Positions 1 to 64,000 of a stretch of DNA of 64,000 nucleotides are shown in pieces. This DNA comes from Archangium violaceum (GTDB taxonomy: Bacteria; Myxococcota; Myxococcia; Myxococcales; Myxococcaceae), in NCBI RefSeq assembly GCF_016859125.1, contig NZ_CP069338.1, positions 3,969,501-4,033,500 of the forward strand, given 5' to 3'. Positions within the stretch are counted from its first letter, which is position 1; the number at the start of each line of letters is the position of its first letter. Made by a program: the position numbers and the translations under genes. The notes beneath the pieces are model-generated. The model worked only from the letters and a program-made list of their open reading frames with translations, did no database searches and was not told the DNA's origin.

Positions 1-698
1 CAGAGACCGGTGGGCACGAAGCTCACGATGACGAGCATCCCCAGGTACAGCCCGAGCGCCTGGAATGACGGGTTGCCGAATCGCACGAGCAGCAGGGGGA
101 GGGCGATGCTCCACGCCAGCGTCATCCATCGCGCGAGCGGGTGGGGGATGAGACGGAGGAGTCCCACGCCGAGACATGGGGTGAACAGGGGCTGAAGCCT
201 GCTCGCGAACGAGCGGTCCTTCTCGAGTGCCCGGTGCAACTGCTCCATGTACCGCTGACGCTCGGCGAGCTGCTCGGCGTTTTCCTCCTGGTGGGCCTTC
301 TGGAGGACCTTCACCTGCTCGCGGGTCTCGGCCTCGGCCTGCTCCCGGGCGCGCCAGCGCTCCTGGTCGTACGCGAGCTGCTCGGGTGTCTGGAGATCCG
401 CGCCACAGGTGGTGCACTCCCGGGTGAAGCGCCCGTTCTCGGTCTGGCACCGCATGCAGCGCGGGAAGTGCTGCCCCTGCGCTTGCGTGTCATCGAGCGC
501 GAGCGGCGTCTGCCCATGGAGCTTGAAGCGCTCGACGTGGGCCTCGGGCACGGCCACCGAGGAGGGCGCCTCGCCGCCGGGTCCCACGACGGACTCGAAG
601 CGGCCACCGTCCTGCAAGCGCACCTGTCCCCCGGCGGGCGTCTTGTCGCCACGCGCGCGCTCGAGGTGCATGAAGCGGGAGAACTTGTTGGAGGACAT
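1..698 (-). CDS. Zinc-ribbon, coiled-coil membrane protein (3' end cut by window)
   Basis: Function unknown. The visible part is about 232 residues. Residues 81-98 hold two CxxC knuckles (C81, C84, C95, C98) that should form a zinc ribbon. About 50 highly charged residues rich in Glu and Gln follow, probably a coiled coil, and then hydrophobic segments from about residue 185 to the window edge, so the C-terminus is membrane-anchored and incomplete here. The ATG at 698 lies three bases after the stop of the upstream AAA ATPase, and its ribosome site (AAAGGAG) sits inside the end of that gene, so the two are surely co-transcribed and probably translationally coupled. I infer a role linked to the ATPase. 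Confidence 0.75.
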   Translation of the reverse strand, partial: MSSNKFSRFMHLERARGDKTPAGGQVRLQDGGRFESVVGPGGEAPSSVAVPEAHVERFKLHGQTPLALDDTQAQGQHFPRCMRCQTENGRFTRECTTCGADLQTPEQLAYDQERWRAREQAEAETREQVKVLQKAHQEENAEQLAERQRYMEQLHRALEKDRSFASRLQPLFTPCLGVGLLRLIPHPLARWMTLAWSIALPLLLVRFGNPSFQALGLYLGMLVIVSFVPTGL

Positions 699-701
699 CG
701 C

Positions 702-2270
<1,569 letters not shown>

Positions 2271-2421
2271 GTCCTGGGTATACCAGCCCGGGAGCGCCTC
2301 GCGCACCAGGGGGGCGGGCGAGCCACTCGAGGGCCACCCCATCTACCTCGGGGGCAGTCGGGTGATGAAGCCAAACATGCCCGTCTGGTAGGTGTGGGGG
2401 TGCTCTTCAGGGAGGACCCCC

Positions 2422-2811
2422 ATGTTCATCGCGGTGCTGTGCGTGTTGCTAGCGATGCTGCAGCCCTTCGTGCTGTCGGTGCTGGCCCGGAGCTCCACCC
2501 GGAAGGCGGACTATCTGCCGAACCCTCGCGAATACAACGAGACGCTCTCCGGCTGGCATCGGCGGGCCCACTTCGCCCAGCTCAACGCCTTCGAGGCCTT
2601 CCCGCCCTTCGCCGCCGCCGTCATCCTGGCGTGGCTGGCCGGCGTTCCCCCGGCTCGCATCAACGTGCTGGCGGTGCTGTTCGTCGTGTTCCGCCTCGCA
2701 CATGCCGCCTTCTACCTCGCGGACAGGTCGAGCCTGCGCAGCCTGGTATGGAAGCTGGCGATGATGGCCGTGGTGGCGCTCTTCGTGCTCGCGCTGGTGC
2801 GCCTGGCCTGA
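2422..2811 (+). CDS. MAPEG-family membrane protein
   Basis: A 129-residue integral membrane protein of the MAPEG superfamily (glutathione- and eicosanoid-linked enzymes in eukaryotes; mostly uncharacterised in bacteria). Visible features are four hydrophobic segments, the FNAFEAFP-like stretch (LNAFEAFPPF) after the first helix, and the R..HA.FY pattern (FRLAHAAFYLAD) in the third. The ATG at 2422 is preceded by AGGGAGG at good spacing; an earlier in-frame GTG at 2392 is less likely. It stands alone, divergent from the AAA gene. No substrate can be deduced. Confidence 0.8.
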   Translation: MFIAVLCVLLAMLQPFVLSVLARSSTRKADYLPNPREYNETLSGWHRRAHFAQLNAFEAFPPFAAAVILAWLAGVPPARINVLAVLFVVFRLAHAAFYLADRSSLRSLVWKLAMMAVVALFVLALVRLA

Positions 2812-2828
2812 AGCCGCGTCGATGGCGG

Positions 2829-3125
2829 CTACTTGAGCACCACCGGGTCCACCTCGGCGAGCAGCTTGGTGACGCGGGCCTCGTCGATGCGGGCGGTGAG
2901 GCGCTCCTGCTCGTGCTGGTCGCGCACCGTCTTGGACAGGCTGAAGGTGGAGCCGACGCTGAAGAGCAGCCCCATGCCCAGGAAGGCCTTCTGCCAGCCG
3001 TCGACGGGCAGGTGGTAGATGCCGAGCGCCGTCACGCCCACGGCCAGGATGAAGGACATCCATGACTGGATGACCCAGGCGCCACTGTGGGTCGGCTGCA
3101 CGGCGGTGGTGTTGGGGCGGGACAT
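2829..3125 (-). CDS. YiaA/YiaB-type two-helix inner membrane protein
   Basis: A 98-residue protein whose central part matches the YiaA/B two-transmembrane-helix domain: W.IQSWMSF, a first helix, a short loop with GWQKAF, a second helix, then SLSKTVRDQHE. The polar C-terminal tail is predicted cytoplasmic. Function is unknown for the family. The gene converges on the MAPEG gene, 17 bases away, and diverges from the LysR regulator, which may therefore control it; that link is inference. Confidence 0.75.
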   Translation of the reverse strand: MSRPNTTAVQPTHSGAWVIQSWMSFILAVGVTALGIYHLPVDGWQKAFLGMGLLFSVGSTFSLSKTVRDQHEQERLTARIDEARVTKLLAEVDPVVLK

Positions 3126-3239
3126 GGTGGACCTCGTGGGGAGTCGCTTCGGTGGAAGCGCGTTGACGGGACACACCCTGCTCCTGTTCCTCGCAAACCG
3201 CATGGAACTAATGGCTCGGCCTTCGATAAGCTCCAGTTG

Positions 3240-4118
3240 ATGATTCAGCTCCAGCGTCTCGAGGGCTTCTACTGGGTCGCGCGCTGCGAGGGCTACGCCC
3301 GGGCGGCCCGCGCCTTCCCGTACCCCATCACCCAACCCGGCGTGCACCAGCAGGTGAAGCGGCTGGAGTCCGAGCTGGGCGTGCGTCTCTTCGAGCGGGT
3401 GGGCAAGGACCGCGTGGTGCTCACGCCACAGGGCCGCGCGCTCTACGAGTACATGGCGCCCTTCTACGAGGGGCTGTCCGCGCTGGAGCGCTCGTTGCGC
3501 TCGGGGACGGTGGGAGGGCGGCTGCGCATCCACGCCTCGGGGCACACGCTGCGCCACCTGCTGCCCCCGTGGCTGCGGCGGTTGCAGGGACAGCGGCCCG
3601 ACATCGAGGTGGCCCTCTTCGAGGCGAAGGTTCCCGCGGTGTCGCTCGTGCGCTCGGGCGAGACGGACCTGCTGGTGGACCACCTGCCCGAGGTGCCTCC
3701 GGACCTCGAGGCCCACCCGGTGGGGAAGACGCGCGCCTTCCTCGTCTTCCCCTCCAACCACCGGCTCGCGCGCAAGGGCCCGGTGAGCCCCGAGCCCTTC
3801 CGGGACGAGCCCTTCATCACCTACAGCTCGGACCCCCAGCTGAGGGACCTGCAGCTCGCGGCGCTCGCGCACTTCGGCGTGGTGCCGCGGCGGATGTACG
3901 CGGCGGACTCCTCCGAGACCATCCTCGGCTTCGTGGCGGCGGGGCTCGGCTATTCGCTGCTGGCCTCGTTGCAGCCTCGCGGGCCGAAGGTCCCCGGCGT
4001 GGTGGCGCAGCCCCTCTCCGAGCCGGCCCGAGAGTTTCCCATCTACGCCGCCTGGCGCAGGAGCAAGCAGCGCAACCCGCTCATCGATGCCCTGTTGGGA
4101 CTCGCGCCGAAGCCGTGA
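3240..4118 (+). CDS. LysR-family transcriptional regulator
   Basis: A 292-residue regulator with the winged helix-turn-helix at about residues 5-64 (YARAARAFPYPITQPGVHQQVKRLE is the recognition region, followed by LGVRLFERVGKDRVVLTPQG) and a periplasmic-binding-protein-like effector domain from about residue 90. I chose the ATG at 3240 because the LysR domain begins right there; the longer reading from 3087 adds unrelated residues. The helix FPYPITQPGVHQQ is unusual in having two prolines where most LysR proteins have S.S..S. Target unknown; the divergent YiaA-like gene is the nearest candidate. Confidence 0.85.
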   Translation: MIQLQRLEGFYWVARCEGYARAARAFPYPITQPGVHQQVKRLESELGVRLFERVGKDRVVLTPQGRALYEYMAPFYEGLSALERSLRSGTVGGRLRIHASGHTLRHLLPPWLRRLQGQRPDIEVALFEAKVPAVSLVRSGETDLLVDHLPEVPPDLEAHPVGKTRAFLVFPSNHRLARKGPVSPEPFRDEPFITYSSDPQLRDLQLAALAHFGVVPRRMYAADSSETILGFVAAGLGYSLLASLQPRGPKVPGVVAQPLSEPAREFPIYAAWRRSKQRNPLIDALLGLAPKP

Positions 4119-4315
4119 GATTTCAATGGACGTGAAGGCGACTGGGACACCGCACGGTCTTCGTCCGCAGGAGTTTGCGACTGCAACGAGCATTGTGAGC
4201 GAACGATGGCGGAGCGGTGCCTCGAGCCCGCGCCCATGACGCGGCATGTCAGGCCCGGTTGTCAGACTGGGTCCATGCCCGTGGGACCGCGCGTCCCAGT
4301 CCCTGGAGGAAGTGC

Positions 4316-4675
4316 GTGAAGAAGATGTCGATATTGCTCGCCGCGTTGTTGCTGGCCCCGGCGCCCGCGCTCGCGGCCGACTACAAGTGTCATGGCAACC
4401 GGGTGGAGAAGAGCGGTAGCACCCAGTACACCGTGCGCACCTCGGGCGCGGATATCACCATCGAGAAGGGGGGCGGCACCCGGGGCCGGGCCGTCAAGCG
4501 GGGCGGCGGCCATGCCGTCGAGGTGGGCGGCAGCACCCAGGCCACCATCGAGAATGGCCGCATCTACAAGGGGGGCTCCACCTGGGCCACCGTGAGCGAC
4601 GCCCAGCGCGTCTACGACTGCCCGGACATCGTGGCCGCCACGCTCTGGGTGCTCGCGCAGAAGGGGCAGCTCTGA
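4316..4675 (+). CDS. Small secreted protein, unknown function
   Basis: Predicted 119-residue exported protein. It starts with a typical signal peptide (KKMSILLAALLLAPAPALA, cleavage before ADYKC). The mature part is short, glycine-rich and repetitive: GGS/GGT triplets recur at regular spacing between beta-like stretches (STQYTV, STQATI, STWATV), suggesting a small beta-solenoid or repeat fold. Two cysteines (after the signal and near YDCPD) could form a disulfide. The GTG at 4316 has GGAGGA five bases upstream, better than the ATG at 4325. No family recognised. Confidence 0.65.
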   Translation: MKKMSILLAALLLAPAPALAADYKCHGNRVEKSGSTQYTVRTSGADITIEKGGGTRGRAVKRGGGHAVEVGGSTQATIENGRIYKGGSTWATVSDAQRVYDCPDIVAATLWVLAQKGQL

Positions 4676-4702
4676 GCGGCCCGGCACGCTTCCTCTCCCA
4701 CC

Positions 4703-4740
4703 GGCCCGTCGTGGAAACCCACGGCGGGCCGTCGTGTTTT
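4703..4740 (+). terminator. Hairpin terminator between convergent genes
   Basis: GGCCCGTCGTGG and its near-complement CCCACGGCGGGCC form a strong stem around a short A-rich loop, followed by GTCGTGTTTT. It sits between the small secreted protein gene and the converging membrane protein gene, so it can serve the plus strand and perhaps both. Confidence 0.6.
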
Positions 4741-4745
4741 CGCGC

Positions 4746-5114
4746 TCACCGCCGACGCAGGCGGAAGCGCCGCGTGTGCGTGCCGGGCCCTGCGGCCTCC
4801 TGGGGCACGTGCTGGAAGTAGGGGAAGCGGAACTCCGCCCACAGCACCAGGTACGCCACGCCGAAGAGCGCCGTGGCCACCACCCAGTACCAGGAGATCG
4901 CGAAGGCGATGCTCACCAGCGCCGCCACCAGGCACGCCACTCCAATTCCCAGCGACACCTCCCGTCTCCGGGGGCTCTCCGACATGGCGAAGCCCATGGA
5001 GATGAGCGATATCGCCAGCAGCGGCCACGCCAGCCCGAATGCTTCCCGGGCATACAGGAGGGCAATCGACAGCAGGAACAATCCCAATCCGAACAGTCCC
5101 AACCCACCGTCCAT
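4746..5114 (-). CDS. Four-helix membrane protein, unknown function
   Basis: Predicted 122-residue integral membrane protein with about four hydrophobic segments (LGLFGLGLFLLSIALLYA; WPLLAISLISMGFA; VSLGIGVACLVAALVSIAFA; WYWVVATALFGVAYLVLW) and a basic C-terminal tail ending RRFRLRRR, which should stay in the cytoplasm. The ATG at 5114 has GGAGGAGGAGG upstream at good spacing. No family recognised; it stands alone. Confidence 0.65.
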   Translation of the reverse strand: MDGGLGLFGLGLFLLSIALLYAREAFGLAWPLLAISLISMGFAMSESPRRREVSLGIGVACLVAALVSIAFAISWYWVVATALFGVAYLVLWAEFRFPYFQHVPQEAAGPGTHTRRFRLRRR

Positions 5115-5306
5115 GAGGTGCCTCCTCCTCCGAGTTTCCAAGTGGCAAGGGTTCAGCGCCTAACATCCGCATCCGTCCACCTCGAGGGGAACGCTCGGCA
5201 TGTCGGGCGCCTGGCACGTCTGGTAGCCCTCCACTATGGTGGGGAGTGAACCTTTCATCCTCCCAGGAACTCACGGGCCTTGCCCCGGGTGCCTACCCTC
5301 GCGGCG

Positions 5307-5825
5307 ATGAGGATGGGAGTCATTCGTCACGTCCTGCCGCTGCTCCTGCTGCTCACGTCCGCCGTGGGCTGCCACCGGGGTGTGCGCTTCGAGGACCAGG
5401 TGCTCAGCAAGCCCGGGGTGCGCTACCACGTGGGCGCGCTGCCGCCCGTCTGGGAGCGGGTGAAGCTCTCCAACAACGATCTCGCCTGGTACACCGAGGA
5501 CACCGGCCATGCGCTGTCGGTGAACGCCAACTGCCAGGAGCACGAGGACGCTCCGTTGGATGTGCTCACCCGTCATCTCCTCATGGGCTTCACCGAGCGG
5601 TTGGAGGTGGAGCAGCGGAAGGTGGTGGTGGACGAGCGAGAGGCGTTGCGCTCACGCTACCGGGCCAAGTTGGATGGCGTACCCGTGGAACTGCTCTTCC
5701 TGGTGCTGAAGAAGGACCATTGCGTGTACGACTTCACCTACGTGGCGCCCCTGGGACGTTACGAAGATCGGGTCGAGGACTTCGAGGCGCTCGTGCGCGG
5801 CTTCCGCGCGGAGAGCGCGTCATGA
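5307..5825 (+). CDS. Lipoprotein at the head of the Mla operon
   Basis: Predicted 172-residue lipoprotein: hydrophobic signal HVLPLLLLLTSAVGC with the lipobox cysteine. The mature part shows no motif I recognise. Its stop overlaps the mlaE start (ATGA at 5822-5825), so it is translationally coupled to the lipid transport genes and may be an accessory periplasmic or outer-membrane component, by position only. In-frame starts at 5307 and 5313 are both possible; a TTG at 5280 is less likely. Confidence 0.75.
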   Translation: MRMGVIRHVLPLLLLLTSAVGCHRGVRFEDQVLSKPGVRYHVGALPPVWERVKLSNNDLAWYTEDTGHALSVNANCQEHEDAPLDVLTRHLLMGFTERLEVEQRKVVVDEREALRSRYRAKLDGVPVELLFLVLKKDHCVYDFTYVAPLGRYEDRVEDFEALVRGFRAESAS

Positions 5826-6673
5826 GGACGGGCCTCGAGTTGCACCACCCGCCCCAGCGTCACGGCCGGCCGGTGGAGACGTCCACGGCGGGCGCCATCA
5901 ACCCCGAGGGCGGCACCCTGCGCGAGCGCCTGACGGTGCGCATGGAGCGGCTGGGCTCGCTCGTGGTGATGACGGGCAAGGTGGCGATGCGCGCGGTGAG
6001 CCCGCCCTTCTCGCCCTCCGCGCTCGTCTACCAGGTGGAGGCGCTGGGCGTGCGCTCGCTGCCCATCGCCCTGCTGACGGCCACCTTCGCCGGCCTGGTC
6101 ATCTCGCTGCAGTTCGGCTTCTTCCTGGGGCGCTTCGGCGTGCAGTACACCGTGGGCCGGGTGGTGGTGCTCACGCTCTTCCGCGAGCTGTCCCCGGTGC
6201 TCATCGCCCTCACCGTGGGGGCGCGCGTGGGCTCGGGCATCGCCGCCGAGCTGGGCTCCATGACGGTCACCGAGCAGGTGGACGCCATCCGCGCGCTCGG
6301 GGCGGATCCGCTGCGCAAGCTGGTGGTGCCCCGTGTGCTCGCCTGCCTCATCCTCATGCCCGCGCTCACCGTGCTGGCGGACGTCATCGGCATGGTGGCG
6401 GGCGCGCTCGTGGTGAATGCGCAGTACGGCATCACCTTCCAGTTGTTCTTCCAGGGGGCGCTGGACACCGTGTTCATGGGCGACTTCGTCTCGGGGGTCG
6501 TCAAGGGCTTCGTCTTCGGTGGCATCGTCGGCCTGGTGGGCTGCTTCAAGGGCCTCACCGTCGAGGGGGGCACCGAGGGCGTGGGCCGCGCCACCACCCA
6601 GACGGTGGCCATCACCTCCGTCTCGGTGTGTCTGGCCGACTTCTTCATCACGAAAATCACCCTCTACCTCTGA
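5822..6673 (+). CDS. mlaE: MlaE-type ABC permease for lipid transport
   Basis: Inner-membrane permease of the MCE/Mla system, which moves phospholipid or other lipids between inner and outer membranes. The protein is 283 residues, near the family norm plus an N-terminal extension of about 25. Hallmarks are the SLPIALLTATFAGLVISLQ segment, FRELSPVLIALTVGARVGSGIAAELG, and the cytoplasmic EQVDAIRALGADP coupling loop that docks on the ATPase. It overlaps the lipoprotein by four bases and ends one base before mlaF, so the genes form one operon. Confidence 0.92.
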   Translation: MRTGLELHHPPQRHGRPVETSTAGAINPEGGTLRERLTVRMERLGSLVVMTGKVAMRAVSPPFSPSALVYQVEALGVRSLPIALLTATFAGLVISLQFGFFLGRFGVQYTVGRVVVLTLFRELSPVLIALTVGARVGSGIAAELGSMTVTEQVDAIRALGADPLRKLVVPRVLACLILMPALTVLADVIGMVAGALVVNAQYGITFQLFFQGALDTVFMGDFVSGVVKGFVFGGIVGLVGCFKGLTVEGGTEGVGRATTQTVAITSVSVCLADFFITKITLYL

Positions 6674-6674
6674 G

Positions 6675-7496
6675 ATGCTCTTCCACCGACGCAAGCCCCG
6701 CCTGAAGTTCCAGCCGCCCCGGAAGGGCGAGGAGCTCATCCGCTTCGAGCACCTGCAGAAGTCCTTCGGACCCAAGCGCGTCTACGATGACCTGATGCTC
6801 TCCGTGTACGCGGGCGAGACGCTCACCGTGATTGGCGGCTCGGGCACCGGCAAGAGCGTGCTGCTCAAGTGTCTGATCGGCTTGCTGCGCCCGGACGCGG
6901 GACGCATCCTCTTCGAGGGGCAGGAGCTCAATGACTTCCGGGAAGAGGACTTCATCGACGTGCGCCGGCACGTGGCCATGGTCTTCCAGGGGGCGGCGTT
7001 GTTCGACTCGCTCACGGTGGGGGAGAACATCGCCTACCCGCTGCGCGAGCACTTCCCGCACATGTCTCCCGACGAGCTGCGGGCGCGGGTCGCCCAGAAG
7101 CTCGAGCTGGTGAACCTGCCCGGCATCGAGGACATGAAGCCGGCGGACCTGTCCGGCGGCATGAAGAAGCGCGTGGGTCTGGCGAGGGCCATCGCCACGG
7201 ATCCGGAGGTCATCCTCTGGGACGAGCCCACCACGGGGTTGGATCCCGTCACGACCGAGACCATCAACCAGATGATTCGTTCCATGCAGAGACAACTCGG
7301 GTGCACGTCCATCGTGGTGACCCATGACATGATGAGTGCCTTCAGCGTGTCCGACCGGATCGCGATGCTGGCCAACCGGCGCATCGTCCAGGTGGGCACG
7401 CCGGAGGAGATGCGGGTCTCCACGGTGCCGGAGGTGCGGGCCTTCCTGGATGCGCGGCGCGGGGAATTCGAGTCGCAGGTGGGGGTGGCGCCATGA
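6675..7496 (+). CDS. mlaF: MlaF-type ABC transporter ATPase
   Basis: ATPase of the Mla/MCE lipid transporter, 273 residues. Walker A GGSGTGKS is at residues 54-61; the Q-loop (VFQGAALFDSLTV), signature LSGGMKKR, Walker B VILWDEPTTGLDP and switch histidine (VVTHD) are all intact, so it should hydrolyse ATP. The first 20 residues are a basic extension. It begins one base after the mlaE stop and its last codons overlap the mlaD start (ATGA). It should act at the cytoplasmic face with MlaE. Confidence 0.92.
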   Translation: MLFHRRKPRLKFQPPRKGEELIRFEHLQKSFGPKRVYDDLMLSVYAGETLTVIGGSGTGKSVLLKCLIGLLRPDAGRILFEGQELNDFREEDFIDVRRHVAMVFQGAALFDSLTVGENIAYPLREHFPHMSPDELRARVAQKLELVNLPGIEDMKPADLSGGMKKRVGLARAIATDPEVILWDEPTTGLDPVTTETINQMIRSMQRQLGCTSIVVTHDMMSAFSVSDRIAMLANRRIVQVGTPEEMRVSTVPEVRAFLDARRGEFESQVGVAP

Positions 7497-8713
7497 GTCT
7501 CTTTGGGAGCACGTCGAAGGAGCAGCGCATGGCGCTGCGGGTGGGCATCTTCGTGGCCGTGGCCATGGGCCTGGCGGGCCTCATCGTCTTCCTCATCGGG
7601 CAGGAGACGCGCTTCTTCGAGAGGGAGGTGAAGTACTACGCCTACTTCGAGAACGTGGAGGGACTGACCGAGGAGTCCCCGGTGTGGCTGGGCGGCCTGG
7701 AGGTGGGCCGGGTGGACGGGGTGAGTTTCCCGTCCAAGCCCGGGGAGCGGCGCCTGGAGGTCAAGCTGAGGCTGAGCGCGAAGCACGCGCAGCGGGTGCG
7801 GATGGACTCGGTGGCGCGGCTGGCCAGCCAGGGCGTGCTGGGTGACAAGGCGGTGGACATCACCTTGGGCTCGCTGGACGAGCCGCCGCTGGAGCCCGGG
7901 TCGGAGATTCCGAGCACATCCGGTGGGGACCTGTCCTCGCTGATGCGCAGCGCGTCGCAGGTGATGGAGGACACGGTGGCGCTGAGCCGCACCGCGCGCA
8001 AGGCGGTGGAGATGTACGCCGACCCGCAGATGGCCGAGGACGTGGCCGCCAGCATGCGCAGCCTGAAGATGTTGCTCCAGGAGGTGGAGAAGGGGGACGG
8101 CGCCCTGCACGCACTCATCTACGACAAGCAGACGGGCAAGGAGGTGCGGCAGCTGGTGGCCAATGCCTCGCGCACGGCGCTGCGGATGGAGAAGGCGGTG
8201 GGGCACGTGGAGGGGCTGCTCGACGAGGTGCAGAACGGCAACGGCACCGCGCACGCGCTCATCTACGGCCAGGAAGGCGCCAGGGCGCTGGGCGAGCTGG
8301 GGGCCGCGGCGGGTCAGCTCGCCTCGCTGCTCGAGGACGCGAAGAAGAACCCGGACGGCGCGGTGCACCAGTTGGTGTACGGCAACGCGGGCAACATGCT
8401 GGCGGACCTGGGGAGCGCCGCGGCGGACATCAAGCAGATCACCGCCATGGTGGCACGTGGCGAGGGCTCGCTGGGCGGCATCATCAAGGACCCGACGGTG
8501 TACGAGGATCTGCGCGAGGTCGTGGGCAACGTGAAGCGCAACCGCGTGCTGCGGGCGCTGGTGCGCTTCGCCATCGATAACAACGACAACGTGCAGTACG
8601 TGGGCCGGCCGCTGGAGTCGCCGAAGGAGGACGAGGGCGCGAGCGGAATCGGCGGCGCGGGAGACGACTCTTCAGAGCAGCCCAAGACCGAGGAGCCGAA
8701 GAAGAATCCCTGA
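7493..8713 (+). CDS. mlaD: MlaD-type MCE substrate-binding protein with C-terminal repeats
   Basis: Membrane-anchored periplasmic component of the Mla system, 406 residues. An N-terminal helix (residues about 17-37) precedes one MCE domain (about 45-120, with EGLTEESPVWLGGLEVGRV). After residue 190 come repeats of about 45 residues keyed by GDGALHALIYD, GNGTAHALIYG, PDGAVHQLVYG and GEGSLGGIIKD, separated by predicted helices. These may build an extended periplasmic tube or stalk, as helical tails do in other MCE proteins. The C-terminus is acidic and disordered. It is the last gene of the operon. Confidence 0.88.
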   Translation: MSLFGSTSKEQRMALRVGIFVAVAMGLAGLIVFLIGQETRFFEREVKYYAYFENVEGLTEESPVWLGGLEVGRVDGVSFPSKPGERRLEVKLRLSAKHAQRVRMDSVARLASQGVLGDKAVDITLGSLDEPPLEPGSEIPSTSGGDLSSLMRSASQVMEDTVALSRTARKAVEMYADPQMAEDVAASMRSLKMLLQEVEKGDGALHALIYDKQTGKEVRQLVANASRTALRMEKAVGHVEGLLDEVQNGNGTAHALIYGQEGARALGELGAAAGQLASLLEDAKKNPDGAVHQLVYGNAGNMLADLGSAAADIKQITAMVARGEGSLGGIIKDPTVYEDLREVVGNVKRNRVLRALVRFAIDNNDNVQYVGRPLESPKEDEGASGIGGAGDDSSEQPKTEEPKKNP

Positions 8714-8734
8714 AACCCACTCCACTCCACTCCT

Positions 8735-8769
8735 CCCTCTCCCTCTGGGAGAGGGTCGGGGTGAGGGTA
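8735..8769 (+). repeat. Interspersed palindromic repeat, copy 1
   Basis: CCCTCTCCC and GGGAGAGGG flank a 3-base loop (TCT), followed by TCGGGGTGAGGGTA. The same core and tail occur at 52899, 52983 (inverted) and 58029 (inverted). It lies just after mlaD and could also act as a transcription end. Confidence 0.75.
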
Positions 8770-8785
8770 TCCGGGCCCTGGGCTC

Positions 8786-9109
8786 CTATCCGTGAGCGAG
8801 GAAGGAGACGAGCAGCGCGGTCACGGCCATGATGGCGATGACGGTGAGCGCCGCGGGACTGCCCCGGAACATGGAGCCGAAGTTCCCATCGGCTGCGTGT
8901 CCTCCCCGGGGCGTCCGCTCGACGACCGCCCGGTCGATGAGGAGCACGGTGAGGCTGGCCGCGAGCCACAAGCCGAAGGCGAGCCACGGCACGGAGGAAA
9001 ACACGAAGCCGAGCACGACTCCCACGGCGGAGATGGCGTACGCGACGACGTAGGCCACGAGTGTCCGGGTGGTGAAGTAGGTGCTGGGGCGGCGGGTTCC
9101 GGTAACCAT
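8786..9109 (-). CDS. Small three-helix membrane protein
   Basis: Predicted 107-residue integral membrane protein, function unknown. Two hydrophobic helices run through residues 18-60 (TLVAYVVAYAISAVGVVLGF; WLAFGLWLAASLTVLLI), then a basic loop (DRAVVERTPRGGH) and a third helix at the C-terminus (ALTVIAIMAVTALLVSFLA). The ATG at 9109 has GAGGAA upstream. It converges on the Mla operon with the palindromic repeat between them. Confidence 0.65.
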   Translation of the reverse strand: MVTGTRRPSTYFTTRTLVAYVVAYAISAVGVVLGFVFSSVPWLAFGLWLAASLTVLLIDRAVVERTPRGGHAADGNFGSMFRGSPAALTVIAIMAVTALLVSFLAHG

Positions 9110-9322
9110 GGCGCGAGTTCCTCTCCCCCTCGTCGCGAAACGTGAGGCGTCACGGGGGGGCGGGCAATCCCACGGGGGATGAGAAGGCGCGCAAATGGGG
9201 GGGCCCGGGAGGCGTGGGCTCATTCGCCCTGTCGCCGTCCCCCATGCCCTGGTGACCGTGGCGCTTCCCGGAGCGGATGGAAACTGCCGCGGGGAGGGGG
9301 TGCCAGGGTAGAAGGTGCCGCC

Positions 9323-10093
9323 ATGGACCTGGAACTGAAGGGCAGATCGGCTCTCGTCACTGGCGGCAGCCGGGGCATTGGCCGGGCCATCGTCACGGCG
9401 CTGGCTCGCGAGGGCGTGCGGGTGTGTCTGAGCGCGCGTGGGGCCGAGGGGCTGGAGGCGGTGGCGGCGGAGCTCCGCGCGTCCGGCGCCGAGGTGGCGA
9501 CCGTGACGGGCGACGTGGCGACCCCCGAGGGCGCGGCGGCGGCGGTGGACACGGCGGTGCGGGCCTTCGGCGCGTTGGACATCCTCGTCAACAACGTGGG
9601 CGGCAGCGGCGGCGCGGGCTCCTTCGAGGTGGCCACGGCGGCGCAGTGGAAGGACGTGGTCGACCGCAACCTCATGGCCTCCGTGTGGTGCAGCCAGCAC
9701 GCGGTGGAGCACATGAAGGCCCGGGGCGGCGGCTGTATCGTGCACATCAACTCCATCTACGGTCGCGAGTACGGCACCAGCGCGCCCTACACGGCGGCCA
9801 AGGCGGGCCTCACCGCGCTCACCAAGGAGATGGCGCTGGACCTGGCGCGCCACCGCATCCGCGTCAACGGGGTGGCCCCGGGCTCCATCCTCTTCCCCGG
9901 AGGCAGTTGGGACCGGCGGCGGCAGGCGCAGCCGGAGAAGGTGGAGAAGATGGTGCGCGAGGAGCTGCCCTGGGGCCGTTTCGGCACTCCCGAGGAGGTG
10001 GCCGACGTGGTCGTCTTCCTGTGTTCGGAGCGGGCCCGCTGGGTGACGGGGGCCACCGTGCCGGTGGATGGTGGACAGGGCCGTGCCTTCTGA
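9323..10093 (+). CDS. Short-chain dehydrogenase/reductase
   Basis: Classical SDR, 256 residues. The cofactor motif TGGSRGIG is at about residues 13-20, NNVGGSG is the variant NNAG motif, the catalytic serine is in HINSIYG, and YTAAK carries the catalytic Tyr and Lys. The C-terminal VTGATVPVDGG is typical of FabG-like and sugar or keto-acid reductases. The lack of a basic residue pattern specific for one cofactor leaves NAD or NADP open. Substrate unknown; the WGR-like gene follows 37 bases later and may share its transcript. Confidence 0.85.
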   Translation: MDLELKGRSALVTGGSRGIGRAIVTALAREGVRVCLSARGAEGLEAVAAELRASGAEVATVTGDVATPEGAAAAVDTAVRAFGALDILVNNVGGSGGAGSFEVATAAQWKDVVDRNLMASVWCSQHAVEHMKARGGGCIVHINSIYGREYGTSAPYTAAKAGLTALTKEMALDLARHRIRVNGVAPGSILFPGGSWDRRRQAQPEKVEKMVREELPWGRFGTPEEVADVVVFLCSERARWVTGATVPVDGGQGRAF

Positions 10094-10130
10094 CTCGGGC
10101 GGGCGCGGGTCCGGCGTGTAGAGTGCTCAC

Positions 10131-10658
10131 GTGCTGAAGCTCTACAAGAAGGAAGGCGACACCCTCCACTACTGGGAGGCGTGGGTGCACGAGGACACGC
10201 TCACCGTGCACTGGGGCGTCGTCGGCGAACAGGGCGAGGAGAAGGTGCAGCCCGTCCCCGCCGACGAGGATCCGGACATGGTCATCGCCCAGGCGGCCGA
10301 GCCACTGGTGGACCAGGGCTACGACGAGCCGGAGCCGGACGCGGTGACGCCGCTCGTCATCCAGTACCCGTTGCAGGGCAAGGGCACGGGGCACGACTTC
10401 GAGAAGCGCCACGCCGTGGAGGAACTGGCCACGGACGTGCTGGGCTGGACGGGCAACGGCGAGGTGGAGGGCGGGGAGACGCAGCCCGGGCGCATGAATG
10501 TCTTCTGCTGGGTGATGGATCCGGACATCGCCGTGCGCACCCTCACCGAGGCGCTCGAGGGCGAGGATCTGTTGGAGGGCGCCGTCATCGCCATCGTTCG
10601 CGAGGACGAGGCACCCCGGGTGCTCTGGCCCCAGAACTCCGGTCCCTTCCGCGTCTGA
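10131..10658 (+). CDS. Protein with WGR-like N-terminus
   Basis: A 175-residue cytoplasmic acidic protein beginning at GTG. The first 40 residues (LYKKEGDTLHYWEAWV...LTVHWGVVGEQGEE) look like a WGR-type fold, in which a short beta unit ends in a W-G-x-V-G stretch; the match is weak. The remainder has no motif I recognise. Function unknown. It is close behind the SDR gene and converges on the GH15 gene. Confidence 0.6.
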   Translation: MLKLYKKEGDTLHYWEAWVHEDTLTVHWGVVGEQGEEKVQPVPADEDPDMVIAQAAEPLVDQGYDEPEPDAVTPLVIQYPLQGKGTGHDFEKRHAVEELATDVLGWTGNGEVEGGETQPGRMNVFCWVMDPDIAVRTLTEALEGEDLLEGAVIAIVREDEAPRVLWPQNSGPFRV

Positions 10659-10677
10659 GCCCGGGTGGGGGCCGGGG

Positions 10678-12363
10678 CTACTCCCCGTTGCCTCGTCGGT
10701 AGATGGCCGGGCTGATGAGATGCTCGGTGAGGTTGAAGGCCGTGTTGATCAACCCCACGTGCGAGAACGCCTGTGGGAAGTTGCCCAGCTGGCGCTTCGC
10801 CATGGGATCGTACTCCTCGGCCAGCAGACCCACGTCATTGCGCAACTCCAGCAGGTGCTGGAAGAGACCCCTCGCCTCCTCCAGGCGGCCCTGCAGGACA
10901 TAGTTGTCCGCGAGCCAGAACGAGCAGGCGAGGAAGGCTCCCTCGCCCGGTGGCAATCCATCCTCCGTCTCGTGGGTGTGGTAGCGCCGCACGAGGCCGT
11001 CCTTCATCAAATCCCGCTCGATGGCGCGCACCGTCCCCATCACCCTCGGGTCCGAGTGCGGCAGGAAGCCCACCATCGGCATCAGCAGCAGGCTCGCGTC
11101 CAGGTTCGGCGAGTCGTAGGACTGCACGAAGGCTCCTCGCCGCGAGTCCCAGGCCCGCTCGCAGAGCTCCGCGTGGATGGTGTCGCGGATGGCCCGCCAG
11201 CGCTCCACGGGTCCCTCCCTTCCCAGGTGCTCCACGGCCCGCACCGCGCGATCGAAGGCCACCCACGCCATCATCTTCGAGTGGGTGAAGTGCCGCCGAG
11301 GGCCTCGCATCTCCCACAGTCCTTCGTCCGGTAGTTTCCACCCGGACTCCAGGAAGTCCATCAGCGCCCGTGTCATGTTCCACGCGCGCAGGTCCCCGGG
11401 AATCCCGGCGCGGCGCGCCTGGTAGAGCGCGTCCGTCAGCTCACCGAAGACGTCGAGTTGGAACTGGGTGACGGCGGAGTTGCCCGTGCGCACCGGACGC
11501 GAGTGCTCGTACCCCGGCAGCCAGTCCAGGGGGAGCTCGGTGAGGCGGCGCTCGCCCGCGACGCCGTACATGATTTGAATCTTCGCGGGGTCTCCCGCCA
11601 CGGAGCGCATCAGCCAGTCGCGCCAGGCCACGGCCTCCTCGCGGAAGCCGCTGAGCAGCAGGGCATACAGGGTGAAGGTGGCGTCCCGCAGCCAGCAGAA
11701 GCGGTAGTCCCAGTTGCGTATGCCTCCGAGCCGCTCGGGCAGCGACGTGGTGGCCGCCGCCACGATGCCGCCGGTCGGCGCGTAGGTGAGGGCCTTGAGG
11801 GCCATGAGCGAGGTCCGCACGGGCTCGCGCCAGGGGCCCTGGTAGGTGCAGTGGCCGAACCACTCCCGCCACCACGCCTCGGTGTCCGCCACGGCCGTCA
11901 GGGCGTCGAGGGGCGCGGGCGGCGGCTCGTTGGAGGGGTGCCAGCGCAGGACGAAGGGAATGCGCTGGCCCTCGGACACGGTGAAGTCCGCCACCGTGGT
12001 GAGGTGGTGGCCGTGCAGTCGGATGGGGGTGTAGAGGCTGAGCGCGTCCGGGCCCGCCACCGCCTGGAGCTCCGCGCCATTCTTCGTCACCCAGGGCACC
12101 ACCGAGCCGTAATCGAAGCGGATGGTGAGCTCCGTCTCCAGCACGAGGCTGTCCTCGCGGTAGCGCCGCCGCACCCGGGACGGCGTGCCTCCCGCTGGCG
12201 CCAGCAGCCAGCGGCCGTGTTCCGGTTCCCCGAGCAGCGCCGCGAAGCACGCGCCCGAATCGAAGCGGGGCAGGCACAGCCAGTCGATGGAGCCCTCCCG
12301 GCTCACCAGGGCGGCCGTCTGCGTGTCTCCGATGAGTGCGTAATCCTCGATGGGCCGGGACAT
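10678..12363 (-). CDS. GH15 glucoamylase/trehalase-type glycoside hydrolase
   Basis: Glycoside hydrolase family 15 protein, 561 residues, of the bacterial type active on trehalose or alpha-glucans. The N-terminal beta domain starts with MSRPIEDYALIGDTQTAALV and SIDWLCLPRFDSGACFAALLG. The catalytic (alpha/alpha)6 barrel shows RNWDYRFCWLRDATFTLYALL, W..GYEHSRPVRTGN and the late glutamate-containing LLAEEYDP. No signal peptide is present, so it acts in the cytoplasm. I chose the ATG at 12363 over the one 30 bases earlier because the family N-terminus begins there. It diverges from the gnd remnant and zwf, an arrangement that fits sugar storage feeding the pentose phosphate pathway. Confidence 0.88.
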   Translation of the reverse strand: MSRPIEDYALIGDTQTAALVSREGSIDWLCLPRFDSGACFAALLGEPEHGRWLLAPAGGTPSRVRRRYREDSLVLETELTIRFDYGSVVPWVTKNGAELQAVAGPDALSLYTPIRLHGHHLTTVADFTVSEGQRIPFVLRWHPSNEPPPAPLDALTAVADTEAWWREWFGHCTYQGPWREPVRTSLMALKALTYAPTGGIVAAATTSLPERLGGIRNWDYRFCWLRDATFTLYALLLSGFREEAVAWRDWLMRSVAGDPAKIQIMYGVAGERRLTELPLDWLPGYEHSRPVRTGNSAVTQFQLDVFGELTDALYQARRAGIPGDLRAWNMTRALMDFLESGWKLPDEGLWEMRGPRRHFTHSKMMAWVAFDRAVRAVEHLGREGPVERWRAIRDTIHAELCERAWDSRRGAFVQSYDSPNLDASLLLMPMVGFLPHSDPRVMGTVRAIERDLMKDGLVRRYHTHETEDGLPPGEGAFLACSFWLADNYVLQGRLEEARGLFQHLLELRNDVGLLAEEYDPMAKRQLGNFPQAFSHVGLINTAFNLTEHLISPAIYRRGNGE

Positions 12364-12535
12364 GACCCTCGCAAGGTGGGGAGCCGGGCACATGGGGGCA
12401 AGCGGGCGATCCGCGGTCGCTCGGCCGTTCCGTCCCTCGCCGGGGGCACGCGGGTTTCAGCATGCCTCGGGTGCGCCTCGTGCTGCCGTGCCGCTCGCAT
12501 GGTGCACAGGTTGAGGGCAGGGAGGCACGAAGGGA

Positions 12536-13057
12536 ATGGAGCTGGGAATGAGCGGGCTGGGCTGCATGGGAGCCGCCATGGTGCGCCAACTACTCAGGGC
12601 GGGGCATCGCTGCGGCATCGAGTACGGCCTCATGGCGGCCCATGCCGAGGGGCTCAACATCCTGCGCCACTCGGACGTGGGCCTGCACCGGCGCGACACC
12701 GACGCGGAGACGGCGCCGCTGCGCAACCCCGAGAAGTACCAGTACGAGTTCGACCTGCCCGAGGTGGCCGAGCCGTGGCGGCGTGGCAGCGTCATCGGCT
12801 CGTGGCTGTTGGACCTCACCGCCCAGGCCCTGCGCGGCAGTCCCGAGCTGCGCGAGTTCTCCGGCCAGGTCTCCGACTCCGGCGAGGGCCGGTGGACGCG
12901 GGCGGCGGCTATCGACGAGGCGGTGCCCGCTCCGGTACTCGCGAGCGCCCTCTTCGAGCGCTTCACCAGCCGGGGCGAGGGGGACTTCGCCGACAGGGTG
13001 CTGTCCGCCATGCGTTTCCAGTTCGGCGGCCACATGGAGAAGAAGGGAGGTGCGTGA
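12536..13057 (+). pseudogene. gnd: 6-phosphogluconate dehydrogenase with internal in-frame deletion
   Basis: Remnant of the decarboxylating 6-phosphogluconate dehydrogenase. The 173-residue reading frame opens with the NADP-binding start (LGMSGLGCMGAAMVRQLLRAGH), then jumps directly to GIEYGLMAAHAEGLNIL, which in intact proteins follows the active-site stretch FVKMVHN. About 140 residues are missing: most of the Rossmann domain plus the catalytic lysine and its neighbouring asparagine. The helical C-terminal domain (WRRGSV, SDSGEGRWT, LSAMRFQFGGH) is intact. The frame stays open, has a ribosome site, and ends three bases before zwf, so it is probably still translated but cannot be a normal dehydrogenase. 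Confidence 0.85.
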
Positions 13058-13060
13058 GCC

Positions 13061-14512
13061 ATGGCCGACGTACCCGTCTCGGATGCCCTCGTCTTCTTCG
13101 GCGCCACCGGAGACCTCGCGTACAAGCAGATATTTCCCGCGCTCCAGGCGTTGGTGTGCCGTGAGCGGTTGTCCGTCCCCATCATCGGTGTGGCCAAGGC
13201 GGGCTGGGGGTTGGAGCAGCTGCGCGAGCGGGCGCGCGACAGCCTCCAGGCCTATGGCGAGTACGACGCGGACGACTTCCAGCGTCTGTGTCAGTTGCTG
13301 CGCTACGTGGACGGGGACTACCGCGACCCGAGCACCTTCGACCGGGTCCGCGAAGCGCTCGGTGGTGCCTCGCGCCCGCTGCACTACCTGGCCATTCCGC
13401 CGAGCCTCTTCGGCATGGTGGTGGAGGGGTTGGCCCGGTCCAGTTGCCTGGCTGGGGCGCGGGTGGTGGTGGAGAAGCCCTTCGGGAGGGACCTGGCCTC
13501 GGCGCGCGCGCTCAACGAGACGCTGCACCGCGTGCTGCCCGAGTCCTCCATCTTCCGCATCGATCACTTCCTGGGGAAGGAGCCGGTGCAGAACCTGCTC
13601 TTCTTCCGCTTCGCCAATGTCTTCCTCGAGCCCATCTGGAACCGGCACCACGTGCGCAGCGTGCAGGTGACGCTGGCCGAGCGCTTCGGCGTCCAGGGAC
13701 GCGGCGCCTTCTACGAGGAGGTCGGAGCCCTCCGCGATGTGTTGCAGAACCACCTGTTGCAGGTGGTGGGCCTGCTGACCATGGACGCGCCCTTCCGCGC
13801 GGAGCCGGAGCGCCTGCGCGACGAGAAGGCCCGTGTCTTCAAGGCCATGCGCTCGTTGGAGCCGGCCAGCGTGGTGCGCGGGCAGTTCCGCGGCTACCGG
13901 ATGGAGCGCGGCGTGTCCCCCACCTCCCAGGTGGAGACGTTCGCCGCGGTGCGGCTGTTCATCGACTCGTGGCGGTGGGCGGAGGTGCCCTTCTACATCC
14001 GCACGGGCAAGCGCCTGCCCACCAACGCCACCGAGGTCTTCGTGGAGCTCGAGCACCCGCCCCACCCCATCTTCGAGGACGCTCCCCTGGCATCCCCCAA
14101 CTTCGTGCGCTTCCGGCTCGGCCCCGACGTGCGCATCTCCATCGGCGCGCGCGCCAAGCGGCCCGGTGGCTCCATGACGGGCGAGGACGTGGAGTTGGTG
14201 GCCCTCCAGAACGCGGGCAGGACGATGAAGCCCTACGAGCGGCTGCTCGGGGATGCCTTGCGCGGCGACGTCTCGCTCTTCGCGCGTCAGGAGAGCGTCG
14301 AGGAGGCGTGGCGGGTGGTGGACCCCATCGTGGGCAGCGCCACGCCGCTTCATGAGTACGAGCCCGGAACCTGGGGCCCTCCCGAGGCCGATGCCCTCAT
14401 CGCCCCCCATGGTGCCTGGCGCCCCGTGCAGGGTTCCCCGGAGGTGGAGCGCCCCCGGGAGGCTCATCCCGAGGAGCCCGGGGGCGGACTCGAGCCGGCC
14501 GCCATGCATTGA
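13061..14512 (+). CDS. zwf: Glucose-6-phosphate dehydrogenase
   Basis: Catalyses the first step of the pentose phosphate pathway (glucose-6-phosphate to 6-phosphogluconolactone, making NADPH). The protein is 483 residues, full length. The cofactor loop is [17 protein letters not shown], the substrate and active-site motif [13 protein letters not shown] carries the catalytic histidine, and the [10 protein letters not shown] and YIRTGKRL stretches are present. The last 30 residues are a proline- and glutamate-rich tail. The gene is coupled to the upstream truncated gnd (stop and start three bases apart), the remains of a normal gnd-zwf operon. Confidence 0.93.
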
Positions 14513-14532
14513 CGCCAGGAGCCGTTCGCGCG

Positions 14533-14649
14533 GCCGTGCCGTGGGCGCTGGGCATCGTGGTGGGCGTGGAGATCCTCGGCCGCGACATCTCCATCATGGC
14601 GGGCGCGCTCATGGTCCGGAGCGTGATGCACCGGCGCGCCGACGTCTGA
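14533..14649 (+). pseudogene. Possible HdeD-like C-terminal remnant
   Basis: A short open stretch downstream of zwf reads VPWALGIVVGVEILGRDISI followed by MAGALMVRSV and a stop. This resembles the last helix and tail of HdeD-family membrane proteins. No N-terminal part can be found upstream because zwf occupies that space. I read it as the leftover end of a deleted gene; the similarity is short and could be chance. Confidence 0.35.
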
Positions 14650-14715
14650 GACGGCGGGCCTCGTACGGTGGGCGCGGGGCGGAGCCGCCGGCCCCGCCCC
14701 CGGAGTCAGGAGTGA

Positions 14716-15930
14716 TTACGGCTGCGCGTGGCAGTGCCGCGATCCGCCCGCGAGGTGCTCGTGTGAATGCCCGCCCGTGAGGCGGCAGGGCAGCAGTACA
14801 CGGCTCGGCGTGGGCTGGATGACCGACACCCCATCGCCAATCTGCGAGGAGGTGTTGTCACCCCAGCTCCGCATGGAGCCATCCTCGCTCACCGCCACCG
14901 CGTGCACGGAACCCGCCGAAAGGGCCACGACATCCGAGAGGCCTTGCACCTGAATGGGCGTGGCATGGGTCCCGGTGGTCCCATCCCCGAGCTGGCCGCG
15001 GGCGTTGTTGCCCCAGGCCCACACGGTGCCCTCGCCGTGCAGCGCCAGCGAGTGGCTGGCGCCGGCCGAGACGCTCACCGTGTTCGCGGGGCCCAGCACG
15101 CGGACGGGAGCGAGCCGGCGATCCGTTCCCGTGCCGAGCTTGCCCGCGGCGTTGCTGCCCCAGGCCCAGAGCGTCCCATCCTCGCGCAGTGCCAGCGAGT
15201 GCTGGACGCTCGCCGACACGGCCACCACCTGCTCCATCCCGACGACCTGGACCGGGTAGTCCTGGGAGAGCGTCGTCCCATTGCCGAGCTGGCCGGAGGC
15301 GTTGCTGCCCCAGCCCCAGAGGGTCCCGTCCCGGCGCAGCGCCAGGGAGGATGCCGTCCAGGCGCTGGCCGTCACCCTCACCGCATCCGAGAGCCCCGGC
15401 ACCTGGACGGGAGTGGTTCCGGGGAAATAGTAGTTCGTCTCCCCGCGCTTGCTCACGAGTCCCCAGGTCCACACGGAGCCGTCCTGGCGCGCCGCCACCG
15501 CGTGAAAGTAACCGGCCGAGATGGACACGACCCCCGTGAGTCCCGGAATCGGGGCGGGCTCTTCGCGCACGTCGGTGAACAGGTCGTCGACGCCGAGCTG
15601 GAGGTAGCGATTGGTGCCCCAGGCCCACACGGTGCCATCCGCGCGCAACGCCAGGGAATGCTCATCGTGTGTCGTGATGGCCACGACGCCGGTGAGCTCC
15701 GGCAACCGCACGGGCGTGGAGTAGGTCTCGTTCTGTCCATTGCTTAGCTGGCCCGAGGTGTTCATGCCCCAGACCCACACACCGCCGTCCTCGTCCACCG
15801 CCAGCGAGTGCTGGTGACCCGCCGCGACCCGCCGGGCCATGTCTCCATTTCTCATAGAGCGGCTTCGGGTCTCACCCGCCAGCGCCTGACCGCTCCACAC
15901 CACCAGCCATACCGACAGGAGGAGTCTCAT
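14716..15930 (-). CDS. Secreted RCC1-repeat beta-propeller protein
   Basis: Predicted 404-residue exported protein made almost entirely of RCC1 repeats of about 50 residues. The recurrent unit is G..HSLAL..DGTVWAWG.N..GQLG.G with V..VSAG; seven or so copies can be counted, enough for one closed propeller. A signal peptide (RLLLSVWLVVWSGQALA) precedes it. Such propellers bind proteins or ligands, and in myxobacteria they are common but uncharacterised. The ATG at 15930 has GGAG upstream; an earlier in-frame start exists. The C-terminal tail is His-rich (GGHSHEHLAGGSRHCHAQP). Confidence 0.85.
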   Translation of the reverse strand: MRLLLSVWLVVWSGQALAGETRSRSMRNGDMARRVAAGHQHSLAVDEDGGVWVWGMNTSGQLSNGQNETYSTPVRLPELTGVVAITTHDEHSLALRADGTVWAWGTNRYLQLGVDDLFTDVREEPAPIPGLTGVVSISAGYFHAVAARQDGSVWTWGLVSKRGETNYYFPGTTPVQVPGLSDAVRVTASAWTASSLALRRDGTLWGWGSNASGQLGNGTTLSQDYPVQVVGMEQVVAVSASVQHSLALREDGTLWAWGSNAAGKLGTGTDRRLAPVRVLGPANTVSVSAGASHSLALHGEGTVWAWGNNARGQLGDGTTGTHATPIQVQGLSDVVALSAGSVHAVAVSEDGSMRSWGDNTSSQIGDGVSVIQPTPSRVLLPCRLTGGHSHEHLAGGSRHCHAQP

Positions 15931-16196
15931 CACACCGACTCCGCCACGCGTTCGCGTTGCTCCCATCACACCCGTCTCTTTCTCGTCTGGGTTTTTCCTT
16001 ACGGATGCCGGGCCGGGCTCCCCCTAGCAGGTGTCATGCCCATGTCTCGCTTTGGACCCGTGCTCCGGATTGCGCGCACTTGCGCTCCTCTCCACTGCTC
16101 ACGACGTGACGAATCGCGCCAGGGGTGACGAATCCCGTCAGTGGATTGTCGCTTTCGCGGCACAGACATCGGGTGCCGGGTTGCGGCATGGCGTTC

Positions 16197-16229
16197 CGCA
16201 CACCATGTCGGATGCGCGTCCGGTGTGCG
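16197..16229. promoter_or_regulatory. Inverted repeat upstream of cyclase gene
   Basis: CGCACACC and GGTGTGCG, perfect 8-bp arms 17 bases apart. A candidate operator or RNA hairpin; no regulator is known. Confidence 0.35.
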
Positions 16230-16291
16230 ATGAGCCGAGGGTTGCGCGTGCGTGTGGGTGAGAGTCCGGCTCTCGATTCTCGAGAAGGTTC

Positions 16292-16313
16292 ATCCGTGTG
16301 TTGGTGCACGGAT
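16292..16313. promoter_or_regulatory. Short hairpin before the cyclase gene
   Basis: ATCCGTG and CACGGAT, perfect 7-bp arms with an 8-base loop, about 70 bases before the proposed start codon. It could lie in the 5' leader or be an operator. Confidence 0.3.
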
Positions 16314-16381
16314 TTTCATCTCGGGAGGCGCTAAATCACGGGTGTGCGAACATCATGAGCGCAGGAGAGGGAGAGCGGGAG

Positions 16382-19300
16382 ATGGGGAGTGTCCTGCGCA
16401 TGTTCTCACGGGTCAGCAGCACCGGGAGTCCTGGCCTCGGGGAGACCGCGCGGCGGCGTTCCTCTGGCGTCACGGCCCCCACTGGAACGATCGCGCTCGT
16501 CGTCACGGACGTGCAGGGCTCCACGCGGCTGTGGGAGCGGTGCAGCGCCGGCATGCGGGTGGCGCTGGACATCCATGAGCAGGTGTTGCGCTCGCTGCTG
16601 CCGGAGCACGATGGCTACGAGGTGAAGACGCAGGGGGACTCCTTCATGGTGGCCTTCGCGTCGGCGGTGGATGCCGTGCGCTGGTGCCTGGAGGTGCAAC
16701 GGGCGCTGATGCACGCGCCCTGGCCGGAGGAGCTCCTCGCCGAGTTGGACGCGGCGGAGGTGGAGGCTCCCGGCGGGCTGGTGCACCGCGGCCTGCGGGT
16801 GCGCATGGGCGTGCACCTGGGCGAGCCCGAGTGTCGCGTCGACGCGCGCACGGAGCGGGTGGACTACTTCGGCAGGATGGTGAACGTAACGGTACGCGTG
16901 GCAGCGGCGGGTCATGGCGGGCAGGTGCTGGTGAGCGGGCCGGCCTGGACGCAGGTCGAGGGGGCGATGGCGGCGTTGGGCCAGCCCGTGGTGCGTGCCC
17001 TGGGCGAGTTCCATCTCAAGGGCATCGACGAGGCCGTGTCGCTGGTGGAGGTGCTGCCCGCGGAGTTGGCGGAGCGGCGGTTCGAGGCGCTCCGGGTGCA
17101 GCGGGTGCGGCGGGGCCATGTCCCGGGCGAGACGGGAGAGCTCATCGGGCGGCAGGAGGAGCTGACGGCGCTGCGGCGCGGTTTCTCCGAGGGCGCGCGA
17201 CTCGTCACCCTGCTGGGGCCCGGAGGCATGGGGAAGAGCCGGCTGGCCACGCGCTTCGGCAACCTGGAGATGGGGGCGTGCACGTGGGAGGGCGGGGTGT
17301 GGATGTGCGAGCTCACGGACGCGGCGACGGTGGGCGACATCTGCCACGCCGTCGGCCAGTCGCTGGGCGTCGCGCTCAACCGGGCCGGGGAGGACGGCGA
17401 CCCCGCGGAGCGACTGGGGCGCGCCCTGGCCGGACGCGGTGACGTGCTGGTCATCCTCGACAACGTGGAGCACGTCATCCAGCACATGCCCGCCACGCTG
17501 GGCCGCTGGAGGGAGCTGGCGCCCCGGGCGCGCTTCCTCGTCACCTCGCGCGAGGCGCTGCTGCTCCCGGAGGAGCGGGTGGTCGACCTGGAGCCGCTGG
17601 AGGTGCCGGAGGAGGGCGAGACGCGCCCGGTGCGGCTGGAGTGTTGCGACGCGGTCCGCCTGTTCGTCCAGCGGGCTCGAGCGGTGCGGGGAAGCTTCGA
17701 GCTGGCGGCCGCGGAGGCGCCGCTGGTGGCGGACATCGTCCGCAAGCTGGATGGAATTCCCCTGGCCATCGAGCTCGCGGCGGCGCGCACCAACCTGCTG
17801 GGCGTGGGGCAGATTCAAGAGCGGCTGTCCCGCCGCTTCGATCTGCTGCGCGGAGGGCGGCGCGACGGCTCGGCGCGGCAGAGCACGCTGTGGGGCGCCA
17901 TCGACTGGTCGTGGAACCTGCTGGAGCCCGCGGAGCGGGCGGCGCTCGCGCAGTGCTCGGTGTTCCGGGGCGGCTTCACCCTGGAAGCGGCCGAGTCGGT
18001 GCTCATGTTCCCTCCCGGCGGGCCGGACGTGATGGAGATCATCCAATCGCTGCGCTCGAAGTCGCTGCTGCGGGCCTACGCGCCCGAGGGGCTCCCCGGG
18101 GAGCTGCGGCTGGGCCTGTACGAGAGCATCCGGCAGTACGCGTCCTCGCGGCTGGCGGAGCGGGGCGAGGGCGCCATCCTGTCGGCGCGCCACGCGAGCT
18201 GCTACCTGGCGCTGGCCCGCCGGCTGAGCGCGCGGATGCGAGGCGAGGGGGGGGAGCTGGCCTTCCGCCGGCTCGCGCTGGAGCGGGAGAACCTGCTGGC
18301 GGCGTGTGACAACGCGCTGGCGGTGGTGCCCGCCACCGAGGGCTCCCTGGAGCGGGCCCTGGGCGCGCTGGTGGCGCTGGAGCCGGACGTGACGGCGCGG
18401 GGTCCCGTGGGCATCACCCTGCCGCGGTTGGACAAGGCGCTGGAGCTGTCATCCACCGTCGCGGTGGAGCCGCTGCTGCGGGCCGAGGCGCTCGCGGTGC
18501 GGGGCCGGACGCACCATGGCGCGGGCCATCTCTCCTCCGCCTGGAGGGACCTGGAGGCGGCCCGCTCCGCCTTCGGCGAGCTGGGCGCGGTGGACCGGGA
18601 GAAGCGCGTCCTGGTGGACCTGGGCATCGTGGCTCGTGACGAGGGAGACGTGGGCATGGCCTGGGAGTTGGTGCAGGAGGCGCAGGAGCTCCCCTCGGCG
18701 GGCGACCGGTGGCTGGACGCGTACGCGGTGGGGAACCTGGGGATCCTCGAGCTGGGGCGGCGCGGGGCCGGGGCGGCACTGCCCCACCTGCGCGCGGCGC
18801 TGGAGCTGTTCCGCGCCGTGGGAGACGTGGCCTTCGAGGTGGGCTTCCTCACCAACTACGCCCTGGCGATTGGCGAGAGTGGGAGCACGGCGGAAGCGGT
18901 GGTCCTGCTGGAGGAGGCCATGGAGAAGGCCTCGCGCGTGGGAGATCGCGCGGGACAGGCGCTGGCACGGGTGAACCTGGGCTGCTTCCTGCTGGACGCG
19001 GGCCGGGCCGCGGAGGCGCGCGAGCACCTGGAGGCCACCGTGCGCATGGGCCAGCAGCTCGGCATGCGCATCCTGGAGGGCGTCTCTCGCGGAGAGCTCG
19101 GCCGGGCCCTGGTGGCGCTCGGGGCGCGGGAGGCGGCGCGCACCTGCCTGGTGGAAGCCATCTCCCTGTTGGACAGGGTGTCGCGCTGGCACGCGCTGCG
19201 CTTCACCGCGCACCTGGCCTCGGTGCAGGCGGCGCTCGGAGAGCTCCCGGCCGCTCGGGAGGGGTTCGCGTCGTTGGAGGTGACGCCCGAGCTCATGGGC

Positions 19301-19534
19301 GACGCCGTCCTGCGCGAGCTCTCCTCGCTGCTGCGGGCCTCGCTGGACCTGGCCGAGGCCGCGAGGGCCACTCCGGGCGGCGAGGCGGAGCGGCGGGCGC
19401 TCGAGGAGGCGCGGCGGCGCGTGGAGCGGGCGCGGAGCGCTCCGGCGGAGGCTGCTTCGTCCGATCTGCGCGAGGCGCTCCGGGTGCTCGGCCGGCGCGT
19501 GCTCGGCGCTGGTGGGGACACCGCCCAGGCGTGA
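16382..19534 (+). CDS. Class III nucleotide cyclase - NTPase - helical repeat giant regulator
   Basis: A 1050-residue cytoplasmic signalling protein. First comes a class III cyclase domain: metal aspartates in VVTDVQGSTRLWE and TQGDSFMVAF, the adenine-selecting lysine in EVKTQGD, and the N...R pair in VNVTVRVAAAGHGGQVLVSG, so the active site looks complete. Next is an NB-ARC/AfsR-like NTPase with Walker A GPGGMGKSRLA, Walker B VLVILDNVEHV, a sensor VTSREALLL and the GIPLAIELAAAR motif. The last 450 residues are alpha-helical TPR-like repeats. Such proteins couple a sensed protein or ligand to cAMP synthesis. The ATG at 16382 has GGGAG upstream; 16355 and 16298 are alternatives. Confidence 0.85.
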   Translation: MGSVLRMFSRVSSTGSPGLGETARRRSSGVTAPTGTIALVVTDVQGSTRLWERCSAGMRVALDIHEQVLRSLLPEHDGYEVKTQGDSFMVAFASAVDAVRWCLEVQRALMHAPWPEELLAELDAAEVEAPGGLVHRGLRVRMGVHLGEPECRVDARTERVDYFGRMVNVTVRVAAAGHGGQVLVSGPAWTQVEGAMAALGQPVVRALGEFHLKGIDEAVSLVEVLPAELAERRFEALRVQRVRRGHVPGETGELIGRQEELTALRRGFSEGARLVTLLGPGGMGKSRLATRFGNLEMGACTWEGGVWMCELTDAATVGDICHAVGQSLGVALNRAGEDGDPAERLGRALAGRGDVLVILDNVEHVIQHMPATLGRWRELAPRARFLVTSREALLLPEERVVDLEPLEVPEEGETRPVRLECCDAVRLFVQRARAVRGSFELAAAEAPLVADIVRKLDGIPLAIELAAARTNLLGVGQIQERLSRRFDLLRGGRRDGSARQSTLWGAIDWSWNLLEPAERAALAQCSVFRGGFTLEAAESVLMFPPGGPDVMEIIQSLRSKSLLRAYAPEGLPGELRLGLYESIRQYASSRLAERGEGAILSARHASCYLALARRLSARMRGEGGELAFRRLALERENLLAACDNALAVVPATEGSLERALGALVALEPDVTARGPVGITLPRLDKALELSSTVAVEPLLRAEALAVRGRTHHGAGHLSSAWRDLEAARSAFGELGAVDREKRVLVDLGIVARDEGDVGMAWELVQEAQELPSAGDRWLDAYAVGNLGILELGRRGAGAALPHLRAALELFRAVGDVAFEVGFLTNYALAIGESGSTAEAVVLLEEAMEKASRVGDRAGQALARVNLGCFLLDAGRAAEAREHLEATVRMGQQLGMRILEGVSRGELGRALVALGAREAARTCLVEAISLLDRVSRWHALRFTAHLASVQAALGELPAAREGFASLEVTPELMGDAVLRELSSLLRASLDLAEAARATPGGEAERRALEEARRRVERARSAPAEAASSDLREALRVLGRRVLGAGGDTAQA

Positions 19535-19555
19535 GCGGCTGCCCCCGCCGGCGGC

Positions 19556-22279
19556 TCAGGGTGACGCCATCTTCTTCCCCGCCTTGCCACGAGCGCGGAG
19601 GAACTCCCGCACGCCCGGCTGGTGGCGGCGATCCGCTTCGATGCACAGCCGGATGGACTCGAGGGCGCGGGAGAGGGAGCGCGGTCCTCCCTCGATGTTC
19701 GCCACGCGGGGCGTCAGCAGGGCCTCGGCCTCGGCGCGCCGATTCTCGTCGCACAGCTCTCCCACCATCTCGATGAGCCCGTTGAGCTCGTCGGAGCGCA
19801 GCTTGCCGGCGAGCTGGTCGAAGTGCTGCTTGTAGAAGTCCCACGCCAGGGCACGCGACTCGGGGGTGGAGAAGGCGGTGCGGAGGATGGCGCTCGTGTC
19901 GCGCACGTCGAACGCGTCTCCGGTCACCAGCGCGAGCGCCTCCTTCACGAGGGCCGGGTCGCGGAAGGCACCCAGCGTGGCGAGCAACCTGGAGCGCTCG
20001 TTGCGGTCCTTCGTCGCGCGGGCCTGGGCGAGCATCGTGTCGAAGAGGGCGCGGTCTCCGTTGCCCGCCGCCACACGCAGGGCCATCCAGACGGTCTCCG
20101 GGTTCACGGACTTGCGGTCCGCGAGCCACGCCCGGGCGAGCCGGTCCGCCTCCCGGCTCAGCGCCGCTTCCCCCTTCGAGGCGACGTAACCGACGAGCAG
20201 GTTGCGTACCTGCTTCACGTCATCGCTCTCGCCCGGCCTGGGGGTCCAGCCCAGGGCCCGCGCGCGGGGGCCGTAGAGCTCACGGAGCCACGCCAGGTAG
20301 CGCTGACGGTCTTCCTCGGGGAGCAACTCCCGGTGGATGCCGGTGACGAATCGGATGCCGCTCTGGACAACGAGGCGGTGGGGGTCCGCGGCGGTGGCGG
20401 GGACGAGCTTCAGGGCCTCGCCGAGCGGCAGATCCCCCCGGTCCACGGCGGCCTTCACGTCGGCCAGGAAGGCCAGCTGCTCCGCGGTCGTCAGCGTCCC
20501 CCGGGGAGCGGAGATCAGCCCGGCGAGCTGCTCGCGCGAGTAGCCCACGCGGTAGTAGCCCGTGCCGTCCGCGTTGAGGAGGAACCACGAGGGGCAGCCC
20601 GGGAGGGGCAGCTCCAGCTCACCCGTGGTTCCGGTGAGCAGCGTGCAGGCGCGCGTGACGTCCTTGCCCCTGCCGGCGCGTACGCATACGGGGATGCTCC
20701 ACGTCCGCGCGGTGGAGCCACCGGAGCCCGCGGGGAGGTAGCGCTCCTGGGAGAGCTTCAGCCGCGGAGCCTTGCCCGCCTCGCACTGCGCGCTGGCGGA
20801 GACGCGGGGCACACCCGGCTGGTCGATGTAGCCGCGGAAGACGCGGGCCGCGTCGGGCCCGAGCGAAGCGCTCATCGTGGCGAGGAAGTCCTCCGAGGTG
20901 GCCACGCCCCAGGCGTGCTCGCGCACCCACGTGCGCAGCATGCCGCGGACGCCCTCCCGGCCGAGCCAGCCCTCGAGCATGGTGAGCAGCGCGGCGCCCT
21001 TGGCGTAGGTGGTGCCATTGTCGAAGGAGCCGATGATGTCGTCGTTGGTGGTGATGGGCTTGCGCACGGGCGGCGAGGTGGTGAGCGAGTCCGTCTCGAA
21101 CGCGAACGCGGCGGAGTTGGAGCGGCCCTCCAGCTCGAAGAGCCAGCCCGGCTCGAGCCGGTCGGTGATCTTCTGGTCCAGCCACGAGGTGAGGGACTCG
21201 TTGAGCCAGATGTCGTCCCACCACTGGCAGGTGACGACGTCGCCGAACCAGTAGTGGCCCAGTTCGTGGATGGCGATGTTCGCGTAGGACTTGCGGCGCT
21301 GCGGCGTCTCCTCGCCCGGGGGGATGAGGGTGAGGGGCTGGCCGAGCGCGACGATGCCGGGGTGCTCCATGGTGCCCCAGAAGCGGGGGACCACCGCCAC
21401 GTCGAGCTTCTCGTAGGGGTAGGTCTGGTCGAAGAAGTCCTCGAGCAGCGTGATGATGCGCGGGGTGACACGGGCCGCGTAGGCCGTCTCGGCGCCCCGG
21501 CCGCGAGGGACGATGAAGCGCAGCGGGACATGGGCGCGCCCGATGGGGCCGCCGTCCACGAGGTCGAAGGGGCCCACCACGAAGGCCACGAGGTAGCTCG
21601 GCATCGGGCGGCTCTCGGCGAAGGTGACGCGCTTGAGGCCCCCGGGCAGCGGCTCCTCGGAGACGACGGCGTGGTTGGCGAGCGCCACGTGCTCCTGCTT
21701 CACCGTGAAACGCAGGCGCCAGGGCACCTTGAAGCCCGGCTCGTCGAAGCAGGGGAAGGCGCGCCGCGCGTCGATGGGCTCGAAGAAGGTGTAGAGATAG
21801 GACTCGCCGCCCTCCTCCACGGCGTAGAGGCCCTGGCTGCGCTCGCGGTCCGCGCGTCCGATGAAGGCGAGGGTGAGCTGGGCCTGTCCGGCGCCGAGCG
21901 TCTCCGGGAGCAGCAGCCCGAGGCGGCCCTCCGTGGCGGTGACGGCCCGGGCCTCCAATGTGCGGCCTCCGGTGAGGACGCTTGCGTGGGTTATCTGGAG
22001 GTCCTGCGCGTGCAGCCACACCTGGTGCACGGGCTCACGCACGTCCACGTCGATGGTGACGATGCCGGCGTAGGTGGGCTCGGCGGGGAGGAGCGTCAGG
22101 TCCAGCGCGTAGCGCACCGGCCGCACGGAGTCGGGCAGGCGCAGTTGTGGGGGCTGGGGCTCGGGCCACGCGGGAGCGGTGGCCTCGGACGAGGGCGCCC
22201 CGGAGGCCGGTGGGGCCTCGGGCGCATGGGTACAGCGGAAGGAAACGAGTGCGACGAGAACGACGAGTAGCCAGCGCAT
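19556..22279 (-). CDS. M1-family aminopeptidase, exported
   Basis: Zinc aminopeptidase of the M1 (gluzincin) family, 907 residues. The zinc site is intact: HELGH at residues 338-342 and the third ligand E361 in WLNES, the expected HExxH-x18-E spacing. The exopeptidase motif, usually GxMEN, reads GTMEHPG (302-308), so the Asn is His. The N-terminal beta domain, catalytic domain, and C-terminal helical ERAP1-like domain are all present. An N-terminal hydrophobic segment ending in SFRC suggests export and possibly lipidation, although Arg before Cys is not a good lipobox. The start lies about 20 bases from the permuted tRNA array. Confidence 0.88.
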   Translation of the reverse strand: MRWLLVVLVALVSFRCTHAPEAPPASGAPSSEATAPAWPEPQPPQLRLPDSVRPVRYALDLTLLPAEPTYAGIVTIDVDVREPVHQVWLHAQDLQITHASVLTGGRTLEARAVTATEGRLGLLLPETLGAGQAQLTLAFIGRADRERSQGLYAVEEGGESYLYTFFEPIDARRAFPCFDEPGFKVPWRLRFTVKQEHVALANHAVVSEEPLPGGLKRVTFAESRPMPSYLVAFVVGPFDLVDGGPIGRAHVPLRFIVPRGRGAETAYAARVTPRIITLLEDFFDQTYPYEKLDVAVVPRFWGTMEHPGIVALGQPLTLIPPGEETPQRRKSYANIAIHELGHYWFGDVVTCQWWDDIWLNESLTSWLDQKITDRLEPGWLFELEGRSNSAAFAFETDSLTTSPPVRKPITTNDDIIGSFDNGTTYAKGAALLTMLEGWLGREGVRGMLRTWVREHAWGVATSEDFLATMSASLGPDAARVFRGYIDQPGVPRVSASAQCEAGKAPRLKLSQERYLPAGSGGSTARTWSIPVCVRAGRGKDVTRACTLLTGTTGELELPLPGCPSWFLLNADGTGYYRVGYSREQLAGLISAPRGTLTTAEQLAFLADVKAAVDRGDLPLGEALKLVPATAADPHRLVVQSGIRFVTGIHRELLPEEDRQRYLAWLRELYGPRARALGWTPRPGESDDVKQVRNLLVGYVASKGEAALSREADRLARAWLADRKSVNPETVWMALRVAAGNGDRALFDTMLAQARATKDRNERSRLLATLGAFRDPALVKEALALVTGDAFDVRDTSAILRTAFSTPESRALAWDFYKQHFDQLAGKLRSDELNGLIEMVGELCDENRRAEAEALLTPRVANIEGGPRSLSRALESIRLCIEADRRHQPGVREFLRARGKAGKKMASP

Positions 22280-22298
22280 GGTGCGCGAGGCTAGGAGG

Positions 22299-22325
22299 TT
22301 TGCGCCCGAGTGAAGAAGCCGTTTT
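22299..22325 (-). ncRNA. Permuted-tRNA flank, downstream half (unit 2)
   Basis: After the 5' exon comes AAAACGGCTTCTTCACT (17 nt), then CGGGCGCAA, which pairs with the strand at 22434-22443 upstream of the 3' exon (7 bp with one G-U, a mismatch, then 2 bp). The same 17-nt element, with identical spacing, follows unit 1. Proposed to be half of a processing element. Confidence 0.65.
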
Positions 22326-22407
22326 TGGAGTCTCCTGCTCTACCCCTGAGCTACCTCCCCATGAAGCGAGTGGGGAGGACCGGACTCGAACCGGCGGCCT
22401 GAAGATT
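22326..22407 (-). tRNA. Circularly permuted tRNA gene 2: Trp(CCA) or Arg(CCU)
   Basis: The minus strand gives first the 3' half (22407-22371): anticodon 3' strand TCTTC, variable AGGCC, T arm GCCGG-TTCGAGT-CCGGT, acceptor CCTCCCC, base 73 A. A 10-base linker (CTCGCTTCAT) follows, then the 5' half (22360-22326): acceptor GGGGAGG, TA, D arm GCTC-AGGGGTA-GAGC, A26, anticodon 5' strand GGAGA and loop CTCCA. Rejoined, the acceptor pairs 7/7 and the anticodon stem GGAGA/TCTTC pairs with one wobble; the T stem is complete. The joint falls in the anticodon loop: depending on it by one base, the loop is CTCCAAA (Trp) or CTCCTAA (Arg). No CCA is encoded. Confidence 0.8.
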
Positions 22408-22443
22408 AAGTGGGCTTGTGTGGCCTCTTCGGCCGGACGCGAA
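22408..22443 (-). ncRNA. Permuted-tRNA flank, upstream half (unit 2)
   Basis: Strand TTCGCGTCCG, which pairs with the downstream half, is followed by a 26-nt stretch containing CCGAAGAGGCC and ending CACTT right at the 3' exon. Unit 1 has the same 26-nt layout without gaps, 21 of 26 positions identical. Here GGCC-GAAGA-GGCC can also form a small local hairpin. Confidence 0.65.
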
Positions 22444-22460
22444 TGCTGTCAGAGAAAAAT

Positions 22461-22487
22461 GAAACGCCCGAGTGGGGAAGCCGTCGA
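22461..22487 (-). ncRNA. Permuted-tRNA flank, downstream half (unit 1)
   Basis: After the 5' exon comes TCGACGGCTTCCCCACT (17 nt, same length and pattern as unit 2), then CGGGCGTTTC, which pairs over 10-11 bp with 22594-22604. The run ATTTTTCTCT that follows could end transcription or separate the two units. Confidence 0.65.
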
Positions 22488-22567
22488 ACTGCTCGATCCC
22501 AAATCGAGTGCCTTACCATTCGGCCACCCAGCGCATGGAGAGCGCCGGGGTTGGATTCGAACCAACA
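22488..22567 (-). tRNA. Circularly permuted tRNA gene 1: Pro(UGG)
   Basis: The minus strand gives the 3' half first (22567-22542): one variable-loop base, T arm GTTGG-TTCGAAT-CCAAC, acceptor CCCGGCG, base 73 C. After the linker TCTCCATG comes the 5' half (22533-22488): acceptor CGCTGGG, TG, D arm GCCG-AATGGTA-AGGC, A26, anticodon arm CTCGA-TTTGGGA-TCGAG, then CAGT. Rejoined, the acceptor pairs 7/7 (one wobble), the anticodon stem 5/5, the T stem 5/5, and the variable loop is the canonical 5 bases (CAGT+T). Anticodon TGG with G37 and the C1-G72 pair fit proline; C73 instead of the usual A73 is odd. No CCA is encoded. Confidence 0.82.
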
Positions 22568-22604
22568 AAGTGAGCGTGTAGGGCCTCTTCGGACGGGCGC
22601 TTCA
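22568..22604 (-). ncRNA. Permuted-tRNA flank, upstream half (unit 1)
   Basis: Strand TGAAGCGCCCG pairs with the downstream half and so encloses the whole permuted pre-tRNA. It is followed by 26 nt with CCGAAGAGGCC and a terminal CACTT abutting the 3' exon, matching unit 2 gap-free. The enclosing helix differs in sequence between the units but keeps pairing, as expected of a conserved RNA fold. Confidence 0.65.
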
Positions 22605-22656
22605 AAGCTTTTGCCTATGCCTGAAGGGACGCGGCGCTCCGGTCGGACCTGACACG

Positions 22657-23688
22657 CTATTTTCCGGGGGATTTCTCCGGCGCGGGCGCCTTGGGCTGCT
22701 TGGGCTGGCGGAACATGGCGCACGGGTCCTCCCGCTCCTCGGCGGGGGTGAACCAGACATAGTCATACGGGAGCTGCCCGGGACTATCGGGGGGCGCGTA
22801 ATCGCGTGGCTCACGGGCCTCGGGGGAGACCTCGATGAAGGCCAGGCTGCGCACCGGGAGCTCGGGGGCACGTCGGACGAGCTGCGCGGGGACACCGCGG
22901 TCGGTGCGTGCGTGGCCGTTGCCCGTGATGAGCAGGGCGCCGTCTTCCGTGGCGGTGGTCAACAGGCGATCGGCCATCTGCGCGTCGCGCGCCCGCTGGG
23001 CGAGCACCATCGGCTCGAGCATGGACTCGGGCAGATGGCCGCAGTGGGACTCGTGCATCTCCGCGCGCATGGCGCGGGCGACGTCCTCCGGCAGGGGCGT
23101 CTCGAGCCCGAGCCGGGCGCGTGTTTCCGGAGACATGGCCTCGAGGCCCCGGGTGACGAGCTCCTTCACCTGGGCCAGCGGGAGGTTGGCGCCGATGATG
23201 CGCAGGCCGCGCTCGGTGCCCACGGCGAAGATGGGACGGTAGAGAGACCAGTCGGGCCAGCCGCTCTTTTCCCAATCAACGGCCTGGGCGATGGCATCCG
23301 GCTCCCGGGGCGAACGGGCGAGTGCCTCGTCGATGAGGGGTTGCTGCTCCACGTCGAGCATCTCGAAGGCGAGCACGGGCTCGCGGCCAGAGCCGGTGAG
23401 TGCTCGCACCAGCTCGGCCTGCAGGCGGTGGTGATCGGGGTTGTCGTGCTGCTCGCCGAGGAGCACGAAGCGGGCCCGGGAGAGCTCCGCCGCCAGCGCG
23501 GGCTCCTCTACCCAGCGGCCCTGCCGCGCGTCCCAGATTCTTCCCACCAGGGGATGGTCGCGGTGCAGCGTGCCGAGCCACTCTTCCGTCCTGGACCCGG
23601 GCGCGTTGCCACGATTCGCGGAGGAAGAGGCACAGCCACAGGCCAGGAGGAGGGCGAGGCAGAGTCGAGGGAAGGTGGGGGTACTCAT
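22657..23688 (-). CDS. ChaN-like (DUF399) lipoprotein
   Basis: Predicted 343-residue lipoprotein (signal ending LLACGC) of the ChaN/DUF399 family, haem-binding and iron-linked in Campylobacter. Family landmarks seen are FVLLGEQHDNPDHHRLQ, FEMLDVEQQP, W..SGWPDWSLYRPIF, IIGANLP and ITGNGHARTDRGVP. The C-terminal 60 residues are proline-rich and probably flexible. The gene ends about 50 bases before the permuted tRNA array on the same strand, so its transcript may run into it. It diverges from the GNAT gene, with an inverted repeat in the promoter region. Confidence 0.82.
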   Translation of the reverse strand: MSTPTFPRLCLALLLACGCASSSANRGNAPGSRTEEWLGTLHRDHPLVGRIWDARQGRWVEEPALAAELSRARFVLLGEQHDNPDHHRLQAELVRALTGSGREPVLAFEMLDVEQQPLIDEALARSPREPDAIAQAVDWEKSGWPDWSLYRPIFAVGTERGLRIIGANLPLAQVKELVTRGLEAMSPETRARLGLETPLPEDVARAMRAEMHESHCGHLPESMLEPMVLAQRARDAQMADRLLTTATEDGALLITGNGHARTDRGVPAQLVRRAPELPVRSLAFIEVSPEAREPRDYAPPDSPGQLPYDYVWFTPAEEREDPCAMFRQPKQPKAPAPEKSPGK

Positions 23689-23812
23689 CGTGGGAAGCAG
23701 TCAGCCACTTCCCTCGCGGAGGGGCCATGGTCCGGGGGCCGGGGCGCTCAGCGGAGAACACCCGGTCTCGCGTCGAAAGGCAGACGGGCCCGCCGGGCTC
23801 GCTCTTCGCCGA

Positions 23813-23833
23813 CTTGTCCGACTGTCGGACAGG
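23813..23833. promoter_or_regulatory. Inverted repeat between divergent genes
   Basis: TGTCCGA-CTG-TCGGACA, perfect 7-bp arms (9 with a wobble at the edge), between the ChaN-like and GNAT genes. The size and symmetry suit a dimeric repressor such as a TetR-family protein; no such gene is in the window. Confidence 0.4.
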
Positions 23834-23888
23834 TGCGTGAAGAACGCGGCCGGGAGGTGTCTGTCTTCAACGGTTGTAGAGTGACGGG

Positions 23889-24326
23889 ATGGAAAGCCTG
23901 AACGCGGTGACACTGACGGTGGAGCAGGCGCCCTCCGACGAGGAGCTCCGGGCCCTGACGCGGAGCCTGCTGGCGTACAACCACACGCATGTCCCGCAGG
24001 AGAACGCGCGGGCCCTGGCGGTCTTTCTCCGTACGGAGGAGGGGGCCCTGCTCGGAGGCGCCAGGGGCTACACCCACTGGGACTGGCTCTTCGTGAGTCA
24101 CCTGTGGGTGGACGAGCGCCTGAGGGGAAGGGGTTGGGGCCAGCGCCTGATGGCGAGCATCGAGGAGGCGGCCGTGCGGCGGGGGTGCCACGCGGCGCAC
24201 CTGGATACCTTCAGCTTCCAGGCCCTGGGCTTCTACGAGAAGCTCGGTTACGAGCGATTCGGGACACTGCCGGACTACCCGCGGGGTGAAAGTCGCTACT
24301 TCCTCTGGAAGCGCCTGGGGGGGTGA
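23889..24326 (+). CDS. GNAT-family N-acetyltransferase
   Basis: A 145-residue acetyl-CoA-dependent acetyltransferase. Motif A is clear: LWVDERLRGRGWGQRLMASIEEAA, with the R/Q-x-x-G-x-G/A loop RGRGWG, and motif B region ALGFYEKLGYERFG closes the fold. The acceptor cannot be told. The start is an ATG at 23889 with a weak ribosome site. The aminotransferase gene follows 42 bases later on the same strand, possibly in one transcript. Confidence 0.82.
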   Translation: MESLNAVTLTVEQAPSDEELRALTRSLLAYNHTHVPQENARALAVFLRTEEGALLGGARGYTHWDWLFVSHLWVDERLRGRGWGQRLMASIEEAAVRRGCHAAHLDTFSFQALGFYEKLGYERFGTLPDYPRGESRYFLWKRLGG

Positions 24327-24368
24327 GTTACGTCCCTTCCCGCGATCAACCGAGAGAGAGGAAAAGCC

Positions 24369-25538
24369 GTGAGCGAGCGAGATCTGCTGATGATTCCCGG
24401 CCCGGTGGAGTTCGACCCGGAGGTGATGCGTGCGCTGGGCGCGAAGACGGCCAGCCACGTGGCCCCCGAGTTCATCTCCGTGTTCGGCCGGGCGCTGAAG
24501 AGGTTGCGCGAGGTGTGCCTGGCGCCGTCGGCGCAGCCCTTCGTGGTGTCCGGCAGCGGCACGCTGGCCATGGAGCTGGCGGTGGCCAACCTGGTGGAGC
24601 CGGGCGACCGCGCACTGGTGGTGAACACCGGGTATTTCAGTGACCGGATGGCCACACTGCTCGAGCGCCACGGCGCGGAGGTGTCGCAGGCGCGATGTGA
24701 GCCGGGCGAGGCGCCGGAAGTGGAGGCGGTGGAGCGGATGCTGGCGGATGGCCGCTTCAAGGTGATGACGGTCACCCACGTGGATACGAGCACCGGAGTA
24801 TTGGCGCCAGTGGAGGCGCTGGTACGAGCGGCGAACCGGCACGGGGTGCTGTCGGTGGTGGACGGGGTGTGTGCCACCGCGGGGGAGACCTTCCACCAGG
24901 ACGCGTGGGGCGCGGACGTGTACCTCACCGCGAGCCAGAAGGCGATTGGCGTGCCGCCGGGCCTGGCGCTGCTCACGGTGAGCCCGCGTGCGATGGCCGC
25001 GTGGCGGGCCCGCCGGACTCCGGTGCGCTCGTTGTACGCGGACTTCAGCGAGTGGCTCCCCATCATGGAGGCGTACGAGGCCGGCCGCGCCGCCTACTTC
25101 GCCACGCCGCCCGTCAACCTGGTGTGCGCGCTGGACGTGAGCCTGGGGCAGATCCTGCGCGAGGGAATGGAGGCGCGCTTCGCCCGTCATCGCCGCATGG
25201 CCCAGGCCTTCCGCGCCGGGTGGCGGGCGCTGGGGCTGCGGACGCTGCCCGTGTCCGAGTCGGTGACCGCGCACACGCTCAGCGCGCTGTACTTCCCGGA
25301 GGGCGTGGACACCACGGTGCTCGGCCGGGTGCGTGAGCAGGGCGTGGTGCTCGCCGGGGGACTGCATCCGCAGCTCAAGACGCGCTACTTCCGCGTGGGG
25401 CACATGAACGTGGTGAGCCCGGGAGATGTGCTGGCCACGGTGGGCGCGGTGGAGCGGGCGCTCGCGGCCGCGGGGCACCGGGCGGAGCCGGGTGTCGGCG
25501 TGGCGGCCGCGCAGGCGGAGCTGGTCTCGGCGAAGTGA
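24369..25538 (+). CDS. Class V aminotransferase (alanine-glyoxylate/serine type)
   Basis: PLP-dependent aminotransferase, 389 residues, resembling alanine-glyoxylate and serine-pyruvate aminotransferases. The N-terminus IPGPVEFDPEVM, VSGSGTLAMELAVANL (cofactor phosphate region), VVDGVCATAGE with the pyridine-nitrogen aspartate, and ASQKAIG with the Schiff-base lysine K191 are all in place. The C-terminal RVGHMN motif carries the substrate-carboxylate arginine. The GTG at 24369 is supported by GAGAGAGGA upstream. It could supply glycine or serine; substrate is not certain. Confidence 0.87.
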   Translation: MSERDLLMIPGPVEFDPEVMRALGAKTASHVAPEFISVFGRALKRLREVCLAPSAQPFVVSGSGTLAMELAVANLVEPGDRALVVNTGYFSDRMATLLERHGAEVSQARCEPGEAPEVEAVERMLADGRFKVMTVTHVDTSTGVLAPVEALVRAANRHGVLSVVDGVCATAGETFHQDAWGADVYLTASQKAIGVPPGLALLTVSPRAMAAWRARRTPVRSLYADFSEWLPIMEAYEAGRAAYFATPPVNLVCALDVSLGQILREGMEARFARHRRMAQAFRAGWRALGLRTLPVSESVTAHTLSALYFPEGVDTTVLGRVREQGVVLAGGLHPQLKTRYFRVGHMNVVSPGDVLATVGAVERALAAAGHRAEPGVGVAAAQAELVSAK

Positions 25539-25643
25539 GGCGAGCCGGCGCGGAGCCGAGGAAGGTGAGGGGAGAACGATGGAGCCTCTTCAGAGGAAAT
25601 CTGGCCTGTCCGCGCTGTGGTCGTCACGGTCTGACCCGTCCCG

Positions 25644-25808
25644 ATGACAAGGACCTGCTGCTGGACGCGTCCTCTCTTCCCGGCCACCTGGACCTTGTTC
25701 CGGCTGGAGGACTTCTCCACCACGATCGTCTGCACCGAGCGCTTCGCCGATGCCTGCCAACGGCTGGGCCTGGACGGCGTCACCTTCCACCGCCTGGCCA
25801 GCGCCTGA
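25644..25808 (+). pseudogene. Remnant of an Imm11/DUF1629-like immunity protein
   Basis: A 54-codon stretch ends LFRLEDFSTTIVCTERFADA followed by CQRLGLDGVTFHRLASA and a stop. This looks like the conserved C-terminal end of the Imm11 (DUF1629) proteins abundant in myxobacteria, whose last strand is usually G..G..F.R. The N-terminal 100 or more residues of such proteins are missing, and the remaining 375-base gap has no other gene. I read it as the tail of a deleted gene. Confidence 0.45.
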
Positions 25809-25913
25809 GGCTCCTCCCGTCCCATTGCAGGCAAGCCACCGTCCCCCGCTCGTCTCCCGGGAGCGTGGAACGGGTTGAAGGGGGGGCCGTCCACCTACAC
25901 CCTTCAGGGGAAC

Positions 25914-27359
25914 GTGTCTTCAACCCTCTCCTGGACTCCCGCGACCGACCCTCGACGCTTCCGCCACCTGCTGTTGCGCTCCATCCTGCTGCCGTTGACG
26001 CTGCTGCTCCTGCTCGCGGTCGTCCTCCTGGGCGTGGTGGGCAACCTGGCCCAGACCCAGGAGCAGGCGCGGCGCTCTCAGAAGACCCTCACCCGGGTGG
26101 AGCGCGTGCGCCAGCTGCTCATCGACAGGGAGACCGGCGTTCGCGGTTACCTCCTCACCCAGGACCCCATCTTCCTGGAACCCTACCAGGCGGCCGGGCA
26201 ACGCCTGCCCCGGGCGTTCGAGGAGCTCGCGCAGGGTCTGTCGGACGAGCCCAGGTCGGGTGCCTGGATGGAGGAGCTGCGTAGGCGCTGGCGGGAGTGG
26301 GAGCGGGTGGCCTCCGAGCAGCTCTCCCTCTTCCAGGAGAAGGGTGAATGGATGGCCCTGGTGCGCTCGGGGGCGGGCAAGGCCCGGATGGATGCCATCC
26401 GGATGACCCTGGACACCATCGCCGAGCAGGAGCGTCAGCGTGCCAATCTCCGGGGAATCCAGGCCGAGCGGGCGGGCCGGGTCACCCTCATCATCGGCGT
26501 GCTCTGGACGCTCGCCGTGGGCATGCTGCTGGCCTGGTTCAGCCGGCGTCAGCTGCTCATCCTGGCTCGGGACTATGGGGCCAGCCTCGCCCAGGTGCGC
26601 GCCCAGGCGGACGCGCTGCGCGCCAGCGAGGCCCGGTTGGAGGCCCGCGTCGCCCAGCGCACCTCCGAGCTCACCACCGCCAACCGCGAGCTGGAGTCCT
26701 TCAGCTATTCCGTCTCCCATGACCTGCGTGCGCCCCTGCGCGCCATCGATGGTTTCGCCCAGGCGATTCGCGAGGACGAGGGCGGGCGCCTGTCGTCCGA
26801 TGGCCTCCAACTGCTCACGCGCCTGCAGGGGGCCACCACGCGCATGGGCCAGCTCATCGACGACCTGTTGCAGCTCTCCCGCGTCACCCGCGCCGAGCTC
26901 AAGAGCGAGCCGGTGGACTTGAGCGAGCTCGCCAGTTCCGTGGTCCAGGAGCTGCGCCAGCACGAGCCCGGACGTGACGTGATGTTCTCCGTCCAGCCCG
27001 GCCTCACCGCGCGGGGGGACTCGCGGCTGCTCCGGGTGATGATGGAGAACCTCCTGGGCAATGCCTGGAAGTTCACCAGCAGGCGCTCCGGGGCCCACAT
27101 CGAGTTCTTCGCGGAGACGGCCAATGGGGTGACTCACTACGCTGTGCGCGACAACGGAGTGGGTTTCGACATGGCGTACGCGAGCAAGCTCTTCAGCCCC
27201 TTCCAGCGGCTGCACAAGTCCACCGAGTATCCGGGCACGGGCATCGGCCTGGCCACGGTGCAGCGCATCGTCCACCGGCACGGCGGGCACATCGAGGCCC
27301 AGGCCGCCGTGGGCCAGGGCGCCACCTTTCGTTTCACCCTTCAGGAGGCGCTCCCATGA
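25914..27359 (+). CDS. CHASE3 sensor histidine kinase
   Basis: Membrane histidine kinase of about 481 residues. A first helix (LLPLTLLLLLAVVLLGVVG) is followed by a periplasmic CHASE3-type domain (RVRQLLIDRETGVRGYLLTQ), a second helix, and a cytoplasmic coiled coil. The HisKA phospho-site is SVSHDLRAPLRAIDGF (about H269), in the style of bacteriophytochrome-like kinases, followed by a HATPase with the N box, G1 DNGVGFD and G2 GTGIGLA. The GTG at 25914 has AGGGGAA upstream, while a TTG at 25875 would add 13 residues. It overlaps the next gene by four bases (ATGA) and is the probable input of the cluster. Confidence 0.85.
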   Translation: MSSTLSWTPATDPRRFRHLLLRSILLPLTLLLLLAVVLLGVVGNLAQTQEQARRSQKTLTRVERVRQLLIDRETGVRGYLLTQDPIFLEPYQAAGQRLPRAFEELAQGLSDEPRSGAWMEELRRRWREWERVASEQLSLFQEKGEWMALVRSGAGKARMDAIRMTLDTIAEQERQRANLRGIQAERAGRVTLIIGVLWTLAVGMLLAWFSRRQLLILARDYGASLAQVRAQADALRASEARLEARVAQRTSELTTANRELESFSYSVSHDLRAPLRAIDGFAQAIREDEGGRLSSDGLQLLTRLQGATTRMGQLIDDLLQLSRVTRAELKSEPVDLSELASSVVQELRQHEPGRDVMFSVQPGLTARGDSRLLRVMMENLLGNAWKFTSRRSGAHIEFFAETANGVTHYAVRDNGVGFDMAYASKLFSPFQRLHKSTEYPGTGIGLATVQRIVHRHGGHIEAQAAVGQGATFRFTLQEALP

Positions 27360-27808
27360 GCAGCCAGCGTTCCATCCTCCTCGTGGAGGACAACCCGGAC
27401 GATGTGGACCTCACCCGGCGTGCCTTCCAGCGCGCGGGCCTCACCCAGCCGCTGGACGTGGTGGAGGACGGTGTGGAGGCACTCGACTATCTCTTCGCGC
27501 GGGGGGCGCACGCGCACCGGGCCCGCGTGCCGCTGCCCTCCCTGGTGTTGTTGGACCTCAAGCTGCCGCGCCTGAACGGGCACGAGGTGCTGCGGCAGCT
27601 GCGCGCCGACGCGCGCACGCGCTTCCTCCCCGTGGTCATCCTCACCTCCTCGGACGAGGAGACGGACCTGGTGGAGAGCTACAGCCACGGCTGTAACAGC
27701 TACGTGCGCAAGCCGGTGAGCTACACCGAGTTCGTCGAGGCGGCGCGCCAGCTCGGCCTCTATTGGCTGTCGCTCAACCGCGCGCCGGAGTCGGGGGTGC
27801 ATGGATGA
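27356..27808 (+). CDS. Single-domain response regulator (Rcp1-like)
   Basis: Receiver-only regulator of 150 residues. The acidic pair is in VEDNPDD, the phospho-acceptor D67 in VLLDLKLP, the threonine in VVILTSS, and the lysine in YVRKPV. The Rcp1-like DYLFARG insert region is present, as in regulators paired with phytochrome-type kinases. It overlaps the kinase before it and the hybrid kinase after it by four bases each, so phosphotransfer within the operon is likely. No output domain, so it signals by protein contact or passes phosphate on. Confidence 0.88.
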   Translation: MSSQRSILLVEDNPDDVDLTRRAFQRAGLTQPLDVVEDGVEALDYLFARGAHAHRARVPLPSLVLLDLKLPRLNGHEVLRQLRADARTRFLPVVILTSSDEETDLVESYSHGCNSYVRKPVSYTEFVEAARQLGLYWLSLNRAPESGVHG

Positions 27809-29427
27809 CGACGCCCCTGCGCGTCCTGTCGGTGGAGGACAATCCGGACGACGTGGTGTTGCTGGAGCGCGAGCTGCGCCGGGGCGGCTTCGAGGTGCAC
27901 TGTGAGCGGGTGCAGACAGCCGAGGAGCTGCACGAGGCGCTGCGGCGGGGGCCCTGGGATGTCATCCTCTCCGACTACTGCATGCCCGGCTTCGACGCGC
28001 CCTCGGCACTCCGGGTGCTGCGCGACAGCGGCCTGGACATCCCCTTCATCGTCGTCTCCGGCAGCGTGGGCGAGTGGGAGGGCGTGGAGGTGATGAAGGC
28101 CGGGGCGCGCGACTACTTCCCCAAGTCGCTGCTCACCCGGTTGCCGGCCGCGGTGTCTCGCGAGCTGGCGGAGGCCCGCATCCGCCATGAGCGCGCCCGG
28201 GCCGAGCGGGACAGGGCCCTGCTGTCGCGCGCCAGCGAGGTGCTGGCCCGCTCGTTGGATTTCCAGGAAACGTTGGAGCAGGTGGTGCGCCTGGCGGTGC
28301 CGGAGCTGTCGTCCTGGTGTGCCCTCTATTATTCCGATGATGGGAAGACGCTCCGGATGGCGGCGCTGGAGCACGAGGACCCGGCGCAGGTGGCGCGCGG
28401 TTTCGAGATGGCCCGGCGCTTCCCCGTGGACCCGGGCGCCGCCACGGGCCCCGCCTGGGTGTGGCGCGGCGGCGAGCCGCAGCTGCTGACGGACGTGCCC
28501 TCCTCCCGGCTGGAGGTGCTGGCGCAGTCCCCGGAGCACCTGCGCTACCTGCTGGACCTGAGGTTGCGCTCCGTCATCCACGTTCCCCTGCGGGGGCGCA
28601 CGGTGAACCTGGGCGTGATGACGCTGGGCGCCTCGGAGGACCGGCCGCGCTTCTCCCAGTCGGACCTGTCCGTGGCCCTGGAGCTGGCGCGCCGCTCCGC
28701 CCTGGCGCTGGAGAACGCACGGCTCTACCTCGAGTCCCAGGAGGCCATCCGCCTGCGGGACGAGTTCCTCGCCGTGGCGGCCCACGAGCTGCGCACCCCG
28801 CTCACCACGCTGGGGTTGCAGCTGGGGACGCTCGTGCAGCGGGCGCGACGCGAGTCCTCGGGGGACATGGTGGAGCGGCTGGAGCGGGGCCTGCGCCAGG
28901 TGCGGCGCCTGGGCACGCTGGTGGAGACGCTGCTGGACGTGTCGCTCCTGTCCACCGGCGAGCTGCCCCTGGCCCTGGAGCGGGTGGACCTGGGGGAGCT
29001 CGCGGGCGAGGTGCTGGAGCGCTTCGAGGCCGAGGCCCGGGCCGTGGGGTGCGCGCTGACGTTGGACGTGCCTCGGGGGCTGGTGGGCCAGTGGGACCGG
29101 TTGCGGGTGGAGCAGGTGGTATCCGGACTGCTGGCCAACGCCCTCAAGTTCGGTCCGCGCCAGCCAGTGGAGGTGCGGGGCTCGTCGGACGGGAAGGTGG
29201 CGCGCCTGGTGGTGGAGGACCGGGGCATCGGGATTCCCGAGGACCAGCTCGAGCGCATCTTCGAGCGCTTCGGGCGGGCGGTGTCCTCGCGCTCGTACGG
29301 GGGGTTGGGGTTGGGGTTGTACCTGGCGCGCCGGGCGGCCGAGGCGCATGGGGGCCGCGTGTGGGCCGCGTCGCGCCCGGGTGGTGGCGCCTGCTTCACC
29401 CTGGAGTTGCCCCTGGAGCCCGCATGA
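27805..29427 (+). CDS. Receiver-GAF-histidine kinase hybrid
   Basis: A soluble 540-residue protein. Order: receiver domain (residues 1-125, acceptor D57 in LSDYCMP), GAF-like sensor (about 145-305), then HisKA with H327 in AVAAHELRTPLT and HATPase with N box (LLANALKFG), G1 (EDRGIGIP) and G2 (GLGLGLYLA). With the receiver first, this kinase can be controlled by phosphorylation from another kinase, most simply the CHASE3 kinase upstream. It overlaps both neighbours by four bases. Its catalytic half closely resembles that of the MASE1 kinase at 53989. Confidence 0.87.
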   Translation: MTTPLRVLSVEDNPDDVVLLERELRRGGFEVHCERVQTAEELHEALRRGPWDVILSDYCMPGFDAPSALRVLRDSGLDIPFIVVSGSVGEWEGVEVMKAGARDYFPKSLLTRLPAAVSRELAEARIRHERARAERDRALLSRASEVLARSLDFQETLEQVVRLAVPELSSWCALYYSDDGKTLRMAALEHEDPAQVARGFEMARRFPVDPGAATGPAWVWRGGEPQLLTDVPSSRLEVLAQSPEHLRYLLDLRLRSVIHVPLRGRTVNLGVMTLGASEDRPRFSQSDLSVALELARRSALALENARLYLESQEAIRLRDEFLAVAAHELRTPLTTLGLQLGTLVQRARRESSGDMVERLERGLRQVRRLGTLVETLLDVSLLSTGELPLALERVDLGELAGEVLERFEAEARAVGCALTLDVPRGLVGQWDRLRVEQVVSGLLANALKFGPRQPVEVRGSSDGKVARLVVEDRGIGIPEDQLERIFERFGRAVSSRSYGGLGLGLYLARRAAEAHGGRVWAASRPGGGACFTLELPLEPA

Positions 29428-29795
29428 CACGCCCCTTGCTGGTGGTGGACGACGACACGGACCTGCGCGAGGCGCTCGAGGAGGTGTTGCGCGACGCGGG
29501 CTTCACCGTGCTGGGCGCCTGCAATGGCCGCGAGGCGCTGGAGGTGCTCGCGCGCGCGCGGCCGCTGCCCGGCCTGGTGCTGCTGGATATGATGATGCCG
29601 GTGCTGGACGGCCACGGCTTCGCCCAGGAGCTGCACGCCGTGCCCGAGTGGAAGCACATTCCCGTGGTCATCTTCTCCGCCTCGGCCAGCAACGCCACCG
29701 TGGCCGGCGAGGTGGGCGCGTGCGCCTACCTGCGCAAGCCGGTGGACGTGGAGGCGTTGGTGGAGACGGTGGGCCAGCACCTGCTGCGCGAGTAA
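29424..29795 (+). CDS. Single-domain response regulator
   Basis: Receiver domain of 123 residues: acidic residues in VVDDDTD, acceptor D55 in LLDMMMPVLDG, serine in VIFSAS, lysine in YLRKPVD. It has no output domain. It overlaps the stop of the hybrid kinase by four bases (ATGA) and is its likely substrate. The four-gene order kinase, receiver, receiver-kinase, receiver reads as one phosphorelay. Confidence 0.88.
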   Translation: MTRPLLVVDDDTDLREALEEVLRDAGFTVLGACNGREALEVLARARPLPGLVLLDMMMPVLDGHGFAQELHAVPEWKHIPVVIFSASASNATVAGEVGACAYLRKPVDVEALVETVGQHLLRE

Positions 29796-29799
29796 GTCC

Positions 29800-30558
29800 C
29801 TAGCCGGTGCGGCGTACCCAGTTGCGCCACGCGCCCAGCTCCCGGTAGCCGAGCTGCCGGTACAGGCCGTGCCCCATGGGCGTGGCCTGGAGGACGGCGA
29901 CGGTGCAGCCCCGGGCGTACGCGTCCGCGTGCAGGCCCCTCATCACCAGGGCGCCCAGCCCCCTGCGGTGCGCGTCGGGATGGGTGGCCACCAGGTAGAT
30001 GCCCGCGGTGTCCCCCTGCTCGAAGCTGAGGCCCCCGGCGAGTGCCCGGTCCGCCTCGCGGATGAGCACGGCGTGTATCCGGGCCGGGAGCCGGGTGCGC
30101 CACGGCTCGAGGTGGACGACGCCCGTGCCGCCATAGAAGAACGTGTTGAGCGCCAGCACCTCGTCCAGCTGCTCCGGGTGCTCCAGGGTGGTGCCCAGCG
30201 GCAGGCGGGGCGGCGTGTGCTCCAGGGGGAGGCCCATGCCCGGGACGACGTCCTCGAGCTGGTACCCGGCCCGGGCCAGCACGGCCTCCATGGCCACATC
30301 TCCCGGTAGGATGGGCACGCGCCAGTCGCGCACGCCTTGTTCGCGGTACCACGCCTCCAGGGGAGCGAGGGCCTCGGCGAGCGCCCGGGCATCCTCGTAC
30401 AGCACCTGGTGGTGGAAGATGCTGTGCTCGTACCCTGGCAGGGAGAAGGCCCACACTCCGGGTCGCTCCCACATCCGCAACGGACCCGTCCGGGCCTGGA
30501 GGAGCCGATAACCCAGGAGATTGGCACGCAGGCGCGCGTTGAGTTCAGCGTCCGTCAT
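29800..30558 (-). CDS. GNAT-family N-acetyltransferase, two-part
   Basis: A 252-residue protein whose C-terminal half carries a GNAT motif A (YLVATHPDAHRRGLGALVMRGL, with R-R-G-L-G) and motif B (GHGLYRQLGYRELG). The N-terminal half is related in length to a degenerate second GNAT domain but lacks a recognisable acetyl-CoA loop. Acceptor unknown. It converges on the two-component cluster, four bases from its last stop, and diverges from the next membrane protein gene. Confidence 0.78.
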   Translation of the reverse strand: MTDAELNARLRANLLGYRLLQARTGPLRMWERPGVWAFSLPGYEHSIFHHQVLYEDARALAEALAPLEAWYREQGVRDWRVPILPGDVAMEAVLARAGYQLEDVVPGMGLPLEHTPPRLPLGTTLEHPEQLDEVLALNTFFYGGTGVVHLEPWRTRLPARIHAVLIREADRALAGGLSFEQGDTAGIYLVATHPDAHRRGLGALVMRGLHADAYARGCTVAVLQATPMGHGLYRQLGYRELGAWRNWVRRTG

Positions 30559-30657
30559 GAGCGCCAGGGTAGGCGCTTCCTGGCGCTCGCGGGTGGACAG
30601 CCGCCATCAGGAAAATCCCCGATGGGCCTTCCAGGAGGTTAGGGTGCTGGCGCTCGC

Positions 30658-31116
30658 ATGGAGCCCCGCTTCTACGCCTTCGATCCCCGCCCGACGCGCC
30701 GAGCCCTCTTCGTGGGCGCGTGCGCGCTCGCCGTCCTCAGTGCCTGGGCGCTGGCGGATGCCCGGGCGGCCGGTAACACCCCCCTGGCCATGGCCCGAGC
30801 GGGCGTCACGGGAGGGCTGATGCTCGCCTTCGTCTTCGCCTGGCACCGGCTGCGTCCGCGCCCCGGTTGGGGCATCACCCTGAGCGCCCGGGGTGTTCAA
30901 TTGGCTCGGCCCTTCACGGGCAGCCAGCTCCAACTGTCCTGGGGGCAGATCGAGTCGGTGCGCCGGCTCGGGGGCAAGGGAGAGCTGCTCGGCATCTTCC
31001 TGGACGAGGGCGGCCGGGTGCTCGTGACACGGCATCTCTTCCCCTCGCGGGCGGTGTTCGGCGAGCTGGCGAGCGCCCTGGAAGAAAGGAAGCCCGCCCC
31101 GCGTTATGACGCATAG
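30658..31116 (+). CDS. Two-helix membrane protein with cytoplasmic PH-like domain
   Basis: Predicted 152-residue membrane protein. Two hydrophobic helices (LFVGACALAVLSAWALADA; GVTGGLMLAFVFAWHRL) precede a soluble domain of about 80 residues with alternating hydrophobic strands (GITLSARGVQLARPF; LQLSWGQIESVRRLGG; LGIFLDEGGRVLVTR) and a C-terminal helix, resembling bacterial PH-like domains. No catalytic motif. Function unknown. It precedes gyrB by 126 bases and may be separate from it. Confidence 0.65.
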   Translation: MEPRFYAFDPRPTRRALFVGACALAVLSAWALADARAAGNTPLAMARAGVTGGLMLAFVFAWHRLRPRPGWGITLSARGVQLARPFTGSQLQLSWGQIESVRRLGGKGELLGIFLDEGGRVLVTRHLFPSRAVFGELASALEERKPAPRYDA

Positions 31117-31197
31117 CGTCGCGCCAGGCATTTCGTGAATCTTTTCGCTGCCTTGCGTGTTCTCATCCATCTTGTCCGGGGTGCCTCGAAGTGGTAG

Positions 31198-33696
<2,499 letters not shown>

Positions 33697-33824
33697 GTGG
33701 AATCCTGACGCGAGGCGGCACGAGTGCCGAGGGGGGGGTGACTCCCCAGGGGTGAAGGGGGCCCGGTAGCATGGGGCCCCCGACCTCCGCGTTCCCATGC
33801 GGAGAACCCCGCAGAGGAGCACTC

Positions 33825-34832
33825 ATGTCCACCTTCCATGGTTACGCCGCCCCCGCGGCAGGCAAGCCGCTCGAGCCCTTCTCCTTCCAGGCCAGGCCGC
33901 TCGGGCCCGGTGACGTGGAGATCGCCATCTCCCACTGCGGCATCTGCCACAGCGATCTGCACCTGCTGAACGACGACTGGAAGATGAGCCAGTTCCCGCT
34001 GGTGGCGGGCCACGAGATCATCGGCACCGTGGCGCAGGTGGGCTCGGCGGTGCGGGGCCTGACTCCGGGCCAGCGCGTGGGCGTGGGCGGGCAGTGCGGC
34101 AGCTGCGGCACCTGTGAGTGGTGTGAGCGGGGCGAGGAGAACCTCTGTGCCCAGCTGCAGCCCACCTGCATCCCGGGTCCCGGCGGCTTCGCGGATCGCA
34201 TCCGCGTGAATGCCCGCTTCGCCCTGCCCATCCCCGAGGCCCTGCCCTCGCGTGACGCCGCGCCGCTGCTGTGCGCCGGCATCACCGTGTACTCGCCGCT
34301 GCGCGAGGCCGGCATCGGCGCGCACTCCCGCGTGGGCATCATCGGCGTGGGCGGCCTGGGCCACCTCGCCGTGCAGTTCGCCCGCGCCATGGGCGCCGAG
34401 GTGACGGCCTTCTCCACCTCGCCGGACAAGGAGACCGAGGCGCGCGCCCTGGGCGCCCACCGCTTCGTCGCCGCCCGCGAGCCGTCGGCCCTGGCGGCGG
34501 TGCGTGGCTCCTTCGACTTCCTCCTCGCCACCGTGACCGCGGATCTGCCGTGGCTGGACTACGTGGCGGCCCTGCGTCCGCGCGGCACCCTGTGCTTCGT
34601 GGGCATGCCGCCCTCGCCCATGATGCTGCCCGCCCTCCCGCTCATCTTCGGGAACAAGAAGGTGACCGGTAGCAACACCGGCAGCCCGGGGGGCATCCGG
34701 GAGATGCTCGAGGTGGCCGCCCGCAACGGCATCCGCGCCCGCACCGAGCTCTTCCCCCTGAAGGACATCAACACCGCGATCGGCCGCGTCGCCCGGAACG
34801 AGGTGCGCTACCGCGCCGTCCTGGAGCTGTGA
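33825..34832 (+). CDS. Zinc-dependent alcohol dehydrogenase (YahK/CAD type)
   Basis: Medium-chain NADP-type alcohol/aldehyde reductase, 335 residues. The catalytic zinc site is C-G-I-C-H-S-D-L-H plus GHEIIG, and the structural zinc cysteines lie in CGSCGTCEWCERGEENLC. The nucleotide-binding loop is GIIGVGGLGHLAVQFA. The overall layout matches aldehyde reductases of the YahK and cinnamyl alcohol dehydrogenase branch. The ATG at 33825 has AGAGGAG upstream. It stands alone, with a hairpin after it. Confidence 0.88.
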   Translation: MSTFHGYAAPAAGKPLEPFSFQARPLGPGDVEIAISHCGICHSDLHLLNDDWKMSQFPLVAGHEIIGTVAQVGSAVRGLTPGQRVGVGGQCGSCGTCEWCERGEENLCAQLQPTCIPGPGGFADRIRVNARFALPIPEALPSRDAAPLLCAGITVYSPLREAGIGAHSRVGIIGVGGLGHLAVQFARAMGAEVTAFSTSPDKETEARALGAHRFVAAREPSALAAVRGSFDFLLATVTADLPWLDYVAALRPRGTLCFVGMPPSPMMLPALPLIFGNKKVTGSNTGSPGGIREMLEVAARNGIRARTELFPLKDINTAIGRVARNEVRYRAVLEL

Positions 34833-35134
34833 ACGGACCCTCAAAAGACCCGTGGGCCCGGTGCCGATAACGGCTCCGCGCCCACGTGCCTTTCCCAGCC
34901 TTGTTGAGCCGGACCGCGGAACCCCTGCGGCCCCCATGAGCCCTTACGGAAGGAACCTGTTGTCATCCCCGACGCCCACCCTGTGTGGGCCCCTACGACA
35001 TGAAGGGTATGCATCGCCTCCGATAGACGAAGGGAAGCGATGGCTGCCCGGTTGGGGAGTACGAAAGGGTTGGACGAAGAAGGCGGCTGGCGCCTGAGCG
35101 TCCGCCCCCTAACTAACCCGAAGGTATTCGTTGG
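34833..35134. other. Intergenic region, no gene seen
   Basis: About 300 bases between the alcohol dehydrogenase and the end of the kinase gene on the opposite strand. It contains the terminator hairpin near its left end; I see no convincing coding frame or RNA gene in the rest. Confidence 0.5.
34851..34893 (+). terminator. Hairpin after the alcohol dehydrogenase gene
   Basis: Outer arms CGTGGGC and GCCCACG enclose an inner GCCG-ATAA-CGGC hairpin; TGCCTTT follows. The fold is strong, but the T-run is short. Confidence 0.55.
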
Positions 35135-37711
35135 TCAACGGGAGCTGCCTCTCAGGGCCGCCGTGCGTTCCCGTCGGGACATGTCCGTGACATCGACGAT
35201 GTCCACCTCGAACGCGCCGGCGTTGTCCTCCAGCTGATTGTCCGGGAAGGTGCAGCGCAGGGTGTCCGCTCCTGTCAACTGGTAGCGCTTGCCCACCTCC
35301 AACAGCCGGTGGTTGCGCCGGGCGGACTTCTGGCTGCTCTCGGCGCATAGCACCCGACGTGTACGGCCGTTGGCGCCCGCGCGCAGCTCCGCGAAGTCGT
35401 CGCGCACGGTGAGCAGGTAGATGGCGTCCGGGTTGAGGCCGCGCAGCACCATCTGGTGGTGGGGCTGGAGCACCAGCGCATCCCGGGTGGCGTCGAAGGT
35501 GAAGCTGCGAGGGGCCACCCACTTGGACTGGCGCAGGTGCACCCGCACCGTGCCGCTGTTGTCCTCCAGGTCGTCGTCCAGCAGGAAGACGTGCATCCGG
35601 CGCACGCCCTTGAAGGTGCGAGCCGACGGGCCAATCAGCCCGAAGGACTCGTTCGCGGAGATGCTGTCGCCCTCGATGAAGTAGACCAGCGTGGAGGACG
35701 AGCTCCCGCGCCCCTTGGAGAGCGAGGCGCCGCCCTCCGTGCTCACGGAGTAGCTCGAGCCGGGGTTGAGCTCGATGGACGCGGTGGCGTACAGGCCCAT
35801 CGGGAGCGCGTTGTACTTGGGGCGCAGGACGAACAGCCGTGTCGGGTAGTCCACTGCGAGGAACCTGGGATCTGGCGCGGGCTCGGCGGTTTTCTTCTCC
35901 TCCGGCGCCTCGGCGACCGAGGGGGGCGGAGGCTCGGGGGCGGACGGCACCGGCTCGACGCGCTCGAGCTCCGCGTGCATGGGCGGCATGGCTTCCGTGT
36001 GGGCGGTGAAGCGCTTCGACCACGGCCGATGGCCCGGCAGGGTGAGGACGAGGGTGTTGGCCTCGTCCAGGGGGACGTTCTGGACGATGAGCGGCGTGGT
36101 GCCGGGCACGTCCTTCCCGTTGAGCTTCACCGTGGCGCCGGCCGGCGCGGAGGTGAGCCACAGCGAAGCCCTGGGGGGCCCTACGTTCTTCGGGGACAGG
36201 AGGTAGTGCAGGCCGCCCAGCACCAGCGCGAGCCCGAAGAGGGGCACGCTGATGAGCAGCACCAGGCGCTGGCGCCGCTCCGCGCGCTCCTGCTCCTCCC
36301 GGGTCCGCGTCTCGCGCAGGGCGCGCAGGTGATCCGGCACGCCGTCGTTCACGGTGACGGCCGGCACCTCGACGGGGGTGTCGTGCGCTTCCTCGGCGGC
36401 GGTCTTCGCGGCGGTCGACGGCCCCGACACGGACGTGGAGGGCTCGTCCTTCGGCTCCGGTGGGGCCGCCATGGTGGCGGGAGCCTGCGGGCGCGTGTTC
36501 GATGGCACGCGGCGCCCGGTGGACGTGCTGATGCTCGGGGGCCGTCCACTGGTGCTATTGGTGACGGGCCTGGACGGGGAGGAGCGGACGCTCGGGCTGC
36601 TCGCCGGCCGGCCCGCGTCACTGCCGGGCCGCTGCACGCTGCGCACGCCGGAGCTGGAGCCGTTACCGGTGCTGGTCCGGCCGCCCGTGCCCGCCGGCTG
36701 CGGTTGCGCCTGCCACGCGGCCAGCTGCTCCAGGAAGGCGGGCGTCACCTCCACGCGGCGCCCCTCGGCGGAGAGATCCTCGCTGAAGAGGTGGCCCAGG
36801 AACTGCGACAGCATCGCGGGCGAGAAGCGCGGATAGGCCGAGTAGAGCTGCTCGCGCAGCGCCTCGGAGAAGGCCTGCGCGGTGGGGTAGCGCGCCTCCC
36901 GCTCCAGCGCCATCGCGGTGGCCATCACCGCCTCCAGCTCCGGGCCGATGGCGGGGTTGTAGGAGGAGGGCGGCGCGTAATCACCCGCGAGGATGCGCGG
37001 CAGCACGGCGGCGAGCTCGCCCTCGTAGGGGCGCCGGCCGCACAGCATCTCGTAGAGCACCACGCCGACGGCGAAGATGTCCGAGCGCGCGTCCAGGTCC
37101 TGCTCGCCGCGGGCCTGCTCGGTGGAGAAGTACGGGTACTTGCCCTTGAGCGTGCCGGGCGAGGTGCGGGACTCCACGACGCTCGTGGCCTTGGCGATGC
37201 CGAAGTCGATGACCTTGACCTGGCCCTCGTAGGAGATGAGCACGTTGTCCGGGGACACGTCGCGGTGGACGAGCCCCATCGTCTCCCCGTCCTCGCCCAC
37301 GTGCCGGTGCGCGTAGTCCAGCCCGTCGCAGATCTGCGTGGTGATGAAGAGCGCCAGGGGCAGGGGAATGCACGGCATCCCCGCGCGCTGGGCACGGCGT
37401 ATCAGCTTGGACAGGGGCTGGCCGTGCACGAACTCCATGGCCAGGAAGAACTGGCCGTCGATCTCCCCGAAGTCGAAGACCTGCGCGATGTTGCCGTGGG
37501 TGAGGCCCGCGGCCACGCGCGCCTCGCTGACGAACATCTCCACGAAATCGGGCTCGTCGGCGAAGTGGGGGAGGATCTGCTTGATGACCACCGGCTTGGT
37601 CACCCCCGCCGCGCCCTTCATCCTCGCGCGGTAGGTAACGGCCATCCCGCCCGCGGCGAGCTTCGAGACCAGTTCGTACCTGCCAAACTCCCGGGCTTCG
37701 TTGGGGGCCAC
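35135..37711 (-). CDS. Transmembrane Ser/Thr protein kinase with PEGA domain
   Basis: Eukaryote-like kinase of about 858 residues. Kinase domain at residues 10-280: glycine loop LAAGGMAVTYRA, lysine in VVIKQIL, catalytic loop HRDVSPDNVL (the usual Lys-Pro is Ser-Pro, common in myxobacteria), and DFGIAKA. A long Ser/Pro/Thr-rich linker leads to one transmembrane helix (LVLLISVPLFGLALVLGGLHYLL), then a PEGA-like beta domain (WLTSAPAGATVKLNGKDVPGTTPL) and a C-terminal beta-rich domain outside. The start codon is uncertain: GTG at 37711 is chosen since the domain begins just after it; no earlier start is better. Partners unknown. Confidence 0.82.
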   Translation of the reverse strand: MAPNEAREFGRYELVSKLAAGGMAVTYRARMKGAAGVTKPVVIKQILPHFADEPDFVEMFVSEARVAAGLTHGNIAQVFDFGEIDGQFFLAMEFVHGQPLSKLIRRAQRAGMPCIPLPLALFITTQICDGLDYAHRHVGEDGETMGLVHRDVSPDNVLISYEGQVKVIDFGIAKATSVVESRTSPGTLKGKYPYFSTEQARGEQDLDARSDIFAVGVVLYEMLCGRRPYEGELAAVLPRILAGDYAPPSSYNPAIGPELEAVMATAMALEREARYPTAQAFSEALREQLYSAYPRFSPAMLSQFLGHLFSEDLSAEGRRVEVTPAFLEQLAAWQAQPQPAGTGGRTSTGNGSSSGVRSVQRPGSDAGRPASSPSVRSSPSRPVTNSTSGRPPSISTSTGRRVPSNTRPQAPATMAAPPEPKDEPSTSVSGPSTAAKTAAEEAHDTPVEVPAVTVNDGVPDHLRALRETRTREEQERAERRQRLVLLISVPLFGLALVLGGLHYLLSPKNVGPPRASLWLTSAPAGATVKLNGKDVPGTTPLIVQNVPLDEANTLVLTLPGHRPWSKRFTAHTEAMPPMHAELERVEPVPSAPEPPPPSVAEAPEEKKTAEPAPDPRFLAVDYPTRLFVLRPKYNALPMGLYATASIELNPGSSYSVSTEGGASLSKGRGSSSSTLVYFIEGDSISANESFGLIGPSARTFKGVRRMHVFLLDDDLEDNSGTVRVHLRQSKWVAPRSFTFDATRDALVLQPHHQMVLRGLNPDAIYLLTVRDDFAELRAGANGRTRRVLCAESSQKSARRNHRLLEVGKRYQLTGADTLRCTFPDNQLEDNAGAFEVDIVDVTDMSRRERTAALRGSSR

Positions 37712-37901
37712 GATGCGCGTCGCGTTGTTGAAGAGGACGAGGAAGGGAGCATACCCCGCTTCATCCAAAAGTCCCGAAGGGGGGGAGCGGGTGGCTCTCG
37801 TACCTACCTGTGCGGGAGGGCCTGCGAATCCACCAGGCAACGTTTTATCCTGGAATCCAGTCCGGCGGGAGTCCGAGTAGGGCGGAATGGAGGGAGCACC
37901 C

Positions 37902-39089
37902 ATGAAGAAGAGGGGTGGAACGATGGTGCGACAATTGGTGGTGCTCGCCCTGGTGGTACTCCCCATGGGGGTCCGGGCCCAGACGGCCACCGCCGAGAGC
38001 CCGGCAGTGGGGCCCGGGGATGTGCCCGTCCTGACAGGCCCAGGCCCCGGTGCCTTGGAGCCCGTTCCCGCGCCGGTGCCCGATGTAACGCTCGTGTCAC
38101 GGCCCGGTTTCAGGGTGCTGCCCACGGCCGTGTCGGTGGTGCCCGGCCTGCTGCTGCACGGGCTGGGGCCGCTCGTGGCGGGGGACACCCGGACGGCGAA
38201 GCGGCTCTTCCTCCTGGAGGGCTCGGGCCTCGGGCTGTTGGCGGTGGGAGGGGTGCCCATCGCGTTGTCCGGGGCCTCGCGCCGGGTGATCGGCCCGCTG
38301 TACGCGGTGACGCTGGCGGGCGTGGGCTTCTTCTCCATCTCCACGCTGTCCAACCTCTACGCGGCGCTGTCGCCCGCGTTCCCTCCAGGTCTGGTGCCCC
38401 AGCGCCTGCCCCCGGTGGAACTGGAGGTGGGCTACCAGCACGTGGTGGACCCCGCCTTCGAGTACCGGCACTTCGTCTCGGTGGGGGCGCTGGCGCGGCT
38501 GGAGCGTGTGCGCCTGGAGGCCGGGGCGAGGCTGTCGCCGGACGATGGCAACCTGCGCGTGCGCGTGGGCGGGGCGTACCGGCTGATGGGGGCGCCCGAG
38601 GCCGCGCGCGGCGGCGGGGACGGCACGGCGGTGGACCTCGAGGCCGCGGCGCTCGCGCACCGCTACACCACCGAGGACTTCACCCTGGGCGGCGGCGAGC
38701 TCTTCCTGCGGGGCCGCTACGACATGGCGCGCTTCAGCCCGAGGATGGCCGGCTCCTTCGCGGAGATGGGCGTGGGCTTCGCCATGCAGCGCTACTCCTA
38801 CTCGGGCCCGGTGGACGACATCCTCTTCGAGCAGCTCCTCTTCACCATGGGCTATGGCGTGTACCTGGGGAGTGGTGGGCCCTTCCGGGGCGAGGCGCTC
38901 CTCTACTACGACCACCGCAAGGACGACTTCCCGGGTGGCATCAAGGCGGGGGGCGGCGTGCCGGGGTTCCTCGGGCTGCGCGGGCGCGTGCTCCTCACCG
39001 AGCGCTGGGGGGTGTCCGCGGACATGCAGGTGGGCTCGGCCGTGGTGGGCCGGCTGTCGCTCGTCTACGCGTTGGGAGGTGAGTCGTGA
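37902..39089 (+). CDS. Exported membrane-associated protein with beta-rich C-terminus
   Basis: Predicted 395-residue exported protein. A signal peptide (VRQLVVLALVVLPMGVRAQ) precedes two hydrophobic helices (about residues 75-160) and a C-terminal half of alternating strands rich in aromatic and charged residues, ending in VGRLSLVYALGG, as in outer-membrane barrels. The mixture of helices and strands is unusual and leaves the fold open. The ATG at 37902 has GGAGGGAG upstream; an ATG at 37887 is less likely. Its stop overlaps the start of the phosphoesterase gene by four bases (GTGA), so they are coupled. Confidence 0.65.
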   Translation: MKKRGGTMVRQLVVLALVVLPMGVRAQTATAESPAVGPGDVPVLTGPGPGALEPVPAPVPDVTLVSRPGFRVLPTAVSVVPGLLLHGLGPLVAGDTRTAKRLFLLEGSGLGLLAVGGVPIALSGASRRVIGPLYAVTLAGVGFFSISTLSNLYAALSPAFPPGLVPQRLPPVELEVGYQHVVDPAFEYRHFVSVGALARLERVRLEAGARLSPDDGNLRVRVGGAYRLMGAPEAARGGGDGTAVDLEAAALAHRYTTEDFTLGGGELFLRGRYDMARFSPRMAGSFAEMGVGFAMQRYSYSGPVDDILFEQLLFTMGYGVYLGSGGPFRGEALLYYDHRKDDFPGGIKAGGGVPGFLGLRGRVLLTERWGVSADMQVGSAVVGRLSLVYALGGES

Positions 39090-40189
39090 GGAACGTTCGC
39101 CGGGTGGCCGTCGCGCTCGCGCTGGTGGCGGGGGGGTGCAGCATGCGGCCCGCCGAGGAGCGCGCGTTGAAGGACCTGGAGGTGGGGCGCGTGGAGGCCA
39201 GCGGCGTGGCCTTCACCGTGGAGGACGGGCTGGCGGTGGTGCGCCAGGTGGAGGCGGGCACGCTGACGCTGTGGGGCTCGGCGCCGGCCTTCCACGTGCG
39301 CGCGGTGTCCTCGGACGGGGCCAACGAGACGTGGACGGTGGTGGTGCGCAACGCCATGCCGGACGCGGAGCTCACGGTGAAGGTGGGCGACGAGCCGCAG
39401 GTGGTGGACGCCCTGCCCGGGCCGCTGCCCACGGTGAAGACGTGGCGGGTGCGGGTGCCGGCGGGCGCGGAGGCCCGGATGACGGTGGCGCCGCCGCTGT
39501 GGGATCAGCCGATGCCCTTCCGCTTCGCCGCGCTGGCGGACGTGCAGGAGGCCCTGCCCCGGGTGGGTGACATCTACCAGCGCATCAACGCGGACCCCAC
39601 GCTGCGCTTCATCTTCTTCTCGGGGGACCTGACGCAGCGGGGCACCGTGGAGCAGCTGGAGGAGTTCCAGTCCCGCCTGCAGGAGTCCCGTATCCCGTTG
39701 TTCGCCACGCTGGGCAACCACGAGCTGCTCAACCCGGATCCCCGCTTCCACGAGTACTTCGGCCGGGGCAACCTGCACTTCACCTTCCAGGGCGCGCACT
39801 TCACGATGATCGACTCGGGCAACGGCTCGTTGGACCCGAGGGCCGAGGTGGAACTGGACCGGTGGCTGGAGGCGGGGCGGGACGCGGTGCACATCCTGGG
39901 CACGCACATCCCGCTGGTGGACCCCATCGGCGTGCGCAACGGCGCCTTCGCGAGCCGCAACGAGGCGGCGTCCCTGCTGGCGAAGCTGGCGCGCGCGCGG
40001 TTGGACCTCACGCTCTACGGCCACGTGCACTCGTACTACGCGTTCTCCAACGCGGGGATTCCGTCGTTCATCTCGGGCGGCGGCGGGGCCATCCCCGAGC
40101 AGTTCGATGGCGTGGGGCGGCACTTCCTCGCGGTGGAGGTGGCGCCGGGTCAGGGCGTGCGCACCGTGTCGCTGGTGCGCGTGGACTGA
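39086..40189 (+). CDS. Lipoprotein metallophosphoesterase
   Basis: Predicted 367-residue lipoprotein (signal ending LVAGGC), beginning with GTG. A beta-sandwich-like region (residues about 25-150) precedes a calcineurin-type phosphoesterase: motif I ADVQ (canonical D-x-H, here D-x-Q), GD in FFSGDLTQ, GNHE in LGNHELLN, GTHIP, and GHVH. The metal site should still form, since D-x-Q variants are tolerated in some subfamilies. Substrate unknown, but it should act in the periplasm or at the outer membrane. It is coupled to the preceding exported protein gene. Confidence 0.85.
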   Translation: MRNVRRVAVALALVAGGCSMRPAEERALKDLEVGRVEASGVAFTVEDGLAVVRQVEAGTLTLWGSAPAFHVRAVSSDGANETWTVVVRNAMPDAELTVKVGDEPQVVDALPGPLPTVKTWRVRVPAGAEARMTVAPPLWDQPMPFRFAALADVQEALPRVGDIYQRINADPTLRFIFFSGDLTQRGTVEQLEEFQSRLQESRIPLFATLGNHELLNPDPRFHEYFGRGNLHFTFQGAHFTMIDSGNGSLDPRAEVELDRWLEAGRDAVHILGTHIPLVDPIGVRNGAFASRNEAASLLAKLARARLDLTLYGHVHSYYAFSNAGIPSFISGGGGAIPEQFDGVGRHFLAVEVAPGQGVRTVSLVRVD

Positions 40190-40199
40190 GGGGGCCGTC

Positions 40200-40994
40200 C
40201 TACTTCGACACGCTGGGAGGCGTCCCCGTCTCCTGGCGCGCCGCGGGCGGGGCCGGGGCCTGATCGAGCTTCTCGGGGTCTCCCCCCACGGCGAGGGTGT
40301 TGCGCAGCGCCTCCACCGCGGCGTCCAGCACGCCCTGGCCCACGAGGTTGCTGAGCGTCAGCCCCAGGCAGATGCTCTTCGCCTTGTCATCGATGGTGGA
40401 CTGGCGGATCTGCGAGAGCTCCCGCGCGAAGTCCTCCTTCTCGCTGGCGCTCAGGTTCTGCATCATCGAGAAGGCGAGCACCGGCAGGGCCTCGTGGATT
40501 TGAGTGAAGGAGACGGTCTGCATCGTCTTCGCCACCAGCTCGGCGCGCACCTTGGCGCGCGCCCGGTCCACCGCCCTGTCCGTGGCGGAGAGGATGACCT
40601 GCAGCAGCGCGCTGGGCCCGATGCCGACGTCCTGATCTCCCACGCGCACCGTGAAGGCCGCGGAGCGGAGGATGCCCATGGCGCCGAAGCCGGCGAGCAG
40701 CGTCTGGCCGATCCGCTGCGCCGCCACGCCTCCGTCGTTCTCCGTGGGCGCCAGCCCCACGATGTTCTGGGTGATGCCGATGCTCCAGGGCATCGTCCTG
40801 ATCGCCAGCAGCGCCATGGACGCCGCGAGCACGTTGATCAGCGTATAGGTGAAGGCGTGCTGGTTGGCGATGGCCCGGAAGGGATCGTCCTTGTACCGGG
40901 AGATGAGCTCTCCAATCCCGATGAAGGCGCCAATGAAGCACACCGCGACGTACTGCGACGCGTCCGCCAACAACTCGAGGATCTCGGGGCTCAT
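40200..40994 (-). CDS. Membrane protein, unknown function
   Basis: A 264-residue protein with two or three N-terminal hydrophobic helices (YVAVCFIGAFIGIGELI; FTYTLINVLAASMALLAI) and a long, mostly helical cytoplasmic C-terminal part of about 150 residues (coiled-coil-like, rich in Ala, Glu, Lys). A conserved-looking RYKDDPF loop follows the first helix. No family recognised. The start at the ATG 40994 has a GGGGG run upstream. It ends 10 bases from the phosphoesterase stop, converging on it. Confidence 0.6.
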   Translation of the reverse strand: MSPEILELLADASQYVAVCFIGAFIGIGELISRYKDDPFRAIANQHAFTYTLINVLAASMALLAIRTMPWSIGITQNIVGLAPTENDGGVAAQRIGQTLLAGFGAMGILRSAAFTVRVGDQDVGIGPSALLQVILSATDRAVDRARAKVRAELVAKTMQTVSFTQIHEALPVLAFSMMQNLSASEKEDFARELSQIRQSTIDDKAKSICLGLTLSNLVGQGVLDAAVEALRNTLAVGGDPEKLDQAPAPPAARQETGTPPSVSK

Positions 40995-41217
40995 GGCCCC
41001 CGATTCTACCGCCACGCCGCCACCCCCATGAGACCTCAAATGTAGGGTCCCCCGCCCACATGTGGGGAGTCATCCCCGCCCCGCGTCGCTGGCGGGAAGG
41101 GGAGGGAACGCGGCGCGGGGCCGATAAATCGGCCTCGGGGCGGACCCCCTTGAAATGGCACTGAACATCTGTGCACATGGGGGCCCCACGCTGCACGCTG
41201 GAGGGGAGTCCCTGCCC

Positions 41218-41736
41218 ATGTTCGACGCGACGGAAAATGATCCCATCTCGCCCGCGATGCGGGCGCTGCTCGAGGTGTTCTCCACGGAGTTGTCCGAGGT
41301 GAAGTTCCCGGACGTGGACGCGGAGGTGTTGGAGGAAGCGGCGAGCCGGGTGAGGGCGCAGGCCGAGGCGGTGGCGAAGGCGCAGGCGGCGCTGGAGGCG
41401 GCGCGCCAGGCGCTGGGTGAGAGCCAGGAGGCGCTGCTGCAGAAGGGCCAGCGGGCGCTGTCGTACGCGCGCGTCTTCGCCGAGGAGGACGAGGCGCTGA
41501 GCACGAAGCTGGAGGCCATCAGCCTGCCGAGGGCGGCGCGCAAGGGCGTGCGTCCGGAGGGGGGCGTGGCCGCCGAGGCCGCGCAGAACGAGGAGTCCGC
41601 GCCGCGCCGTCGGGGCCGTCCGCCGAAGTCCCGCCCGAGCGCGCCGCTGTTCGCCGATGGCAGCTCGCCCGAGGCTCTCGCCGCCGCCACCGAGCCGGTC
41701 GAGGCGCCCGTGGCCGCCCGTCCCGCGGCGGCGTGA
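41218..41736 (+). CDS. Coiled-coil protein with AT-hook
   Basis: A 172-residue protein. Residues about 35-105 are a long alpha-helix with heptad Ala/Leu/Glu pattern (EVLEEAASRVRAQAEAVAKA and on), a likely dimeric coiled coil. Near residue 130 comes RRRGRPPKSRPS, an AT-hook (GRP core with flanking basics) that binds the minor groove of AT-rich DNA, followed by a Pro/Ala-rich tail. So it may be a small architectural DNA-binding protein, as CarD-like and HMGA-like proteins are in myxobacteria. The ATG at 41218 is preceded by GGAGGGGAG; an ATG at 41155 is less likely. Confidence 0.6.
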   Translation: MFDATENDPISPAMRALLEVFSTELSEVKFPDVDAEVLEEAASRVRAQAEAVAKAQAALEAARQALGESQEALLQKGQRALSYARVFAEEDEALSTKLEAISLPRAARKGVRPEGGVAAEAAQNEESAPRRRGRPPKSRPSAPLFADGSSPEALAAATEPVEAPVAARPAAA

Positions 41737-41769
41737 GACATCCCCCGCGCCCGTCCCCGAAAAGACACC

Positions 41770-41828
41770 GCCCGGAGGCACGGCTTCTCCCGGAGCCCCC
41801 TCCGTAAGAAGAACGTCCCTCCGGGCGA
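41770..41828. terminator. Inverted repeat between convergent genes
   Basis: CGCCCGGAGG and CCTCCGGGCG, perfect 10-bp arms with an internal CTCCCGGAG hairpin, between the AT-hook gene and the end of the TonB operon. Without a T-run on either side; a possible bidirectional terminator. Confidence 0.45.
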
Positions 41829-41888
41829 TGGACCGCCCCCGGGAGGCAGCTTCCGGGAGCGGCGTACCGACGACTGCTCAGCTGAAGC

Positions 41889-43256
41889 TCAGTTCTCCGG
41901 GTACGCCGTCCAGTCGGCCGTCCAGTCCTGGCTGCCCACCGCGCCGATGAACTTCGCGCTGGTGTCGAAGAAGCCGTTCGCCGGAGGCGTGGCGGCGCTG
42001 CTGGCGATGAGCGCCGGGGACTCGGCCGCCGGCTTGAAGTTCGGCGTCTTCACGTTCAGCGCGGCGTCCAGCTTCGGGTCCACCACCTGGTTGTTGTTGG
42101 CCGCGGCGAGGATCTGCTCCGGCTCCTTGTAGATGGAGCCATCGCTCAGCCGGGTGGCGTCCTCGTTGATGGTGGCGCCGCTGGAGTCCTTCACCGGGTT
42201 GGCCGAGTAGCCGATGGACGTGGTGTCGTCCTTGTTGTCCCAGAAGATGACGTTCTTGAAGGACAGGCCGCCGGTCTCGGAGAGCTGCGCCGAGGCCGCG
42301 CCGTCCACGTCCACCGCCCTGTCGGCGAAGTAGGCCACGACGGCGTTGTTCAGCTTGATGCCGGCGCCGGTGTTGAACACCAGGCCCTCCTGCTTGGTGC
42401 CCGTGGCGGCCGCCGGACGGTTGGAGCCGAGGAACGAGGCGTTCCAGATCTCCGGCACGGAGCGCGGGGTGGCCGTGTTGCTGGACTTGTTGCCGCTGGC
42501 CTCGATGGCGCGGTTGCCCACCTTGTCGTTCTGCTGAACGATGAGGAACTGCACGTTGCCGCTGTAGCCCAGGTCATAGTCCAGGCCGTCGTCGTCCGGC
42601 TGGCTGATGAGGATGTGCTTCAGGTTGGCGGTGCCGCCGAACATCTCCACGCCGTCGTCGGCGCCCATGTGCACCTGGACGTAGTCGATCTCCGTCTTCG
42701 TGCCGCACGCGCCCACGGTCAGGCCGTTGAGCTCGTTGTCCTCGGCCAGCTCGAAGCCGGCGAACTCGATGCGGGCGTACTTCAGCTTGCCGCAGTCGTG
42801 GGTGTCGTCCTCACCGCCGTACTTCGTGCGATCGTCGCCGCTGGTGGCGAAGAAGCCCTCGACGGTGTTCTGGCCGCCGGAGACGTTGATCTTCGCCTTG
42901 CCCAGCAGCACCACGCCGCCCCAGTCACCCGCGGCGCGCTCGCCCTCGGCCTGAGCGCTGGTGAAGACAATGGGCTTCTCCGCCGTGCCCACCGCGTTCA
43001 GCTTCGCGTTGCGGGTGATGATGAGCGCGCTGTTCTCCCCGCCGAGGATCTTCGTGCCCGGCTCGATGGTGAGCGTGCCGCTCTCCACGAAGATGTAGCC
43101 CTTGAGCGTGTAGACCTTGTCGGCGGTCCAGGTGGTGTCCTGGGTGATGTTGGTGGTGATGTCGTCGCTGGTATCCGGCGGCACCGGCTCCACCTTCGTG
43201 CCGCAGCCAGCGAGCAGGGCCATTCCGAGCGTCAGACCAAGAGCGAACCTCTTCAT
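41889..43256 (-). CDS. Parallel beta-helix lipoprotein of the TonB operon
   Basis: Predicted 455-residue lipoprotein (signal ending LLAGCG). The rest is a series of short beta strands with regularly spaced N, G and V ([52 protein letters not shown]), the pattern of a right-handed parallel beta-helix, with DDG and DDD loops that may bind calcium. It is the last gene of the operon, 27 bases after the receptor, so it is probably the surface-exposed or periplasmic partner of that receptor and may bind its substrate. The substrate is unknown. Confidence 0.8.
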
Positions 43257-43283
43257 GTGAATGCTTCCTTGTGACTGCGGGTG

Positions 43284-46200
43284 TTAGAGGGTCCAGCCCA
43301 GCGACGCGGAGAAGGCGACGCCCGGGCGGTACTTCAGGACGGTGATGCCGCCTTGATCCAGCACGACGGCGGAGTTGAGGAGGTTGGAGCCGGTGAGCTT
43401 GAGCTGCATGCCGCTGCCCAGCTTCTGGCTGATGGCCAGGTCCACGCGGTGGAAGGGCTTCTCGTAGGTGTCGGGCAGCTTCTGCACGCCGACCTCGCTG
43501 ATGCGCGGGCCGTAGACGTTGTAGAGCAGGGCGACCTCGGTGCCGCTCTCCTGGCGGTCGTAGCCGAGGTTGAGGTTGATGACGTAGGGCGACTGGCCCT
43601 GCATGGGCCGGTTGCTGTTGGTCTGCGCGCCCAGCTTCTCCGGGTCCGTGAGGACGATGTTGGACTGGATGAGGGTGAGGTTGGCGGCGGCGCGGAAGTT
43701 GGAGAGGGCCGGGGAGATGCGGGCGAGCGACGCGCGCGCCTCCAGCTCCACGCCGTAGCTGCGCGCTCCGTCCGCGTTGTCGAAGCCGACGTCACCGGAC
43801 TGGGGGTTGAGGATGATGCGCTCGATGGGGTCCTGGAACTGCTTGTAGAAGGCGCTGGCGGCGAGCACCTCGTTCTCCCCCACGAACCACTCCGCGCGGG
43901 CATCGATGTTGTGGATGCGCGTCTCGAGCAGGTTCGGATTACCGGACACGTTCCGGCGGCGCACGAAGTCGAAGAAGATGAACGGGGCGAGCTCGCGGAA
44001 GGTGGGCCGGGCCAGGGTGTAGCTGTAGCCGGCGCGCAGGTTCACCTCGGGGCTGAGCGCGTAGATGGCGTTGAGGGCCGGCAGCACGTCCAGGTACTTC
44101 GCGTCGTTGCTCGCGGTGGGGGTGGTGTCGAACGGGGTGTGGGCGGTGAGCTGCTGGAGGGAGTGCTCCACGCGTACGCCGCCCACCAGGCGCAGCGGCT
44201 CCACGGGCTTGTAGTCCGCCGTGACGAAGCCGGCGAAGATGCCGAGGTAGGCGTCATAGGCGTCATCGCCGCGGGTGGTCTCGCGCAGGCGGATGCCGGA
44301 GCCCAGGTTGTCGGAGGCGAAGAGCTGCTCGGGAGGCAGGGACGCGTCCACCGGGTCGCCGGTGAGCTGGTAGCGGAAGCGGCGGGCGGAGAAGTCGCGG
44401 AAGGACATCTGCGCCAGGCCGCCCGCCTTCAGGCGCACGTCGGAGAAGGGGAGGGTGAGGCTGGCGCTGCCGCCGGTGGAGCTCTCGCCCAGCTCGGCGA
44501 AGAAGCGCTCGCCGCTGTTGGGCTGGCTGGGGAAGGAGAACTTGCCGGAGGGATCGCTCAGGTCGTCGCTGTAGAGGGTGTCTCGCGTGTCCGGCTCATC
44601 GCGCTCCACGCGGCTGAAGTTGGCCTGCCAGTCGATCTCGGCGTCGCTCAGCGTGTTGAGGCGGTGGAAGCCGCGCACCTGGTTGAAGGAGAGGAAGCGG
44701 GAGACGAACTGCAGGCGGGTGCTCTCGAAGAGCTCCGAGCGCTCGTTGTTCACGCCGCGCGAGGTGATGCCGGCGCTGTCCGTGCCGCGTGTGTAGAGGC
44801 TGAAGAGGGTGAGCTCGTTGTCGCGGTCGAACTGGTAGCCCACGCTGGCCAGGGCGCTGAGGCTGGTGGACTCGCTGCCCTGGAGGGTGGTGGCGGCGTC
44901 GCGCGCCTCGAGCTCCTCCTCCGGACGGGTGGCGCGGGCGAACTCGGCCACGCGCGCGCTCTCCTTGCGCCCATAGTTGACGGTGGCCAGGTAGCCCAGG
45001 CGGCGGTTGCCGAAGCGCAGCGTGTCACCCATGGACACGCCCAGGCCCAGGTTGGGCAGCGACCGGGTCTGACGCGCGGACCAGACATTGGAGAAGCTCT
45101 TCCAGGTGTCCACCGAGCTGCCCATGCGCTCGTCGCGGGGCAGGTTCGCCGGCAGCTGGCGCTCGGGGTCCGGGAAGCTCAGGGACTCCAGGAGGCTGCC
45201 CGGCTGCGCGTTGCGCTGCTGGAAGGTGGCGATGCTGTCGCCGGACAGGGAGATGCGCGGCTTGAGCTCGAACTTGCTCGGGTAGGTGTTGGTCTCGATG
45301 AGGAGCGTGCCACCGCCGAAGGTGCCGGGCAGGTCGGGGGTGTAGCTCTTCACCACGTTGAGGTTGGCCAGCAGGCTGGTGGGGAACAGGTCCAACGGCA
45401 CCGAGGGCTCATCCGGCTCGGGGCTGGGCAGCAGCGCGCCGTTGAGCAGCGTCACCGCGTAGCGTCCACCCAGGCCGCGCAGCAGCACGAAGCGGCCATC
45501 CACCACCGTGGCGCTCACCACGCGCTTCACCGCGTCCGAGGCGCTCGAGTCCGGGGTGCGGGCGATCTCCTGGGAGCTGATGGCGTCGGACACGGTGGCG
45601 GCCTTCTTGCGCTCCTGGAGCAGCGCGCCCTCGGCGCGGCGGTCCGCGCGGGCCTCGACGACGACCTCCTGCACGGCGCCCGCGTCGGCGCTCAGCTGCA
45701 CGTCCAGCTTCGTGGCCTTGCCCTCCTCCACGACGACGCCGGTGATGCGGCGGCCCTCGTAGACGTCATAGAAGACGCGCAGGTCATACTTCCCGGGGGG
45801 CAGCGCCAGCTGGTAGTTGCCGTCGATGTCCGTGAGGACGCTCTTCTGCGCGCCGGTGACGACCTTCACCGTGGCCTCGATGAGGGTCTCCTTCGTCTGC
45901 GCGTCGGTGACCTGGCCATAGACGCCGGTGAAGCCCGGGGGCGGAGTGGCCGAATCGGCCATCATCTCGTCCTCTCCCTGTCCTTCGGGGAGCGTGTCTT
46001 CTCCGGCGGTGGCACCCGGCTCGGCCACGGGAGCATCCTGAGCCACGGGAGCATCCTGAGCCACGGGAGCGTCCTGAGCCACAGGAGGAGCGTCGACCGC
46101 GTCGGCAGGAGCCGGAGCCGCGGGCTCGGGGGTGACCGGCTCGACGGGCGTGGTGACCGGATCCGCGGGAGCGGTAACGGAGGGGCTCGTGGTGGGAGCG

Positions 46201-46298
46201 GTCCCCTCGGGAGCGGGCGTCTGCGCCATCACGGGCGCGGCCAGCAGTGCGAGCGCCGCCATCGCGGCGCGAATGGAATGGAGACGGAGAGACAACAC
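43284..46298 (-). CDS. TonB-dependent outer-membrane receptor
   Basis: TonB-dependent transporter of about 1004 residues. A signal peptide (AAMAALALLAAPVMA) is followed by a Pro/Ala-rich region with a tandem hexapeptide (PVAQDA), a carboxypeptidase-regulatory-like beta domain (about 120-205, GVYGQVTDAQTKETL), the plug (KKAATVSDAISSQEIARTPD, VVDGRFVLLRGLGGRYAVTLLNG) and a large barrel ending FSASLGWTL. No iron- or vitamin-specific signature visible. I chose GTG 46298 with GAGGAG upstream. The receptor works with TonB, ExbB and two ExbD proteins encoded upstream in the same operon. Confidence 0.87.
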   Translation of the reverse strand: MLSLRLHSIRAAMAALALLAAPVMAQTPAPEGTAPTTSPSVTAPADPVTTPVEPVTPEPAAPAPADAVDAPPVAQDAPVAQDAPVAQDAPVAEPGATAGEDTLPEGQGEDEMMADSATPPPGFTGVYGQVTDAQTKETLIEATVKVVTGAQKSVLTDIDGNYQLALPPGKYDLRVFYDVYEGRRITGVVVEEGKATKLDVQLSADAGAVQEVVVEARADRRAEGALLQERKKAATVSDAISSQEIARTPDSSASDAVKRVVSATVVDGRFVLLRGLGGRYAVTLLNGALLPSPEPDEPSVPLDLFPTSLLANLNVVKSYTPDLPGTFGGGTLLIETNTYPSKFELKPRISLSGDSIATFQQRNAQPGSLLESLSFPDPERQLPANLPRDERMGSSVDTWKSFSNVWSARQTRSLPNLGLGVSMGDTLRFGNRRLGYLATVNYGRKESARVAEFARATRPEEELEARDAATTLQGSESTSLSALASVGYQFDRDNELTLFSLYTRGTDSAGITSRGVNNERSELFESTRLQFVSRFLSFNQVRGFHRLNTLSDAEIDWQANFSRVERDEPDTRDTLYSDDLSDPSGKFSFPSQPNSGERFFAELGESSTGGSASLTLPFSDVRLKAGGLAQMSFRDFSARRFRYQLTGDPVDASLPPEQLFASDNLGSGIRLRETTRGDDAYDAYLGIFAGFVTADYKPVEPLRLVGGVRVEHSLQQLTAHTPFDTTPTASNDAKYLDVLPALNAIYALSPEVNLRAGYSYTLARPTFRELAPFIFFDFVRRRNVSGNPNLLETRIHNIDARAEWFVGENEVLAASAFYKQFQDPIERIILNPQSGDVGFDNADGARSYGVELEARASLARISPALSNFRAAANLTLIQSNIVLTDPEKLGAQTNSNRPMQGQSPYVINLNLGYDRQESGTEVALLYNVYGPRISEVGVQKLPDTYEKPFHRVDLAISQKLGSGMQLKLTGSNLLNSAVVLDQGGITVLKYRPGVAFSASLGWTL
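46024..46077 (-). repeat. 18-bp tandem repeat inside receptor gene
   Basis: Three near-identical 18-bp units (GCCACGGGAGCATCCTGA, the third with one change) encode the PVAQDA hexapeptide repeated in the periplasmic linker of the receptor. The length may vary between strains; it stays in frame. Confidence 0.8.
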
Positions 46299-46396
46299 GG
46301 GACTCCTCACCGACGGGCGCGCGTACAGAACGCGACGCCCGTGGCAACTGAATGGATGGAATGTGAAATATTGGAAACCGAGAAGCGGACTTCAGG

Positions 46397-46837
46397 TCAC
46401 GGAGCCGCGGGTTCCGCGACGGCATCGGGAACCACCGCCACGGTGATGTTTCCGCCGCGTGCCAGGTCCATGACATCCATCGCGCTGCCGTACGGCACGT
46501 CGTTTTCCGCGTCGAAGAAGACGATCTTGTCCGGGCGCGCGTTGAGCATCCGCTTCAGCCGGGCCACGAGCTGGTCTCGCGGCACGTCCTCGCGGTTGAT
46601 CTGCACCGCGCCCGTCTTCGTGACGGTGAGCACCACGGGCGGGAGCGCGCCGGGAGGAGGCGGAGCCACCTCGGTCTGGTCGTCCGCCTTGCCGGGCACG
46701 TCCATCCACATCTGCTTGGTCATCAGCGGGGTGACGACCATGAAGATGATGAGGAGCACCAGCACCACGTCCACCAGGGGGGTCACGTTCATCGCCGGGC
46801 GGATGCCGCCCTTGCCACCACCGAGATCGAAGGCCAT
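46397..46837 (-). CDS. exbD: ExbD-type energy transducer subunit (second copy)
   Basis: A 146-residue ExbD/TolR protein. One transmembrane helix carries the proton-path aspartate (MNVTPLVDVVLVLLIIFMVV), followed by a periplasmic domain (VVLTVTKTGAVQINREDVP and FFDAENDVPYG). With ExbB it uses the proton gradient to energise TonB. It follows the first exbD by 12 bases. Two different exbD genes in one operon are common in bacteria with specialised TonB systems. A proline-rich stretch (EVAPPPPGALPP) is present after the helix. Confidence 0.9.
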   Translation of the reverse strand: MAFDLGGGKGGIRPAMNVTPLVDVVLVLLIIFMVVTPLMTKQMWMDVPGKADDQTEVAPPPPGALPPVVLTVTKTGAVQINREDVPRDQLVARLKRMLNARPDKIVFFDAENDVPYGSAMDVMDLARGGNITVAVVPDAVAEPAAP

Positions 46838-46849
46838 GGCCGTGCGCTC

Positions 46850-47263
46850 CTAGTTCTTCTTCAGGTCGACGACCTGCAGCGAGATGCCCGGGAAGCCGAT
46901 GTCCTGCAGCGTCTTGAAGACACCGCGCACCTCGGCGTAGCGCACGGCGCGGTCGGCCTTGAGCACCACGCGCGACTCGGGATCCTTCTCGTGGATGGCC
47001 CGGAGCCGCTCGACGAGCTGCTCGCGCGGCAGCTCCTTGCGGTCCAGGAAGAGGGCCCCCTGCGCGGTGAGGCTCACCGTGGTGGGGGTGAGGGAGTTGT
47101 CCTCGCCCTTGTCCGGGTTGAGCACCGCGGGCAGCTCCACCGCGGCACCGGCCTCGAGCTGGGGCGTGACGACCATGAAGATGATGAGGAGGACGAGCAC
47201 CACGTCCACCAGCGGCGTCACGTTCATCTCGGGCGTGAGCCCGCCACTACGCCGGGCGGACAT
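46850..47263 (-). CDS. exbD: ExbD-type energy transducer subunit (first copy)
   Basis: A 137-residue ExbD/TolR protein: N-terminal cytoplasmic basic stretch, helix MNVTPLVDVVLVLLIIFMVV with the essential aspartate, and periplasmic domain (LDRKELPREQLVERLRAI, VVLKADRAVRYAEVRGVF). The ATG at 47263, with GGAGG upstream, overlaps the end of exbB by 17 bases, which implies coupling and stoichiometric production. The identical transmembrane segment shows that the two exbD genes arose by duplication. Confidence 0.9.
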   Translation of the reverse strand: MSARRSGGLTPEMNVTPLVDVVLVLLIIFMVVTPQLEAGAAVELPAVLNPDKGEDNSLTPTTVSLTAQGALFLDRKELPREQLVERLRAIHEKDPESRVVLKADRAVRYAEVRGVFKTLQDIGFPGISLQVVDLKKN

Positions 47264-48005
47264 CGACACCCTCCTTGCGCGCGGCGCGCTCCACGTCGAG
47301 GGCCACCGCGCCCTCGCCGCGCACCGATAATGAAGCGCTCGCGCCGTGCACGTCCTCCAGGTGGTCCATGAACTCCTTGCGGGCCAGGTCCAGGGACAGG
47401 AGCAGCGCGTCCGCGCGGGTGGAGAGCAGGTTGAACATGAGCACCGCGGGGATGGCCACCAGCAGGCCGAGCGCCGTGACGACGAGCGCCTCGGAGATAC
47501 CGCCGGACACCGCGCCCAGACCGCCCGAGCCCGTCTTCGCGATACCGGCGAAGGACTCGATGATGCCCACCACCGTGCCGAGCAGACCGACGAACGGGGC
47601 CACCGAGCCCACCGAGGCCAGCACGCTCATGCCGCGGCGCACGTCCGCGGTGACGCGCTCGTAGAGGCGGTCCATGTCGCGCCGGGTGAGCTCCACCGCG
47701 CCCAGCTTGCCCTGCGGCGCCGCCTTCTTGACCAGGTACGTCTTCACGCCACCGCCCAGCAGCTTCGCCAGGCTGCTCGCCTTGGCCGTGGCCGCCTCGG
47801 TGACGAACTGCTCGTGCTGCTGCGACTCCAGCAGCTTGCCGGCGCGCGAGGCGAACTTCCGGTCCGCCGACTTCGTGCGGAAGAAGAAGATGAGCCGCTC
47901 GAAGAAGACGATGAGCGACGCCAGCGCGAAGAGGATGAGCGTGTAGGCGATGCACCGGGCGAAGAAGCCCATGTGCTGGTAGATCTCGATCAGATTGAAA
48001 TTCAT
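47247..48005 (-). CDS. exbB: ExbB/TolQ-type proton channel subunit
   Basis: A 252-residue MotA/TolQ/ExbB protein with three transmembrane helices: FFARCIAYTLILFALASLIVFF; then, after a long cytoplasmic loop, GMSVLASVGSVAPFVGLLGTVVGII with the conserved VAP.VGLLGTV motif; and ALVVTALGLLVAIPAVLMFNLL with the conserved T-A-L-G-L-L-V-A-I-P. It forms the pentameric channel holding the ExbD helices and drives TonB. It lies between tonB and exbD in the operon. Confidence 0.92.
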   Translation of the reverse strand: MNFNLIEIYQHMGFFARCIAYTLILFALASLIVFFERLIFFFRTKSADRKFASRAGKLLESQQHEQFVTEAATAKASSLAKLLGGGVKTYLVKKAAPQGKLGAVELTRRDMDRLYERVTADVRRGMSVLASVGSVAPFVGLLGTVVGIIESFAGIAKTGSGGLGAVSGGISEALVVTALGLLVAIPAVLMFNLLSTRADALLLSLDLARKEFMDHLEDVHGASASLSVRGEGAVALDVERAARKEGVDVRPA

Positions 48006-48043
48006 CGGGGGGCTCCGGTGAAGGGACTGCGACTGCGGTTCGC

Positions 48044-48790
48044 CTACTTCAGGCGGAAGGGAATCTTGACGATGCGGAAGACGGCGGTGGGCTGGCCGCC
48101 GACGAGCGCGGGCTCGTAGCGCCACGTCTTCACCGCGGCGATGGCGGCGCCGACGAAGGGCTCCTCGCCGCGCATGACCTTGATGTTGGTGACGCGGCCG
48201 TCCACCTCGACGACGATCTTGAGGATGACCATGCCCTCCTGTCCCTTCGAGCGCATCTCGGAGGGGAACTCGGGGGCGAGGTTGGACTCCAGCTCCCGGG
48301 GAGGCGTGGCGGCCTCGGGGAGGTTGATGGGCGGGGCGCGACGGGTGCCTCCGGCCACGCCGGGGCTGTTGATGCCCGTGACGATGGCGCCCGCCACGAG
48401 CTGGCCGGTGCCTCCCACGGCGATGGGGGCGGCGGCCACGGCGTTCGCCTCATCCGCCTCGGGCGGCTTCTCCACCGGAATCTCCTTGGGCGCCACCATG
48501 GCCGCGGGCGCGGCGACAGTGGGCGCGGGAGGCGGCGGCTTCGCCTTGGGCTTGGGCGGTGGGGGCGGCGGCGGAGGCGGAGGCTTGACCTCGACCACGG
48601 GCGCGGGAGGCGGAGGCGGCGGACGGAACACCACGTCCACCCGCTTCTCCTTGATGACTTCCTTCACCTGATTGCCCACCACCACCGCGCCGAGCCCGAG
48701 CAGGGCGCACACTCCGATGGAAGCCACGGTGGAGAGCGCGAACCGGCGGGCCGTCTGCACGTCGGTGGCGCTGTCGTAGGTCTCGAACAT
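48044..48790 (-). CDS. tonB: TonB protein
   Basis: A 248-residue TonB. One N-terminal transmembrane helix (STVASIGVCALLGLGAVVV) is followed by a periplasmic proline-rich rod with long Pro runs (residues about 56-95) and a C-terminal TonB domain (LESNLAPEFPSEMRSKGQEG, VEVDGRVTNIKVM, FVGAAIAAVKTWRYEPALVGGQP). It spans the periplasm and opens the receptor at 43284. The ATG at 48790 is the first good start after the longer reading from 48865. It is the first gene of the operon, so the promoter should lie in the region 48791-49089. Confidence 0.9.
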   Translation of the reverse strand: MFETYDSATDVQTARRFALSTVASIGVCALLGLGAVVVGNQVKEVIKEKRVDVVFRPPPPPPAPVVEVKPPPPPPPPPPKPKAKPPPPAPTVAAPAAMVAPKEIPVEKPPEADEANAVAAAPIAVGGTGQLVAGAIVTGINSPGVAGGTRRAPPINLPEAATPPRELESNLAPEFPSEMRSKGQEGMVILKIVVEVDGRVTNIKVMRGEEPFVGAAIAAVKTWRYEPALVGGQPTAVFRIVKIPFRLK

Positions 48791-49089
48791 GACGACCTGC
48801 CGTATAGCGATGCCACATGGCGGTTTTGTTCTGCTCCGGTAACAGTTCGCGGATCCGCGCGTCACGCCTTCATCGCGGCGTCCTCACGAACGTGTCACGG
48901 GGTGACGAAACGGGAACATCGTGTGACGTTCGTGTTGAAGGTCACGGAAGTGTCACGTCGGGTAGGAGGAGCCCACTCGAGAAGTTGGCCCGCTTCTCCC
49001 CGCGTCGGGGCAGGCGGACAGGCGGGCAACCCACTCGGGAGGTCACTGGCTGGAGGTGCGTGGCGAACCGTGCGAGTCTTGTGGGCACC
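48791..49089. promoter_or_regulatory. Divergent promoter region with clustered GTGAC/GTCAC motifs
   Basis: No gene in these 300 bases, which separate tonB from the kinase giant. Six copies of GTCAC or its complement GTGAC fall within 48861-48956, including the palindrome GTCACGGGGTGAC at 48894-48906. One copy, GTGACGAAAC, resembles the GTGACGAATC pair before the cyclase gene. Suggests a shared regulator or common promoter-type signal; I cannot name it. Confidence 0.45.
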
Positions 49090-52000
49090 ATGTCAGCCGC
49101 GGAGCTTCGCGAAGCGGAGCAGGGAAGGATCGGCCCCTACCGCCTCCTGGGGAAGCTGAGCTCCGGGGGAATGGGAGTGGTGTACCGCGCCCGTCATGAG
49201 GAGACGGGGGAGTTGGTCGCCCTCAAGACGGTCCGGGTTCCCGAGGCGGCCATGTTGCGAGGCATCCGCCGGGAAATCCATGCGCTGCGGCGCCTCCAGC
49301 ATCCGGGCGTGGTGCGCGTGCTCGCCGAGGGCGTGCACGAGGGGCTGCCCTGGTACGCCATGGAGTTCATCGAGGGGATGACCCTCCGGCGCTACATCGA
49401 CGAGCTTTGGAAGAGGGATGTGCGCTCCTCGCCGGAGATCCTCACCCAGGTCGTCTCCACGCCCGAGCCCCCGAGTGGTACCACCTCGGGGGTGTCGTTC
49501 GGCCCGATCGGACCGCCTCCGGAGGAGCAGCGGCGGGAGGCCGCCATGGCGCGGCTGGGCGAGGTGCTCACCCTGGTGCGGCGCCTGTGCTCCTCGCTGG
49601 CCTTCCTCCATGGCGAGGGCATCGTCCATAGGGATCTCAAGCCGGAGAACGTCGTCATCCGCCCGGACGGAACGCCGGTGCTGGTGGACTTCGGCCTGGC
49701 GTCCATGGCGGGAGGTGGCGTCGGCCGCGAGTCGCTCGATGTCTCCGGCAGCATGGAGGGCTCCTACGTCTACATGGCCCCCGAGCAGATCAAGAACGGG
49801 CTGGTGGACGCGAGGGCGGACCTCTACTCGCTGGGCTGCATCCTCCACGAGATGGTGGTGGGGCAGCCGCCCTTTCCCGGCTCGGGGTGGGAGGTGTTGC
49901 GGAGGCACCTGCGGGAAAAGCCCTTCGCGCTCTCGCGGTGGGTGCGTGGCGCGCCACCGGAACTGGATGCGCTCGTGCAGCGCATGCTGGCGAAGGTGCC
50001 CCGTGAGCGCATCGGCTACGCCGCGGACGTGGGGGTCGCGCTCGCCGGGCTCGGGGCGGAGGACCTGCCCCGGGCGCCCTCGCGGCCACCGAGGCCGTAC
50101 CTCTACCGGCCGGAGTTCGTGGGGCGCGAGCAGCTCCTCGCGGAGATGGAGAAGCGGTTGGAGGAGGCCCGGGAGGGCAGGGGCGGGTGCCTGCTCATCG
50201 GGGGCGAGAGTGGCGCGGGCAAGACGCGCGTGGTGATGGAGTGCGCGGTGTCCGCCAGCCGGCATGCCTTCCAGGTCGTCACCGGTGGGTGTCTTCCGCT
50301 CTCCGGAGGTGGCTCGGGCGAGCAGATGCACGGCGAGCCGCTGCATGCCTTCAAGCCGTTCCTGCAGGCCGTCGCGGATCAATGCCGGTACCTCGGGCTG
50401 GCGGAGACGGAGCATCTGCTGGGCGAGCGCGGCCGGGTGCTGGCCCTCTACGAGCCCGCGCTGGCGGACCTGCCCGGACAGGAGGCGTGGCCCGAGCCTC
50501 CCCGGCTCCCGCCCCAGGCCGCGCGCGAGCGCATCATGCGCTGCATGGCGGAGACGCTCGCCGCCTTCAGCGCGAAGGATCCACTGCTGCTGGTCATGGA
50601 TGACCTGCAGTGGGCCGATGAGTTGTCCCTGGGCGTGCTGGACTTCCTGCAGGCCGGGTTCCTGCGCGAGTCGCAGGTGTGGGTGGTGGGCACCTACCGC
50701 ACCGAGGAGCTGGACGCGACGCTGCGGCTGTTGCTCGCCTCCCCGGGAGTGACGCACCGGACCCTGGGGCAGCTCGACGAGCCGATGGTGACGCGGATGG
50801 TGGAGGACATGCTGGCGATGTCGTCACCGCCGGCCTCCTTCGTGCGCTTCCTCACCACGCGCTCGGCGGGCAATCCCTTCTTCGTGGCGGAGTACCTGCG
50901 CACGGCCATGGACGAGCGGCTGCTCTTCCGCGATCTCTTCGGCACGTGGCAGGTGGCCGAGGGCGGTGACGCGCTGGAGCGGCTGCACGAGGCATTGCCG
51001 CTCCCCGGGGCGCTGCACGACCTGGTCGGCCGCCGGTTGGAGGGATTGGGGCCGCAGGCGAGGGGCCTGCTGGAGATGGCGGCGGTGCTGGGCCGCGAGC
51101 TGGACGCGGACGTGCTGGCGTCGGCCGCCGGGTTGGAAGACCTCCAGGAGCTGGAGGCCCTGGAGGAGCTGCGCGCGCGGCACGTGCTGGAGGACGCGGG
51201 CGGAGGGCGGCTGCGCTTCGTTCACGACAAGCTGCGGGAGATCGCCTACGACGGCATCCTCCCGGATCGGCGCGGTCCCCTGCACCGCGCGGCGGCCATG
51301 GCCCTGGAGGCGAAGGACGTCTGGGACGGGGTGCCGCCGGCCCTCTACCCCGTGCTGGCGCACCATTGGGAGCAGGCCCAGGACGACGTGTGGACCTTCG
51401 AGTACCTGGAGAAGGCGGGGACCCACGCACTGAAGGCGGGCGCGAACGTGGAGGCCTCCGGCTACCTGCGCCGGGCGTTGGAGCTGGATGTGCGGCGCGG
51501 GCACGACACGGGCGTGCGCGTGGACGCGGCCCGGCGCGCGCGCTGGGAGCGGCTCCTGGCCGAGGCCATGCACGGGCTGTCCGAGTTCGACGCCTGCATC
51601 TCGCACTCTGTGAGGGCGATGGAGGAGCTGGGCCGTCCGTTGCCGGAGACGGAGGGCGGCTGGAGGCGCTTCCTCCTGAAGCAGACGCTGCGGCAGGTGC
51701 TGCACCTGGTGGTGCCCTGGCGCTGGGTGAGGGAGAGGGAGCGTCAGACGCGGGAGTTGCTGGGCGCCTCGGCGCTCGCGGCGGTGCGGCTGGCCGAGTG
51801 CTACTACTGGCGCTACGACTCCCTGCGGATGATGGCCACCGCGCTGCTGGCGGCGAACCTGGCCGAGCGCGCGGACCGTGACGCGCAGGTGCTGCGGTTG
51901 TATGGGCAGCTCGGCTCCATCGCCGGCCTGGTCCGCCTGGATCGCCTGGCGCGTGCCTACTTCCGCCGCGCCAGGGGCGAGGGCCTGCGGGTCGAGGATC

Positions 52001-52929
52001 CGAGCGCCACGTCCTTCGGGCTCATCGTCGAGTCGATGTTCCACTCGAGCTTCGCGCGCTGGGCCGCGGCCGCGGACAAGGCGAGCGAGGCGCAGCGGGT
52101 GCTGTTGCGGCTCGGGGACAAGGGGGAGCTCGAGCTGAGCGAGGTGCTGCTGGGCCACGTGGACTACTACACGGGCCGCTTCGAGGCGGCGCTGGCGCGC
52201 TTCGCCGAGGTGCGCGAGTCGGCGCGCAAGCGGGGCCACTTCCAGCACGAGGTGTGGAGCGCGTACACCATGGCACGCAGCCTCCTGGTGCTCGGCCGGC
52301 TGGACGAGGCGATGCCATTGCTGCGCGAGTCGAGCGAGCTGCTGAAGGGCAAGCATGATCCGCTCTCGCACATCATCGTGGGCGGGCTGCTGGGGATGGC
52401 GCACCTGCAACGAGAGGAGTGGGAGCAGGCGCGGGACGAGGCCGACAAGGTGATGGCGTTGGCGCGGCGCTTCCCGCCCATGCTGTACACCGAGAGCCAC
52501 GGCTACGAGGGGGCGGCGCGGGTGTACCTGGCGTTGTGGGAGCGGGAGCGGGTGCCCGGCCAGCCACCTCCACCCGTGGCCGAGGAGGCCCGGCGGGCGT
52601 GCGCGAGGCTGTCGTCGTTCGCGACGCGCTTTCCCCTGGCGCGAGCGGTGGCGCTGCGTTGCACCGGGCGGATGCATTGGCTCGCGGGCCACACGTGGCG
52701 GGCGCGGAGGGCATGGAAGCGCAGCGCGCGGCTGGCGCGGGAGATGGGCATGCCCTACGAAGAGGCGCTGGCCTGGTTCGAGCTGGCGCGCGCGGCCGCA
52801 CCGGGGAGTGCGGAGCGAGAGACGTCGCTGCGGCGGGCGGTGGAGGGCTTCACCCGCCTGGGCTGCGCCGGACTGCTGCGAGAAGCCGAGGCGTTGCTCC
52901 CTCTCCCCCTGGGAGAGGGCGGGGGGTGA
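49090..52929 (+). CDS. Ser/Thr kinase - AAA ATPase - TPR giant regulator
   Basis: A 1279-residue cytoplasmic signalling protein. Kinase domain (residues about 16-310): glycine loop LSSGGMGVVYRARHE, lysine ALKTV, an insertion of about 60 residues after the fifth helix, HRDLKPENVV, DFGLAS and APEQI. Then an AAA_16-like ATPase (about 335-700) with Walker A GGESGAGKTR and Walker B LLLVMDDLQWAD, and a C-terminal half of TPR-like helices. Such PknB-to-STAND proteins are typical of myxobacteria. The C-terminal residues LLPLPLGEGGG are encoded by an interspersed palindromic repeat. ATG 49090 is the first start in the conserved region; the ribosome site is weak. Confidence 0.87.
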   Translation: MSAAELREAEQGRIGPYRLLGKLSSGGMGVVYRARHEETGELVALKTVRVPEAAMLRGIRREIHALRRLQHPGVVRVLAEGVHEGLPWYAMEFIEGMTLRRYIDELWKRDVRSSPEILTQVVSTPEPPSGTTSGVSFGPIGPPPEEQRREAAMARLGEVLTLVRRLCSSLAFLHGEGIVHRDLKPENVVIRPDGTPVLVDFGLASMAGGGVGRESLDVSGSMEGSYVYMAPEQIKNGLVDARADLYSLGCILHEMVVGQPPFPGSGWEVLRRHLREKPFALSRWVRGAPPELDALVQRMLAKVPRERIGYAADVGVALAGLGAEDLPRAPSRPPRPYLYRPEFVGREQLLAEMEKRLEEAREGRGGCLLIGGESGAGKTRVVMECAVSASRHAFQVVTGGCLPLSGGGSGEQMHGEPLHAFKPFLQAVADQCRYLGLAETEHLLGERGRVLALYEPALADLPGQEAWPEPPRLPPQAARERIMRCMAETLAAFSAKDPLLLVMDDLQWADELSLGVLDFLQAGFLRESQVWVVGTYRTEELDATLRLLLASPGVTHRTLGQLDEPMVTRMVEDMLAMSSPPASFVRFLTTRSAGNPFFVAEYLRTAMDERLLFRDLFGTWQVAEGGDALERLHEALPLPGALHDLVGRRLEGLGPQARGLLEMAAVLGRELDADVLASAAGLEDLQELEALEELRARHVLEDAGGGRLRFVHDKLREIAYDGILPDRRGPLHRAAAMALEAKDVWDGVPPALYPVLAHHWEQAQDDVWTFEYLEKAGTHALKAGANVEASGYLRRALELDVRRGHDTGVRVDAARRARWERLLAEAMHGLSEFDACISHSVRAMEELGRPLPETEGGWRRFLLKQTLRQVLHLVVPWRWVRERERQTRELLGASALAAVRLAECYYWRYDSLRMMATALLAANLAERADRDAQVLRLYGQLGSIAGLVRLDRLARAYFRRARGEGLRVEDPSATSFGLIVESMFHSSFARWAAAADKASEAQRVLLRLGDKGELELSEVLLGHVDYYTGRFEAALARFAEVRESARKRGHFQHEVWSAYTMARSLLVLGRLDEAMPLLRESSELLKGKHDPLSHIIVGGLLGMAHLQREEWEQARDEADKVMALARRFPPMLYTESHGYEGAARVYLALWERERVPGQPPPPVAEEARRACARLSSFATRFPLARAVALRCTGRMHWLAGHTWRARRAWKRSARLAREMGMPYEEALAWFELARAAAPGSAERETSLRRAVEGFTRLGCAGLLREAEALLPLPLGEGGG

Positions 52930-52934
52930 GGGGA
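52899..52934 (+). repeat. Interspersed palindromic repeat, copy 2
   Basis: CCCTCTCCC-CCT-GGGAGAGGG followed by CGGGGGGTGAGGGGA. It overlaps the last 10 codons of the kinase giant, so it supplies that protein's C-terminus and stop codon. Confidence 0.75.
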
Positions 52935-52982
52935 TGTGTTCCCCGCGTGTTTCTCCCTGGCTCGCAACACAGGTCGGGAAAT

Positions 52983-53016
52983 ACCCTCACCCTGGCCCTC
53001 TCCCGGAGGGAGAGGG
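52983..53016 (-). repeat. Interspersed palindromic repeat, copy 3
   Basis: TACCCTCACCCTGG then CCCTCTCCC-GGA-GGGAGAGGG: the same element as copy 2 in opposite orientation, about 50 bases away, so the pair is an inverted arrangement between the kinase giant and truB. Confidence 0.75.
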
Positions 53017-53029
53017 GACACTCACGGGC

Positions 53030-53929
53030 CTACAGTCCGGACCAGAGGTGCATGACGGTGCTCAGGCGTCCGTCCTGTTCACGCAGCAGGGCCACCAGCC
53101 GGCCGCGCTGAAGGGCTCGCACGGGCGCCTCGGGGTCCGGGAAGTCCTCGGGCAGGCGCCACTCCGGGGGCCGTAGCTCTCCGAGGGGGACGGTGCGTCC
53201 GTGCTTGAGGTCGTTCACCTCGTCGCCCGCGATGGCGCGTGAAGGGCACCAGGGCAGCAACTCGGAGCCGTGCAGCCAGACACGCCCTCCCGGGCCGGGA
53301 TCCTTCCACGGGCCGATGGCGGTGCGGTGCAACCGGGCCAGGTGGGCCCCGCATCCGAGTGCCCGCCCCAGGTCCCGCGCGAGCGCGCGCACGTAATAGC
53401 CGCCCCGGCAGGTGATGCGCAGACGGCTGCGATGGGGCAGCTCATGGGAGAGCCAGCGGGCCTCGTGCAGGTAGACGCGCGACGGCGGCAACTCCACGGC
53501 CTCGCCGCGATGGGCCTTCTTGTAGGCGGGTTCTCCGCCCACCTTCTTCGCGCTGGTGGCGGGGGGCACCTGCTCCGTCCATCCGAGAAGGGGAGCGAGC
53601 GCCGCGTCCAGCGCCTCGGGTGTCAGGGCCGAGGCATCGCCCTCGCGGGTGACCTGGCCGAGCGGGTCTCCGTTGTCCGTCTCCACGCCCCAGACGACCT
53701 CGGCCTCGTACGTCTTGGGCACCGCGTGCAGCAGCTCCATGAGGTGCGTGGCGGGACCGGCCAGCAGCAGCAACAGGCCCTCGGCGAAGGGATCGAGCGT
53801 GCCGCCGTGGCACACGGGAAGCTGCTTGCGTGTGAAGCCCGCGGCTTCCACCTCGCCCATCAGGGACCGCACGAGGGAAAAGCTCGTCGCCCCTACTGGT
53901 TTGTGCTCCAGGTAGATGCCGGGCTTCAT
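53030..53929 (-). CDS. truB: tRNA pseudouridine synthase B
   Basis: Converts U55 in tRNA T loops to pseudouridine. The 299-residue protein has the family motifs YLEHKPVGATSFSLV, CHGGTLDPFAEGLLLLLAG with the catalytic aspartate D46, and YEAEVVWGVETDNGDPLG, RVYLHEARWL, CRGGYYVRALARDLG. The usual HxGTLDPxATG reads HGGTLDPFAEG. No rbfA, infB or rpsO lies nearby, so this copy is outside the usual nusA-infB cluster; another truB elsewhere is possible. It diverges from the MASE1 kinase. Confidence 0.88.
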   Translation of the reverse strand: MKPGIYLEHKPVGATSFSLVRSLMGEVEAAGFTRKQLPVCHGGTLDPFAEGLLLLLAGPATHLMELLHAVPKTYEAEVVWGVETDNGDPLGQVTREGDASALTPEALDAALAPLLGWTEQVPPATSAKKVGGEPAYKKAHRGEAVELPPSRVYLHEARWLSHELPHRSRLRITCRGGYYVRALARDLGRALGCGAHLARLHRTAIGPWKDPGPGGRVWLHGSELLPWCPSRAIAGDEVNDLKHGRTVPLGELRPPEWRLPEDFPDPEAPVRALQRGRLVALLREQDGRLSTVMHLWSGL

Positions 53930-53988
53930 GCGTTGGATTTCCTCGGAGTGAGCATATCTCTAATTGCCGAGGGCACTTGAGGGCTTCC

Positions 53989-56088
53989 ATGGGACAAGGC
54001 AGGCCGCGCGGGTTGTCTGGGGGGCTGCTGGGGCGGGCCGTCCTGCTCTTCGGGTCCTACTTCGGGCTGAAGATGCTCAGCGGCGTCTTCCTCTTCCGTT
54101 ACCTGGAGAGCTCGGCGATCTGGCTCCCGGGGGGTCTGGCGCTCGCCGTCCTCCTGCGTGCGCCCAGGCGCCGCTGGCCCGTGTACCTGGCCTCCATCTT
54201 CCTCGCGGACCTCGCGATCCTGCTCTTCCATGATCAGGACTTGGACCTGAACGTCGTCTGGGCGCTGGGCAACCTCCTGAGCGCGGTGCTCGGGGCGGAG
54301 TTGATGCGGCGTTGGCTGGACATGCCGGTGACCCTCTCCCGGCCCCGGGATGTGGTGGCACTGGTCATCGCCGGAGGACTGCTCGGGCCCCTGCCCAGTG
54401 CCACGCTGGGGGTCGGAGTGGTCGCGCTCTTCGAACCGGCGCTGGATGCCTGGAGCTTCTGGCGAGGCTTCCTGGACTGGTACCTCGCCGATGGGCTCGG
54501 GGCGATCCTGGTGGCACCGCTGGTGCTCTCGTGGGGGGCGGAACGGCCCGGGTCCCGGCGGTCATGGGAGACGCTGGAGCTGGCGGGGTCGATGTTGCTG
54601 CTGGCGCTCGTGGCGCACGTCACCTTCGGCGTGCTCGCGCCCGAGGGACTCCTCCTCTCCCTGCCCTATCTCTGCCTGCCCATCCTCCTCTGGGCGGCAC
54701 TGCGGTCGGGTCCTCGGGGCGCGGCCACCGCCACGCTGGTGCTGGCGGCGTTCGCCGTCTGGCACACCACCTCGGGCCGAGGGCCCTTCGGGGCGCTGCC
54801 CGGCAGTGTCCATGAGCGCGTGCTCGCGGTGCAGGTCTTCCTGGCCGTGGCGAGCCTGTCCACGCTGGTGCTGGCGGCGATGGCCTGTGAGCGCCAACGG
54901 GTGGAGCAGTCCCAGCGGGTGCTGGCGGAGGCCGGCGCGGTGCTCGCCGAGTCGATGGACCCGAGGGATACCCTGCCGCGCGTGGCCCGGCTCGTCGTAC
55001 CGGAAGTGGTCTCCGGTTTCGCGCTGTGGCTGGCGGACGAGGACGGGAGGTTCGTCCCGGCGGCGCGGGAGGGGATGACCCCGGAAGAGGAGGCGGGCCT
55101 GCTCGTGGGGCTCCGCGGGCTGACCGAACCGTCGCGGCGCCATCTGGGCCCGGAGGGCGCCTCGGTGCTGGTGCGCATCCAGCATCGGGGACGCCTGCTG
55201 GGGAGCCTGGCCCTGCTCCAGGCCGGGCACACCCACCCGCTCCGTCCCCGCCTGGTGTCCTTCGCCGAGGACCTGGCCCACCACTGCGCGCTCGCGCTGG
55301 CGAACGCCCACCTCTTCGAGCAGTTCCAGGCGGCCATCCATGCCCGTGACGAGTTCATCGCCGTCGCCGCCCACGAGCTGCGCACCCCGCTCACCGCGCT
55401 CCAGTTGCAGATGCGGAGCCTCCCGCGTCTGCTGCAGCAGGTCCCCGCCTCCGAGCCGCTCCTCGCGCGCCACCAGTCGTTGGCCCGCCAGGTCTCGCGC
55501 CTGGGCCGGCTGGTGGAGAGCCTCCTGGACGTGGGGCGCATCAACACCGGCCAGCTGCGGCTGGAGCGCGAGCCGGTGGACCTGGGCGAGCTGGTGCACG
55601 ACGTGGTGGAGCACCTCTCCGGGGAACTGGAGCGCGCCGGCTGCGAGGTCTCCGTCTCCGCCCAGGCCCACGTCACCGGCCTGTGGGACCGGACCCGGTT
55701 GGAGCAGGTCCTCACCAACCTGTTGGGCAACGCCCTGAAGTTCGGCGCCGGCCAGCCCATCGAGCTCCGGGTGGAGACACGGGGGAGCCGGGCCCGCCTC
55801 GTGGTGACGGACCACGGCATCGGGATGAAGCCCGAGGCCCTGGAGCGCATCTTCGGCCGCTTCGAGAGGGCGGTGTCCTCCCGGGAGTATGGCGGCCTCG
55901 GGCTGGGCCTCTTCCTCACCCGGCAGATCGTCGAGGCCCACGGGGGCAGCATCCAGGCCCAGGGCCTACCTGGCGAGGGCGCCACCTTCATCCTCGAGCT
56001 GCCGACCTCACCGAGCCCCAGCTCCCCTGCCTCCCTGCAGGCCGGCTCGCCCTGGGCCCTGGCGCCCGCGGACCCCCATCCGACGTGA
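53989..56088 (+). CDS. MASE1 sensor histidine kinase with GAF domain
   Basis: A 699-residue membrane histidine kinase. The first 300 residues form about eight transmembrane helices of the MASE1 type (SSAIWLPGGLALAVLLRAPRR is characteristic). A GAF-like domain follows (about 315-445), then HisKA with phospho-site H462 in AVAAHELRTPLTALQ and a HATPase with LLGNALKFG, TDHGIGM and GLGLGLFLT. It has no receiver and no regulator gene adjacent, so it is an orphan. Its kinase core is a close paralogue of that at 27805. ATG 53989 has GAGGG upstream; a TTG at 53977 is the alternative. Confidence 0.86.
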   Translation: MGQGRPRGLSGGLLGRAVLLFGSYFGLKMLSGVFLFRYLESSAIWLPGGLALAVLLRAPRRRWPVYLASIFLADLAILLFHDQDLDLNVVWALGNLLSAVLGAELMRRWLDMPVTLSRPRDVVALVIAGGLLGPLPSATLGVGVVALFEPALDAWSFWRGFLDWYLADGLGAILVAPLVLSWGAERPGSRRSWETLELAGSMLLLALVAHVTFGVLAPEGLLLSLPYLCLPILLWAALRSGPRGAATATLVLAAFAVWHTTSGRGPFGALPGSVHERVLAVQVFLAVASLSTLVLAAMACERQRVEQSQRVLAEAGAVLAESMDPRDTLPRVARLVVPEVVSGFALWLADEDGRFVPAAREGMTPEEEAGLLVGLRGLTEPSRRHLGPEGASVLVRIQHRGRLLGSLALLQAGHTHPLRPRLVSFAEDLAHHCALALANAHLFEQFQAAIHARDEFIAVAAHELRTPLTALQLQMRSLPRLLQQVPASEPLLARHQSLARQVSRLGRLVESLLDVGRINTGQLRLEREPVDLGELVHDVVEHLSGELERAGCEVSVSAQAHVTGLWDRTRLEQVLTNLLGNALKFGAGQPIELRVETRGSRARLVVTDHGIGMKPEALERIFGRFERAVSSREYGGLGLGLFLTRQIVEAHGGSIQAQGLPGEGATFILELPTSPSPSSPASLQAGSPWALAPADPHPT

Positions 56089-56159
56089 AGGGCAGGGGGG
56101 GTGAGCCCCTACCCGCCAGCTCCCTCCGCTGTCCTCCAGTCAACCGATGAAGGGAAATG

Positions 56160-56188
56160 TTTCCGAGTCCCACCGGATGGCATAGAAT
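56160..56188 (+). promoter_or_regulatory. Probable promoter of tRNA-Gln
   Basis: -35-like TTTCCG and -10-like TAGAAT (5 of 6 to the sigma-70 consensus) separated by 17 bases; the tRNA begins 32 bases after the -10 element. Confidence 0.5.
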
Positions 56189-56219
56189 CCCCCAACGGGC
56201 TGTATCCGTGCGATCTTGC

Positions 56220-56293
56220 TGGGGCGTCGTCTAATGGCAGGACGTCAGACTTTGAATCTGATTATCAAGGTTCGAATCCTTGCGCCCCAGCCA
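56220..56293 (+). tRNA. tRNA-Gln(TTG)
   Basis: A conventional 74-nt tRNA with CCA encoded. Acceptor TGGGGCG pairs with CGCCCCA, D arm GTCT/GGAC, anticodon arm TCAGA-CTTTGAA-TCTGA with anticodon TTG, T arm CAAGG-TTCGAAT-CCTTG, base 73 G. It serves as an ordinary control for the permuted tRNAs at 22.3 kb. The region around it is otherwise open. Confidence 0.95.
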
Positions 56294-56328
56294 CCCTTCT
56301 CTCCCTGATGCCCAAGGACGGTGGGTCG

Positions 56329-56862
56329 ATGCCGCAGCCGCAGAAGGTTCTCCTGCTGGTTTCCGTGGGTGGCCCACCACCAGTGGTCCTCCGGGAATTG
56401 GAGGACCCCATTTTACTGCAGCTCGGCGTGCGCTCCGTCGTGAGCAAGACGGTCCTCCCGACGCCCACCTACGCCTTCAACAAGGACCGGGGCCAGTACC
56501 ACTGCAACGCCATCATGCGCCGGCTGGCGACGGTGCTGGAGCCGGGGCACTCCTTCGTCCTGGGCGTCACGGACGTGGACCTCTTCGTGCCGGACTCGCC
56601 CTTCATCCTGGGTGAGGCGGACCGGGAGTCCCGGAGCGCGGTGCTGAGCCTGGCCCGGCTGCGCCAGGGCGCCGACGCCGAGCAGCTCCGGCGCCGGCTC
56701 CAGGTGGAAGCCGTCCACCTGGCGGGGCACCTGCTGGGGCTGTCCTTCTGCGAGGACGCCCGGTGCGTGATGTTCTTCGCCCAGGTGCAGCAGGATTGTG
56801 ATCGCAAGCAGATGTCGCTCTGCAACAACTGCCGCAACGAGCTCAACAAGCTGAACCGCTAG
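56329..56862 (+). CDS. amzA: Archaemetzincin-like protein lacking catalytic residues
   Basis: A 177-residue protein of the archaemetzincin family (zinc metallopeptidases of archaea and some bacteria). Family features are strong: GQYHCNAIM, GVTDVDLFVPD, FILGEADRESRSAVLSLARL. The structural-zinc cysteines survive (C141, C146, C165, C168; CxxxxCxM pattern at 141-148). But the catalytic motif HExxHxxGxxH reads HLAGHLLGLSF: position 131, normally Glu, is Leu, and the third ligand His at 140 is Phe. Only H130 and H134 remain. It is probably not a peptidase in its usual form. The ATG at 56329 has GGTGG upstream; 56308 is an alternative. tRNA-Gln lies just before it. Confidence 0.85.
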   Translation: MPQPQKVLLLVSVGGPPPVVLRELEDPILLQLGVRSVVSKTVLPTPTYAFNKDRGQYHCNAIMRRLATVLEPGHSFVLGVTDVDLFVPDSPFILGEADRESRSAVLSLARLRQGADAEQLRRRLQVEAVHLAGHLLGLSFCEDARCVMFFAQVQQDCDRKQMSLCNNCRNELNKLNR

Positions 56863-56961
56863 CCGCGCCGGCCCGGGCGCGCGCCCTCTCCCTTCTCGTG
56901 CTTGAATGCCGCGCGCGCATGGACGTCTCCATGCGGGCCGGAAACACAGGAGCACGAGCGT

Positions 56962-57942
56962 ATGAAGGCGTTGTTGCGGATTGTCGGGCTGGTGGCGGCC
57001 GCGGGGCTGGCCGCATGTGAGCCCATTGATGTGGATCTCGGTGGTGGTGGCGGGGCGGGCGGCGCCTTCAGTCGCGGCTTCGTCTTCGTGCGTGGCGACA
57101 GCGCCAGCACGCGTAACGTCTTCGCCGTGGACGACAGCGGGGACCCGAACACCCCCCTGCAGCTGACCACCCAGGGCGGGGCCTACAGCCCCACGGTGTC
57201 GCGCAACGGCCGGTCCGTGGCCTTCATCCACAGGACGGGCTCCGTCCACGAGCTGCAGGTGGTGCCCACCACCGGCCAGGGTCAGCCCTCCACGGTGTTT
57301 TCCAGCACGAGCACCGCCTGCACGGGAGGTTGCACCAACTTCCGTCACCCCACCTTCAGCCCGAATGGTCAGACGATCGTCTTCACCCTGGACAGGGGCT
57401 CCGTCACGCAGCTGGCCCGGGTCAACGCGGACGGCAGCGGCTTCCAGCTCATCCCCAACAGCTCCAACTACTTCTTCGGCCCGACCTCCTTCACGTCGGA
57501 CGGGTTGGGCCTCATCGCGGCGGGGAGCAGCTACTCCCGGAGCGAGTTCGAGTACCTGCTCCATGTGAACCTGGCGAACGGTCTGACCAATGTGGTCGCC
57601 AACGTCCAGGGCGCCGATGGGGCGCAGGTCATCCTCTCGCGCGTCGCGGTGTCCCCGGATGGGTCGAGGGTCGCCTTCGATGCCCGCACCAGCAGCGGCT
57701 CGCGCATCTTCGTGGGCACCATCGACGGCCAGCAGCAGATCTTCGACATCACCCAGGTGACCGGGAAGCTCGGGGTGACGGACACCTATCCCAGCTGGCG
57801 CGGCAACGCCGAGCTCGGCTTCCTCTCCGATGATGGCGGCAGCGACAACATCTACCGCGTCAGCGCCTCGTCCGTGCGCGGCTCGGGCAACCTCGTGCTC
57901 GTCGTCCCGAAGGCCATGGAGCCCTCCTACGGCGGACAGTAG
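56962..57942 (+). CDS. TolB-like propeller lipoprotein
   Basis: Predicted 326-residue lipoprotein (signal ending LAACEP). The mature part begins with a Gly-rich linker (DLGGGGGAGGAF) and then has PD40/TolB-like propeller units: YSPTVSRNGRSVAFIHR, RHPTFSPNGQTIVFTLD, VAVSPDGSRVAFDARTSSG, and YPSWRGNAELGFLSDDGG. Such propellers mediate protein contacts at the outer membrane or bind small ligands. The ATG at 56962 has AGGAG upstream. A strong terminator follows. Function unknown. Confidence 0.82.
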   Translation: MKALLRIVGLVAAAGLAACEPIDVDLGGGGGAGGAFSRGFVFVRGDSASTRNVFAVDDSGDPNTPLQLTTQGGAYSPTVSRNGRSVAFIHRTGSVHELQVVPTTGQGQPSTVFSSTSTACTGGCTNFRHPTFSPNGQTIVFTLDRGSVTQLARVNADGSGFQLIPNSSNYFFGPTSFTSDGLGLIAAGSSYSRSEFEYLLHVNLANGLTNVVANVQGADGAQVILSRVAVSPDGSRVAFDARTSSGSRIFVGTIDGQQQIFDITQVTGKLGVTDTYPSWRGNAELGFLSDDGGSDNIYRVSASSVRGSGNLVLVVPKAMEPSYGGQ

Positions 57943-57965
57943 TCACCTCGCGTCCTGATGCACGA

Positions 57966-58007
57966 AGGCCCGGGGACCCTCTCTTGGGGTCTCCGGGCCT
58001 TTCTCTT
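57966..58007 (+). terminator. Rho-independent terminator
   Basis: AGGCCCGGGGACCC and GGGGTCTCCGGGCCT form a near-perfect stem around CTCTT, followed by TTCTCTT. It lies 24 bases after the propeller lipoprotein stop. Confidence 0.8.
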
Positions 58008-58028
58008 GGTGCGGCACGGGGTGGCACG

Positions 58029-58063
58029 TACCCTCACCCCGTCCCTCTCCCAGGGGGAGAGGG
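58029..58063 (-). repeat. Interspersed palindromic repeat, copy 4
   Basis: TACCCTCACCCCGT then CCCTCTCCC-AGG-GGGAGAGGG, the same core and tail in the orientation of copy 3, between the propeller lipoprotein and the Fe-S oxidoreductase gene. Confidence 0.75.
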
Positions 58064-58083
58064 GTGCTGTCCGGGGATGACGA

Positions 58084-60282
58084 CTACTCGGGCTTGGCGC
58101 TCACCGCGACGCTCGGCGCCACCGTGCCGGTGCCCGTCTTCACCTCCAGGGCGTCCGCCACCAGCTCCGTGATGTCCTTCACCTTGATGAGCTCCTCGCG
58201 GCCCGTGTCGTTCACCGCGTCCTTGAGCATCGTCGAGCAGAACGGGCACGCCACCGCCACGATGCCCTTGCCCCCCGGCTCCTTGTAGTCGCCCACCTGC
58301 CCCGGCTTCTGCTTGTCCGTGGCCGACGGGTACGGCGTGTTCGGATCCTCCGCGTGCTTGAGCGTCAGCGCCGCCTCGTTGAGCCGGTTGTGGTTGATGC
58401 GCGTGCCGATGTGCTCCTCCATCCACATCCGCCCGCCACCCGCGCCGCAGCAGAAGCCCTCGCGCTTGCTGCGCTGCATCTCCACCACCTCGAGCCCCGG
58501 AATCGCCTTCAGCACCTCGCGCGGCGCGTCGTACACCCCGTTGTGCCGGCCCAGGTAGCACGGGTCGTGGTACGTCAGCTTCTCGTTCATCACCGCGGAG
58601 AGCTTGATGCGCTTCTCCTTCAGCAGGTCATTGATGAGCTGCGTGTGGTTGATGACGCGGTACTCGCCGCCGAACTCCGGGTACTCGTTCTTGATGGTGT
58701 TGAAGCAGTGCGGGCACTGGGTGATGACCGCCTTCACGCCCATCGAGTTCCACGTCTCGACGTTCGTCTTCGCCATCGTCTGGTACAGGTACTCGTTGCC
58801 CAGGCGGCGCGCCGTGTCGCCGTTGCACATCTCCTGCTTGGACAGCGTCGCGAAGCTCACGCCGGCCTCGCGCAGAATCTTCACCAGCGCCCGGCTCACC
58901 TTCTTCTGCTTGTCGTCGTAGCTGCCCGCGCAGCCCACGAAGAAGAGGTACTCGTACGGGCCGCCGCCATCACCCCACGTGGGCAGCGCCAGGTCCTCCG
59001 CCCACTCGTCGCGCCGGTCCTGGCCCAGGCCCCAGGGGTTGCCCTGGCGCTCGATGCCCTCGAACACGCGCTGGATTTCCGGCGGGAAGTCCGCCTTCAC
59101 CTGCACCTGGTAGCGGCGCATGTCGATGAGGCGCGGCACGTTCTCGATGAACACCGGGCAGGCCGTCTCGCACCAGCCGCAGCTCGTGCACGCCCACACC
59201 GTCTCCGCCTTCAGCGCGCTGCCGATGATCTCCGGCAGCGGCTCCGTGGTGCCCGAGGGACCCCGGCCCTCCTCCACCCACATCTGGTGGTCCCAGATCC
59301 AGTGCTTCAGGTCCTGGTTCACGCCCTTGTGCGTGAGCGGCTTGCCGGTGATGTACGTGGGGCAGTGCGTCTGGCAGCGGCCGCACTCGGTGCACGAGTA
59401 CAGGTCCATGCCCTGCTTCCACGTGAGGTCCTTCACCGTCGCGGTGCCGAACTCCTCCTTCTCCAGGTTGGGCGTGGGCAGCTTCGCGCTCTGCGTGTTG
59501 CGCTGACCCTGGCCCAGGCGCAGGAAGAAGACGTTGGGCAGGCCCGTGATCACGTGGAAGTGCTTGCCCCACGGCAGGAAGTTGAGGAACGCCAGCACGA
59601 TGGAGAGGTGGATCCAGAAGCCCGCCACGCCCAGCACGTGCGCCGCGGTGTAGCCCAGCGGCCTCATCGCCATGCCCACCACGCTGGTGGCCGGCTCCCA
59701 CCACACGAAGTTGCTCGTGGCCAGCGGCATCGACTGCTCACGCGGCACCATGTGGCTGCCACCGAAGAGGAACTCGGTGATCATCAGGCCGGAGATGAAG
59801 CCGAGGATGAGGTAGGCCTCCCAGGACGGGCTCATGCGGTCCGGCTTCACGAGGGCGCGCGCGTAGACGAAGTAGGCGCAGCCCAGCAGCGCGCCCACCG
59901 CCACCAGATCCTTGGCCAGCAGGTACAGCTTGTAGACGGAGAGCAGCGCCGGGTGGGCCGCCCAGAACGGGTCCGTCAGGTCCGTGAGCAGCACCAGCGC
60001 CGTCTCGGAGAAGCCCATCACGAACAGCATGACGGTGCGCAGCGCCAGCACCAGGAACGCCGCGAAGATGAGCACGTGCATGAGGCCCGGAGTGAACTCC
60101 TCCGGATCCACCATGCGCTTCTGCCCCAGGCCGAAGCGGAGCAGCGCGGCGGCACGCTGGGGAATGTTGTCGAGCCGGTTCTCCGGCTTCATCGCCAGCA
60201 GGACGCCAATGCGTCCGGCCATGGTCATGACGAAGACGGAGACTCCGACTGCGAGGAGGAGACCTGTGATGATGGGACTCAT
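58084..60282 (-). CDS. Membrane Fe-S oxidoreductase (ETF:menaquinone type)
   Basis: A 732-residue protein. About six transmembrane helices occupy the first 260 residues. Then come two 4Fe-4S ferredoxin motifs (SCTECGRCQTHCP and ACTSCGWCETACP) and two cysteine-rich CCG domains (TQCPHCFNT, YHDPCYLGRHNG, GFCCGAGGGRMWMEE, ACPFCSTM) related to heterodisulfide reductase subunit B. This layout matches the membrane oxidoreductases that pass electrons from electron-transfer flavoprotein to menaquinone in fatty acid or amino acid oxidation. No etfAB genes are adjacent. The ATG at 60282 is where the hydrophobic region begins; the ribosome site is weak. Confidence 0.86.
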   Translation of the reverse strand: MSPIITGLLLAVGVSVFVMTMAGRIGVLLAMKPENRLDNIPQRAAALLRFGLGQKRMVDPEEFTPGLMHVLIFAAFLVLALRTVMLFVMGFSETALVLLTDLTDPFWAAHPALLSVYKLYLLAKDLVAVGALLGCAYFVYARALVKPDRMSPSWEAYLILGFISGLMITEFLFGGSHMVPREQSMPLATSNFVWWEPATSVVGMAMRPLGYTAAHVLGVAGFWIHLSIVLAFLNFLPWGKHFHVITGLPNVFFLRLGQGQRNTQSAKLPTPNLEKEEFGTATVKDLTWKQGMDLYSCTECGRCQTHCPTYITGKPLTHKGVNQDLKHWIWDHQMWVEEGRGPSGTTEPLPEIIGSALKAETVWACTSCGWCETACPVFIENVPRLIDMRRYQVQVKADFPPEIQRVFEGIERQGNPWGLGQDRRDEWAEDLALPTWGDGGGPYEYLFFVGCAGSYDDKQKKVSRALVKILREAGVSFATLSKQEMCNGDTARRLGNEYLYQTMAKTNVETWNSMGVKAVITQCPHCFNTIKNEYPEFGGEYRVINHTQLINDLLKEKRIKLSAVMNEKLTYHDPCYLGRHNGVYDAPREVLKAIPGLEVVEMQRSKREGFCCGAGGGRMWMEEHIGTRINHNRLNEAALTLKHAEDPNTPYPSATDKQKPGQVGDYKEPGGKGIVAVACPFCSTMLKDAVNDTGREELIKVKDITELVADALEVKTGTGTVAPSVAVSAKPE

Positions 60283-60805
60283 GGCGGTTCGGTGGACCTC
60301 GCGAGGGCCCGCGCGGTCGGGGAGACCCGGATGGCGCGCTGCGGCAATGCTGTAACCCTGCAACCCTAACAAGGTTGATTCCCGAATCAAGCACCTGTCC
60401 GGGGTCGGGGCGGCGGTGGTTCTACTCCATGCGTGGCCCGCTCGTAGCCCTGACGGGCCCAACGTTCACGGTCCAACCCTCCCGTGCTCCCCGGGTGCGT
60501 GCCGCGAAGCACCCCCGGTCGCTCCTCGGGCAATCCTGGTCGCCGCGCGGCCGGGCGAGGCTCCCGCTCGGCGCATCTGGAGCACGGTGCGGGCGGGCTT
60601 CCACGAACAATTGTGTAAAAGCAAGCAGGCGTGCACTACCCGACGTAGCTGGCCGGTTTGAAGGCCAAGGGCTTTACAGCGGGTCCAGCAGTGGGCACCC
60701 TGTTCGGTAAATCGGTCAACGACGTAGGGAAGGGGCTCCACATGGGGTGGGCCCCCGGAGACCGAACGGGGGGGCGCCTCGAGGAGCGCGTCCAGGAGAA
60801 GGCCC
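60283..60805. other. Divergent intergenic region
   Basis: About 520 bases between the Fe-S oxidoreductase and the small acidic peptide gene. No coding frame persuades me. It should carry both promoters; I could not pick out clear -35/-10 pairs. It contains several GC-rich stretches without long inverted repeats. Confidence 0.45.
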
Positions 60806-60967
60806 ATGGTGCACGACGACACGACGTACATGGATGACGAGGGCTTGGAGTACGTCGTTCCCGGTGGTGAGGACGAGGATTCGGGTTCCATCATGACGGT
60901 GCGGGCCACCACCGGTGGCCGGCTGTGGGGCGCCGATGAGGCCTACGGCGGTTACGACGCCGATTAG
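60806..60967 (+). CDS. Small acidic peptide (53 residues)
   Basis: A short open frame with AGGAGAAGG five to six bases before its ATG, 53 residues, and a perfect 10-11 bp hairpin right after its stop. The peptide is strongly acidic (about 15 Asp/Glu against 2 Arg), with a middle stretch VVPGGEDEDSG and a C-terminal part rich in Gly, Tyr and Trp (ATTGGRLWGADEAYGGYDAD). No cysteine, no transmembrane segment. The composition is unlike random non-coding frames of this genome. It could be a small regulator, an acidic partner of the next two genes, or a peptide precursor; I do not recognise the family. Confidence 0.5.
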   Translation: MVHDDTTYMDDEGLEYVVPGGEDEDSGSIMTVRATTGGRLWGADEAYGGYDAD

Positions 60968-60973
60968 TGCCAG

Positions 60974-61001
60974 GCCCCCGCGTCGGGGATGACGCGGGGG
61001 C
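60974..61001 (+). terminator. Perfect hairpin after the small peptide gene
   Basis: GCCCCCGCGTC and GACGCGGGGGC pair over 11 bp around GGGGAT, seven bases after the stop. There is no T-run, so it may attenuate rather than fully stop transcription towards the ATPase gene. Confidence 0.55.
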
Positions 61002-61007
61002 GGCAGT

Positions 61008-62564
61008 GTGACACGCGGGAGCGCGCGTCTTCCCGTCGAGCCGGTGCCGGGCACCCGTTCCGGGGATGGAATCCGCGGCTGCGTGTATCTTCCCACCCAC
61101 GTGGGGTTTCCGAGCGAATCGAGTCCGAGTGGAGCCGCGCCGCCAGGGCGGAGTGTCACGGAGTGTCCCGAGGAGGAGCGCTCGGCCTTCGACCGGTTGC
61201 TGCCCGCGCTGAAGGAGGCGTACCGGCGCAACGCGGGCAAGGCGTGGACGGCCGGGGAGCTCGGTGAGCTGTCGGGCCTGCCCGAGGCGGAGGTGGCTCG
61301 CACCCTGGAGTTGTTCGCCTCGGAGCTGGCGCTCGCGGAGGTCCTCTTCGGGGATGACGCGGGTCTCGTCGGAGCCATCCAGCTCTCGCCCTCCGTACTG
61401 GAGACGGAGCCCTTCGCGTCCGTGCGCGCGTGGCTCGGCGCCCAGGGGCCGCTGGAGGAGCCGCTTCGTCTCACCGGGCTGCGCGTGGACGGCTACCGGG
61501 GGCTGGAGGGGCTGGAGGCGCGCCTCGGTGCCCTGACCGTCCTCACGGGTGAGCCGGGCTCGGGCAAGTCCGCGCTCCTCGAATGTCTGGAGCTGCTGTC
61601 CCGCGCGGTGGTGGAGCCGCTCCCTTCGGGGCCGCACTCGCGCGTGCCCGGGCGCCTCCACCTGTCCCCCTGCGTCACGAGCGGCGCCAGCCGGGCCTTC
61701 CGGTATTCGGTGAGCCTCGGCGGGCCCGTGGGTTCGCCCCGCGTCACCTCGGAGCGCTTCGCCTGTGTGGAGACGGATGCGCGCGGCCAGGAGTCGGAGG
61801 CCTTCGTGTTCCTCGACTTCCAGAACGGCCAGGGCACGGTGCGCACCGTGACGTGGGAGCCCCCTCGGCCCCGCGTGCTGTCGGCGTCCCGTGGGGTGCC
61901 TCCGGACTCGCTCGCGCTGCGTGGGGCGCTGGAGCCCGCCCTGGGCTCCGCCGCCAGCTTCCGCGCGTTCCTCTCCGGCTGGCGCTTCTACCCGGGCTTC
62001 GACGTCTCGCGCGGCGCGGCGCTCCGGCGCCCCGTCCCCTCGGAGCCCGAGCCCGTGCTGGCGGTGGATGGCTCCAACCTGAGCGCCGTGCTCTTCCACC
62101 TGATGGTGGAGTGCCCCGAGCGCTGGCGCGAGCTCGAGGCGTCTCTGCGCGAGGCCCTTCCGTCCTTCCTCTCGCTCTCGGTGAAGCCCCGGGGCGGGCC
62201 GGGCACCGTGCTCGGCGTCTGGCGCGAGGCCGGCGTGCGGGACGAGCTGACGCTGGCGGACCTCTCGGACGGGACGCTGCGCCTGCTGTGCCTGGCGGCG
62301 CTGTGCCTGTCTCCTCTCAAGGCACCCCTGGTGGGCCTCGACGGGCCCGAGCTGGGGCTCCACCCGCGCTTGCTGCCCGTGCTCGCGCGGCTGCTGCGGC
62401 GGGCCTCGGCCGAGACCCAGGTGCTCGTGGCCACGCAGTCGCCCGAGCTGCTCGCCGGGTTGCCACCCGACTCGGTGGCCGTGATGCGGCGGGTGGCGGG
62501 GCTCGCGGTGTTTTCCGGGCCCGGGTCGGGGCGGGCGGATGGGGTGGAAGGGACCCGCTCGTAG
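61008..62564 (+). CDS. RecF/ABC-like AAA ATPase with N-terminal helical domain
   Basis: Predicted ATPase of up to 518 residues. The N-terminal 150 residues include a helical stretch (RLLPALKEAYRRNAGKAWTA; ELSGLPEAEVARTLELFASE) that resembles a winged-helix domain. The ATPase core has Walker A GEPGSGKSALL (about residue 180), an ABC-type signature LADLSDGTLRLL, Walker B VGLDGPELGLHP and the D-loop/His region VATQSPELL. The overall type is that of the RecF/SMC-like AAA_21 proteins seen in defence and regulation. The start is uncertain (GTG at 61008; the conserved part begins later). It precedes the VWA gene on the same strand. Confidence 0.75.
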   Translation: MTRGSARLPVEPVPGTRSGDGIRGCVYLPTHVGFPSESSPSGAAPPGRSVTECPEEERSAFDRLLPALKEAYRRNAGKAWTAGELGELSGLPEAEVARTLELFASELALAEVLFGDDAGLVGAIQLSPSVLETEPFASVRAWLGAQGPLEEPLRLTGLRVDGYRGLEGLEARLGALTVLTGEPGSGKSALLECLELLSRAVVEPLPSGPHSRVPGRLHLSPCVTSGASRAFRYSVSLGGPVGSPRVTSERFACVETDARGQESEAFVFLDFQNGQGTVRTVTWEPPRPRVLSASRGVPPDSLALRGALEPALGSAASFRAFLSGWRFYPGFDVSRGAALRRPVPSEPEPVLAVDGSNLSAVLFHLMVECPERWRELEASLREALPSFLSLSVKPRGGPGTVLGVWREAGVRDELTLADLSDGTLRLLCLAALCLSPLKAPLVGLDGPELGLHPRLLPVLARLLRRASAETQVLVATQSPELLAGLPPDSVAVMRRVAGLAVFSGPGSGRADGVEGTRS

Positions 62565-62676
62565 CCGGGGGATTCTCGGGGCCTCCGAGTTGCGATGAAG
62601 GGGGCCAGGTCGGCGATACTGGAGGGACGCGGTAGCGGCGGGGTGCGCACACGTGCCTCGCGCGGAGGAAGAAGCA

Positions 62677-63915
62677 ATGAAGCTGACGGCCTGGGCGGTC
62701 GAGCGCGATGGTGAGCGTGGTCGGGATGTGCATCTGCTCGTCAACGTGGAGGCCGAGACGGACGCCCCCCGCGCGCCGGTGGCGGTGAACCTCGCGTTGG
62801 ACCGGAGCGCCTCCATGCGGGGCGCGCCCCTGGCCGCGGCGGTGGAGGCCGCGCAGTTGCTCGTCGAGCGCGCGGGGTCGAAGGACTACCTCGGGCTGCT
62901 CGCCTTCGACGGTGTCCCCGAGCAGCTCGAGCCGCTGCGCCTCATGGACTCGGACGCGCGGGCGGACCTCTCCGAGAGCCTCTCCCTGCTGCAGGCCGGC
63001 GAGGGCACCGCGCTGCACGAGGCGGTGGAGTCGGGTGCCGCCGCCGTGCGCCGGCTGTTCATCCCCGGCGCGCGCCCGAAGATGCTGGTGCTCACCGATG
63101 GAGAGCCCTCGGTGGGACCGCGCTCGCTCTCGGACTTCCGCGCGCTGGGCTCCAAGGTGGCCGAGTCTGGAATCACGGTGCACGCGCTGGGACTGGGGCG
63201 GCACTACCTGCCGGAGATTCTCGAGGCGCTCACCGGCCCCTCGGGCACGGGCTTCACCCACGTGGATGACGCGGAGGGCTTGCCCGTGGCCGCCGCGGGT
63301 CTGGTGGCCGAGCTCTTCGGCGAGGTGGGCACGGAGGCGCGTGTGCACGTGCGCCCCTCCGGCTTCTCCGAGTTGCAGTGCCGCCACCGCTACCTGGCGC
63401 GCGTGGAGGGGGACTCGCTGAGCGCGGGGTTGGGCTCGCTCTCACATGCCTTCCCGCGGCGGGCGCTCTTCACCGGGCGGCTGGAGCTGGCGGACTGGTC
63501 GCTCGGGGTGACGACCACGTGGACGCAGAATGGCGACACGCGGCGGGTGGCGGTGCCAGTGCAGCGCGTGCTGCCGGACAGCCCCGAGGGCCGCTTCATC
63601 CGCGCGGTGGGCGCGGAGCTGGACCTGGTGTCGGCCGAGTCGGTGGCGTGGAAGGCGCTGATGCGGCGCAACCCGGCGGCGGCCGAACAGTCGCTGCGGG
63701 CGGCCGAGGAGGCGCTGCGCGAGCTGGTGCGGCTGGGGGTGGACGAGGTGCCGGCGAAGCGGCACGTGGAGCGGCTGGCGGATCTGAAGCTGGCGGTGGA
63801 GCGGCGCACGGGCGAGTTGCCGGCGCTGCTGGTGCGACGGGCCCGGGCCGCGGACGCGCGCACGGGACTGAGCATCATCCAGCCCGCGGTGCCCGCGCGG
63901 AAGGCCGGCAACTGA
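62677..63915 (+). CDS. von Willebrand A domain protein
   Basis: A 412-residue protein with a VWA domain at about residues 35-215 and an all-beta/helical C-terminal region. The metal-ion-dependent adhesion site is intact: D-x-S-x-S in ALDRSASM, the threonine in GEGTALHEA, and the aspartate in VLTDGEPSVGP. No signal peptide is present, so it is cytoplasmic; such proteins usually bind partner proteins, often AAA ATPases. It follows the ATPase gene by 112 bases and probably works with it. The C-terminal 120 residues are strongly helical and charged. The ATG at 62677 has GGAGGAAGAAG upstream. Confidence 0.82.
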   Translation: MKLTAWAVERDGERGRDVHLLVNVEAETDAPRAPVAVNLALDRSASMRGAPLAAAVEAAQLLVERAGSKDYLGLLAFDGVPEQLEPLRLMDSDARADLSESLSLLQAGEGTALHEAVESGAAAVRRLFIPGARPKMLVLTDGEPSVGPRSLSDFRALGSKVAESGITVHALGLGRHYLPEILEALTGPSGTGFTHVDDAEGLPVAAAGLVAELFGEVGTEARVHVRPSGFSELQCRHRYLARVEGDSLSAGLGSLSHAFPRRALFTGRLELADWSLGVTTTWTQNGDTRRVAVPVQRVLPDSPEGRFIRAVGAELDLVSAESVAWKALMRRNPAAAEQSLRAAEEALRELVRLGVDEVPAKRHVERLADLKLAVERRTGELPALLVRRARAADARTGLSIIQPAVPARKAGN

Positions 63916-64000
63916 TCCTCCGTTCGAGGTCGCTCGGCAAGTGTGCGAGCGGATTTTCTTCCGTGTAACCCCATCGCGGGTTGCCGCGTACCACCCACAC

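Follow-up and report, generated by a model that had tools for sequence, protein, structure and literature searches.

Tandem permuted tRNA-like RNA elements in Archangium violaceum as probable Y RNA-type partners of a divergent Ro60-like protein

We analysed a stretch of 64,000 nucleotides of the Archangium violaceum genome, referred to herein as the window, and found that it carries two tandem RNA elements in which the parts of a tRNA follow one another in permuted order. We consider it highly probable that both are Y RNA-type small noncoding RNAs, each with a basal stem bound by a divergent Ro60-like protein and, distally, a permuted tRNA mimic. Covariation shows the structure, and the RNAs are associated in genomes with the gene for this protein; we infer that the RNAs are transcribed and bind the protein, and likewise what partner and function the tRNA-like part may have.

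The first element lies on the minus strand at 22461-22601 and scores 105.4 bits with our model R1, whose training set includes it. An earlier note, made from the sequence, had described a permuted tRNA-Pro(UGG)-like gene at 22461-22604; the element itself was confirmed, with an analysed extent of 22461-22601. Read 5' to 3', it can form a tRNA(Pro)-like cloverleaf in the order T arm, acceptor, D arm, anticodon arm. The T arm (GTTGG-TTCGAAT-CCAAC, 22550-22566) is followed by an acceptor hairpin made of the 3' strand, a 7-nt loop and the 5' strand (22527-22549), a D arm (22510-22524) and an anticodon arm with the loop TTTGGGA and the triplet TGG (22492-22508). As the note had it, the acceptor strands CGCTGGG/CCCGGCG pair at 7/7 positions with one wobble, the predicted fold having 8 pairs, and the T and anticodon stems each pair 5/5; the D arm it described is present, its stem being GCC/GGC (3/3) and not the four-letter pairing GCCG/AGGC. 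Two outer helices enclose these arms: P1, with its 5' strand at 22594-22600 and its 3' strand at 22464-22470, and P2, in which GAGGCC (22582-22587) pairs with GGCTTC (22477-22482). The minimum free energy fold of the RNA as transcribed places the T arm, acceptor, D arm and anticodon stem inside P1 and P2, and the anticodon stem gains two more pairs that reach into its loop. The energy of this fold is weak evidence alone (z = -1.61; 11 of 200 shuffles were as stable or better). When the halves were rejoined in tRNA order, ARAGORN called tRNA-Pro(tgg), which is a consistency check and not proof since the joint and the CCA were supplied by hand. ARAGORN made no call on unrotated elements, and neither window element was called by ARAGORN or by Rfam at gathering scores. 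A simple scan found no sigma-70 promoter and no terminator.

Beside this element we found a second, absent from the earlier note, at 22299-22441 on the same strand (R1 119.6 bits, likewise in the training set). It is tRNA(Trp CCA)-like and is broken within the anticodon loop. Its P1 pairs 22434-22440 with 22302-22308, and its P2 pairs 22422-22427 with 22315-22320; between them lie the T arm (22379-22395), the acceptor hairpin CCTCCCC-loop-GGGGAGG (22354-22378) and the D arm (22337-22351). The predicted fold contains P1, a longer P2, the T arm, the acceptor and the D arm (z = -2.98; 1 of 200 shuffles). The split anticodon stem, formed by the 3' strand TCTTC (22401-22405) and the 5' strand GGAGA (22331-22335), is absent from this single-sequence fold and rests on comparison, in which it appears as helix 3 with 87.8% of alignment cells paired. 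The Rfam YrlA model RF02553 covered the Trp-like element over the whole model with 33.4 bits (E = 1.4e-5; gathering score 69). The two window elements also share their flanks, GCGyCCGkCCGAAGAGGCC on the 5' side and CGGCTTCyyCACTCGGGCG on the 3' side, which the earlier note had likewise missed. Pairing of AAG in the 5' internal loop with CTT on the 3' side was dropped since conservation was confined to the 3' side, and a Twister-sister ribozyme was rejected at 20.7 bits, below the cut-off of 34.

The tandem pair occupies the gap between an M1-type peptidase frame (19556-22279) and a ChaN-like frame (22657-23688), both labelled from their translations alone. By R1 matches the pair is kept in 5/5 congeners. 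Within the stretches examined, both window neighbours flank it in G001 and G002, the peptidase alone in G004, and the ChaN-like frame alone in G003 and G005, so that the tandem pair is conserved and its surroundings are conserved only in part. The same layout between the same genes, which the earlier note had proposed to look for in relatives, was thus found for the pair in all five congeners, with both neighbours in two of them and one neighbour in the other three.

For a comparison of the structure, members of the family were collected by their flank motifs, giving 78 extracted elements, or 64 after near-identical ones had been removed, and were aligned with MAFFT. In alignment A2, comprising 60 of the 64 (L112, L127, L131 and L145 were left out) and covering P1, P2 and the T arm, 97.1% of cells were paired and 122 cells carried changes on both sides. 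The covariation score was 0.329 versus a shuffled mean of 0.113, reached in 0/500 shuffles, and structures slid along the alignment scored at most 0.095. Two other measures were less extreme, namely pairs with both-side changes (8 versus 6.2; 14/500) and further pair types (23 versus 19.4; 8/500). P1 was paired in 98.6% of cells, with both-side changes at 4/7 pairs, and P2 in 98.9%, varying in register at one pair (GU 54, AU 2, UG 2, unpaired 2; n = 60). Alignment A1 added the acceptor, D and split anticodon stems; its 20 elements were chosen by hand for their complete tRNA-like domain, and its percentages are therefore not family-wide. Here 97.7% of cells were paired, the covariation score was 0.352 versus 0.123 in shuffled alignments, and 0/500 shuffles did as well on any of the five measures, in line with the earlier claim that the agreement with a tRNA is very unlikely by chance. 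Both-side changes occurred in 7/7 acceptor pairs, one of these having letters in only 6/20 rows. Covariation says little on the D stem, which never varies in A1, or on P2, which hardly does; since flank motifs were used to pick the elements, the invariance of P2 and of CACTC is partly by construction. Overall, covariation supports the permuted tRNA-like structure, and the conservation of pairing in relatives that the earlier note had looked for is present as compensatory changes.

These data also bear on whether the elements are remnants of tRNA genes, or chance, in which a degraded tandem array would place the 5' half of one gene behind the T arm and 3' acceptor strand of the gene before it. 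Tandem tRNA arrays do yield permuted-order matches, as the best R1 matches in the phage locus L247 illustrate, and RF00005 matches across both elements at 22371-22533, where the model combines the 5' half of the Pro element with the 3' half of the Trp element at 28.3 bits (gathering score 29). An ordinary intron-containing tRNA across both elements was rejected, its acceptors being unpaired. An assignment of the halves to ordinary tRNAs, which the earlier note had said would count against it, likewise fails, since this sole ordinary-order match over both elements leaves acceptor positions unpaired. The acceptor strands within each element instead pair mutually and covary at 7/7 positions, which refutes the remnant reading. 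Each of the 60 aligned members, a set picked by flank motifs, lies within P1 (98.6% paired) and P2 (98.9%), and the RNA occurs in many genera, confined to protein-bearing genomes save two. We regard the probability of remnants or chance as vanishingly small.

The window genome (12.68 Mb) contains five R1 matches to the RNA family at four places. Four exact copies of the 3' flank motif occur there, belonging to the two window elements, to L061, which is Gln(CUG)-like and broken within the anticodon stem, and to L062, which has a long variable arm and the triplet TCA; L063, the fifth copy, is reduced, has two motif mismatches and lies at 11.59 Mb. With hand-chosen joints and CCA, ARAGORN called the rejoined halves of the four elements tRNA-Pro(tgg), Trp(cca), Gln(ctg) and SeC(tca). 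Over genome contigs of 84,980 species, the both-flank pattern found 42 stretches, all in Myxococcota according to their record titles and mostly in Archangium, Corallococcus, Hyalangium, Myxococcus, Pyxidicoccus, Citreicoccus and Myxococcaceae MAGs; the remainder were one Kofleriaceae, one Polyangiaceae and one Myxococcales MAG. RNA-positive genomes carry 1-6 R1 matches each, those in several searched genomes being there by construction as R1 was trained on elements from them. In the family build, P1, an internal loop and P2 form a basal stem that encloses a permuted tRNA-like domain; this domain is variable, and its break point differs between copies. On inspection by eye, the D arm or the anticodon arm is missing from many members, which retain P1, P2 and the T arm; a subfamily with the ends GCTGCCCG has lost the D arm, and other members are reduced further. 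RF02553 gave 40.6 bits for L061, and no element in the scanned sources reached its gathering score of 69 (33.4, 21.5 and 40.6 bits), which is a detection threshold and not a biological feature. Among the open-access literature matches listed, we noticed none that describes such RNAs in myxobacteria. Parts of two further copies, L177:6178-6346 and L156:5223-5363, score 35.1 and 31.0 bits in ordinary order, above the Rfam tRNA cut-off, and routine annotation might therefore label them tRNAs; in the L177 copy, a very long hairpin replaces the acceptor loop.

Circularly permuted tRNA genes occur in red and green algae and in archaea. Were the window elements such genes, a cut in the basal stem of the transcript would be followed by ligation of the ends, with RtcB as one candidate ligase, and RNase P and RNase Z would open the acceptor loop to give a working tRNA. 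That ARAGORN called all four rejoined window-genome elements tRNAs fits this, as does U33, which is kept in 18 of the 21 intact anticodon arms among the 64 elements examined. An arm was counted as intact if it followed the D arm, paired 5/5 and had a 7-nt loop; three other hairpins that paired 5/5 but preceded the T arm were left aside. The order of the halves, the varied junction and the short loop between the 3' and 5' acceptor strands are also shared with the algal and archaeal genes. Against it, the 21 intact arms carry 20 different triplets, two of which, TCA and TTA, would read stop codons. The equivalent copy of the tandem pair carries TGG in the window genome, CAT in G005 and CTT in G003, so the triplet differs between congeners. 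The window genome also has ordinary tRNA-Trp(CCA), Pro(UGG) and Gln(CUG). Judged from structure, the junction has no bulge-helix-bulge, its flanks being the 7-bp P1, an internal loop and the 6-bp P2, and the tRNA splicing endonuclease family PF01974 had no match at E <= 1 in the window genome, although as a control it matched in 5/14 named genomes. The members without a D or anticodon arm that nonetheless keep P1, P2 and the T arm argue in the same direction. RtcB is represented by 6 matches in the window genome and occurs in 148/195 genomes, which would suit ligation; as it is far commoner than the RNA family, we rejected it as a marker of splicing. Unlike the algal and archaeal genes, the present family thus lacks a bulge-helix-bulge, a splicing endonuclease match and a conserved anticodon, has a shared basal stem, and coexists with ordinary isoacceptors. 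Since the triplets drift, ordinary isoacceptors exist and the endonuclease was not found, the sequence evidence indicates that the window elements are not genes for working tRNAs, and we consider permuted tRNA genes very improbable. Of the earlier proposal of a permuted tRNA-Pro(UGG)-like gene in a bacterium, the permuted tRNA-like fold stands and the tRNA gene does not. A bacterial permuted tRNA-like domain is also found in permuted two-piece tmRNA (RF04321), whose model matched the T arm and acceptor of L061 weakly (27.5 bits; gathering score 47); unlike tmRNA, the present RNAs are far shorter and are enclosed by P1 and P2. Three clusters in the window genome, G000:C1:278680-279253, 1584314-1584595 and 3080378-3080992 (L064, L068 and L069), hold odd, mostly lower-scoring extra tRNAs beside the ordinary set and resemble second tRNA arrays.

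We found that the RNA family co-occurs with a protein family of ~580-590 residues, represented by P0002. Among 195 Myxococcota genomes, the RNA (R1, E <= 1e-4) was present in 78 and the protein in 76: both in 76, the RNA alone in two (G102, a 1260-contig assembly, and G174), the protein alone in none, and neither in 117. The Fisher p of 1.2e-52 is uncorrected for phylogeny and overstates independence, since 75 of the 78 RNA-positive genomes belong to one family. More telling are the seven genomes of genus g15, in which G127-G129 have both and G125, G019, G126 and G033 have neither, and two other families, represented by G035 and G076, that have both RNA and protein. At least 35 genomes carry an RNA on the same strand as the protein gene and no more than 300 bp upstream of it; in at least 15 further genomes the nearest recorded RNA lies 1-14 kb upstream. 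Three loci, from Kofleriaceae (L161), Polyangiaceae (L177) and Myxococcales (L156), have tandem RNA copies immediately ahead of the protein gene, which in L177 is broken off by the end of its contig. The protein of the window genome is encoded elsewhere, at G000:C1:256547-258280, and is 72% identical to P0002; no RNA copy was found in the 15 kb surrounding its gene, and thus none less than 6 kb away (L238).

The identity of this protein was considered from sequence libraries and structure models. Pfam recognized only a C-terminal vWA domain, NCBIfam gave vWA-type matches far below cut-off, and PADLOC had no match; since the family libraries name nothing beyond vWA, the window-genome protein is probably annotated as hypothetical or vWA. 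The Pfam TROVE family PF05731 had no match in the window genome at E <= 10 and none in the associated protein, and a sequence search of the PDB did not find a Ro60 chain. In 59 relatives no TROVE match exceeded the cut-off, and one weak partial match was seen in G041. This side match, in an order-level relative (G041:C42:973-1155, L115), is a 540-residue frame with 21.9 bits to TROVE and a DVSGSM vWA motif, and it showed no BLAST relation to the Ro60-like protein. An AlphaFold model made with nine sequences had a mean pLDDT of 57.8 and was fairly confident only over approximately residues 270-560, with pLDDT below 50 for most of residues 1-265. With this model, Foldseek ranked Ro60 of Thermus phage phiLo first (E = 1.4e-6) and Xenopus Ro60 third and fourth, in a list that is also full of vWA-only matches. 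The Ro60 superpositions covered 559-569 columns at TM-scores of 0.30-0.38 and an rmsd of 14-17 A, low and high values, respectively, that would be expected with the poorly modelled N-terminal half. In a second structure comparison, the rows for Ro60, Rsr (2nvo) and Trove (9kop) aligned 243-278 residues, from 257-285 to ~560; the Ro60 and Rsr alignments, with 265-278 residues from ~257-265 to ~559, reached past the vWA domain into the helical part, whereas vWA-only rows started at ~347-387. Z values were 13.3-14.0 for Ro60 and Rsr, with vWA-only rows tied at 13-14.

On these models we take the protein to be a divergent Ro60, with a HEAT ring that stays putative because of the poor N-terminal model, the loose superpositions and the tied Z values. 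Like Xenopus Ro60, Deinococcus radiodurans Rsr and phage phiLo Ro60, it is predicted to have helical repeats followed by a vWA domain, with a fold match over ~257-559; unlike them, it is missed by Pfam TROVE and, in some lineages, has a ThiF-type E1 as well as small proteins associated with it. These same differences would suit a protein of vWA and helical-repeat build that is no true relative of Ro60 and binds a tRNA mimic of the same construction, forming a new RNP unrelated to Y RNAs. The missing sequence match to TROVE, the unreliable N-terminal model and the loose Ro60 superpositions point that way, as does a gene neighbourhood with a downstream ~320-residue protein in 10/11 loci and a ThiF-type E1 in 5/11, unlike the Salmonella operon as described in PMC7790460. 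The placing of Ro60 at Foldseek ranks 1, 3 and 4 over 559-569 columns, the extension of the Ro60 and Rsr rows into the helical part, and a two-part RNA architecture that is the same as that of YrlA speak against it, and we consider such an unrelated RNP quite unlikely.

Several observations concern the surroundings of the protein gene. Genes downstream of the Ro60-like gene were seen at L161:2365-4503, L156:1124-3386, L241 and L244, among others. The ~320-residue protein of 10/11 loci has no Pfam match. The E1 of 5/11 loci matches PADLOC E1-E2 models (best E = 4e-14). An 83-residue protein, P0005, lies downstream in 4/11 loci and might be ubiquitin-like; its model (mean pLDDT 48) has the order strand-strand-helix-strand-strand. 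On the viral contig L246 (IMGVR_UViG_3300007512_000029), a Ro60-like homologue at 5001-6773, with 35% identity in the best segment, is accompanied by ordinary tRNAs and a convincing permuted tRNA-like RNA at 9538-9676, which has a 7-bp terminal stem (R1 E = 1.4e-6; fold z = -3.56). A homologue in the phage Rctr197k (KX853510.1, Virus Rctr197k; L247:5980-7929), 37.7% identical over 97% of the query and annotated as a misc_feature only, directly follows an array of ~30 tRNA genes. No convincing permuted RNA was found in L247, where the best R1 matches overlap ordinary tandem tRNAs.

The preferred reading of the elements as Y RNA-type partners of a divergent Ro60 draws in part on a comparison with YrlA. 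As described in PMC8394870, YrlA is a Y RNA of 90-150 nt in which a stem formed by the ends binds Rsr, and its tRNA-like domain, which DusA and TruB modify, binds PNPase; structure comparison superposes YrlA on tRNAs by circular permutation (PMC11472068). The earlier statement that no bacterial case is known accordingly needs qualifying by these accounts of YrlA (PMC11472068, PMC8394870). The present RNAs resemble YrlA and Rsr in their end-formed stem, in the permuted T arm, acceptor hairpin and D arm, and in the association with a gene for a Ro60-like protein. They differ in that they fall below the Rfam gathering score and have a conserved basal stem of their own, several members have complete anticodon arms or a long variable arm, the partner has no Pfam TROVE match, and each positive genome has 1-6 RNA matches. 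We did not file them under RF02553 because their YrlA scores are below threshold. G[G/U/C]CCG is present in 56/60 elements and resembles the animal Y RNA sequence GGUCCGA, described as the Ro60-contact motif (PMC11277228); GUCCGA itself occurs in 1/60.

We propose that the present RNAs work like Y RNAs. The 5' and 3' ends would pair as P1, a conserved internal loop with GnCCG and CACTC strands, and P2, and the divergent Ro60-like protein, encoded elsewhere in the genome, would bind this basal stem. The distal part would mimic a tRNA in permuted order, its acceptor stem closed as a hairpin and the chain entering and leaving the mimic either in the variable loop or in the stem or loop of the anticodon arm. 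If YrlA and Rsr are a guide, the tRNA-like part may tether or gate PNPase or tRNA-modifying enzymes on the Ro60 ring, which may serve decay or quality control of structured RNA.

A different role on the same divergent Ro60 ring can be conceived, in which the RNAs would be baits, diversified in their anticodons, for anticodon nucleases of phages or rivals. Several look-alikes per genome with changing anticodon loops would be cut or occupied by such nucleases; the ring, with the E1 and a possible ubiquitin-like module in some lineages, would read or answer the damage, and phages with the protein beside tRNA arrays would be the opposing side of the conflict. The Salmonella operon, comprising rsr, Y RNAs, rtcB and rtcA, responds to damaged tRNAs; PMC7790460 describes YrlA as uncut and suggests that it is possibly an inhibitor of the nuclease. 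A TROVE protein is found in some jumbo phages, and in cells it is said to act in RNA repair with a tRNA-like partner (PMC7824862). That YrlA fragments were unseen in Salmonella when tRNAs were cut, according to PMC7790460, and that some members of the present family have no anticodon arm argue against baits, and we regard this role as unlikely.

If the assignment to Ro60 and Y RNAs is correct, a branch of these RNPs has been missed by the family libraries searched here, with neither a TROVE nor a YrlA call, and what looked like a bacterial permuted tRNA gene would be explained. Y RNAs could then mimic an entire tRNA, anticodon arm included, and the point at which the tRNA is opened would move between copies. 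Questions about the origin of Y RNAs from tRNAs and about what they gate would become testable in the culturable genera Archangium, Corallococcus and Myxococcus.
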